37,615 nt of DNA, from the NCBI GenBank assembly GCA_902615805.1, contig CACMQH010000010.1:1-37615 (forward strand). The letters are read 5' to 3'. This document shows, piece by piece, positions 1 through 37,615 of the stretch; position 1 is the stretch's first letter, and every line of letters starts with the position of its first letter. The notes under the pieces are model-generated. The model saw only the letters and a list, made by a program, of their open reading frames with translations, made no database searches and had not been told where the DNA came from. Made by a program: the position numbers and the translations under genes. The DNA comes from Rhodospirillaceae bacterium (GTDB lineage Bacteria; Pseudomonadota; Alphaproteobacteria; TMED109).

Positions 1-1
1 A

Positions 2-334
2 ATTGATACTCAGTGTTTTTGTACTCTAAATAAAAAAGAGTTATTTGTAATACTAGAGCTTTTAAAAAAGTCTTTACATTCAAATGTAAAAATAATCTCT
101 ATAAGTAACCTTAGAAATGAAGAAAAAGCTGATATTTTTTTAAAATTATTTTTAAAAAAAGGTTTATTTGCAGAAAGCATTTCTCCATTATATGTTGATA
201 CTTTAGGCGGTATAGTTGCATATACGAAAATAATATTTTCTGAAAAAAATAATAACAATAATTATAATTTAAACTTATACTTCAATAATATAAGAAAAAA
301 AATTTCTATAGTAAATTTATTTAATTTAAATTAA
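2..334 (+). CDS. Unknown protein, C-terminal fragment
   Basis: An open frame enters from the left edge of the window and runs 110 codons to a TAA stop. No start codon near the edge is convincing, so the 5' part probably lies outside. The fragment mixes alpha and beta character, with a short stretch VKIISISNL and a glycine turn in YVDTLGGIVAYTK, and ends in a polar, Asn- and Lys-rich tail. I do not recognise the family. The opposite strand is also open here (10-258) but has no visible ribosome binding site. The + frame is preferred because it reaches the edge uninterrupted and is followed by other + genes. Confidence 0.55.
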   Translation: MDTQCFCTLNKKELFVILELLKKSLHSNVKIISISNLRNEEKADIFLKLFLKKGLFAESISPLYVDTLGGIVAYTKIIFSEKNNNNNYNLNLYFNNIRKKISIVNLFNLN

Positions 335-353
335 TATTCTTAAGGAGGCAAAT

Positions 354-530
354 ATGAGTGATGAACAAAGATGGACAGATAAAATTGATAAAGAAATATT
401 AGAATGGGTTCTGAATAACTCTGATAGCATAGAGACAATAACACCTAGAATGTTAATAAAAATTATAGATATTAAACAAAATGAGCCAGATAGATGGAAA
501 GAAATGTCTAATATTAAGTTCGGTGTCTAA
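354..530 (+). CDS. Small hypothetical protein (58 aa)
   Basis: A 58-codon frame begins with ATG at 354, preceded by a strong Shine-Dalgarno sequence (AAGGAGG, 343-349) at near-ideal spacing. The product starts MSDEQRWTDKIDKEILEWVL and is acidic, soluble and probably helical, with three Trp residues and no signal peptide or membrane segment. The strong ribosome binding site is the main reason to accept such a short gene. It sits 22 bp upstream of the fasciclin-like gene and may share its transcript. Family and function are not recognised. Confidence 0.65.
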   Translation: MSDEQRWTDKIDKEILEWVLNNSDSIETITPRMLIKIIDIKQNEPDRWKEMSNIKFGV

Positions 531-552
531 TTTTTTCATAAGGGAGGAGTCT

Positions 553-1164
553 ATGAAACTTTTTAAATTTTTGTTAATTTTTTTCTTTATAAGTTTAATT
601 AGTAGAAGTTATTCAGATGACCATGTCGGAATACTTAATTACTTAAAAAATTCAGATAAATATAGTTACTTTTTTAAATTAATAAAGAAAGCTAATTATG
701 AAAAACTTTTTATAAAAGAGGCTAAATTTAAAAAAGTATTATATATTCCTGATAATGATGCCTTTGATAGATTACCACTAAGGCTACAAAAGTATATATG
801 GCACGAAACAGACAATGAAGCAGCGAAAAAGATTATTAAAACGCATTTATATACAGGATCTGTGAAACAAGTTTTTAAGGATCCAAACAAAAAAGTAGTA
901 ATTGTAGAACGATTAGAACTAAATGGCGAAAAAGTAAAGATTTATAGTAATAGTGATCTTTTTGTTAAAGATATGGTAAATAAAAAGAAAGCAATAATAA
1001 AAGGTGATTTAGAAATAATTCCTGTAAGTTGTGTTATGTATTTGCAGCCTAGCTTCTCTGATGATAGATTAAGTGCATTAGAAAAAAAAGAATCTTTTGT
1101 AACAAGTTGCTGTATGTTAAGTGATAAAGAAATAGATAGTTTTATGAAAGGTGATACTATATAA
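553..1164 (+). CDS. Exported fasciclin (FAS1)-like domain protein
   Basis: The start chosen is ATG 553, not the upstream in-frame ATG at 481, because AGGGAGGAG (541-549) sits directly before it and the next residues form a signal peptide (MKLFKFLLIFFFISLISRSYS). The 203-aa product then carries one FAS1-like domain. YIPDNDAFDRLP matches the family's FAPTNDAF-type first block, and IIKTHLYTG matches the H-x-x-x-G second block. FAS1 domains generally mediate adhesion or matrix contacts in the periplasm or outside the cell. Two adjacent Cys near the C-terminus could form a disulfide. The domain call rests on these two motifs, so subfamily is unknown. The 3' end overlaps the convergent GFA-like gene by 8 bp. 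Confidence 0.75.
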   Translation: MKLFKFLLIFFFISLISRSYSDDHVGILNYLKNSDKYSYFFKLIKKANYEKLFIKEAKFKKVLYIPDNDAFDRLPLRLQKYIWHETDNEAAKKIIKTHLYTGSVKQVFKDPNKKVVIVERLELNGEKVKIYSNSDLFVKDMVNKKKAIIKGDLEIIPVSCVMYLQPSFSDDRLSALEKKESFVTSCCMLSDKEIDSFMKGDTI

Positions 1165-1543
1165 ATTTAATATCATTTAAGCTTTTTTCAAAATTACTTC
1201 CATCAAATTTTATTATTTGATTAATTTTTGGAGGATTTTTTATACTATTATAATTGATGCTATATGCATTTTGATGAGATCTAGGCTGGTAAAAACTTTT
1301 AATTCCACAGAATTTACAAAAAAAATGCTTGGCTTTTTTTGTTCCAAACTGGTAGGTTTGAATATATTTTATATCGCTTAGTAGTTTAAAATCTTTATGG
1401 GGAATTATTAAGTGCAAGTATCTTAAAGGCTTACATATAGTACAATTACATTTAATAAGTTTAACTTTAATTAGAGAAGAAAACTCAAATAATACTTTTT
1501 TGCAGTGACAGCCTCCTAAGTATTTTTTCTTTAATATATCCAT
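1157..1543 (-). CDS. GFA/CENP-V family zinc protein
   Basis: The 128-aa protein shows the zinc-binding cysteine pattern of the GFA (glutathione-dependent formaldehyde-activating)/CENP-V fold: GCHC near the N-terminus, CNCTIC about 20 residues later, then FCKFCG in the second half. Length is normal for a single-domain member. Most family members have no proven substrate, and the formaldehyde role was shown only for the founding enzyme, so the specific reaction is unknown here. A GTG start at 1555 in the same frame would add four residues; ATG 1543 is preferred. It may be the last gene of the motA-motB transcript, separated from the gene before it by about 20 bp. Confidence 0.8.
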   Translation of the reverse strand: MDILKKKYLGGCHCKKVLFEFSSLIKVKLIKCNCTICKPLRYLHLIIPHKDFKLLSDIKYIQTYQFGTKKAKHFFCKFCGIKSFYQPRSHQNAYSINYNSIKNPPKINQIIKFDGSNFEKSLNDIKFI

Positions 1544-1562
1544 AACAAAGGACACACATTAT

Positions 1563-2243
1563 TTATGCATCAGTGTCTATTATTTTTCTCTTTTGTTTTT
1601 GTTCTACAGAGTGATAATAATAAAAATTATGATTCATAGATTTTTTCTTTACTACTGAAATAGAATTAGGGGTATAAGTCTGTTCTTTTCTATCTTCAAT
1701 TGATGGTTTTGAGGTTTTAATAAAATTTTCAGAAATACCTGAACTTTTTATTAATTTATTATTTTCTTTTAGGGTAGGGTTTGTAATATTTGATTCTTTT
1801 ATAGGTTTAGGTTTGGTTGCTACTTTATTAGAAGGAATTAGTTTATTAAGAAACCATCCTCCTATTCCTTTTGCTAATCCTATAGGACCCCCACCGTATA
1901 TAGCTCCTCCAATAGCAGATTGAACAATATCTAATGATTTACTAGTTTTATTCGAAATATTATTTAAAGTACTAATTATAGGAAGGTGATTAATTGGGTT
2001 TAATGTATTTAATAACCAAGATGAGAGATTAGTACTTTCATTTTTATTTATTCCTGGTTTATTAGTATTATTTTCTTTTAATGCAACAGATAATTCTTGA
2101 GTAAATAATTTTCCATTTGTTGCATTAATATTTTTAACTTTAATACTTTTTATTGGCGTTGATTTGATTTTATAGTTTTGTGCTGCTTTACCGTTGTTTA
2201 AGTAGGGCATATTATGCTCTATAATGTGGTTATTATTTCCCAT
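1563..2243 (-). CDS. Unknown protein translationally coupled to motB
   Basis: ATG 2243 lies inside the end of motB, an 11-bp overlap that suggests translational coupling. A TTG at 2255 in the same frame is an alternative. The 226-aa product is rich in Asn, Lys, Ser and Ile and mostly looks disordered. The exception is a central glycine-rich hydrophobic stretch, AIGGAIYGGGPIGLAKGIGG, followed by WFLNKLIP. There is no signal peptide. Position directly after the stator genes suggests a motility-related role, but this is inference from context only and no family is recognised. Confidence 0.65.
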   Translation of the reverse strand: MGNNNHIIEHNMPYLNNGKAAQNYKIKSTPIKSIKVKNINATNGKLFTQELSVALKENNTNKPGINKNESTNLSSWLLNTLNPINHLPIISTLNNISNKTSKSLDIVQSAIGGAIYGGGPIGLAKGIGGWFLNKLIPSNKVATKPKPIKESNITNPTLKENNKLIKSSGISENFIKTSKPSIEDRKEQTYTPNSISVVKKKSMNHNFYYYHSVEQKQKRKIIDTDA

Positions 2244-3390
2244 AGTTAATTTCAATTTCTATTCTTCTATTTTTACTTCTACCTTGTCTAGTTTGGTTAC
2301 TAGCTATAGGTTGTGTTTCTCCTTTACTTGTAGCAATCAGTCTTTTAGCATCTATAACATTAGTTTCTTGGAGGTTTTGTACTACAGAAGCAGCCCTAGC
2401 TGCTGCTAAATCCCAGTTATCTCTATATTGTGATCCAAATAATAAGGGAACATTATCCGTATGGCCGGTAACTTTTATACTACTATTTCCTTTTTTGTTA
2501 ACTTCTGCAATATTAGACATGATTTTCTTTGCTGCTGGTGTTAATTGTGCAGTCCCAGAAGGAAAAGCTCCTCCAGCTCCAACTGTCACTATTACTTTAT
2601 CTTCTTTTTTTTCTACAGTAACAAGACCTTGTCCAATCTCTTGTTTTAAGGCTACTTTTAATGATTCTTCTGTTAGGTCAGCTTTTGCAGTAGCATCTTT
2701 AAACTCCTCTTTTTCTTTATTTTGCTTATCTAAAGCTTCTTGAGCTGTATCAAGTGCTTTGGCAACTTGCTCTAGTTTATCTTCAATACCTCCTACTAAG
2801 ACATCTTTTTCTGATTTACCAGCAGCAGATTTTGCCTTTTCAATAGCATTTAATGTTTCTTGTAATAATTGAGGTAATTCTTTTTCTTCTGCTTCTGTAG
2901 GAGTAAAGTTTAAGACAACATTTTTACCTAAAACTTGTATATCAATGTCTCCTCTAGCTACTGCTTCCTCAACAGCTTTAGCTAACTCTTTAGTATCTTC
3001 TTTAAAGTCTTCATCCTTATCTTTTGTTTGAAGATCCAAATTAGGTTCTTCTTCTAGTGTAGTTTTTTGTCTAACGGTTTCTTGTACTGATGGAGAAGGT
3101 GAAGGACTAAAATTTAAACTTAAAACTGTAGTTCCTTTTGGTTGTTCTACAACAGGTAAAACTCTTTGCACACCAAAAGCATTTTTTAAACTACCACTAA
3201 TTTGTTTGAATTTAGGAACATTAAATTCAGCAAATGATAATATTAGCACAAAGAATGCCATTAATAGAGTTGCCATATCTGCAAAAGTAGACATCCATGC
3301 AGGAGCACCTTGAGGAGGGCATTTTGGACAATCATCCTCTGTAAAGGCATCTTCTACAACTACTTCTTCAGCTTCTTTTGATACAGCCAT
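2233..3390 (-). CDS. motB: Flagellar stator protein MotB (PomB-like)
   Basis: The 385-aa protein is the peptidoglycan-anchored half of the flagellar stator. The single N-terminal membrane helix (about 33-55) carries the ion-binding Asp in WMSTFADMATLLM (D38). The C-terminal OmpA domain includes VTGHTDNVPL and NRRIEIEI. The sequence around the helix, including CPPQGAPAWM and KFKQISGSLKNAFGVQ, resembles PomB of Na+-driven motors more than E. coli MotB. The linker is long, acidic and probably coiled-coil (about 115-245). A purine-rich site AAAGGGA lies before the ATG. It follows motA by 11 bp and overlaps the next gene. Confidence 0.95.
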   Translation of the reverse strand: MAVSKEAEEVVVEDAFTEDDCPKCPPQGAPAWMSTFADMATLLMAFFVLILSFAEFNVPKFKQISGSLKNAFGVQRVLPVVEQPKGTTVLSLNFSPSPSPSVQETVRQKTTLEEEPNLDLQTKDKDEDFKEDTKELAKAVEEAVARGDIDIQVLGKNVVLNFTPTEAEEKELPQLLQETLNAIEKAKSAAGKSEKDVLVGGIEDKLEQVAKALDTAQEALDKQNKEKEEFKDATAKADLTEESLKVALKQEIGQGLVTVEKKEDKVIVTVGAGGAFPSGTAQLTPAAKKIMSNIAEVNKKGNSSIKVTGHTDNVPLLFGSQYRDNWDLAAARAASVVQNLQETNVIDAKRLIATSKGETQPIASNQTRQGRSKNRRIEIEINYGK

Positions 3391-3401
3391 AATTATCCCT
3401 T

Positions 3402-4175
3402 TTAATTAGCTGCAGCAGCAGCTTCAATTTTTTCTTGTTGCTTAGGTGGTAAGTTAGCTAAAAGCTGATCTTGAATATTTCTTGGGCTTTCTCCTCTAGA
3501 TATAGCTCTTAAAGCACTTACTATCATTTCTCTAAATACTATTTCTTTTTGTGTATTTTGTTCTAAAGTTAATTTCATCGGTAAAAAAATTACATTTGCT
3601 AACATAGCGCCATATAAGGTAGTTAAAAGAGCAACTGCCATAGCAGGCCCAATAGCTTTAGGATCAGCCATATTTCCTAGCATAGCAACCAGTCCAACAA
3701 GAGTACCTATCATACCCATAGCAGGTCCAATATCAATCCAGGAACCTATAACTGCATGATTAGCTTCATGCCTTTTTTTCATAGCGGCTAGTTCTAGTTG
3801 TAACTGTTCATTTAGCTTAGCTTCATCTGCACCGTCTACTAACATTTGTAAGCCTTTTTCAAAAAACTTATCGGGTACTTCTTGACCCTCAAGTGCCATC
3901 ATACCATCTTTTCTAGCAATAGTTGCAAGTTCTGAGACTCTTGAAATCAAGTCTTCAACACTTCTTTTTCCTGGCATAAATACTTTACCCATAACGCCAA
4001 AACTGCCTAAAAACTGAGGTAACTCACATCTATACATAACAGCAAAAAATGTTCCTCCAAAAACAATTAACATTGAAGGCACGTCTATATACATTCCTAA
4101 ACCGCCAGCAGAAATCATTGCTCCTGCTATCATCCCCATTGCTCCTAAAAAACCTATTAATGATGCTATATCCAT
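3402..4175 (-). CDS. motA: Flagellar stator protein MotA (PomA-like)
   Basis: This 257-aa inner-membrane protein has the four-helix MotA/PomA layout: two helices at the N-terminus, a cytoplasmic loop with the charged stretch ATIARKDGMMALEG that contacts the rotor, and two more helices containing PAMGMIGTLVGLVAMLGNM and GPAMAVALLTTLYGAM. The length and these motifs match PomA (about 253 aa) better than E. coli MotA (295 aa). The C-terminal tail ends in an Ala run. A GAGGG ribosome binding site precedes ATG 4175. It forms an operon with motB. No other flagellar gene is in the window. Confidence 0.95.
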   Translation of the reverse strand: MDIASLIGFLGAMGMIAGAMISAGGLGMYIDVPSMLIVFGGTFFAVMYRCELPQFLGSFGVMGKVFMPGKRSVEDLISRVSELATIARKDGMMALEGQEVPDKFFEKGLQMLVDGADEAKLNEQLQLELAAMKKRHEANHAVIGSWIDIGPAMGMIGTLVGLVAMLGNMADPKAIGPAMAVALLTTLYGAMLANVIFLPMKLTLEQNTQKEIVFREMIVSALRAISRGESPRNIQDQLLANLPPKQQEKIEAAAAAN

Positions 4176-4243
4176 ATTTGTTGACCCTCTCAGTTAACCA
4201 AATTATATTAATTAGATAAATAATTGCAAATTATAGACCATTT

Positions 4244-4753
4244 ATGATTAAAAATAAAAATAAACAATCTAAATATATGATATTAACTATAATAATTTTA
4301 ATATTTTTTTCCAGTATTAAGCTTAAGGCTACCGAAGCTTTCTATGCTAAAGATCATATAATTCATGATTTAAAACTAAATATACTGTGGCTTAGGTGTA
4401 GTGTAGGACAAGTGTGGAACTCAAAAACAAATAGTTGTGATGGAAAAGCTATCAAACTAAAAATGAATCAAATTGATGAAGTTATTAATCAAGCTAATAA
4501 TCAACTCGGTGGTTTTTGGAGATTGCCTACCAGAAAAGAACTAGAAAATTTAGTATGTATGTCTTGTGATAAAGTCAAGATCAATGATAGGTTTTTTCCC
4601 AATACACCATACGAACCTTTTTGGACAGGAGAAAAAAATAATTGGTCAAAAACTAAGGGTTTTTATTGGTCAGTTAACTTTTTTACCGGACATACTTTTG
4701 GTAGATTTCCCGGCCATATTCCTAACTTTGTCAGACTTGTTAGTGAACGTTGA
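4244..4753 (+). CDS. Exported DUF1566 (Lcl C-terminal-like) domain protein
   Basis: The 169-aa product has a Lys-rich N-terminus and a hydrophobic segment (about 12-27) that reads as a signal peptide or anchor, then one DUF1566 domain. Family hallmarks are visible: ILWLRCSVGQVWN near the start, GGFWRLPTRKEL in the middle, FFPNTPYEPFWTG, and the terminal RLVSER. Cys pairs (CSVG...SCDG and CMSC) are typical of this exported domain and may be disulfides. The molecular function of the domain is unknown; some members are surface or fimbria-associated. It is divergent from motA and its 3' end overlaps a small gene on the other strand by 84 bp. Confidence 0.8.
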   Translation: MIKNKNKQSKYMILTIIILIFFSSIKLKATEAFYAKDHIIHDLKLNILWLRCSVGQVWNSKTNSCDGKAIKLKMNQIDEVINQANNQLGGFWRLPTRKELENLVCMSCDKVKINDRFFPNTPYEPFWTGEKNNWSKTKGFYWSVNFFTGHTFGRFPGHIPNFVRLVSER

Positions 4754-4948
4754 CTTGTTTTTTAAGTAGCTAAATAGCTTAAATGAAAAAACTAAAACAC
4801 CTAAAATAATTACAAGATAAGAAATTTTTTCAGGATTTATAAAGGATAGGTATTTCATTTTATCTGTAAATAATAAAGCAGCTAAAATTATTATTAATAC
4901 AGCAACAATAAAATATCTAATAATTAAACAATTTTTGCAATTAGTCAT
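4670..4948 (-). CDS. Small two-helix membrane protein (hypothetical)
   Basis: A 92-aa frame begins MTNCKNCLIIRYF, with a CxxC motif just before the first of two predicted membrane helices (about 11-28 and 42-60). A basic Lys/Ser/Thr-rich cytoplasmic tail follows. The CxxC and the clear hydrophobic pattern support a real gene, but no Shine-Dalgarno sequence is visible. The last 84 bp overlap the DUF1566 gene on the opposite strand, so the tail may be shorter in reality. Function unknown. Confidence 0.5.
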   Translation of the reverse strand: MTNCKNCLIIRYFIVAVLIIILAALLFTDKMKYLSFINPEKISYLVIILGVLVFSFKLFSYLKNKSTFTNKSDKVRNMAGKSTKSMSGKKVN

Positions 4949-5132
4949 ATTTTTATCAAATAAAATGCAGTCATTTATCTGACTAATATAATATAAAAAA
5001 AAATAAAAAAAAATATAAATAGCTATAATATTGATTAATTTCGGTCAATTTTATGACTTTTTCTTGTGTCAAATTAAAATTTTGCCTTTCTTTAATTAAA
5101 AGATCAAATTATTAGAAACAGAGGAGATTATA

Positions 5133-6533
5133 ATGCAATTTAACCAAAGACTTAATATTAAACATTCACAGTCAATTGTTATGACACCTCAATTAAGACA
5201 GGCTATTAAATTATTACAATTTTCAAATTTAGAGCTATCTAATTATATTGAGGAAGAAATAGAAAAAAATCCTTTTTTAGAAAGAAAAAATAACAATGCT
5301 ATAAACCAATCAGAAGATACCTCTTTTGCTAAAGCTAATGAGTCTGAGCAGAGATGGGAACTTCCTTATAAAAATAGTAATACTAATTTTCAGTATGATG
5401 AATTATCAAATATTGAGGATAGACTAGGAGCGCCTAAAAAAACTTTAAGAGATTTTTTATTAGATCAGATATTACTAGAAATTCCTGAAGGTGAGGAAAG
5501 AAAAGTAGCTTTATTATTTTTAGATATTATTGAGCCGACTGGATGGATTAATTTTGAAATAGATAATTTTTTAACAAAAAATAATATATCAAAAGATATC
5601 ACCTTAAATGTATTGCGAAAACTTCAAAAACTTGAACCTTGTGGTGTTTTTGCTAGAGACCTAGGGGAATGTTTGCGTATACAACTTGAAGAAAAAAAAT
5701 TGTTAAATCAAGCTAATATCAAACTTACAGAAAATTTAAACTTACTAGCAAAAGGAGAAATTAGAAAGTTATGCAAAATTACAGGTTTAAATGAAAATAA
5801 CTTATCTATAGAAATAAATAATATTAAAAAATTAAATCCAAAACCAGCTGAAGAGTTCTCTGACTATGATTTTAGAATAGAACCTCCAGATGTTATGATT
5901 AACAGTACAGAAAAAGGTTGGAAAGTAGAATTAAATAAATCAACTTTACCTACATTATTTGTTCAAGAAGACTTTGCTGAAGAGGTAAAAAAAAGCAATA
6001 AGACAGATAATGATAAGAAGTTTGTGAATGACTCAGTAAACTCAGCACGTTGGCTTTTGAGAGCAGTAGAACAAAGAAATTCAACAACCTTGAAGATAGC
6101 TGTAGAGATTTTAAAAAAGCAAAAAGCTTTTTTTAAATATGGCCCTGGTCATTTAAAACCTTTAGTTTTAAGAGATGTAGCAGAAGCAGTAAGTATGCAT
6201 GAAAGTACTGTAAGTAGAGTTACACGTTCTAAATTGTTGCAAACTCCATGGGGCATTTTTCAAATGAAAGATTTTTTTAGTAGTTCTTTAGGCGATACTG
6301 ATCAAGAGGCACATGCTGCAAAAACAGTTAGAAATATATTGAAAGAGATAATAAAAAATGAAAAAGATTCAAAACCTTATAGTGATGAAGAAATTTCTAA
6401 AGTTTTTAAAGATAAAGGTATTAATGTAGCTAGGAGAACAGTAGCAAAATACAGAGAAATGTTAAATATTCCTTCTTCAGCTGAACGAAAAAGACTTATG
6501 AGATTAAATAAGGTAATAAATATAGAAAAATAA
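5133..6533 (+). CDS. rpoN: RNA polymerase sigma-54 factor RpoN
   Basis: The 466-aa protein has the full sigma-54 layout. The Gln/Leu-rich activator-interacting region I (QSIVMTPQLRQAIKLLQFSN onward, 14-50) comes first, then an acidic linker, the core-binding domain (about 90-280), the helix-turn-helix (LRDVAEAVSMHESTVSR) and the RpoN box ARRTVAKYRE (433-442) that reads the -24 element. It directs core polymerase to -24/-12 promoters that need an AAA+ enhancer-binding protein. A GAGGA site precedes the ATG. The usual neighbours lptB and hpf are absent next to it; a short hypothetical gene lies convergent, 15 bp away. Confidence 0.97.
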   Translation: MQFNQRLNIKHSQSIVMTPQLRQAIKLLQFSNLELSNYIEEEIEKNPFLERKNNNAINQSEDTSFAKANESEQRWELPYKNSNTNFQYDELSNIEDRLGAPKKTLRDFLLDQILLEIPEGEERKVALLFLDIIEPTGWINFEIDNFLTKNNISKDITLNVLRKLQKLEPCGVFARDLGECLRIQLEEKKLLNQANIKLTENLNLLAKGEIRKLCKITGLNENNLSIEINNIKKLNPKPAEEFSDYDFRIEPPDVMINSTEKGWKVELNKSTLPTLFVQEDFAEEVKKSNKTDNDKKFVNDSVNSARWLLRAVEQRNSTTLKIAVEILKKQKAFFKYGPGHLKPLVLRDVAEAVSMHESTVSRVTRSKLLQTPWGIFQMKDFFSSSLGDTDQEAHAAKTVRNILKEIIKNEKDSKPYSDEEISKVFKDKGINVARRTVAKYREMLNIPSSAERKRLMRLNKVINIEK

Positions 6534-6548
6534 TTTTATAACTAATTT

Positions 6549-6755
6549 TTACTTTAATGATTTAGAGCATAAGCTTTCAGTTAATTCTTGCTCACTCATA
6601 GAAGGCAGCGGGTCGTAAATATAATTACCTAATGGAATTAACTTTTCTTTTTGCAAATTATCATTGTCATCATAAAAACCAACTTCAACAGCGAATTTTC
6701 TTTGATAAAGTTGTTCTAATTTACTTTTTAAATTTTGATAAACTGTTTCTGACAT
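6549..6755 (-). CDS. Small hypothetical protein (68 aa)
   Basis: A 68-codon frame starts at ATG 6755 with a good ribosome binding site (AGGAGC, about 7 nt upstream). The product starts MSETVYQNLKSKLEQLYQRK, is soluble and acidic at its C-terminus, and has a likely N-terminal helix followed by a short beta-like segment (FAVEVGFYDD). It is the last gene of the same-strand run 8631 to 6549 and is convergent with rpoN. Family not recognised. Confidence 0.65.
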   Translation of the reverse strand: MSETVYQNLKSKLEQLYQRKFAVEVGFYDDNDNLQKEKLIPLGNYIYDPLPSMSEQELTESLCSKSLK

Positions 6756-6805
6756 ATTTTGCTCCTAATTTTATAACTATAGTTGCAATCTTCTTGCCAA
6801 ATTGT

Positions 6806-7114
6806 TTACTTAGCCATTTTTAGTAAATCCAGTGTTAAAGCTGTAAATTCCTTTGAACTAAATATTTTTTTTATTAAAGTTTCTTTTGGTATAACAAGTA
6901 CTTCACTTTTATTTTCAGAAACCACAGTATTTTTCCATTTTTTTTCTTTTAGATTGTCAACAATGCCAAAAACTTCACCACTACAAATATTTTTTAATAT
7001 TGTAGAACCATTTGAGTTTAAAACATTGGCTTTACCTTTAGTTACTATAAAAAAGTTTATTATAGGATGTCCGCGTTTTATTATGGCTTCATTATGAAAA
7101 AATATTTTTTTCAA
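6806..7114 (-). CDS. Cyclic-nucleotide-binding-fold protein, degenerate, second of a pair
   Basis: The 102-aa product is essentially one CAP_ED beta-roll domain: IIKRGHPIINFFIVTKGKA matches the usual IxxxGDxxxxxYxIxxGxV, CSGEVFGIVDNL matches the PGxxFGExxLL block, and SEVLVIPKETL matches the final strands. The phosphate-binding cassette is degenerate: the Glu after FG is replaced by Ile and the expected Arg-x-Ala is missing (KKWKNTVV). There is no DNA-binding domain. It starts with TTG one base after the upstream stop, with GGAG in front, so it is probably translated by coupling. It likely acts as a structural or protein-binding module and may not bind cAMP or cGMP. Confidence 0.75.
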   Translation of the reverse strand: MKKIFFHNEAIIKRGHPIINFFIVTKGKANVLNSNGSTILKNICSGEVFGIVDNLKEKKWKNTVVSENKSEVLVIPKETLIKKIFSSKEFTALTLDLLKMAK

Positions 7115-7115
7115 T

Positions 7116-7514
7116 TTAACTCCATAAGTTTTTATTTTGATTATCTATGTCTATAGCAAGAGTTTTTAATAAAATTGCTTCATATTTGAAAGGTTTTAAG
7201 AAGTCTAAAAAGTATTTCTTTTTTACCAGTGCTAAAACTGAGGTTTTTTTTGCAAGCATAGTTTTACTGTAGTTTCTATTAAGTATAAAATCCATTAAGC
7301 CAAGAGAGCTACCTTTTTTAAGTATTAAGTTAGAATTTAAAGTTTTATTTTTTTCTAAAAAACTTTCTATTTCTCCATTTAATATGATGTAAATAAAATT
7401 TATTTTTTCACCTTTAGTGTAGACAGTGCTGCCTTTTCTAAATAGTTGAGTTTCATAAGACTTTAAGTAAGGTGAACTATTGCTCATATTCTGAATTTTA
7501 TGATTAAACATCAT
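7116..7514 (-). CDS. Cyclic-nucleotide-binding-fold protein, degenerate, first of a pair
   Basis: The 132-aa protein is a single CAP_ED-like domain: RKGSTVYTKGEKINFIYIILNGEIE is the first half and LKKGSSLGLMDFILNR the cassette block, followed by strands containing TSVLALVKKKYF. As in its neighbour, the FGE and Arg-x-Ala signature is lost (LGLMD, RNYSKTML) and no helix-turn-helix follows. The two adjacent one-domain genes look like an old duplication. An alternative ATG at 7487 would trim nine residues. The pair lies in a six-gene same-strand run with an exported TPR protein, suggesting a shared but unknown process. Confidence 0.75.
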   Translation of the reverse strand: MMFNHKIQNMSNSSPYLKSYETQLFRKGSTVYTKGEKINFIYIILNGEIESFLEKNKTLNSNLILKKGSSLGLMDFILNRNYSKTMLAKKTSVLALVKKKYFLDFLKPFKYEAILLKTLAIDIDNQNKNLWS

Positions 7515-7550
7515 AATATATATAACGGAATATAAATATTTTATTTAGTA

Positions 7551-8306
7551 TTAGAGAGTAATTTTATTTTGCAATTTTATAGCTTTACTCTTATAAGTAT
7601 TTTCAATATGGGCCTTACTTTCAATTAATAAAAGCTCTTTCAGATACTTTTTTGCTAGTATCAAATCTTCATCCTCTCCAAGTAAATAATATCCATATGA
7701 TAATTCATATAAAATACTAATTTCCTTCTTACCTGAATTGTATGCTTTAGAAAAATGATTTCTAGCTTTTTTTATATTGGCTCCATAAAGTGCTTTAGCT
7801 AGAGTTTTTCCTGCTTGATTAATTATTTCTGCATGCCACAAGCCTTTTGACAAATTAGCTAAAGTATGAGAGTTATCAATTTTTAATGCTTTATCTAGGT
7901 ATCGTTTTACTCTATCTGCTATACCTTCTGTAATTGCAGACATAATACCAATTTTTTGTCCATATCTACCAAGTGCATGGGCTGCTTCTAGATATATATC
8001 GGCATTCTGGGTTTCTTCTAAAGATATTTTTTTTACTATTTCATAAGCTTCAAGGAATTTATTTTTTGCAACTTCATCTTTTAAAAAAAAGTGAGAATAA
8101 ACTGAAATAGCTCTAGCTTGAAATATTTTAGAATCTAAATCGTTAAGTTTAGATGATATATCAATGGCATTTTCATAATTACCTAATAGAAACTCTTTTT
8201 TAGCGAAATCTAGACTTTCTGAATTAATTTTTTGAAAAAAAAATGTTAAAAATATAAAAAAATATAAAAAAAAATTTAAAATTAATTTTTTAGTAAATAT
8301 TCCCAT
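7551..8306 (-). CDS. Exported TPR-like protein
   Basis: The 251-aa product begins with a long hydrophobic signal (MGIFTKKLILNFFLYFFIFL...INSES). The rest is helical with TPR-like spacing, for example DFAKKEFLLGNYENAIDIS, AADIYLEAAHALG-like helices, VKRYLDKALKIDNSHTLANL and ARNHFSKAYNSG. At least four repeat-like helix pairs are visible. TPR arrays are protein-interaction scaffolds, and this one would act in the periplasm or at the inner membrane. The start overlaps the upstream membrane-peptide gene by 25 bp. The specific partner and pathway are unknown. Confidence 0.75.
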   Translation of the reverse strand: MGIFTKKLILNFFLYFFIFLTFFFQKINSESLDFAKKEFLLGNYENAIDISSKLNDLDSKIFQARAISVYSHFFLKDEVAKNKFLEAYEIVKKISLEETQNADIYLEAAHALGRYGQKIGIMSAITEGIADRVKRYLDKALKIDNSHTLANLSKGLWHAEIINQAGKTLAKALYGANIKKARNHFSKAYNSGKKEISILYELSYGYYLLGEDEDLILAKKYLKELLLIESKAHIENTYKSKAIKLQNKITL

Positions 8307-8464
8307 AGCTCTAAAGGTATCAGAAATTCTGGTATTAATAAAACTATTAATAATAATATAAGTAAAGCAACAATAAAAAAAACTTTATTTGCTCTATAAA
8401 TATAAACTAAAACTCCACCTATAATTAGAGTTATAAGTAAATGAACTACTATATTAGGATTCAT
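8282..8464 (-). CDS. Small hydrophobic membrane protein (60 aa)
   Basis: A 60-aa frame is almost entirely membrane segments: one helix near residues 5-22 (VVHLLITLIIGGVLVYIY) and a second at about 28-50, rich in Leu, Ile and Val. No clear Shine-Dalgarno sequence is seen before ATG 8464. It lies 11 bp after a TPR miniprotein gene and overlaps the next gene by 25 bp, which suggests an operon. Function unknown. Because AT-rich DNA readily encodes such peptides by chance, confidence is moderate. Confidence 0.5.
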   Translation of the reverse strand: MNPNIVVHLLITLIIGGVLVYIYRANKVFFIVALLILLLIVLLIPEFLIPLELWEYLLKN

Positions 8465-8475
8465 TTAAAATTTCG

Positions 8476-8631
8476 CTATATTATATACTTTAATTCTTTC
8501 AATTCTTTTTTTGCAAGATTATGATTAGGTTGAATGCTTAGCAAATTTTCATATAATGATTTTGCTTCTTTAGTATAACCTAATTTTAAAATTGCTCTTG
8601 CCAACAATAAAGTTTTTTCTATATCTAGCAT
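8476..8631 (-). CDS. Single-repeat TPR miniprotein (51 aa)
   Basis: A 51-codon frame starts at ATG 8631 behind a very strong ribosome binding site (AAAGGAGG). The product is one TPR-like helical hairpin: ILKLGYTKEAKSLYENLLSI then QPNHNLAKKELKEL. The Gly-Tyr, Ala and Pro-Asn positions agree with the TPR consensus. One TPR is rarely stable alone, so it may dimerise or bind the larger exported TPR protein two genes downstream, but it has no signal peptide. It is the first gene after the metY terminator and probably the first gene of the 8631-6549 transcript. Confidence 0.65.
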   Translation of the reverse strand: MLDIEKTLLLARAILKLGYTKEAKSLYENLLSIQPNHNLAKKELKELKYII

Positions 8632-8677
8632 AATTTACCTCCTTTAGTTAATGAAGCAAATTTAATGCCATTCTTAT

Positions 8678-8710
8678 AAAAAAAGAGGGTATTTTTAACC
8701 CTCTTTTTTT
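8678..8710 (-). terminator. Rho-independent terminator after metY
   Basis: A 13-bp perfect stem (AAAAAAAGAGGGT with ACCCTCTTTTTTT) encloses a 7-nt loop. Its core is the six GC-containing pairs GAGGGT/ACCCTC, and it has a T-run on the exit side of either strand. It begins 12 bp beyond the metY stop on the minus strand and separates metY from the small-gene cluster. Confidence 0.9.
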
Positions 8711-8721
8711 ATTTATAATTT

Positions 8722-10005
8722 CTATATTGAGTTTAAAGCATTATCTAAATCACCAATTATATCATCTATGTGCTCAATGCCTATAGAAAGCCTAATATAA
8801 TTGTCAAAAACACCAGCTTTTTCTTGGTCCTCTTTACTTAGTTGGGAGTGAGTAGTAGATGAAGGGTGTATAGCTAAGCTTCTAACATCTCCAATATTTG
8901 CTACATGATAAAATAATTTTAGTTTATCAATAAATGTCTTACATGCTTTATAGCCCTTATCTATATGAAAGCCAATTAAATTACCATATAAATTTTTGTT
9001 AAAATATTTTTTATTTTTATTATTGTTATTAGGATAAATAACTTTAGATACATTTTTTTGATTTTCTAAAAACTCTGAAACTTTGGTAGCATTCTGAGAC
9101 TGTCTTTCAATTCTTAAAGGTAGTGTTTCAATTCCTTGTATGAATTGAAATGCATTAAAAGGGCTCATAGCTGAACCTAAATCTCTTAATAGTGTTGTTC
9201 TAGCTTTAAGTATGTAAGCTATAGGTCCTAATGGTTTAACCGCCTCTGTCCAAACGACTCCATGATAACTTGGATCAGAGTTATTCAAAGCAGGTTGTTG
9301 ATCTTTAAATTTTTCCCAAGCAAATTTTCCACTATCTACTATTATTCCTCCAATAGCACTTCCTTGTCCTCCTATGTATTTAGTTGTAGAATGAATTATT
9401 ATAGCTGCACCAAACTGAAAAGGTTTACATATATAGGGTGCAGCTGTATTATCTAAAATTAACGGGATACCGATTTTTTGTCCTATTTTAGCTACCTCTT
9501 CAATAGGAAAGATATTTAATTTTGGATTTGGTAGTGTTTCACCAAAATAAGCTCTTGTCTTATTATCAGAAGCTTTTTTAAAAGCACTAGGATCACTTGG
9601 GTCAACAAATCTAACTTCAATACCTTGATCTTTTAATGTATTGGCAAATAAATTCCAAGTTCCACCATAGATGTCTGTTGAACTTACTATGTTATCGCCA
9701 TTTCTAGCAATATTTTGAATAGCTAATGCTGATGCAGATTGTCCTGAGGATACTGCTAAAGCTGCGACTCCACCTTCAAATGCTGCGACTCTTTTTTCTA
9801 AAACATCACATGTTGGATTCATTATCCTTGTATATATGTTGCCTAACTCTTTTAAAGCAAACAAATTTTCAGCATGTTGCGCATTGTTAAATTGGTAGGA
9901 AGTAGTTTGATGTATAGGTACAGCAACAGAATTAGTGCTTGGATCAGCACGCCACCCGGCATGTACTACTTGTGTTTCTTCATTTGTAAAATTTGAATTT
10001 GACAT
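8722..10005 (-). CDS. metY: O-acetylhomoserine sulfhydrylase MetY (Cys/Met metabolism PLP enzyme)
   Basis: This 427-aa PLP enzyme makes homocysteine from O-acetylhomoserine and sulfide (or methionine from methanethiol) in the cytoplasm. Seen in the sequence: TTSYQF and YTRIMNPT near the N-terminus (phosphate and cofactor contacts), SSGQSA, LDNTAAPYICKPF with the PLP-binding Asp, and HSTTKYIGG with the Schiff-base Lys. C-terminal RLSIGIEHIDDIIGDL is typical of the family. ATG 10005 is chosen over an upstream ATG at 10038 because AAAAGGAG lies directly before it. The SAM-II riboswitch upstream supports the methionine-pathway call. MetZ-type O-succinylhomoserine sulfhydrylase is less likely given the length. 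Confidence 0.93.
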   Translation of the reverse strand: MSNSNFTNEETQVVHAGWRADPSTNSVAVPIHQTTSYQFNNAQHAENLFALKELGNIYTRIMNPTCDVLEKRVAAFEGGVAALAVSSGQSASALAIQNIARNGDNIVSSTDIYGGTWNLFANTLKDQGIEVRFVDPSDPSAFKKASDNKTRAYFGETLPNPKLNIFPIEEVAKIGQKIGIPLILDNTAAPYICKPFQFGAAIIIHSTTKYIGGQGSAIGGIIVDSGKFAWEKFKDQQPALNNSDPSYHGVVWTEAVKPLGPIAYILKARTTLLRDLGSAMSPFNAFQFIQGIETLPLRIERQSQNATKVSEFLENQKNVSKVIYPNNNNKNKKYFNKNLYGNLIGFHIDKGYKACKTFIDKLKLFYHVANIGDVRSLAIHPSSTTHSQLSKEDQEKAGVFDNYIRLSIGIEHIDDIIGDLDNALNSI

Positions 10006-10036
10006 ATTATCTCCTTTTCTGTTTATGCTCCAGAAC

Positions 10037-10079
10037 AAAAAAAATAATACTGTTAGATGTTTACCTCTTTAGCAGTATT
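10037..10079 (-). terminator. Possible terminator or expression platform behind the SAM-II aptamer
   Basis: On the minus strand AATACTG (10079-10073) can pair with CAGTATT (10052-10046) across a 20-nt loop, followed by A and eight T residues (10044-10037). The stem is weak (7 bp, two GC pairs) but the T-run is clean. It overlaps the 3' part of the aptamer, so it cannot form together with the SAM-bound pseudoknot. Whether it terminates in vivo is uncertain. Confidence 0.4.
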
Positions 10080-10117
10080 TATAATGCGCTCGCAAGCTGG
10101 AGCTCAAATCAGCGCAA
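10063..10117 (-). promoter_or_regulatory. SAM-II riboswitch aptamer (metA motif) in the metY leader
   Basis: Read on the minus strand, the leader contains GCGCTGATTT, a loop, TTGCGAGCGC, then ATTATAAATACTGCTAAAGAGG. This matches the SAM-II aptamer as I know it: the P1 hairpin (TGCGCT 10116-10111 with AGCGCA 10090-10085), the AUAAAU connector and the GCUAAA-purine 3' segment. A pseudoknot is possible between loop bases CUC and AGC and the downstream GAG and GCU. SAM-II is common in alphaproteobacteria upstream of metA, metX, metY and metZ genes, which agrees with the gene here. Binding of S-adenosylmethionine is expected to repress expression. Confidence 0.9.
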
Positions 10118-10162
10118 AACATAATCTATTTATTTTTTTAAAAAAGTCAATATGTTTATTAT

Positions 10163-11206
10163 ATGAACGTAGCATTTATTTATAATGATATATATAGAAA
10201 TTCACTTTTTGGCGAAAACCATCCTATCACAGAGAAGAGAATTTCTAATGTTTATGACTTATCCAAGATAATTGGTTTTAAGAATGTAAAATACTATAAA
10301 AGTTCTATAGCTAGTGTTAAAGAATTATCTATTTTTCATGATAAAGATTATATAACTGCCTTATATCAGGCTGAAAAAAAACAAAAAGTTACTTTGGAAA
10401 ATATGAAAAAATTTAATATAGGTACTACAAGCAATCCCATATTTAAAGAAATGTACAGGAGGCATGCTGTTGCAACTGGAAGTTTAATATTAGGATCTGA
10501 TTTAATACTTAATAAAAAATTTAACTACATCTTTTCTCCTGGATCGGGAGCTCACCATGGAAAAAAAAATAAAGCATCAGGTTTTTGTTATTTTAATGAT
10601 ATAGCTACATGTATTTTATATCTAAAAAAAAATAATATTAAAAAAATAGTTTACTTCGATATGGATGCTCATTATGGAGATGGAGTTATGGAGTATTTTA
10701 AATTTAGTGAGGATATTCTGACTATTTCAATACATCAAAAAAACCTTTGGCCAAGGAATGGTGATTATTTTTATGAAGATAATTTTATAAGCTTTCCTGT
10801 AGAGGAAGGATTTAATGACACTAAATTTAAAGATATTTTTGAAAAAAAAATAGAAATGAAAATAAAACAATTTAAACCTGAAGTAGCAATTTTACAAATG
10901 GGAGCAGATTGTTTAATTGATGACCATATGTCAAAACTATGTTTGACTAATAATTCTATGAAATTCACTATTGAAAAGTTTAAAAATTTATCAAAAAATA
11001 TAATAGTTATGGGAGGTGGTGGATACAATCCTTGGATAACTCTTAGAGCATGGATATATAATTTGGCAACTTTAGCAAATGAAGATAGTAAATTAAATTT
11101 GAATAGTAAAGGCAAAGATTTTTTGAAAAATATTAAATGGAAAAAAAAACCAAAACAAAATTGGCTAAATGAAATTACTGATTTACCAAATATTTTTAGT
11201 CTTTAG
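10163..11206 (+). CDS. Histone deacetylase family (AcuC-like) deacetylase
   Basis: The 347-aa protein is a zinc-dependent class I/II-type deacetylase. Catalytic features visible: paired His H131-H132 in GSGAHHGKK, the zinc ligands D168 and H170 in FDMDAHYGDG, the third ligand probably D254 in GADCLIDDHM, and the Tyr of MGGGGYNPW. Bacterial members deacetylate protein lysines (AcuC acting on acetyl-CoA synthetase), polyamines or other small acetyl compounds; the substrate here cannot be told. The third zinc-ligand block (IDDHM instead of the usual AGDPL) is divergent. It is divergent from metY and its riboswitch leader, and may share the roughly 45-bp promoter zone. Confidence 0.9.
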   Translation: MNVAFIYNDIYRNSLFGENHPITEKRISNVYDLSKIIGFKNVKYYKSSIASVKELSIFHDKDYITALYQAEKKQKVTLENMKKFNIGTTSNPIFKEMYRRHAVATGSLILGSDLILNKKFNYIFSPGSGAHHGKKNKASGFCYFNDIATCILYLKKNNIKKIVYFDMDAHYGDGVMEYFKFSEDILTISIHQKNLWPRNGDYFYEDNFISFPVEEGFNDTKFKDIFEKKIEMKIKQFKPEVAILQMGADCLIDDHMSKLCLTNNSMKFTIEKFKNLSKNIIVMGGGGYNPWITLRAWIYNLATLANEDSKLNLNSKGKDFLKNIKWKKKPKQNWLNEITDLPNIFSL

Positions 11207-11210
11207 TAAA

Positions 11211-11291
11211 ATGAAGGGGTGTTTACTATATTTAATTTATCCATTAATTATCATAACAATTTTAATTCTACTTTATCTAATTTTTATTTAA
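11211..11291 (+). CDS. Possible 26-aa single-helix membrane peptide
   Basis: A 26-codon frame starting MKGCLLYLIY and otherwise hydrophobic fits exactly between the deacetylase stop (5 bp upstream) and the EamA start (2 bp downstream). No ribosome binding site is seen. In AT-rich DNA, short runs of Ile and Leu codons arise easily, so it may be only leader sequence. Confidence 0.25.
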   Translation: MKGCLLYLIYPLIIITILILLYLIFI

Positions 11292-11292
11292 T

Positions 11293-12196
11293 ATGGGTAT
11301 ATTATTAGCTATATTTTCGGCTTTTTTATGGTCTTTATTTGATGTGGTTAGAAAAAAAGGCTGTAGAAAATAATTCGGCATTACAAGTTATATTTATAAT
11401 TATTTTATCTCAATTTTTCTTCTTCTCTTGTTTATTGGTGATATCTAATTTGCAAATTAATTTACGTGCTTATTTTTTGATTGGTGTATGTTTAGTTATT
11501 TTAAATGTTTTATCTCTTTATTTATTTTTATTAGTATTAAAGTCAGGAAAAATTAGTATTTATATTCCAATGCTTAGTTTTACACCTTTTTTTTCAGCAA
11601 TATACTCAAAGTTAATTTTGAATGAAGAATTAGTATTTATACAATATATAGGTATGCTTTTTATAGTAGTAGGGTCATTAACTTTACATAGTTCACAATT
11701 TAATTCTCAAACAAAATTATCAATTAATTATAATTATTTAAATAATAAAAATTTATTATATATATTGATAGTTTCACTTATTTGGAGTTTAACTCCTGTT
11801 TTAGATAAGGAATGTTTAAAATATACTGGTGTATATCTACATGGTTTTTTACAGTCTTGTGGTATGTTGTTTTTATTTCCATTAATACTTTTGAATAGCA
11901 ATAAATATAAATCTACTTTAATGAAAAAGATGGATTATGATTTTATATTTTTCTTAATTATAATATTAGGGTTTTTAACTGCATTTATACAATTAATGGC
12001 TTTACAATATGTTTTTGTTGCGGAGTTAGAGTCTCTAAAAAGAGGAATAGGTATTGTTTTGTCTTTAGTTTTTGGTTATTTCATATTTAAAGAAGAAGTT
12101 AATCTAAAAAAATTATTTTCCGTAATAATTATTATATGCGGGGTAAATTTTATTATTAATTTTACAATATTTACAAATTTACAAAAAATAATGTAA
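11293..12196 (+). CDS. EamA-family (DMT) transporter with an apparent +1 frameshift at an A7 run
   Basis: The downstream frame encodes nine or so membrane helices of a drug/metabolite (EamA) permease, with the C-terminal half repeating the fold (LIVSLIWSLTPVLDKE, LKRGIGIVLSLVFGYFIFKE). Its natural N-terminus, MGILLAIFSAFLWSLFDVV, is read from ATG 11293 in a different frame. The frames join at seven A residues (11352-11358); removing one A gives a continuous 300-aa protein, the usual family length. The short in-frame ATG at 11339 would delete most of helix 1. The gene is therefore a fresh pseudogene, a homopolymer sequence error, or rescued by slippage. The transported substrate is unknown. 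Confidence 0.75.
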
Positions 12197-12326
12197 ACTT
12201 ATTTAACTAAGAAAACCTTTATTTATTGTATTTTATTCATATTTGGTATAAATATTGTAAAATTTGTTATATTATTATAATATTATTTTGATATTGTATT
12301 AAAATAAATCATTAAAAGGAAAAAAT

Positions 12327-12608
12327 ATGAAATATTTAAAGATCTTTGTTATTTTGGTTACCTTATTATTTACAAATCTCTTATTAGCTTGCAACGAAGA
12401 TGTTAATGACAAAAGTAAAAGTGAGATTTCAATATGGTTAGGAGACAATTCCTTGTTTTCTAAGGCTTACAAAGATGGAAAATGTGTATTGGATAAAGCT
12501 TTGGTAAATATTCCTATTGAACAAAGGAAGGTTATAGCTAATTTAATAGCTAAGTCCTATGGTATAGAAGCTAAGAAACTAAAGGAACTATCAAATTACA
12601 ATTATTAA
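12327..12608 (+). CDS. Small predicted lipoprotein
   Basis: The 93-aa product has a basic start and hydrophobic signal ending in a lipobox-like LLLAC (Cys at about 22), so lipidation is likely. The mature part is short and polar: it contains SIWLGDNSLFSKAYKDGKC and two helices with Lys/Ala. An AAAAGGA site precedes the ATG. The next gene, three bases on, encodes an anchored protein, so the two may work together. Family not recognised. Confidence 0.65.
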   Translation: MKYLKIFVILVTLLFTNLLLACNEDVNDKSKSEISIWLGDNSLFSKAYKDGKCVLDKALVNIPIEQRKVIANLIAKSYGIEAKKLKELSNYNY

Positions 12609-12611
12609 TTT

Positions 12612-13028
12612 TTGAGATATACTTATTCATTAAGTATGGTTTATAAATTTATATTCTCATTGGTAGCTATATTACTAATAATTTACATAGTAGTACAATT
12701 ATTAGAAATTGAAAAAGAGAAGAACGAAATTATAAAAGTTCAAATTACCTTAGATAACAAATGTGAATTTTTTGATAAAGTTTTTATGGTAAAAGCGATT
12801 CCATCTGGAAAGGTAGCAAGATTTATAGATAAGAAGGCTGAAATGTTCCTAAAAAGGTCTAGTAAGGTTCAGCTAGTGGTTAGTGATGAATTTCCAGGCT
12901 TTCATTTTACAAGCATTCCTGTAGATGTAAATTACAACACTAAATTAGTGGCGGATTGTTCAAATTCTGAAAGATTGGATAATATTTTTGAATCTTTGAA
13001 AAATCAATTTAACAAAGATACTAATTAA
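12612..13028 (+). CDS. Membrane-anchored hypothetical protein
   Basis: The 138-aa protein has one N-terminal membrane helix (about 11-29, IFSLVAILLIIYIVVQLLEI) and a C-terminal domain of about 105 residues with beta-like segments (IIKVQITLDNKCEFF, SSKVQLVVSDEF, PVDVNYNTKLV). It probably faces the periplasm. Two Cys residues in that domain could form a disulfide. The start is TTG 12612, three bases after the previous gene, or ATG 12636, which would keep the helix. Neither has a good ribosome binding site. Unknown function. Confidence 0.6.
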   Translation: MRYTYSLSMVYKFIFSLVAILLIIYIVVQLLEIEKEKNEIIKVQITLDNKCEFFDKVFMVKAIPSGKVARFIDKKAEMFLKRSSKVQLVVSDEFPGFHFTSIPVDVNYNTKLVADCSNSERLDNIFESLKNQFNKDTN

Positions 13029-13249
13029 TTTATTTTATATTTCTTATTTGACAAAATACATTTTGTTAAACTATTTGAAACGCTACAAACATAAATTTTT
13101 CTTGATTTACTCACAACTAATGTAGCCTCATTTGTAGAATAGAGTTTACTCTCTAAAATTTTTCCATTTTTAATTATGTTCATATCTGAGAATGCATTAG
13201 AGATTACAAGGTAGAATATGTTAATTATAATAATAAAATATTTTAACAT
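13025..13249 (-). CDS. Small exported protein (hypothetical)
   Basis: A 74-aa frame has a convincing signal peptide (MLKYFIIIINIFYLVISNAFS) followed by a roughly 50-residue mature part with two Cys (YVCSVSNSLTKC) suitable for a disulfide. It contains beta-like LYSTNEATLVVSKSRKIYV. No Shine-Dalgarno sequence is visible. Its 3' end overlaps the convergent gene by 4 bp. Unknown function. Confidence 0.5.
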   Translation of the reverse strand: MLKYFIIIINIFYLVISNAFSDMNIIKNGKILESKLYSTNEATLVVSKSRKIYVCSVSNSLTKCILSNKKYKIN

Positions 13250-13280
13250 ACTATATATAGTATATACATAGTTTTATATT

Positions 13281-13454
13281 TCAAGATTTATTTGTTATCT
13301 TAACATAAAATTTCTTGCCTTTATATTTGATATGGTGGTGGGCAACTTTGTTTTCTATAATTTGATCAAGATGAATAATATCATTTTTAAGTGGCCCGTA
13401 TTCTAAGGCTTTCATAATAACGTACCAAACTTTATATAAATCATAATTATCCAT
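13281..13454 (-). CDS. Small basic hypothetical protein (57 aa)
   Basis: The 57-codon frame from ATG 13454 encodes a soluble basic protein starting MDNYDLYKVWYVIMKALEYG, with a His triplet (KVAHHHIKYKGKKFYVKI) near the end. The mix of residues, with charged and aromatic side chains evenly spread, looks like a real folded protein and not random AT-rich translation. No ribosome binding site is evident. It lies 54 bp downstream of psiE on the same strand. Family unknown. Confidence 0.5.
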   Translation of the reverse strand: MDNYDLYKVWYVIMKALEYGPLKNDIIHLDQIIENKVAHHHIKYKGKKFYVKITNKS

Positions 13455-13508
13455 AGAAATAATTATAAAGATTCATATAAAAAATATCAAGAACAAATAT
13501 AGAACAAA

Positions 13509-13940
13509 TTATTTTTTATCAGTACTGGAAGGATAATTATGAGAGGCATACCTTAGTATAAATATACCTATTGCTAGCAAAACTATACCTCCACAAATAA
13601 TTAAAATCTCATAATCAATTTGTCCTGTAGGTGAATTATGCCATTCATTTAAATATTCTAATAACATTCTAGTTAATGCAGTAATAGCGACATAAATTAA
13701 AAACCTTACCGGCATATGATCAGTTTTAAAATATATGCCTACTATTGCTCCTAATTCAAGATATATAAATAACAATAAAATATCTTCAATACTTGCGGAG
13801 GTTTTTTCTGACAGGTCTAAAAAGGTAAAAAATGCTGACCAAACAATTGCAGAACCGATTGCAAATAAAGCCAGATAATGAAAAGCTCTTACTAGAAAGT
13901 TACCAACCTGGTTAGCTTTTTTTTCAATATTATTTTCCAT
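13509..13940 (-). CDS. psiE: PsiE-like membrane protein
   Basis: The 143-aa protein has four predicted membrane helices and the central signature of the phosphate-starvation-inducible PsiE family, LLLFIYLELGAIVGIYFKT then HMPVRFLIYVAITALTR. The family is known from E. coli as a phosphate-starvation gene; its biochemical role is not established. The start is taken as ATG 13940, one codon after a TTG. It is divergent from the ScfR-like gene across a structured 218-bp gap. Confidence 0.85.
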   Translation of the reverse strand: MENNIEKKANQVGNFLVRAFHYLALFAIGSAIVWSAFFTFLDLSEKTSASIEDILLLFIYLELGAIVGIYFKTDHMPVRFLIYVAITALTRMLLEYLNEWHNSPTGQIDYEILIICGGIVLLAIGIFILRYASHNYPSSTDKK

Positions 13941-13980
13941 CAAATAACATTATGCAGATTTAATTTATTTTTAAAAGAAA

Positions 13981-14041
13981 AGAGTTTAGTAATTGTGAAT
14001 ATTGTTACTAGGGAGGAGTAATGATATAATTACTAAACTCT
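13981..14041. repeat. 14-bp perfect inverted repeat with nested hairpin, possible small RNA
   Basis: AGAGTTTAGTAATT (13981-13994) is matched exactly by AATTACTAAACTCT (14028-14041). The 33-bp interior holds a second stem, TTACT with AGTAA, closing a purine/pyrimidine loop. The + strand loop reads AGGGAGG and the minus strand loop CCTCCCT. T-rich sequence follows the outer stem on both strands (ATTTTTG on +, TTTCTTTT on -), so either strand could end a transcript here. It may be a bidirectional terminator, a small RNA or a mobile palindromic repeat. Confidence 0.7.
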
Positions 14042-14122
14042 ATTTTTGTATAATAGTAAATTTTTTTACAATAATCAAGTAAAAAGTTTGAATATTAAGT
14101 AATTTTTTGTTAATAATTATAT

Positions 14123-14158
14123 TGTAAAATTTTGTAAAAATGTAAATTATTGTAAATT
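14123..14158 (+). promoter_or_regulatory. TGTAAA direct repeats at the ScfR-like start, possible operator
   Basis: TGTAAA occurs at 14123, 14133, 14141 and 14151, spaced 10, 8 and 10 bp, with the last copy ending two bases before the start codon. ScfR/PccR-type regulators are reported to recognise TTTGCAAA-type sites, and (T)TTGTAAA is an AT-shifted version of that half-site. The position suggests autoregulation; there is no Shine-Dalgarno sequence, so the message may be leaderless. Confidence 0.4.
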
Positions 14159-15589
14159 ATGGAAATTAGTTCAAATTTAGGTGCAATAGTTAGAAGATTG
14201 AGAAGAGGGCAAAGCTTAACTCAAAGAGACTTAGCTGACAAATTAGATATCTCTGTTGCATACATTAATCTTATAGAAAACAATAGAAGAAGTATTACAG
14301 TTCCAATACTTTTAAAAGTAGCAAAACTATTTAATATAGAACTCTCAGAATTAACAAATGATTATAATAAGCAATTAAATTCAGATCTTATGGATATTTT
14401 TAGTGATAATATATTTGAAGAGCATGAGTTAAAAAATAACGATATTAAAGATTTTTGTGTAAATACACCAATAGTAGGTGATGCAGTCAGGACATTATAT
14501 GATAAATATTTACAAAATAAAAAAGATTTAGGAGAGTTAGCTGATCAAATGATTTCAGTAAAACAAGAAATCTCTGATACTGTTGGTTCAGAAAAGTCTA
14601 GCGCTGACTTTATATCAGATATGCTTCAATCAAATAATAATTACTTTTCAGATATAGAAGAAATTTCAGAAAAAGAATTACCTGCAATTGATTTCAATAA
14701 TGGAAATAGACTTAGGAGTATGATTGATTTTTTAGAAAAAAAATTTTCTATTAAAATTAAATTTGAAGAAGAAAATTTACAAAATAATTTTGTCAAAAAA
14801 TATATAGCCGAAAAAAAAATTTTAAAAATTTCTAATGCGCTTTCGAGGGAAAGTAAAGAATTTTTAATTGCTCATCAATTAGGGTTAATTATAGGAAAAG
14901 ATAGTATTGAAGCTAAGCTAGAAAAAGAGGGAATTACTGATAATAATACATTAGCATTAGGAAAAACAGTTTTGGCAAATTACTTTGCTTCATGTTTATT
15001 AATGCCATATGACAATTTTTTAAAATATTCTAAGAAACACAGGTATGATATTGATATGCTTTCTAATAGATTTGAAACCTCTTTTGAACAAGTTTGTCAT
15101 AGACTTACTACATTACAAAAGCCTGGCAATGAGGGTATACCATTTCACTTTATGAGGGTAGATATAGCTGGTAACGTATCAAAAAGATTCTCTTTGTCTG
15201 GATTAAAAATACCTAGATATTCCGTAGCGTGTCCTAGGTGGAATGTTTATTCTGCATTCCTTAATCCTGGAAAAATTAAAGTACAGTTATCAAAAATGCT
15301 AGATGGAAAAACTTTTGTATGCCTGGCTAGAACTGTTAGTAAAAGAATTGGAGATTATCGTTCTCCAGAAACCTTTTTTTCCATAGGATTAGGTTTTGAT
15401 ATTAGTCACAGTAAAGATTGTATTTATGCTGATAATTTAGATGAAAAATATTCTGTACCTACAGGACTATCATGTAGAACATGTGAAAGAGAAAACTGTA
15501 GACAAAGGGCTTTCCCTCCAATACATAAAAATCTTAAATTTAATGAAAATGTTAGAGGTCTCTCAGGATATATTGATCCTGACAATTAA
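14159..15589 (+). CDS. ScfR/RamB-type short-chain fatty acyl regulator (XRE HTH)
   Basis: The 476-aa protein starts with an XRE-type helix-turn-helix (about 8-62, SLTQRDLADKLDISVAYINL). It continues with an acidic linker, an IrrE-like middle part around residue 240 and a DUF2083-type C-terminal domain rich in Cys (ACPRW, SKDCIYAD, CRTCERENCRQRAFPP). The peptidase motif is HQLGL instead of HExxH, as is usual for this regulator family, so proteolysis is not expected. Relatives control propionyl-CoA, glyoxylate-cycle or methylcitrate genes in response to short acyl-CoAs. No such target gene adjoins it here; the next genes are a GST and a photolyase. Confidence 0.88.
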   Translation: MEISSNLGAIVRRLRRGQSLTQRDLADKLDISVAYINLIENNRRSITVPILLKVAKLFNIELSELTNDYNKQLNSDLMDIFSDNIFEEHELKNNDIKDFCVNTPIVGDAVRTLYDKYLQNKKDLGELADQMISVKQEISDTVGSEKSSADFISDMLQSNNNYFSDIEEISEKELPAIDFNNGNRLRSMIDFLEKKFSIKIKFEEENLQNNFVKKYIAEKKILKISNALSRESKEFLIAHQLGLIIGKDSIEAKLEKEGITDNNTLALGKTVLANYFASCLLMPYDNFLKYSKKHRYDIDMLSNRFETSFEQVCHRLTTLQKPGNEGIPFHFMRVDIAGNVSKRFSLSGLKIPRYSVACPRWNVYSAFLNPGKIKVQLSKMLDGKTFVCLARTVSKRIGDYRSPETFFSIGLGFDISHSKDCIYADNLDEKYSVPTGLSCRTCERENCRQRAFPPIHKNLKFNENVRGLSGYIDPDN

Positions 15590-15626
15590 GACTTTAACTT
15601 ATAAAAAAAAAATGTAAAATAAGTAT

Positions 15627-16235
15627 ATGTTAACTTTGCATTTCAGTAGTAATTCAAGAGCTCAAAGAGTATTATGGCTTCTTGAAGAACTACAATTAAA
15701 ATATAATCTAAATAAAATTAAATTTCATCCATCGGAACTTAAGTCAGATGAACACAGAAAAAGGCATCCCTTAGGAAGGGTCCCAGTATTAGAAGATCAA
15801 GAAACTATCATATATGAGTCAGGAGCTATTGTAGAATATTTAATAGCTAGACATAGTAATGGCGAACTTAAACCTAAAGTATCTGATCCAGCTTTCCCGA
15901 ATTATTTACAATGGTTTCATTATTGTGAAGGTATGATAATGCCACCTATGAATACTATAGTAGTTCATACTTTAATATTACCAGAAGAAAGAAGAAATGA
16001 AGAGGTGCTGCGACAAGCAAAAAATCTTTTAACAAAAGCTTTGCTTCCTGTAAACCAACTTTTAGAAAAAAATAAATACTTAATAGATAAGTTCTCAGGC
16101 GTAGACTTTATGTTAGGACATTCATTATATATGTCTAATAAACTTAAATGTGTGTCAGATGAAATGATAAATATAAAAAACTATTTGAGTTTAATAAACG
16201 AAAGAGAAGCTTTTCAAAAAGCTATTAATACCTAA
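15627..16235 (+). CDS. Glutathione S-transferase family protein
   Basis: The 202-aa protein has a thioredoxin-like N-terminal domain (FSSNSRAQRVLWLLEEL, with the Ser-Arg active-site region; LGRVPVLED with the cis-Pro; ESGAIVEYL with the gamma-glutamyl-binding Glu-Ser) and an all-helical C-terminal domain including FSGVDFMLGHSLY. Length is normal. It would conjugate or reduce small molecules with glutathione in the cytoplasm; the substrate is not predictable. It lies 32 bp before the photolyase and may be cotranscribed with it. Confidence 0.9.
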   Translation: MLTLHFSSNSRAQRVLWLLEELQLKYNLNKIKFHPSELKSDEHRKRHPLGRVPVLEDQETIIYESGAIVEYLIARHSNGELKPKVSDPAFPNYLQWFHYCEGMIMPPMNTIVVHTLILPEERRNEEVLRQAKNLLTKALLPVNQLLEKNKYLIDKFSGVDFMLGHSLYMSNKLKCVSDEMINIKNYLSLINEREAFQKAINT

Positions 16236-16267
16236 AACCTTTTTTTAATTCTGTTCGTAGAAAGTGT

Positions 16268-17680
16268 ATGAGTGATACTTGTATTTTATGGTTTAGAAAA
16301 GATCTTAGATTAGATGATAACCCAGCTCTAATAGAAGCAGCAAAACACGAAAGAATAATTCCTTTATTTATATTCGATAGAAATTTAGAAGAATATAATA
16401 AAATAGGAGAAGCTAGTCATTGGTGGTTAGAAAAATCGTTGATTTCATTAAGTAAAGATCTTAATCAAAAATTTAATGTTTTAGAAGGTGATAGCTTAGA
16501 AATTATTACCAACATTATTAAAGAGGAAAAAGTTAAACATATTTATTGGAATAGATGCTATGAACCAGATAGGATAGCTGCAGATACGTTTTTAAAAAAG
16601 GAGATAAGAAAACTTAAGGTTTTTGTGGAGTCTTTTAATTCTAGTCTGTTATGGGAACCATGGAAAATTAAAAATAAAAGTGGAAACTTTTATAAAGTTT
16701 TTACTCCGTTTTTCAAAAAAGGTTGTCTTGAAACGGATCAACCAAGAATACCTTTTAATAAACCAAAAGAACTAATATTCTTAAAACTTTTTAAAAAAGA
16801 CAATATCTACCAATTTAAGTTTCAAAGCAGTAAAGACAAATGGTATTCAAAGTTTGAAAAAATATGGAATGTATCAGAGACTGCAGCAAAAAATGCTTTC
16901 AATAATTTTTTAGAAAACGGAGCAAATGATTATAATGAAGGTAGAAACTTTCCTAATAAAAATAGTGTTTCTAAAATTTCTGCTTATTTACATTGGGGTC
17001 AAATTTCACCATTTAGAGTATGGCATGAGGCTAAAAACAAAATGTTTGGTTCACATAAAGAAACTTTTTTAAGTGAATTGGGATGGAGAGAATTTTCTTA
17101 TCATTTATTATATCATTTTCCTAAAATTAATAAGCAAAATTTAAAAGAACAATTTAATAAATTAGATTGGAATGTAAATGATGAGCTCCTTTTAAAATGG
17201 AAAAAGGGTAAAACAGGCTTTCCAATTGTAGATGCAGGAATGAGAGAGCTTTGGGAGACAGGATATATGCACAATAGGTTAAGAATGATAACGGCTTCTT
17301 TTCTAGTTAAAAATTTACTAATTCATTGGAAGGAAGGTGAAAAGTGGTTTTGGGATTGTTTACTAGATGCGGATCTTGCCAATAATAGTGCTAGCTGGCA
17401 ATGGGTAGCTGGTACAGGGTCAGATGCTGCTCCGTTTTTTAGGATTTTTAATCCAATTACTCAAGGTCAAAAATTTGATAAGGATGCTTTGTATATTAGA
17501 AAATACTTACCTGAGATTGCTAAACTACCAAATAAGTTTATTTTTACTCCTTGGCTTGCTGATAAAGAAATTTTAAAAGACGCTAATGTTACTCTAGGTG
17601 TAAATTATCCACATCCAATAATTGACTATACTTCATCTAGAAAAAAAGCTCTTGATGCTTTTAAAAAAATTAGTAACTAA
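16268..17680 (+). CDS. phrB: Deoxyribodipyrimidine photolyase (cryptochrome/photolyase family)
   Basis: The 470-aa flavoprotein repairs UV-induced cyclobutane pyrimidine dimers using blue light. It opens with the antenna-binding Rossmann-like domain (CILWFRKDLRLDDNPAL, IPLFIFD) and ends with the FAD-binding helical domain: LSELGWREFSYHLLYHFP, TGFPIVDAGMRELWETGYMHN and LLDADLANNSASWQWVAGTG. The Trp-rich motif near the end is typical of class I CPD photolyases, and length matches. Presence of a photolyase fits an organism living in sunlit water. Cryptochrome-like signalling is a less likely reading. Confidence 0.95.
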   Translation: MSDTCILWFRKDLRLDDNPALIEAAKHERIIPLFIFDRNLEEYNKIGEASHWWLEKSLISLSKDLNQKFNVLEGDSLEIITNIIKEEKVKHIYWNRCYEPDRIAADTFLKKEIRKLKVFVESFNSSLLWEPWKIKNKSGNFYKVFTPFFKKGCLETDQPRIPFNKPKELIFLKLFKKDNIYQFKFQSSKDKWYSKFEKIWNVSETAAKNAFNNFLENGANDYNEGRNFPNKNSVSKISAYLHWGQISPFRVWHEAKNKMFGSHKETFLSELGWREFSYHLLYHFPKINKQNLKEQFNKLDWNVNDELLLKWKKGKTGFPIVDAGMRELWETGYMHNRLRMITASFLVKNLLIHWKEGEKWFWDCLLDADLANNSASWQWVAGTGSDAAPFFRIFNPITQGQKFDKDALYIRKYLPEIAKLPNKFIFTPWLADKEILKDANVTLGVNYPHPIIDYTSSRKKALDAFKKISN

Positions 17681-17726
17681 TTATTTTTAAAATGATATAG
17701 CAAATTATATATGATATTATTTACTA

Positions 17727-18734
17727 ATGTTTAAATTTTTTACAGATAAGAATTGGTTTTTATGGAGTATAGGTGGTACATTAGTAATACTGTTTTCAAC
17801 TTGGTATCAAGTTCAACTAGATGTAAAAATTAATGAATGGTTTGGAGAGTTTTATGACACACTTCAAAAAGCTCTTACCACTCCTGGATCGGTCAGTGAA
17901 AAAGAGTTTATAGCATATTTATTTTCTTTTGCAAAAGTTGCTGGAGGATGGGTTATTATAGCAGTATTTACTGGTTTTTTAGTAAGTCATTGGGTTTTTA
18001 GGTGGAGAACCTCTATGGCAGATTATTATCATGAACAGTGGAAAAATGCTAGAATGACTGAAGGTGCTTCTCAGAGAGTACAAGAAGATACTTTAAAGTT
18101 TGCTAGAATTATGGAAGGTTTAGGTGTAGGTTTACTAGATAGTATTATGACATTAGCTGCTTTTCTGCCAATTTTATGGGGTTTGTCTAAACAAGTAAGT
18201 AGTTTGCCATGGATAGGAGAAGTAGATCATGCTCTTGTTTGGGTAGCGATTATATCTGCTTTAGGAGGTACGGTAGTTTTAGCTGCTGTAGGCATAAAAT
18301 TACCAGGGATTGAATATGATATTCAAAAAGAAGAAGCTGGGTATAGGAAAGAATTAGTTTTAGGAGAAGATGACCCAATTAGAGCAGCACCTCCAACTAT
18401 AGGCCAATTATATAATAGAGTTAGAGGTATCCATTTTAAGTCATATTTTCATTATTTGTATTTTAATACAGTGAAATGGACTTATTTTCAAGGAATGGTA
18501 ATTGTTCCTTATTTAGCTTTAGCTCCAACTATCGTGTCTGGAGCAATTACATTAGGTTTTGTTCAACAAATTACCAGAGCTTTTGGTAGGGTAGAAGGTT
18601 CTCTTCAATATTTGGTAAAAAGCTGGGCTACTATAGTGGAATTACTATCAGTTTGGAAAAGATTACGCGAGTTCGAAAAAAATTTAGAATATAATAGGCT
18701 AAAAAAATCCGATACAATTAGGCAAAATAGCTAA
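17727..18734 (+). CDS. SbmA/BacA-like inner-membrane transporter
   Basis: The 335-aa membrane protein matches the SbmA/BacA family: WYQVQLDVKINEWFGEFYDTLQ at the N-terminus, FRWRTSMADYYHEQWKN, ASQRVQEDTLKFARI, and FGRVEGSLQYLVKSWATIVEL at the C-terminus. Several membrane helices are seen (about 10-28, 66-90, 135-155, 166-190, 255-280). SbmA/BacA imports peptides and, in rhizobia, affects very-long-chain lipid A. The protein is somewhat shorter than E. coli SbmA (about 406 aa). It ends two bases before an RND/MMPL exporter gene, indicating cotranscription. Confidence 0.88.
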   Translation: MFKFFTDKNWFLWSIGGTLVILFSTWYQVQLDVKINEWFGEFYDTLQKALTTPGSVSEKEFIAYLFSFAKVAGGWVIIAVFTGFLVSHWVFRWRTSMADYYHEQWKNARMTEGASQRVQEDTLKFARIMEGLGVGLLDSIMTLAAFLPILWGLSKQVSSLPWIGEVDHALVWVAIISALGGTVVLAAVGIKLPGIEYDIQKEEAGYRKELVLGEDDPIRAAPPTIGQLYNRVRGIHFKSYFHYLYFNTVKWTYFQGMVIVPYLALAPTIVSGAITLGFVQQITRAFGRVEGSLQYLVKSWATIVELLSVWKRLREFEKNLEYNRLKKSDTIRQNS

Positions 18735-18736
18735 GT

Positions 18737-21205
18737 ATGATTGATTTATTTTACAAAAATATAATTTTTAAATTTTCTAAAATTATAATTGTATCGATGT
18801 CACTTTTAACTGTAATCTTTTTTTTTTCTGCAATTAATTTAAAAATAGATGCTTCTTCAGATACTTTAATTTTAGAAAAAGATAAAGATTTAAAGTATTT
18901 CCAGTTACTAAATAAAAGGTATAAATCATCAGAGTTTCTTTTAATAGCATTTAAACCTAATGAAAATCTTCTATCAGATGGAGTAAAAAAGAACTTAAAA
19001 GATATTACTAAAGATTTGGAAAAACTTACTCCTGTTAAAAGTGTTACCACTATCTTAAATGTACCTCTTTTATTAAGTTCAAAAAAATCATTAGTTGATA
19101 TTTTAGAAGGTGTGCCAACAGTTGAAGATAATATAGTAGAGGATTCCCTCATAAAAGAAGAATTTATATCTAGCCCTCTATACAAGAATAATCTGGTAAG
19201 TGAAGATTTTAAAACTACAGCAATTTTAATTAATCTTAAAGAAAATGAAAAGTTGCTTGAATTAAGAGAAAAAAAGCAAAAATACCAAACTATTTTAGAG
19301 GAAAGGAATTTAAATGATAGTGAGTTAAATAGTTTTAACTTAGTAAAACAAGATATTATTAAAGAAAGAGACAAACTAAGAAAAACACAAAATGAACTAA
19401 TTTTAAATGTAAGAAATATAGTTAGCGAGTATAGACAATATGGAGAGCTTTATCTAGGTGGTATACCAATGATAGCTAATGATGTAGTTTCCTATGTTAA
19501 AAATGATTTAAAGGTCTTTGGAATAGCAATACTATTTTTTTTAATTTTAACTTTAATGATAATATTTAGGCAAAGTAGATGGGTAGTGATGCCAATAATT
19601 ACTTGTTTTTGCTCAGTAATTATAACAGCTGGTATTTTTAGTTTATTTAATTGGGAAGTTACTGTTATTTCCTCTAATTTTATCTCTTTACAGCTTATAC
19701 TAACAATGGCAATAACTATACACTTAATAGTTAGATACAGAGAACTATCTTCTAAAGGTTACTTAAATCAAGATAAGCTTTTATTAGATACTGTAAAGCA
19801 GATGATTAAACCTTGCTTTTTTACAGTCATTACTACTATAGCAGGATTTAGTTCATTAATTTTATCAGGTTTATTACCGGTTATTAATTTTGGATGGATG
19901 ATGAGTGTTGGAGTAACGATTTCTTTAATCTTAACCTTTATTATGTTTCCTGCATTAATGTACCAGTTTAAAGTATTAAAACCTGATACTTCTTTTGAGA
20001 AAATTTTTAATTTACCAAATAAAATAGCAAGTTTTACTATCCATTATAAAAGTCTTATTTTCTGTATAGCAATTGTTTTAACTATTTTGAGTATTTTTGG
20101 AGGAACTAAATTAAAAGTGGAGAATAGTTTTATTGATTATTTTAAAAAAAGTACAGAAATACATAAGGGTATGAAAGTAATAGATAAAGACTTGGGAGGT
20201 ACTACATTATTAGATGTTACTCTTGATTTTGATGATGAAGTTAAATTGCAATCAGAAGAAATTATGGAAGAAGATGAATTTGAAGATATTTTTGAAGAAT
20301 TTGATGAAGTTTCTAATGACCCCAAATATTGGTTTACTAGAGATAAAATGCAAAAAATAGAAAGTCTTCATAATTATCTTGATTCTTTAGAGCATACTGG
20401 AACTGTTCTTTCTTTTGCTACAATTTTGAAAGTAGGTAGAGCATTAAACAATGGGAATGACCTAGATAGTGTTCAACTAGGATTGCTTTATGAAAAACTT
20501 CCTGATGAATATAAAGAAATTATTCTAAACCCATATATATCTACAGAGTATAATCAGGCAAAAATAACTTTAAGAGTAAGAGACTCTGATCCTTCATTAA
20601 GGAGAAACTTATTAATTAATAAGATTAACAGTGAAGCTTTTAAAGTAATTGAAGTTGAGGCTGATAAAATTAAATTATCTAATATTCTCATTTTGTACAA
20701 TAATATGTTGCAGAGCTTATTTAATTCACAGATTAAAACGTTAGGTCTAGTAGTTTTAGTATTATTTTGTATGTTTCTAATATTGTTTAGATCGTTAAAG
20801 GTTTCATTTATAGCTCTTGTTCCAAATATATTATCTATTGGGTCTGTCTTAGGATTAATGGGAATATTAAATATACCATTAGATATGATGACCATAACTA
20901 TTGCAGCAATAAGTATGGGTATAGCTGTCGATAATACTATTCATTATATTTTTAGATATAAAAATGAATTTCTACAGCATAAAAAATATGAGACAGCATT
21001 GGTTAGAACACATAATAGTATTGGCTATGCATTATATTATACAACATTGACTATAATTGTAGGGTTTTCTATTTTAGTTTTTTCAAATTTTATACCTAGT
21101 ATTTACTTTGGTTTATTAACTAGTTTGGCTATGTTAGTAGCATTATTAGCTTCTTTAACTTTAGTGCCTAGATTGTTGAGCCTATTAAAACCATATAAGA
21201 TTTAG
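18737..21205 (+). CDS. RND-superfamily (MMPL/SSD-type) exporter
   Basis: The 822-aa protein has the duplicated RND layout: helix 1 (about 14-32), a large periplasmic domain, five clustered helices (about 250-405), helix 7 (about 435-455), a second periplasmic domain and five more helices at the end. In the last membrane block, MTITIAAISMGIAVDNTIHY is the conserved proton-relay region. An unusually acidic stretch (SEEIMEEDEFEDIFEEFDEV, about 506-526) lies in the second periplasmic loop. Such single-gene exporters often move lipids, hopanoids or hydrophobic molecules. No membrane fusion protein or outer-membrane channel gene is nearby. Confidence 0.9.
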   Translation: MIDLFYKNIIFKFSKIIIVSMSLLTVIFFFSAINLKIDASSDTLILEKDKDLKYFQLLNKRYKSSEFLLIAFKPNENLLSDGVKKNLKDITKDLEKLTPVKSVTTILNVPLLLSSKKSLVDILEGVPTVEDNIVEDSLIKEEFISSPLYKNNLVSEDFKTTAILINLKENEKLLELREKKQKYQTILEERNLNDSELNSFNLVKQDIIKERDKLRKTQNELILNVRNIVSEYRQYGELYLGGIPMIANDVVSYVKNDLKVFGIAILFFLILTLMIIFRQSRWVVMPIITCFCSVIITAGIFSLFNWEVTVISSNFISLQLILTMAITIHLIVRYRELSSKGYLNQDKLLLDTVKQMIKPCFFTVITTIAGFSSLILSGLLPVINFGWMMSVGVTISLILTFIMFPALMYQFKVLKPDTSFEKIFNLPNKIASFTIHYKSLIFCIAIVLTILSIFGGTKLKVENSFIDYFKKSTEIHKGMKVIDKDLGGTTLLDVTLDFDDEVKLQSEEIMEEDEFEDIFEEFDEVSNDPKYWFTRDKMQKIESLHNYLDSLEHTGTVLSFATILKVGRALNNGNDLDSVQLGLLYEKLPDEYKEIILNPYISTEYNQAKITLRVRDSDPSLRRNLLINKINSEAFKVIEVEADKIKLSNILILYNNMLQSLFNSQIKTLGLVVLVLFCMFLILFRSLKVSFIALVPNILSIGSVLGLMGILNIPLDMMTITIAAISMGIAVDNTIHYIFRYKNEFLQHKKYETALVRTHNSIGYALYYTTLTIIVGFSILVFSNFIPSIYFGLLTSLAMLVALLASLTLVPRLLSLLKPYKI

Positions 21206-22674
21206 TTTTTTTTTTTGAAGAACATAAAAAAGGGTAAAAAAATTAAGGGTGACAACGATAATATAAAGAAGTCATTTAAAAATGATTTAATTTTAGACTG
21301 ATATTTTATCTCTTGTAATATAATCATTTTATCATTAGAAAAAAAATCATCTACATTTGTAAATTGTGATACGCCTATATTGGAATAATCAAGAAAACTT
21401 CTTATATCTTCAAAATTAATAGAGTAATATCTATTTAAAAAAGTAACAAATATAGCAATAGAAATTCCTGTTCCAATAGTTCTTAAAAACTGAAATAAAC
21501 TAGCACCTTCAGTTCTTAGATTATTAGGTAAGGTAGTATATGTAATATTTGCTAAAGCAACATAATAGGTACTAATAGAAATACCTCTATATAGGCTATT
21601 AATTATGATTTGGTTGGTGCTAATATCCGAGTTCCAAAATACTATTTCTATATTAGCTGTAATATAAATAAAAAGGCCAAATAACATAGTCTTTACATTA
21701 CCTACGTACGATATAATTTTAGATGTAAATAAGGTTGCTATCATACCGCCTAATCCTGACAAACTTAAAATAAATCCAATATAATAGATTGGAAAATTTT
21801 GTATTTCAGTTAAATATATTGGTATTAAAATAAAGGGCGGTATAAGAATAAATCCAAACAAAAAAGCAAATATTATTCCACCTGTAAAATAATTATCTTT
21901 AAATAGTAAAATAGAAAAGAGAGAATTTTTTGAATTAAAATTAGTTAAAAGAAAAAAAACAAAAGATATTAGTGATAATGAAAATATAAAAATTATTAAT
22001 TCAGAATAAAACCAATCTTCTAGCTCACCTCGATCTAAAAAAATTTGTAAACAAGCTACTGACAGACTTAAAAAAATAAAACTTAAATAATTTACATTGC
22101 TTGATGGTTTAGGTTTTTCAGTTTTCAAAAAGTAGCTAAGTCCAAAAAAAGCAATTAAACCTAATGGTAAGTTTATAAAAAAAATAAATCGCCAGTTAAA
22201 ATATTCAATTAAAAAACCACCCAGTAGTGGCCCAATAACAGGACCCGCAAGTAATCCGAATGTCCAAGCTGATATGGCCTTGCTTCTATTTTCTTTTGAA
22301 AAAATATCTATAACAAATGCTTGACTTAAAGCTATTAAACCAGACCCAAAATATCCTTGAAAAAATCTACAAATAAGCAGTTGTTCTATGCTGCTGGATA
22401 AACCGCATAATCCAGAAAAAAAAGAAAAACCTAAAATACCTATTATATATATTTTTTTCCTACTAAATAATTTAGACATAAACCCCAAACTAATTATACC
22501 TATAGCAGAAGAAATTGAAAAAACAGTTAAAACCCAGGATGTTACAGAGTTAGTAGTGGAAAAAAAATTTTCAATTTCAGAAAATGAAATTGTTATTATG
22601 CCCATATCTATTGTGAATAAGCTTGTAGCTAAGCATATAAAGCATAGCGTAATTATATTTTTTTTTTTTTCCAT
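21202..22674 (-). CDS. MFS drug-resistance exporter, DHA2 (EmrB/QacA) type
   Basis: The 490-aa protein has about 14 predicted helices and the DHA2 signatures: SWVLTVFSISSAIGIISLG in helix 2, GFMSKLFSRKKIYIIG as motif A, and GPVIGPLLGGFLIEYFNWRFIFFINLP as motif C plus the following loop. It would export drugs or metabolites by proton antiport. There is no emrA-type partner beside it. Thirteen consecutive A residues follow the start codon (ATG-G-A13), a slippage-prone sequence. The stop overlaps the convergent RND gene's stop by 4 bp. Confidence 0.92.
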   Translation of the reverse strand: MEKKKNIITLCFICLATSLFTIDMGIITISFSEIENFFSTTNSVTSWVLTVFSISSAIGIISLGFMSKLFSRKKIYIIGILGFSFFSGLCGLSSSIEQLLICRFFQGYFGSGLIALSQAFVIDIFSKENRSKAISAWTFGLLAGPVIGPLLGGFLIEYFNWRFIFFINLPLGLIAFFGLSYFLKTEKPKPSSNVNYLSFIFLSLSVACLQIFLDRGELEDWFYSELIIFIFSLSLISFVFFLLTNFNSKNSLFSILLFKDNYFTGGIIFAFLFGFILIPPFILIPIYLTEIQNFPIYYIGFILSLSGLGGMIATLFTSKIISYVGNVKTMLFGLFIYITANIEIVFWNSDISTNQIIINSLYRGISISTYYVALANITYTTLPNNLRTEGASLFQFLRTIGTGISIAIFVTFLNRYYSINFEDIRSFLDYSNIGVSQFTNVDDFFSNDKMIILQEIKYQSKIKSFLNDFFILSLSPLIFLPFFMFFKKKN

Positions 22675-22725
22675 TTTTATAATAAAAATATAGATAATTT
22701 TTTATAGGTTATTACAATATAGAAT

Positions 22726-23250
22726 ATGCAGTCAATTTATTTAGCTGGTGGATGTTTCTGGTGCATAGAAGCAATCTTTCTAAAATTAAAAGGTATACGA
22801 AGTATTACACCTGGTTATATAGGAGGAGTTTCAAAAAATCCTACTTATGAAGAAATTTGTAAAGGTACATCAGGGCATGCTGAAGCTATTAAATGTGACT
22901 TTGATGATAAAATAATATCACTAGAATTAATTTTGGAATTTTTTTTTGTAGCTCATGATCCCACTCAAAAAAATAGGCAGGGAAATGATATAGGAACACA
23001 ATACAGGTCAGCTATTTTTTATACTAATTTAGAACAAAAGAAAAAGGCAGAAGAAGCTATAAAAAAAGCAGAAAAAATCTATCAAAATATAATTCAAACA
23101 GAACTATCCGACAAACTAAATTTTTTTGTAGCAGAGGAATATCATCATAACTATTTTTTTAAAAATCCCAATAGTATTTATTGTAATGCTTTAATACCTC
23201 CTAAGCTTAAAACACTGAAAATAAAATATTCAAATATTTTTAAAAATTGA
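22726..23250 (+). CDS. msrA: Peptide-methionine (S)-S-oxide reductase MsrA
   Basis: The 174-aa enzyme reduces methionine-S-sulfoxide in proteins. The active-site GGCFWCIEA, with catalytic Cys10, is at the N-terminus, followed by TPGYIGGVSKNPTYEEIC, HAEAIKCDFD and HDPTQKNRQGNDIGTQYRSA, all family hallmarks. FVAEEYHHNYFFKNP near the C-terminus is also standard. The length is that of a single-domain MsrA without MsrB fusion. There is no signal peptide, so it acts in the cytoplasm. It is convergent with the next gene with only one base between them. Confidence 0.96.
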   Translation: MQSIYLAGGCFWCIEAIFLKLKGIRSITPGYIGGVSKNPTYEEICKGTSGHAEAIKCDFDDKIISLELILEFFFVAHDPTQKNRQGNDIGTQYRSAIFYTNLEQKKKAEEAIKKAEKIYQNIIQTELSDKLNFFVAEEYHHNYFFKNPNSIYCNALIPPKLKTLKIKYSNIFKN

Positions 23251-23251
23251 G

Positions 23252-24409
23252 TTAACTCCAAAGATTTTTATATAACGAAACAAGTTCATCGTGGCTAGGA
23301 ACTATAGGATTGTTATTAGGTGACCCAGATGCTATAGCTTGAGTTGCCATAGTATCAATACTTTGAAAAAATGTTTCTTTCTTTACACCAAATTCTTTTA
23401 AAGTAGGAACTTCAAGGTCTAAATTAAGTTGTTTCAACTCATCTAATAGTTTTTTGTTTGCATCCTCAATGCTGTCATCAATGTTTGCTACTCCAATTGC
23501 TTTGGCACATTTAGAATATCTTTCAGGGGCTGCAGGAATTGAAAATTCTGTAACAGTTGGTAAAAGCATAGCATTAGACAGGCCATGAGGTACATGATAA
23601 AAAGCACCAATAGGTCTGCTCATACCATGGACTAAAGCTACTGAAGAATTACTAAATGCTATACCTGCTAAAGTTGCTCCTGTCATTAATTTTTCTCTTG
23701 CTTCTTGATCTTTACCATTATTGTATGCTCTTCTAATATTAGGAGCTATTAGTTCCATTGCTGATATTGCTTGTGTATCACTAAATAAATTTGACTTTTT
23801 ACTAACGAAAGCTTCAATAGCGTGGGTAAGTGAGTCTATTGCTGTATCAGCAGTTGTTCTTTGTGGCACAGAATAAGTTAACTCATAATCAACAATTGCT
23901 GCAATTGGCATAAAAGACGGTCCTACACATAGCATTTTTTCATCAGTTTTCTCATTGGTAATAATTGTAAATTTTGTAACTTCTGAACCTGTGCCTGCAG
24001 TTGTTGGTATAGCAATGATAGGAATATTATTTTCTAAATTAATAAAAGGAAATTTGTAATCTTCAATTAAGCCCCCTCTTGTTGCCAGTAAACTAATAGC
24101 CTTTGCAGAGTCTATAGGACTTCCACCTCCAAAAGCTATAATGCAATCAAAAGATCCATTTTTTAATGTACTTACTCCATTTTCTATAGATTTAGCAGTA
24201 GGTTCAGGCATAGTATCATCAAAGATCTTATATCTAATTTGCACATCTGTAAGAGCTTTTTCTAATGGTTTAATAATATTCAATTTTACCATTGTTTTAT
24301 CTGTTATTATTAAAGGATTCTTACAATTTATTTTTCTTAAAATATCAGTTATAGACTTGATTTTTCCACCACCAATGTTCATAAATTTAGGTAATATTAT
24401 TTCACTCAT
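23252..24409 (-). CDS. Iron-containing alcohol dehydrogenase
   Basis: The 385-aa oxidoreductase has the type III (Fe-ADH) layout: an N-terminal nucleotide-binding part with FGGGSPIDSAKAIS and IPTTAGTGSEVT, and a helical metal-binding part with DTAIDSLTHAIEAFVS, VHGMSRPIGAFYHVPHGLSN supplying Asp and His ligands. It interconverts alcohols and aldehydes with NAD(P)H. Close families include 1,3-propanediol, lactaldehyde and methanol dehydrogenases, which cannot be separated here. It stands alone, divergent from a 65-aa gene across a gap holding a small palindrome. Confidence 0.93.
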   Translation of the reverse strand: MSEIILPKFMNIGGGKIKSITDILRKINCKNPLIITDKTMVKLNIIKPLEKALTDVQIRYKIFDDTMPEPTAKSIENGVSTLKNGSFDCIIAFGGGSPIDSAKAISLLATRGGLIEDYKFPFINLENNIPIIAIPTTAGTGSEVTKFTIITNEKTDEKMLCVGPSFMPIAAIVDYELTYSVPQRTTADTAIDSLTHAIEAFVSKKSNLFSDTQAISAMELIAPNIRRAYNNGKDQEAREKLMTGATLAGIAFSNSSVALVHGMSRPIGAFYHVPHGLSNAMLLPTVTEFSIPAAPERYSKCAKAIGVANIDDSIEDANKKLLDELKQLNLDLEVPTLKEFGVKKETFFQSIDTMATQAIASGSPNNNPIVPSHDELVSLYKNLWS

Positions 24410-24422
24410 ACATTACTCATTT

Positions 24423-24437
24423 TGTGCATTAAGCACA
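24423..24437. repeat. Small palindrome between divergent genes
   Basis: TGTGC and GCACA (5 bp each) flank ATTAA, 14 bp upstream of the Fe-ADH start, followed on the + strand by CATTTTTTATTT. It could be an operator for the dehydrogenase or a chance hairpin; the arms are short. Confidence 0.3.
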
Positions 24438-24508
24438 CATTTTTTATTTGTAAAATTTATAGAATGATATAATATTGCAAATACTTAACAATAACAAGGG
24501 TTTAGTCG

Positions 24509-24706
24509 ATGGATACTAAATTTAAAGTAGGGGACACATTCTTGAGAGGCTTTGCATACCCTACACAATGGGAAGTAATCAATACGAAATTAATTTTTGA
24601 TATTGTTCATTATGAATTAAAAGACATAAGGTCACCTAAAACTGTAGTTTTATCAGAGTGGGCTTTAGTTAAAGACGATAGTTGGAAAATAAAGAAAGAA
24701 AAATAG
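24509..24706 (+). CDS. Small hypothetical protein (65 aa)
   Basis: The 65-aa product starts MDTKFKVGDTFLRG and reads like a small beta-barrel: alternating polar and hydrophobic residues in WEVINTKLIFDIVHYELKDI and TVVLSEWALVKD, ending in a Lys-rich tail. The VGD-x-F opening and length recall small SH3-like or KOW-like domains, but I cannot assign a family. It ends one base before the convergent glycosyltransferase stop. No strong ribosome binding site is visible. Confidence 0.6.
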   Translation: MDTKFKVGDTFLRGFAYPTQWEVINTKLIFDIVHYELKDIRSPKTVVLSEWALVKDDSWKIKKEK

Positions 24707-24707
24707 G

Positions 24708-25478
24708 CTATTTTTTTTCTCTGATTTCTGTTGCTTTAACATATGACAATATTATGTATAAACTTGCCATTAGAGCAATTATAAAACCCCACTTACCTTC
24801 TTTGTAACCTTTGCGAGATATGAAACATTTTAAAAATCTAGTTATACCTCTACGAATAGTTATTAGAAAATGAGGAATTTTTTTATTTTGTTTCGCTATG
24901 TCAATAGCTTTTAAGTCTGTATATCTTATTAATCTTATTATCATATCGTTGAGATCTTCATCCACATAATGGTGAATTCTTGATTTTAACCACATTTTTT
25001 TTCCTTTAAGTGATATTGAAGGATGTATTAATTGTTCTTTTTTCCAGGTTTTGCAACCTTTAAAATGTAGCCTTGGAGCAGCAGAAACACCCCATGAGGC
25101 TCCCCAGCCATACCTTACTTTTCTTTTTCCTATGTAATTATCAAAAGGTATTAGAAAGTAACCAGGTTCAGCATTTTTAATTTTTTTTCTAACTTCTGTG
25201 AATAGTTGTTTGGGGACATGTTCGTCTGCATCTATTTCTAAAATCCAATCTCCTAGGCATTTTTTAATTCCAAAGTTTCTTCTATTTGCTTCAATATTCC
25301 AACTTCCTTTAAAAACTTTAGCCCCAAATTTTTTTGCTATAATCTCACTTTTATCATTTGTTTTATCTAAAACAACGACTAACTCATCAGCATAAACTAG
25401 TTTTTTTAAACAACTTGCGAGTTTATTTTCTTCATTGTGTGCTACTACTAAAGCACTTATTTTTATGTTGTTTTTCAT
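24708..25478 (-). CDS. Glycosyltransferase family 2 (WaaE/KdtX-like)
   Basis: The 256-aa enzyme has a GT-A fold: ISALVVAHNEENKLASCL at the start, the nucleotide-binding DELVVVLDKTNDKS, and the metal-binding motif in EIDADEHVP (D83-A-D85). A C-terminal hydrophobic helix (about 230-248) may attach it to the inner membrane. The motif order resembles WaaE/KdtX-type lipopolysaccharide core glucosyltransferases, so it probably adds a sugar to LPS core or another envelope glycan; donor and acceptor are not determinable. Divergent from a sugar epimerase gene 41 bp away. Confidence 0.88.
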   Translation of the reverse strand: MKNNIKISALVVAHNEENKLASCLKKLVYADELVVVLDKTNDKSEIIAKKFGAKVFKGSWNIEANRRNFGIKKCLGDWILEIDADEHVPKQLFTEVRKKIKNAEPGYFLIPFDNYIGKRKVRYGWGASWGVSAAPRLHFKGCKTWKKEQLIHPSISLKGKKMWLKSRIHHYVDEDLNDMIIRLIRYTDLKAIDIAKQNKKIPHFLITIRRGITRFLKCFISRKGYKEGKWGFIIALMASLYIILSYVKATEIREKK

Positions 25479-25519
25479 TATTTTTTAATCATTATAATTA
25501 CATTAAATGAAATATAAAA

Positions 25520-26449
25520 ATGGTAAAAGATAAAATTGCAATTTTAGGAGCTTCTGGATTTATAGGAATGCACTTATGCAAGAAATTAGTTGATAAAAAT
25601 ATAAAAATATTGGCTTTAATTAGAAATAAACACTCTAAAGAAGCTAAAGAACTTTTAAAAATGGATGTTGAGGTTTTAGAAACAGGAAATTTATTTAAAA
25701 AAAAACTTTTTTCTAAAGATTTATCCAAAATTAAATATTTAATTAACCTTGCTGCTTTAGCTCATATAAATAATAAAAATTTTAAAAAAAAACTTTTGAA
25801 CTTAGATGACATTAACAACATTGAATACAATATAATAAAAAACTTTAGAAATAAAAACTTAAAGATACTTCACATTAGTTCAGCTAAAGTTTCTGATAAA
25901 ATTGAAAACAATCTTACAGATTACGCAAGAGTCAAAAAAAATGGTGAAAGTATAATTAGAAAATATTATAAAAAGCATATAATATTAAGACCTCCTTTGG
26001 TTTATGGACCTAATGTAAAAGCAAATTTTCTTATTTTAATAAAAGCTATATACAATAATGTCCCATTGCCATTTAAAAAATTATCAGAAAAAAGAAGTTA
26101 TATGTACATTGATAATTTAACTGATGCTATTTTATTAATTTTAAAAAACAATCATTTTATTGGTAAGACATATGAAATTAGTGATAATTGTATGATAACT
26201 AATGAAAAACTAGCGCGTTTTATGGCTAACGCATTAGGAAAAAAAGCCAAATTATTTTATTTAAATCCAAAGCTAATTAATTTAATGTTAATAATTTTTG
26301 GAAAGGGAGAAATTTTTAATAAGATAATGAAAGAGTTTGTAGTTACTAATAAAGAATTTATATCAGATACTGGTTGGAAGCCTCCACATCACTATCGTGA
26401 AGGTATTAAAAAGACTTGTCTTTGGTATAGAAGAACGTTTAGAATGTAA
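25520..26449 (+). CDS. NAD-dependent epimerase/dehydratase (extended SDR)
   Basis: The 309-aa protein opens with the Rossmann motif ILGASGFIGMHLCKKL and contains INLAALAH, ISSAKV and the catalytic YARVKK (Tyr-x-x-x-Lys), then RPPLVYGPNVKANF and SYMYIDNLTDAI, as in UDP-sugar epimerases of the WbpV/galE-like group. It likely converts a nucleotide sugar for envelope polysaccharide, consistent with the divergent glycosyltransferase. Specificity cannot be read from sequence. It ends 15 bp before the M23 peptidase gene and may be in its operon. Confidence 0.88.
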   Translation: MVKDKIAILGASGFIGMHLCKKLVDKNIKILALIRNKHSKEAKELLKMDVEVLETGNLFKKKLFSKDLSKIKYLINLAALAHINNKNFKKKLLNLDDINNIEYNIIKNFRNKNLKILHISSAKVSDKIENNLTDYARVKKNGESIIRKYYKKHIILRPPLVYGPNVKANFLILIKAIYNNVPLPFKKLSEKRSYMYIDNLTDAILLILKNNHFIGKTYEISDNCMITNEKLARFMANALGKKAKLFYLNPKLINLMLIIFGKGEIFNKIMKEFVVTNKEFISDTGWKPPHHYREGIKKTCLWYRRTFRM

Positions 26450-26464
26450 AAAAAAGTTGTTCTT

Positions 26465-27865
26465 ATGAAATTTATTAAATGGTTAAATAATACATTTCCC
26501 CAAAAAGAGTTTATGCTTAGAAGTACCGGTGGAATAAAATATTTTAAGCTAGGAACAGCTATGCAAATTATTTTAATTTCATTACTCATAACTTCAGGTT
26601 TTTTTGTAGGTCTATTTACATATAAAATGCAATTTTTACAGACTGTGAATTATAAGCAAAACGTTGCTTTAAAAGATTTAAGATTAAGGTATGCAAAATT
26701 TACTAAAGCAGTAGTAAGTTTGAGAGAAGAATTGTACACAGATACTGCTAAATTTACAGAGACGGATCTTAACGTTGAACTTCAAATTAAAAAGATAACT
26801 AAATTATTAGACCTCTTACAGCAGGATATACAATTAATTAATAAAAATAATGATATAAAAACAGACCATAAGTTACTTCAAGTAAAAGATAGACTGGAAA
26901 GTATTATAAATGAAAAAAAAGATAGAAAAAAAATGCTAACAGAATTAGATGATATTATAAATAGCTTACAGAAAAATATCGAAAACATATATAAACAGAG
27001 TAATGATAGGTTTTACATAGATCCTGACTTTAAATCTGTTTTTTATAGTAATGAAGATATGGATAATTTTGATATAAATAAAAGAGAAGTAGATAAAAGT
27101 AAGAAAGTTTTTTTTAATTTAAATAAAACTATAGATGAAAGTATGAAAGCAACGGCTGAGCTAAAAATGTTGAGATATAACTTAGCCTTGCAAAAAGAAA
27201 AAGAAAAATATTATTTCCAACTAAATAATAAAGTCAAAAATAGTACTTTAGAAATTTTAGAAAAAAAAATTACTGCTTTAGAAAATATTTTTTCAAAAAC
27301 TAGAGCTTATGATTTAGCAAATTTAGATAACATAAAAAATGAAGACGAGATTGGTGGGCCATTAGAAATAGAAAATCAGGAAAATAAAGTTGCTTATGAT
27401 ATTTATGATAAAGCAGCTAGATTTGAATTACTTAGAGAAATTTTCCTATCTGTCCCCTTAGCATCACCAATAGAAAAATATTATATTACAAGTAGTTATG
27501 GATATAGAAAAGATCCTTATACAAAAAGAAGGGCATTTCATAAAGGTATAGACTTAGGGGCTGCATGGGGCTCAGATATACTTGCCACCGCGTCGGGAGA
27601 AATATCCTTTGTTGGCAATTATGGTTCTTATGGAAAGTCTGTTTTCATAGATCATGGAAATGGCATACAGACTAGATACGCACATTTATCAAAAATTTTT
27701 GTTAAAAAGGGAGAAGTAGTTGATTTAGGTAATATTATAGGTAAGATAGGAAATACCGGAAGATCAACAGGTAAACATTTACATTATGAAATAAAAGTTT
27801 ATGATAAAGCTAGAAACCCCTATCCATTTCTCAAAATAGGTAAAAATGTTTTTAAAAACCTCTAA
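26465..27865 (+). CDS. Membrane-anchored M23 (LytM) peptidoglycan endopeptidase
   Basis: The 466-aa protein has one membrane helix (about 32-52), a long charged coiled-coil region (about 60-330) and a C-terminal M23 domain in the periplasm. Zinc ligands are visible: H359 and D363 in HKGIDLG and H440 in HLHYE (catalytic H438). The core motif HGNGIQTRYAHLSKI is intact, so the enzyme is probably active and not a LytM regulator. It overlaps the bactofilin gene by 20 bp. Bactofilin-M23 pairs are known to localise wall remodelling in alphaproteobacteria and others, such as LmdC-BacA. Confidence 0.93.
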   Translation: MKFIKWLNNTFPQKEFMLRSTGGIKYFKLGTAMQIILISLLITSGFFVGLFTYKMQFLQTVNYKQNVALKDLRLRYAKFTKAVVSLREELYTDTAKFTETDLNVELQIKKITKLLDLLQQDIQLINKNNDIKTDHKLLQVKDRLESIINEKKDRKKMLTELDDIINSLQKNIENIYKQSNDRFYIDPDFKSVFYSNEDMDNFDINKREVDKSKKVFFNLNKTIDESMKATAELKMLRYNLALQKEKEKYYFQLNNKVKNSTLEILEKKITALENIFSKTRAYDLANLDNIKNEDEIGGPLEIENQENKVAYDIYDKAARFELLREIFLSVPLASPIEKYYITSSYGYRKDPYTKRRAFHKGIDLGAAWGSDILATASGEISFVGNYGSYGKSVFIDHGNGIQTRYAHLSKIFVKKGEVVDLGNIIGKIGNTGRSTGKHLHYEIKVYDKARNPYPFLKIGKNVFKNL

Positions 27866-28280
27866 TTTTTTTTCCGATACCAGAAAAAATAATTCACTTT
27901 CTATAATTGGAGAAGGAATAGAACTATCTGGTGAGATAAATACAGAAGGTAATATTCATATAGATGGTTCTATGAGCGGAATTATTAGAGCTAATGAAGT
28001 AGTTATAGGACCAAATGGAAATTTTGACGGTGAGATTATTGCTGATATTTTAATCATAAATGGCACTATTAAAGGAAAATTTACAATTAAAAATTTGCAT
28101 GTAAGATCAGAAGGTTTACTTCAGGGTAGAGCAAAATACGAAATTTTAGTTGTTGAATCTGGGGGAAGAATTCAAGGTGAGTTAGGAATTAGTAAACAGA
28201 ACAAGTTGCTCACAAAAAAGAATGGTAAGGACAAAATAAATCCTAAAAATGGGTCACCCCTTAATACTAAATCTCAATAA
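27846..28280 (+). CDS. Bactofilin
   Basis: The 144-aa protein has the bactofilin (DUF583) beta-helix core: SIIGEGIELSGEINTEGNIH, DGSMSGIIRANEVVIGPNG, DGEIIADILIINGTIKGKF and GRAKYEILVVESGGRIQGEL, with short disordered ends. Bactofilins polymerise without nucleotides into membrane-associated filaments and position cell-wall enzymes. The start lies inside the end of the M23 gene, which strongly suggests translational coupling and a joint role in cell shape. No strong ribosome binding site stands out before ATG 27846, as expected for coupled translation. Confidence 0.95.
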   Translation: MFLKTSNFFSDTRKNNSLSIIGEGIELSGEINTEGNIHIDGSMSGIIRANEVVIGPNGNFDGEIIADILIINGTIKGKFTIKNLHVRSEGLLQGRAKYEILVVESGGRIQGELGISKQNKLLTKKNGKDKINPKNGSPLNTKSQ

Positions 28281-28292
28281 TATATTATTTAT

Positions 28293-29588
28293 TTAACAAT
28301 CTGGACCCTTAAAACCACCTTTAATCCAATCTAAAGCTTTAATTCCTTCAGGTGGATTTACACATTCAGCCTTGAAATATTCTATATCTATTAATTTAGC
28401 TCTTTTTTCTTCTTTATCCCATGCTGTGACACCTAATGCCATATCCTGAATTGCTTGATGCCCATTTCCTAAAGCCATAGATGCCGGTCCACTTGGTGTA
28501 TCCCACTCAAGACCTTCCATATATTTAATAACTTCTTCAGTAGAAGGAAAAGCCGAGTTTTCTTTTACTGCTTGATCATATGCTTTCTTTAAAAATAAAG
28601 CAGCCATTGCTCCTTTATGCATTGGTTGTGTAGTCATTTTAATTCCAAGCTCTTTTTTTAAACTCTCTTTAAACCAGTTAGCCAATAGAGTATCTGGAGC
28701 TAAATCTCCGTGGGGTCCTCTTGCTCCTACTATAACACCTTCAGGCATATTTCTACCTAATGAAGGCAATACATGATCACCTGCACTTAAAAAAACTTTG
28801 GAGTTTCTAAATAAACCTCTAGTCGCACCTTGTATAATGAAAGATTCTAAATCTCCTCCCCACATTGAAGAATGGATTAAATCTGGCTTAGCTACCATCA
28901 TTGCAGAAATTTCACTACCATACTGACCAGATAAAAATTTTGGAAATTGCTCAGAAACGATTTTAGTTCCCGGAAAAAATATGTCTATAGATCCTTTAAA
29001 GTCTGCCCATGAGTCTTGTCCCCAAGCATAATTTTGATTTATAGCAGCGATTTTTTTTGGAGTTATACCTTTTCTTTTTAAATAAAGTGCTCCTGCGATA
29101 TTATCCATAGCTGCATGAGGACCTGTTCTAAAGACATATTTGTAACTAGCTTCTTCAAAAACTCTCGGGGTTCCACAATCTATAAGAATTGTTAATTGTT
29201 TAAGCTCTTCTGCCACTGCTGGAATTGCTAGACAATCTCCTGAAGATATGTATCCCATCACAACATCTACGTTTTGTCTTTGTACCATATTTCTAAATTC
29301 AGACACTTGCTTAGTAGCACCTCCAGCTTCATCTATAAAGAAAAAAGAAACTTTTTTGCCTCCTATACCTGGTGAATCATAAGGAGGGGGTACTTTACCT
29401 TCATTGATTGCATTAAACATAAACTCTAATCCTTGTTTTAGAGGAATTCCAAAACTAGATGCAGCTCCTCCAGAAAGGAAAGTAGATATTCCAATTTTTA
29501 TTTCATCTTTTGCATTAGAAGAACCAATAAATAATAAAGATAAAATTATTAATAACTTTTTTTTTATTTTGTACAATTTTTTCTCCAT
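28293..29588 (-). CDS. Liv-type ABC transporter substrate-binding protein
   Basis: The 431-aa protein has a signal peptide (about residues 1-26, LLIILSLLFIGSSNA) and a two-lobe type 1 periplasmic-binding fold: IKIGISTFLSGGAASSFGIP, FIDEAGGATKQVSEFRNMVQ, VDVVMGYISSGDCLAIPAV, FRTGPHAAMDNIAGALYL and AAINQNYAWGQDSW. The start is ATG 29588 or TTG 29576, which has GGAG just before it. Relatives bind branched-chain amino acids, amides or urea. Divergence from an exported formamidase-family gene makes a short-chain amide a plausible ligand, as with FmdD of methylotrophs. No permease or ATPase gene is nearby, so they must lie elsewhere. Confidence 0.9.
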   Translation of the reverse strand: MEKKLYKIKKKLLIILSLLFIGSSNAKDEIKIGISTFLSGGAASSFGIPLKQGLEFMFNAINEGKVPPPYDSPGIGGKKVSFFFIDEAGGATKQVSEFRNMVQRQNVDVVMGYISSGDCLAIPAVAEELKQLTILIDCGTPRVFEEASYKYVFRTGPHAAMDNIAGALYLKRKGITPKKIAAINQNYAWGQDSWADFKGSIDIFFPGTKIVSEQFPKFLSGQYGSEISAMMVAKPDLIHSSMWGGDLESFIIQGATRGLFRNSKVFLSAGDHVLPSLGRNMPEGVIVGARGPHGDLAPDTLLANWFKESLKKELGIKMTTQPMHKGAMAALFLKKAYDQAVKENSAFPSTEEVIKYMEGLEWDTPSGPASMALGNGHQAIQDMALGVTAWDKEEKRAKLIDIEYFKAECVNPPEGIKALDWIKGGFKGPDC

Positions 29589-29655
29589 TTATTTTGAAAT
29601 ATGCTATAAATGATATATTAAACTAAACAAATAATCTACATTATTGGAGAAAATT

Positions 29656-30906
29656 ATGATTAAAATATTAACTTTCTGCTTATCTGTTATGTTTGTACTA
29701 AATATACAAGCTGATACTACAGATGCTAAGTGGAAAAACATTATAGAACTTAAAAAAACAGGTGATCATTGTAAAGATGATGCAAACTGTTTCAATAGAT
29801 ATCATCCAGCAATAGAACCAAGAGCTACAGCAAATCCTGGTGATATTATTGTATTACATACTAGAGATGCTCTTGACAGTAACTATAGTTTTGATGCAGT
29901 AGCTGAAGATGTACCTACTTTTAATTTAGGAGAAGTTCATCCTATGACAGGTCCTGTGTATATTAAGGGTGCAAAAAGAGGAGATGCTCTTGAAGTAGAA
30001 CTTTTAGATATAGAGCCTGATGAATATGGATACACAGTAATTGTTCCAGGGTTCGGCTTTTTGAGAGATATATTTACTGAACCATATATAGTCAATTGGA
30101 AATTAACAAGGACTGGAGCTGTGTCAGATAATATGCCTGGCGTTACAATTCCTTATGAAGCATTTCCAGGTTCTATAGGAGTATTACCCGGAAATAAAGA
30201 AATCAGTAGTTGGAAAGAAAGAGAAGCTAACTTAGCTGCTGCCGGAGGAGTGGCTCTAACACCAGATCCAGCTTTTGCTCTTCCTGCAGATGTTTGTGGT
30301 GAAAATGGTTCACATAAAGATGATTGTTTAAGAACCATTCCACCTAGAGAAAACGGTGGTAACATGGATGTTCAACAGATGCAAGTTGGTACAAAAATTA
30401 TCTTTCCATGTTTTATTGATGGATGTGGTTTATTTGCAGGAGACGTTCATTATGCTCAAGGAGATGGAGAAGTTTCAGGTACAGCTATTGAGATGGGCGC
30501 AATTGTTAAAGTAAGAACTAAAATCCTTAAAAGACAAGGTAAAAAGATGCAAATGCCTGCTACTAAAGGAAATGATGAGATTAGAGATATTGAACCAACT
30601 AAATTCTATCAAACAGTTGGTATTCCTCTTAAAGACCCAGGAGCAGAATTAATTTATTATAAATATTTAGGTGGGGAAAAGGTTACTAATCTTGCCAATT
30701 TATCTGAGTCTCTTACTTTAGCTGCAAGACACGCTTTGTTACAAATGATAGATTACATAGTAGATGAATATGGGCTTTCTAGAGAACAAGCTTATATACT
30801 GTGTTCCGTAGCAGCGGACTTAAGAGTTGGACAAGTTGTGGATGTTCCTAATTACATAGTTACAGCTGTTTTAAATCTTGATGTGTTTGATAAAAATAGA
30901 AACTAA
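29656..30906 (+). CDS. fmdA: Exported acetamidase/formamidase family hydrolase
   Basis: ATG 29656 is chosen because TTGGAG lies just upstream and the first 19 or so residues form a signal peptide (MIKILTFCLSVMFVLNIQA). The 416-aa product then follows the FmdA/AmdA fold: HPAIEPRATANPGDIIVLHT, FNLGEVHPMTGPVYIKGAKRG, VPGFGFLRD, GCGLFAGDVHYAQGDGEVSG and SVAADLRVGQVVD. The HYAQGDGE motif is the family signature. Enzymes of this family hydrolyse formamide or acetamide to ammonia and the acid, usually in the cytoplasm, so a signal peptide is notable. Extra Cys residues (CKDDANC and others) fit the oxidising periplasm. Confidence 0.88.
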   Translation: MIKILTFCLSVMFVLNIQADTTDAKWKNIIELKKTGDHCKDDANCFNRYHPAIEPRATANPGDIIVLHTRDALDSNYSFDAVAEDVPTFNLGEVHPMTGPVYIKGAKRGDALEVELLDIEPDEYGYTVIVPGFGFLRDIFTEPYIVNWKLTRTGAVSDNMPGVTIPYEAFPGSIGVLPGNKEISSWKEREANLAAAGGVALTPDPAFALPADVCGENGSHKDDCLRTIPPRENGGNMDVQQMQVGTKIIFPCFIDGCGLFAGDVHYAQGDGEVSGTAIEMGAIVKVRTKILKRQGKKMQMPATKGNDEIRDIEPTKFYQTVGIPLKDPGAELIYYKYLGGEKVTNLANLSESLTLAARHALLQMIDYIVDEYGLSREQAYILCSVAADLRVGQVVDVPNYIVTAVLNLDVFDKNRN

Positions 30907-30920
30907 GTAAATATTTGATT

Positions 30921-30946
30921 ACGGGGATGCAGAAATGCATCTCCGT
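30921..30946. repeat. Hairpin downstream of the formamidase gene
   Basis: ACGGGGATGC (30921-30930) pairs with GCATCTCCGT (30937-30946) over ten positions, including one G-U pair, around a 6-nt loop. An A-run follows on the + strand, so it is not a standard Rho-independent terminator there. It may protect the upstream message or lower expression of the following gene. It lies in front of the start preferred for the next gene. Confidence 0.6.
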
Positions 30947-30953
30947 AAAAAAA

Positions 30954-31484
30954 ATGCATATTCGTTTTAAATTAAAATTATTTTTAATAGTTATATATTT
31001 CTTAGTTTGCGGACACGCACCTTGGGGACAGCACGAAGTTTACAGACAGATGCATATGTTGGTAATGTGCTCTAAAAAGGATGAAGGTGCCTTCGATTTT
31101 ACTAAAAATATAAAGGTTATATTTGATGAGTATTTACCAGAAGCAAAAGCTAGAGTTGCGAGAGCTAGAGATGCGGAAAGATTGGTTGATTTATTAATAA
31201 CAAACCAAATTCCTTTAGCTATCATTTCTAATAATTTACTAATAAAATTAACAAATGAAAATTCTAAGGATTATAAAAACCTTTTAGAACATGCTAAAAC
31301 TCTTTACTCTTTTAAAAATATGCTTTTAATTGTTAATCATGACTTTCCAAAAGATTATATGGAGCAAATTATAGAATCTTTAGATGAAGCTTCGAGAAAT
31401 AATCATAATATAGTTAAATTTGTTAAGAAAAATAATTTATCAATTGACTATGATTCATCAGTTTTAAAAAAAATTAAATTTTAA
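30954..31484 (+). CDS. Small exported binding-protein-like protein (one-lobe)
   Basis: The ATG at 30954 is preferred over TTG 30915 because only this start gives a clean signal peptide (MHIRFKLKLFLIVIYFLVCG) and the earlier start would run through a hairpin. The mature part of roughly 150 residues resembles the first strands and helices of TAXI/NMT1-type binding proteins: HMLVMCSKKDEGAFDFTKNI, ARDAERLVDLLITNQIPLAI and LLIVNHDFPKDYMEQIIESL. Full-length relatives are near 300 residues, so about half is missing. It may be a shortened binding protein or a truncated gene. Genomic context with amide use is suggestive only. Confidence 0.6.
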   Translation: MHIRFKLKLFLIVIYFLVCGHAPWGQHEVYRQMHMLVMCSKKDEGAFDFTKNIKVIFDEYLPEAKARVARARDAERLVDLLITNQIPLAIISNNLLIKLTNENSKDYKNLLEHAKTLYSFKNMLLIVNHDFPKDYMEQIIESLDEASRNNHNIVKFVKKNNLSIDYDSSVLKKIKF

Positions 31485-32462
31485 CTATCTTACTTTTATA
31501 ACTGCTTTACCTATAACCTCTCTATTGATTAATGCCTGTAATGCATATTTAGTATCTTCTAAATTAAAAACTTTAGACACTTTAGGTTTAACCTTATTTT
31601 CTTTCCACCATTTCAATATTTTTTCCATATTGACATTATGCCCATTAGGTTCTCTTTCTCTCCAGGCTCCCCAAAAAACTCCTACTATTGAACAGTTTTT
31701 TAATAAAGGCAAATTTGTAGGCGCAGATGCAATTGTACCTGAGGCAAAACCTATGACTAAAATTATACCATTCCATGCTATACATCTTAGAGACTGATTA
31801 AACACATCACCACCAACAGGATCATAAATAATATTTGCACCTTTTCCGTTAGTATATTCTTTTACTTTATCTTTAAATTCATTTTGACTGTAATTAATAC
31901 AATAATCAGCACCATACTCTTTAGCTATTTTAAGTTTTTCATCTGTACTGGCTGTAGCTATCACTTTAGCTCCTACTGCTTTAGAAATTTCAATAGCAGT
32001 TATTCCTACTCCTCCAGTAGCACCATGTATTAATACTACATCGTTTTCTTTTATATTAGCTCTCTGAAATAAAGCATATGATGATGTTCCATAAGTTAAA
32101 CTCATACTAGCTGCAGTTATAAAATCCATATTTTCAGGTACTAGTGTTATCTTATCCTCTGGAACACAAATTTCTTCTGCAAAAGCTCCATGTCCAGTAA
32201 CAGCCATAACCCTATCACCTACTTTAAGGCTTTTAACATTTTTTCCAATTTCAGATATTATTCCTGCCACTTCAGATCCAGGAGAAAATGGAAAAGGAGG
32301 TTTGTATTGATATTTCCCTTGCACAATTAATACATCTGGAAAGTTAACACCAGATGCATAAATTTCCACTCTTACTGAATTATCATCTAAAGTTGGATTT
32401 TTTATTTCGGAAACCTTTAAATCTTCTGGTTTACACCATTCGTTACAAACTATCGCTTTCAT
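31485..32462 (-). CDS. NADPH:quinone oxidoreductase (MDR family)
   Basis: The 325-aa protein belongs to the zinc-lacking quinone-reductase branch of medium-chain dehydrogenases: SGVNFPDVLIVQGKY, PFSPGSEVAGIISEIG, LVIHGATGGVGITAIEI-type Rossmann motif (VLIHGATGGVG), YDPVGGDVF and EVIGKAVIKV at the end. No structural or catalytic zinc Cys cluster is seen. It reduces quinones or enoyl compounds with NADPH in the cytoplasm; the physiological acceptor is unknown. It abuts the upstream exported-protein genes with one base between, so cotranscription with the DUF3108 gene is likely. Confidence 0.93.
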   Translation of the reverse strand: MKAIVCNEWCKPEDLKVSEIKNPTLDDNSVRVEIYASGVNFPDVLIVQGKYQYKPPFPFSPGSEVAGIISEIGKNVKSLKVGDRVMAVTGHGAFAEEICVPEDKITLVPENMDFITAASMSLTYGTSSYALFQRANIKENDVVLIHGATGGVGITAIEISKAVGAKVIATASTDEKLKIAKEYGADYCINYSQNEFKDKVKEYTNGKGANIIYDPVGGDVFNQSLRCIAWNGIILVIGFASGTIASAPTNLPLLKNCSIVGVFWGAWREREPNGHNVNMEKILKWWKENKVKPKVSKVFNLEDTKYALQALINREVIGKAVIKVR

Positions 32463-32463
32463 T

Positions 32464-33231
32464 TTATAATTCCTTTTCTTTTATTAAACATAAAAACTCT
32501 CCCCAACGAGTATCAATAGTAATTTTAGTAGGAAAAAATAAATCTTTACCTACTTTTTTATACCAGATGTAACCGTTCCCTGGATATCTTTTTTTTTCTT
32601 TCTCTGTATACCCTTCTAATTTTTTAATACTAAAAACGCATTTTATGCTATTTAAGTCTTCTGAGAAGAATTCATTTTGTTTAATTATTTCTTCTCCTAT
32701 AAAGCTAGCATTTATTATGTACCTTCTTTTCCCATCAAAAATAATTTCTTTATGATTGCAGTTTCCGTCTAAACCTAAATTTAAGACACCACTGATAGGA
32801 TCAATAGTATTTTTAAGAAGATTTGTATTAATTTTTTCTCTTCTATCATCTTCTCTGGGATCTGGTTGAGCAGATACTATTTTAGGTATTTTATTTTCAA
32901 AGCTTAAGTACATGTGTCCTTTTTTTTCACCTCTTGAATCATCAGACCTATATTGCTGACTTTTTAATTTATTATTCATTAATAGTGCATTTATGCTCAC
33001 AGTTTGTTGCCATTCAGAGATTAAAGAAAAGACTCCTACTGTTTGTGCAGTAAAATATAACTCTAATATATTAGGTTTTATTTTAATTTGTCCTTCAGCT
33101 TTAGCGAGGTTAATGCCTTTTAAATAAGCTGAAAAAAATATTTCTTTTTCTATTGTTGTCGCAAATAACATTTTATTAATAAAGAAAATAATAAAAGTAA
33201 AACTTATTTTAAGAAATGATTTTCTATTCAT
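32464..33231 (-). CDS. Exported DUF3108 domain protein
   Basis: The 255-aa protein has a signal peptide (about residues 1-24, ISFTFIIFFINKMLFA) and a beta-rich domain typical of DUF3108: FFSAYLKGINLAKAEGQIKI, SEWQQTVSINALLMNNKL, DPREDDRREKIN, TIDPISGVLNLG and PTKITIDTRWGEFL. The family is predicted periplasmic or outer-membrane associated and has no known reaction. Its ATG overlaps the stop of the upstream superoxide-reductase-like gene (TAATG), so the two are translationally coupled. Confidence 0.8.
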   Translation of the reverse strand: MNRKSFLKISFTFIIFFINKMLFATTIEKEIFFSAYLKGINLAKAEGQIKIKPNILELYFTAQTVGVFSLISEWQQTVSINALLMNNKLKSQQYRSDDSRGEKKGHMYLSFENKIPKIVSAQPDPREDDRREKINTNLLKNTIDPISGVLNLGLDGNCNHKEIIFDGKRRYIINASFIGEEIIKQNEFFSEDLNSIKCVFSIKKLEGYTEKEKKRYPGNGYIWYKKVGKDLFFPTKITIDTRWGEFLCLIKEKEL

Positions 33232-33689
33232 TAAGGTTTTTTAATTTTAATAATGTCAACCCAAGTATTATGATTATTACAAATGCTTAAAACATAAAGT
33301 TTATCTTCATAGCCCATTATATTATGTTTTGATATAGGTGTTTCTTTAGAAGGATCAAATACCTTCTCTGAAATTATATTAAACCTGTTATCTAAAACTA
33401 TATGTTTAATTATGTAGTGATCATAACCTTTCATTTCATGTGGCGTAAATACGCTTAATGTATTTTCATTAATTTCTAATAAAGGAGAGTGAGATTGTAC
33501 CACACTTTCCTTATTGCCAGGCTTAGTCTTTGTGAAATAAAAACTTCCAGCCAGTGGACCATTTAGTATATAATTTGTATCTTCTTCTGCATATAAAGAA
33601 TTAAAATATAAATATTTAAGTAAAATTAATAAAAAAAAACCTTTTATAAAAATATATCTATTTTTCTTTAATTTTTGCATATTAATCAT
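33231..33689 (-). CDS. Exported superoxide-reductase-like (desulfoferrodoxin family) protein
   Basis: After a hydrophobic signal segment (about 11-34) the 152-aa protein shows the iron-site pattern of class II superoxide reductases (neelaredoxin type): H67 in QSHSPLLEI, H84 and H91 in TPHEMKGYDHYI, and C137 and H140 in CNNHNTW. All five ligands, four His and one Cys, are present. The Glu-Lys pair that usually precedes the first His is absent. If it folds as expected, it could reduce superoxide in the periplasm without releasing oxygen. A close relative group of exported SOR-like proteins exists in proteobacteria; its physiological role is not settled. Confidence 0.8.
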   Translation of the reverse strand: MINMQKLKKNRYIFIKGFFLLILLKYLYFNSLYAEEDTNYILNGPLAGSFYFTKTKPGNKESVVQSHSPLLEINENTLSVFTPHEMKGYDHYIIKHIVLDNRFNIISEKVFDPSKETPISKHNIMGYEDKLYVLSICNNHNTWVDIIKIKKP

Positions 33690-33759
33690 AAATAAATTAT
33701 TGCTAATTACTAATCATGGTAATAGAGTTAATTAAATAACTTGCTAAGTAAAGACAAAA

Positions 33760-34209
33760 ATGAAAAAAAAAAATGTTCTAGGTCAAAAAGTAAAAGCAGT
33801 TGATAGTCCTATAAGTTATAAATTTGATAAGATAAATAATAAAAACAAAAACTCTTTATATAATATAAGAATTACTGTGCCGGAATTTACTTCAATTTGT
33901 CCAGTAACAGGACAGCCTGACTTTGCTACCATAATAGTTGACTATGTTCCTAAACAGTCAATAGTTGAGTCTAAGTCTTTTAAATTATTCATACAATCTT
34001 TTAGAAATTATGGGATTTTTCATGAAGATGTAACTTTGTTTATAGGTAAACAATTATTTAACAGTTTAAAGCCTAAATGGATTAGAGTTCAGGGTTTTTT
34101 TGCTCCAAGAGGTGGGATACCTATTGATGTTTTTTGGCAATCATCAAAACAACCTAACAATATATATTTACCAGAAATTGACTTTAGTTCATTAAGAATA
34201 AATAGATAA
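33760..34209 (+). CDS. queF: NADPH-dependent 7-cyano-7-deazaguanine reductase QueF
   Basis: The 149-aa enzyme reduces preQ0 to preQ1 in queuosine biosynthesis. The catalytic Cys47 and Asp54 lie in TSICPVTGQPDFA, the QueF motif ESKSFKLFIQSFRN follows, and His88-Glu89 lie in GIFHEDV; FAPRGGIPIDVFWQ closes the active site. It is the short, unimodular (YkvM-type) form. The N-terminal 15 residues are basic. It ends 11 bp before gmhA. Confidence 0.95.
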   Translation: MKKKNVLGQKVKAVDSPISYKFDKINNKNKNSLYNIRITVPEFTSICPVTGQPDFATIIVDYVPKQSIVESKSFKLFIQSFRNYGIFHEDVTLFIGKQLFNSLKPKWIRVQGFFAPRGGIPIDVFWQSSKQPNNIYLPEIDFSSLRINR

Positions 34210-34220
34210 GGAATTTAATT

Positions 34221-34796
34221 TTGAAAAATGTAATAGAAAGTTATCTTAAAAAAAGCAAACGTAATATCGATAATTTATTAAATTTTGAAAATAAAGAAAT
34301 TATTTTGTCTGCAAAAATGCTAGTTAAAACTATAAAACAAGATAAAAAAATTCTTATATGTGGTAATGGAGGTTCAGCCTCTGATGCACAACATTTCGCT
34401 GCAGAATTAATAGGAAGGTTTAAATTAGATAGAAGAGCATTCCCAGCAATTTCTCTAAACACTGATACATCTGCAATTACCGCAATTTCTAATGACTATG
34501 ATTACAGTAAAGTTTTTTCAAGGCAAATAGAAGGTATAGGAAATAAAGGAGATTTACTTTTTGCAATATCAACAAGTGGTAAAAGTAGAAATATTATAGA
34601 AGCTGCTTTGACTGCTAGAAGTAAACAAATAAAAGTAATAGGTTTAACTGGTGCAAAAAATTCAAAATTAGAAAAATGTAGTGATATATGCATAAAGGCG
34701 CCTAGTGAAATTACTTCTCATATACAAGAATTACATATTACTATTATACATTTATTATGTATTTTAATTGAATTAGAAATATTAGAAAAAAAATAA
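34221..34796 (+). CDS. gmhA: Phosphoheptose isomerase GmhA
   Basis: The 191-aa SIS-domain enzyme converts sedoheptulose-7-phosphate to D-glycero-D-manno-heptose-7-phosphate, the first step toward the LPS core heptose. GNGGSASDAQHFAAEL (48-63), FAISTSGKSRNIIEA and the terminal SHIQELHITIIHLLC are diagnostic. It uses a TTG start at 34221 with AAGGA shortly before. Cotranscription with queF (11 bp gap) and the next gene (1 bp gap) is likely. Together with the GT2 at 24708 it points to a heptose-containing core. Confidence 0.93.
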   Translation: MKNVIESYLKKSKRNIDNLLNFENKEIILSAKMLVKTIKQDKKILICGNGGSASDAQHFAAELIGRFKLDRRAFPAISLNTDTSAITAISNDYDYSKVFSRQIEGIGNKGDLLFAISTSGKSRNIIEAALTARSKQIKVIGLTGAKNSKLEKCSDICIKAPSEITSHIQELHITIIHLLCILIELEILEKK

Positions 34797-34797
34797 A

Positions 34798-35382
34798 TTG
34801 AATAACTTTTCAAATTTTTTTAGTGATTTAGATAAAGGGGAATTGAAAATTTGGGATTTATTAGCGCAAGGCGTAGTTAATAAAAAATCAAAATTTCATA
34901 CACCAACTTTAAGTACAATTAATGGCAATATGATAAACTCAAGAACTATTATTTTAAGGAAAGTTGATAATAAAACCAAAATGTTGTTTTTTTATTCAGA
35001 TTCTAGAAGTAGAAAAGTTTTAAACATTATTCAAAATAATAACGTTACTGTGCATTTATATGAACCTAGGTTTAAGTTGCAAGTACAACTATATGGACAT
35101 GCTAAGATTGAAAATAATTCAGAGAAAACTAAAAATATTTGGAGCAGTTTAAACAGTTTCTCAAAAAAGAATTATTTATCAGCACTTTCTCCAGGAGAAA
35201 AAATAGATAGTTTAGACAATATTAAGTATAATACAGATAATGAAGAAGCATATTGTAATTTCTCATTGATATATTTTAAAGTCACTAAATTAGAATGTTT
35301 GCAACTGTCAGATATTAAAAATATTAGGGTAGAGTTTGTTTACACCGAAAGTTCTAACAAAAAATACTATATGGTTCCCTAA
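34798..35382 (+). CDS. Pyridoxamine 5'-phosphate oxidase-like FMN protein
   Basis: The 194-aa protein is a split-barrel flavin-binding protein. MINSRTIILRKVD and LFFYSDSRSRKVLNI are FMN-contacting segments, and VTVHLYEPRFKLQVQLYGHA is the central barrel. A C-terminal segment with YFKVTKLECLQLSD follows. It resembles the general PNPOx-like group (Alr4036 type) and not PdxH, whose C-terminal motif is absent. A TTG start lies one base after the gmhA stop. Substrate is unknown. Confidence 0.85.
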   Translation: MNNFSNFFSDLDKGELKIWDLLAQGVVNKKSKFHTPTLSTINGNMINSRTIILRKVDNKTKMLFFYSDSRSRKVLNIIQNNNVTVHLYEPRFKLQVQLYGHAKIENNSEKTKNIWSSLNSFSKKNYLSALSPGEKIDSLDNIKYNTDNEEAYCNFSLIYFKVTKLECLQLSDIKNIRVEFVYTESSNKKYYMVP

Positions 35383-35417
35383 TTTACACTAGCATTTAAT
35401 TGTGTTATTTTTATAAT

Positions 35418-36206
35418 ATGAATTTTAATAATATAGATTTTTCAATATCAAATAATATAGCTAGGATTACCTTAAATAGACCTGACGCAGGTAACACGTT
35501 AAACATTGAATTAGCAAAAGAATTATATAAAGCGACAAATATAGTTGCCACAAATAATAATATTAAAGTCTTAATTTTAACAGGTAAGGGAAAGCTATTT
35601 TGTGGAGGTGGTGATTTAAAATTTCTTTTATCTAATGAAGATAAAATAAAGGAAACACTTCTCGAAATGACACATTATTTTCATGGAGCAATTGCTAGGA
35701 TGACTAGAATGGAAGCTCCTGTAATAATAGGTATAAATGGAACAGCCGGAGGAGGAGGTTTTAGTTTAGCAATTACTGGAGATATTATTTATTCAGTGAA
35801 AAGTGCTAAGTTTACAGTAGCATATACAAATGCTGGATTATCACCTGATGGTAGTTCAACTTTTTTCCTTCCTAGAATTGTTGGAATGAAAAGAGCAAAG
35901 GAACTTATGTTAACAAATAGAATATTTTCTGCTGAAGAAGCATTAGAAATGAATTTAATAGATCAAGTTTTAGATGATCAAGAACAGCTTGATCAAGCTA
36001 TTGAGAAGCAAGCAGAAATATTTATGAAAGGCCCAAAGAAAGCTTATGCTGGAGTAAAAAAATTATTAAATATTAGCTTTGATAATGGACTTGAAACACA
36101 AATGGATATAGAAGGTATAAAAATTTCTGAAAATGCTGAGAGTTTAGATGGTGTTGAGGGTTTAAAAGCTTTTAGTGAAAAAAGAAAACCAAACTTCAAT
36201 GAATAA
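35418..36206 (+). CDS. Enoyl-CoA hydratase/isomerase family protein
   Basis: The 262-aa crotonase-fold protein has the CoA-binding and oxyanion-hole segments GKGKLFCGGGDLKFLL and GINGTAGGGGFSLAITGDI, and NAGLSPDGSSTFFLPRIVG, where one usual catalytic Glu position is replaced by Gly/Pro-Asp type residues. It would act on an acyl-CoA, as hydratase, isomerase or relative; the exact reaction is not clear. ATG 35418 is preferred over the in-frame TTG at 35400. Its stop overlaps the dehalogenase start by 8 bp. Confidence 0.88.
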   Translation: MNFNNIDFSISNNIARITLNRPDAGNTLNIELAKELYKATNIVATNNNIKVLILTGKGKLFCGGGDLKFLLSNEDKIKETLLEMTHYFHGAIARMTRMEAPVIIGINGTAGGGGFSLAITGDIIYSVKSAKFTVAYTNAGLSPDGSSTFFLPRIVGMKRAKELMLTNRIFSAEEALEMNLIDQVLDDQEQLDQAIEKQAEIFMKGPKKAYAGVKKLLNISFDNGLETQMDIEGIKISENAESLDGVEGLKAFSEKRKPNFNE

Positions 36207-37050
36207 AAAATTTATTACTTTTCAATCAAAAAATATCGCTTATTTAGATGAAGGTGAAGGGCAACCTCTACTCTTTATTCATGGAAACCCAACCTCATCT
36301 TTTTTATGGAGAAATATCATTAAAGGTTTAAAAAATAAATATAGATGTATAGCGCCTGACCTAATAGGTATGGGAGATTCAGACAAATTAGATAACCCAT
36401 CTCAAGAAAATTATAGTCTTAAAGAACATATAAAATGGTTTGATGGCTTTATCAATAATGTAAACATGGATAAAAAAATTATACTTGTGATTCATGATTG
36501 GGGTTCAGCAATAGGTTTTGATTTTGCAAAAAAAAATCCTGATAGAATAGCTGGTATAGTCTATATGGAAGCAATAGTTTGTCCAATGAAGTGGAGTAGT
36601 TGGCCAGAAAATGCAACCAAGGTTTTTAAATTAATGAGAAGTGAAGTAGGCGAAGAGTTAATTTTAGAAAAAAATATATTTGTTGAAAGAATTTTGCCTA
36701 CTTCAATCATTAGAAAATTGAGTGACGAAGAAATGAGTCAATATAGAAAACCCTTTCTTAAAGCTGGAACAGATAGACAACCTACCTTAAGTTGGCCAAG
36801 ACAAATACCATTAGAAGGTGAGCCTATTGAAGTAGTTGATATTGTAAATGACTATGCTGAGTTTATGAAAAAAACTAATATAAGAAAATTATTCATTAAT
36901 GCGGAGCCAGGGTCTATTTTAACAGGTCCTCAAAGAGAATTCTGTAGAAGCTGGAAAAACCAAGAAGAAGTAACCGTAAAAGGCTTACACTTTATTCAAG
37001 AAGACTCTCCTGAAGATATAGTTCAGGCTATAGAAAATTGGTTAAATTGA
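36199..37050 (+). CDS. Haloalkane dehalogenase (HLD-II/LinB-DhaA-like)
   Basis: The 283-aa alpha/beta-hydrolase has the complete haloalkane dehalogenase pentad with LinB-like spacing: N30 in HGNPTSS, nucleophile D100 and W101 in IHDWGSAIGFDFA, E124 in YMEAIV, and H264 in LHFIQEDSPEDI. The Glu after strand 6 and the Asn-Trp halide-binding pair place it in subfamily II. It hydrolyses haloalkanes to alcohols in the cytoplasm. The start is ATG 36199, inside the end of the crotonase gene; an upstream in-frame ATG exists at 36175. The coupled pair suggests a common pathway. Confidence 0.92.
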   Translation: MNKKFITFQSKNIAYLDEGEGQPLLFIHGNPTSSFLWRNIIKGLKNKYRCIAPDLIGMGDSDKLDNPSQENYSLKEHIKWFDGFINNVNMDKKIILVIHDWGSAIGFDFAKKNPDRIAGIVYMEAIVCPMKWSSWPENATKVFKLMRSEVGEELILEKNIFVERILPTSIIRKLSDEEMSQYRKPFLKAGTDRQPTLSWPRQIPLEGEPIEVVDIVNDYAEFMKKTNIRKLFINAEPGSILTGPQREFCRSWKNQEEVTVKGLHFIQEDSPEDIVQAIENWLN

Positions 37051-37142
37051 TATTAGTATAATATATATATTTTTTATTTATTCTCTCAGCAAATATATCT
37101 ATAAATAAAAATAAATGCTTTTAAAGAATTTAGTATTATAAA

Positions 37143-37615
37143 ATGAAAATTTTTAAAAATTTACTTAGAACAATATTTTTTATTATTTACCCTAATTACT
37201 TGTTTTCAGAAATCATTACTAAAGAGGATTTAAAATTTTTAAGTTTTAATGATAAAAAATTTTTTGTAGAAAATTGTCTTGAAAAAGAAAATATTATAGT
37301 TACACCTCAATGCTTAAATTTTTTAGGCATAAAAATCTTATTAAACAATTCAGACAATTTAGAAATTTCTAAAGAAAGTTTAAAATATATAAAAAATCAA
37401 TCTATTTATTATTTGAATAAAGCCGCAGATAGTGGTTATGTAGATGCATATATAAACCTAGGTTGGATATACAGTAATGATAAGTTTGAATTGCAAGATC
37501 TTAAAAAAAGTGCTGAATATTTTAAGCTATATAATAATTTAAAAACAAATGGTTTACAAATTAAGGTTATAAAAAAAGATGAAATTACTTTTGATAGGAA
37601 CCAAATTATTTTGGG
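37143..37615 (+). CDS. Exported Sel1-repeat protein (3' end cut by window)
   Basis: The frame begins at ATG 37143 with a likely signal peptide (MKIFKNLLRTIFFIIYPNY) and continues to the window edge, 157 codons so far. Near residues 93-125 lies one Sel1/TPR-like repeat, KAADSGYVDAYINLGWIYSN, with KKSAEYFKLYNN following. Sel1 repeats are helical protein-binding solenoids, often in exported or signalling proteins. The C-terminal part is outside the window, so the domain set is unknown. Confidence 0.75.
   Translation, partial: MKIFKNLLRTIFFIIYPNYLFSEIITKEDLKFLSFNDKKFFVENCLEKENIIVTPQCLNFLGIKILLNNSDNLEISKESLKYIKNQSIYYLNKAADSGYVDAYINLGWIYSNDKFELQDLKKSAEYFKLYNNLKTNGLQIKVIKKDEITFDRNQIIL

Follow-up and report, generated by a model that had tools for sequence, protein, structure and literature searches.

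A SAM-II riboswitch in the metY leader of an alphaproteobacterial order with a probable distal, translational expression platform

Results

The metY leader and its SAM-II aptamer

The window (the whole 37,615-nucleotide stretch of DNA analyzed here) carries metY on its minus strand, and the metY leader lies in an intergenic region shared with a divergent gene (10163-11206, plus strand). The divergent gene encodes a histone-deacetylase domain (PF00850, 1.3e-60), and no NCBIfam match was found for it. The earlier note had placed a SAM-II riboswitch in front of metY; this was borne out by cmscan, which matched RF00521 (SAM_alpha) above its curated cut-off, and by the TIGR01326 assignment of the methionine/SAM gene located 3′ of the aptamer (Table 1). 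On the minus strand the leader reads GCGCUGAUUUGAGCUCCAGCUUGCGAGCGC...GCUAAAGAGG...UUUUUUUUGUUCUGGAGCAUAAACAGAAAAGGAGAUAAUAUG, and three SAM-II hallmarks are present: the P1 stem, an L1 segment GAUUUGAG of the GAUUUG type, and L3 as GCUAAAG. By membership of this class, SAM is the presumed ligand of the predicted aptamer.

Table 1. Features of metY and its leader, numbered as positions of the window
Feature	Position	Strand	Basis
SAM-II (SAM_alpha, RF00521) aptamer	10048-10125	-	cmscan, 42.4 bits (cut-off 36)
P1 stem, GCGCU/AGCGC	10115-10111 with 10090-10086	-	pair list
Aptamer-loop 7-mer GCUCCAG	10097-10103	-	sequence
AAUACUG, can pair with CAGUAUU 10052-10046	10073-10079	-	constrained fold
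GCUAAAGAGG, conserved SAM-II 3′ segment (L3 and 3′ strand of P2b)	10064-10073	-	Rfam alignment
Predicted OFF-state hairpin hiding Shine-Dalgarno and AUG	10002-10053	-	folds; RBS-hairpin z = -3.33
CAGUAUUAUUUUUUUU, terminator-like 3′ arm and U-tract	10037-10052	-	bound-state fold, pair list
Switch strand CUGGAGC, exact complement of loop 7-mer	10027-10033	-	sequence, shuffles, alignment
Shine-Dalgarno AAGGAG	10016-10011	-	sequence
metY AUG	10005-10003	-	sequence
metY, O-acetylhomoserine sulfhydrylase, regulated gene	8722-10005	-	TIGR01326, 1.2e-172, over cut-off; PF01053

The loop bases CC 10100-10099 probably form the 5′ strand of the SAM-bound pseudoknot helix P2b, with GG 10065-10064 as their partner. 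When the P2 pseudoknot, to which the Rfam model gives no score, was inspected by eye, only this CC/GG pairing was clear, and the consensus CCGACC/GGUCGG was absent. Helix P2a (10094-10073 in the window, and its counterparts in relatives), in which UUGCG faces the bases before CUAAA, also looked degenerate by eye in the host order, where those bases are UACUG or UCCGG vs UGCAG in other SAM-II variants; such degeneracy might lower the affinity for SAM. A permissive scan of 9900-10300 gave no SAM-V match downstream of the aptamer, which speaks against a SAM-V remnant in that region.

A complement of the aptamer loop near the metY start codon

The earlier note had reported that the aptamer loop contains a 7-mer, GCTCCAG, with an exact complement, CTGGAGC, further down the minus strand, and we confirmed both sequences at the positions given (10103-10097 and 10033-10027). 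The complement, referred to below as the switch strand, begins 64 nt 3′ of the loop 7-mer, and 21 nt separate it from the metY ATG. The window of 37.6 kb contains five copies of CTGGAGC, where 1.14 would be expected. In dinucleotide shuffles, a 7-nt match to the 13-nt loop within the 58-nt AT-rich stretch had p = 0.0065, which, for this leader taken alone, is modest support.

Conservation in the host order

Relatives were drawn from a set of 28 genomes of the host order, 17 of which have a SAM-II match. The scores of the relatives ranged from 35.4 to 44.7 bits, two of them just below the cut-off of 36. Seventeen complete metY leaders were available from five genera (g1, to which the window belongs, g2, g5, g6 and g8); one leader, split over two contigs, was completed with the part on the second (L223). 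A complement of the leader's own loop was found in all 17, exact over 7 nt in g1, 8 nt in g6 and g8, and 9 nt in g5 and g2, although in the g2 leader one of the nine matched bases is an N in the record and 7 nt are certain. The p values of the individual leaders by shuffling lay between <0.0005 and 0.024; because the leaders are related, these values are not independent and must not be multiplied.

MetY proteins are 70-81% identical between genera, and the linkers have only stretches of 7-14 nt in common and could not be aligned. Across genera the complement lies anywhere from 34 to 93 nt 3′ of GCTAAA, and within about 50 nt (~20-48 nt) upstream of the metY start codon. Given that the complement persists across linkers so diverged, it is probably the other part of a switch acting on the start site. 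The loop pattern GAG[CT]TCCAGCTTGC was confined to the host order in a class-wide sample. All evidence of conservation comes from this one order. A pattern scan of genome contigs yielded, among the matches listed, mostly other alpha-, beta- and gammaproteobacterial SAM-II variants together with unrelated sites, and a scan of viral contigs for further homologues gave no match. In four genomes of g8 (G012, G018, G023 and G027, 92-97% complete) a SAM-II match was not found, although congeners have one, which may reflect loss or replacement of the riboswitch in this genus.

The earlier note had named covariation between the two 7-mers as a check on their pairing. In the three GC-rich leaders of g8 the loop reads GTTCCAG and the switch strand CTGGAAC, a compensatory change from C-G to U-A, and in g5 and g2 the register has shifted such that AAGCUGGAGUU faces AGCUCCAGCUU in 11 pairs, including one G-U. 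When loops and switch strands were aligned, 81.3% of cells paired at register 0, compared with 22.7-51.3% when slid by one to three columns. One pair had changed on both sides, and 73 of 500 column shuffles reached the same result, since just one event underlies the covariation in the seven rows. The complementarity is thus conserved and compatible changes occur, with covariation proper remaining thin.

Predicted folding of the leader

All folds were of nested structures; blocked bases merely stood in for the pseudoknot, and loop:switch pairing opens P1 in such folds. With the aptamer blocked as a mimic of SAM binding, the Shine-Dalgarno core was no more than 0.23 unpaired in any of the 17 leaders and the ribosome site always lay in a hairpin, which in the great majority of cases was predicted to include the switch strand. 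The energies of these hairpins were below those of shuffled sequences in every leader (z from -1.43 to -3.92). RNAalifold gave pairs consistent across leaders for the ribosome-site hairpins, and no double changes were found among them. Conservation of the switch strand could be owed in part to this hairpin.

In the window, CAGUAUUAUUUUUUUU is predicted to pair with AAAGGAGAUAAUAUG within the hairpin, and so to double as the partner of both the Shine-Dalgarno sequence and the start codon. UCUG of the switch region pairs with CAGA in the same fold, and CUG of the switch strand also with CAG 10021-10019. The hairpin takes other forms elsewhere: AUUUUAU..UUCU..AGGA..AUAAAAU in g6, and UCCUUUCC...GGGAAGGA around AAGCUGG:CCAGUUU in g5. 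In g8 a CUCCCC element stands opposite a GGGGAG Shine-Dalgarno sequence, in the order anti-Shine-Dalgarno, switch strand, hairpin, Shine-Dalgarno, and in the fold of one g8 leader (L037) the switch strand itself is unpaired. Constrained folds of g1 leaders also contain an AAUACUG/CAGUAUU helix, which together with the loop:switch pairing may constitute a second ON-state helix, opposed to the SAM-bound aptamer and the sequestering hairpin. Viewed as a terminator-like hairpin, with two G-C pairs and a loop of 20 nt, this element of the window was not detected by a consensus terminator scan. In g5, inspection by eye pointed to a terminator with an antiterminator (GGUGGUU/AACCACC vs ACCAC/GUGGUUUUUUU) upstream of the switch strand, and control in this genus may be double.

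Holding the switch strand in the loop opened the Shine-Dalgarno sequence in two of three g1 leaders (from 0.02 to 0.42 unpaired in the window and from 0.06 to 0.58 in the other) and in three of four g6 leaders (from 0.09-0.10 to 0.55-0.86). In g2, g8 and most g5 leaders the change in access was small or absent, L043 of g5 being an exception (0.02 to 0.55); in L031 and L034, too, access changed little. At equilibrium, the full-length RNA of most leaders preferred the sequestering hairpin, and the loop:switch probability was 0.00-0.36 in the leaders tested. When transcripts were truncated 8-14 nt 3′ of the switch strand, this probability was 0.58-1.0, and it fell in many leaders after the 3′ arm of the hairpin had been made.

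Discussion

Computation gave an aptamer, a predicted hairpin over the ribosome site and an exact complement of the aptamer loop, which all 17 leaders from the five genera retain, with a compensatory change in one case and a shift of register in another. The reading that we consider probable is a translational SAM-II OFF switch with a distal expression platform. Without SAM, the loop GCUCCAG would pair with CUGGAGC as the switch strand leaves RNA polymerase; the strand, held by the loop, would be kept from the Shine-Dalgarno hairpin, so that the start site is open and metY is translated. With SAM bound, the loop would be taken into the SAM-II pseudoknot, and the freed strand would complete the hairpin over the Shine-Dalgarno sequence (and over the AUG in g1), turning metY off. 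The alternatives would exclude each other at both ends, the loop engaging either the switch strand or the pseudoknot and the switch strand either the loop or the sequestering hairpin. Because full-length RNA prefers the sequestering hairpin at equilibrium, the model is a kinetic, co-transcriptional one, in which the ON state would form during transcription. ON without SAM and OFF with SAM is the sense expected for a methionine gene such as metY. From these computed features we infer an exchange between the two pairings in vivo, driven by SAM and read out as translation.

The suggestion of the earlier note, a long-range pairing in competition with SAM that could act as the switching partner, is supported computationally by the complement in all 17 leaders, the compensatory change in g8 and the register shift in g5 and g2. 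Two points are added to it. The strand belongs to the predicted hairpin that sequesters the Shine-Dalgarno sequence, which would give the switch an output, and it lies 3′ of the U-tract, which would make it a partner in translational, not transcriptional, control. For the latter reason a role as antiterminator, which we regard as very improbable, is contradicted by position: CUGGAGC begins 4 nt past the U-tract in the window, a few nucleotides past it throughout g1 and tens of nucleotides past it in g5 and g2, and has not been transcribed when termination is decided. That the 7-mer match is functionless chance is scarcely credible. The earlier note had judged chance unlikely, and its judgment, for which a single leader offers only p ~0.007, is greatly strengthened by the relatives, since the same feature recurs in 17 of 17 leaders from five genera with linkers that cannot be aligned.

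Two further explanations were weighed. The strand may act as a lock rather than an output switch: once polymerase has passed, the distal strand captures the loop, SAM-II becomes blind to SAM and the co-transcriptional decision is final. The small equilibrium effects on Shine-Dalgarno access in g5 and g8 would suit a lock, as would a tandem riboswitch upstream of Pelagibacter bhmT, where SAM-II loses its response to SAM through the linker that follows it and regains it when antisense oligonucleotides against that linker are added (PMC11508383). We nevertheless hold a lock to be unlikely, as the strand is predicted to lie in a Shine-Dalgarno-hiding hairpin in most leaders, which a pure lock does not need, and the terminator-like hairpin of the window is too weak for the terminator scan. 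It is quite improbable, in our estimate, that the strand is conserved for the ribosome-site hairpin only and that its complementarity to the loop is an accident or a leftover of duplication. Folds of g1 and g5 and some of those of g8 do show CUG(G) paired inside the hairpin, and the shuffle support for covariation is weak; against this, GAGC, although placed in the hairpin loop (g1) or mostly in a bulge (g6), does not vary in these genera, the loop match extends over 7-11 nt in every genus, and the A-for-G change in g8 is matched by a change in the loop.

The proposed translational switch was compared with known SAM-II systems. It shares with metX from the Sargasso Sea (PDB 2QWY) and with Sinorhizobium (S.) meliloti metA the aptamer class, translational SAM-OFF control of a methionine gene and a loop central to the pseudoknot, which is putative in the window. 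In metX the Shine-Dalgarno sequence is itself the 3′ strand of the pseudoknot, and metA acts at a distance, still through a Shine-Dalgarno sequence inside the riboswitch (PMC9373788). The metX-type layout, with the Shine-Dalgarno sequence overlapping the 3′ strand of P2, was not found in the window, where GG 10065-10064 is separate from the Shine-Dalgarno sequence at 10016-10011; the latter lies ~50 nt 3′ of the aptamer GG (~85 nt from the loop) and would be reached via a separate switch strand.

SAM-II riboswitches of the terminator type are common in alpha- and betaproteobacteria (e.g. S. meliloti metZ), and, like the window, have a downstream complement of the aptamer loop. Their complement lies in the terminator hairpin, 21-27 nt 3′ of GCTAAA for variant-loop matches of at least 7 nt, whereas that of the window lies past the U-tract, at the ribosome site. 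No complement of at least 7 nt was found 60-200 nt downstream in 78 other variant SAM-II leaders. The terminator hairpins of other proteobacterial SAM-II variants often complement (AAGCTG/GCAAGC) the conserved loop CAGCTTGC, with such matches in L085, L091, L110, L129, L142, L150, L161, L183 and L030, of up to 11 nt in L085. Terminator complements of at least 7 nt were observed in 9 of the 78, against 1.2 in shuffled sequence and 7.3 with swapped loops; a loop-specific match is thus unsupported, and the value with swapped loops indicates that these complements target the conserved part of the loop. Separately, two SAM-II-like cores (GATTTGAG...AGCTTGC...GCTAAAGCG) stand ~150-200 nt apart in L199, L200, L206, L208 and contig C1 of G055 (near 2499289 and 2499456). 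One core passes the Rfam cut-off in L206 and none does in L199 or L208; the pairs are possibly unannotated tandem SAM-II arrays.

The closest case known from experiment in which 3′ sequence interferes with SAM-II is, in our view, the Pelagibacter linker. In both cases the sequence 3′ of the aptamer, including the region of a U-tract, interferes or would interfere with SAM-II, and control at two levels was proposed for bhmT (PMC11508383). The bhmT riboswitch combines SAM-II with SAM-V, of which the window has no match downstream of its aptamer, and the accessible part of the same study reports no defined complement of the loop. The literature searched, which covered few subscription papers, gave no account of a switch strand that complements the loop and lies at the ribosome site. 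We see about an even chance that the leaders of this one alphaproteobacterial order represent a previously undescribed SAM-II platform, in which the loop serves as the anti-sequestering strand, a distal strand alternates between the loop (ON) and a Shine-Dalgarno hairpin (OFF), and, in g1, the strand that hides the start codon appears to derive from a former terminator arm and U-tract.

Little is established about how SAM-II aptamers are coupled to expression platforms. According to a survey from 2007, the mechanisms of these platforms were then without experimental demonstration (PMC2258182), and in the 2024 bhmT study the silencing of SAM-II by the sequence after it is left unexplained (PMC11508383). 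The metY leader supplies a concrete, conserved base-pairing partner, and we rate it as a new variant of the SAM-II expression platform. If the proposed switch is correct, a compact pseudoknot aptamer would control a start codon ~60 nt beyond it (~90 nt from the loop), and the g1 leaders would show a route from a terminator arm to a translational sequester.
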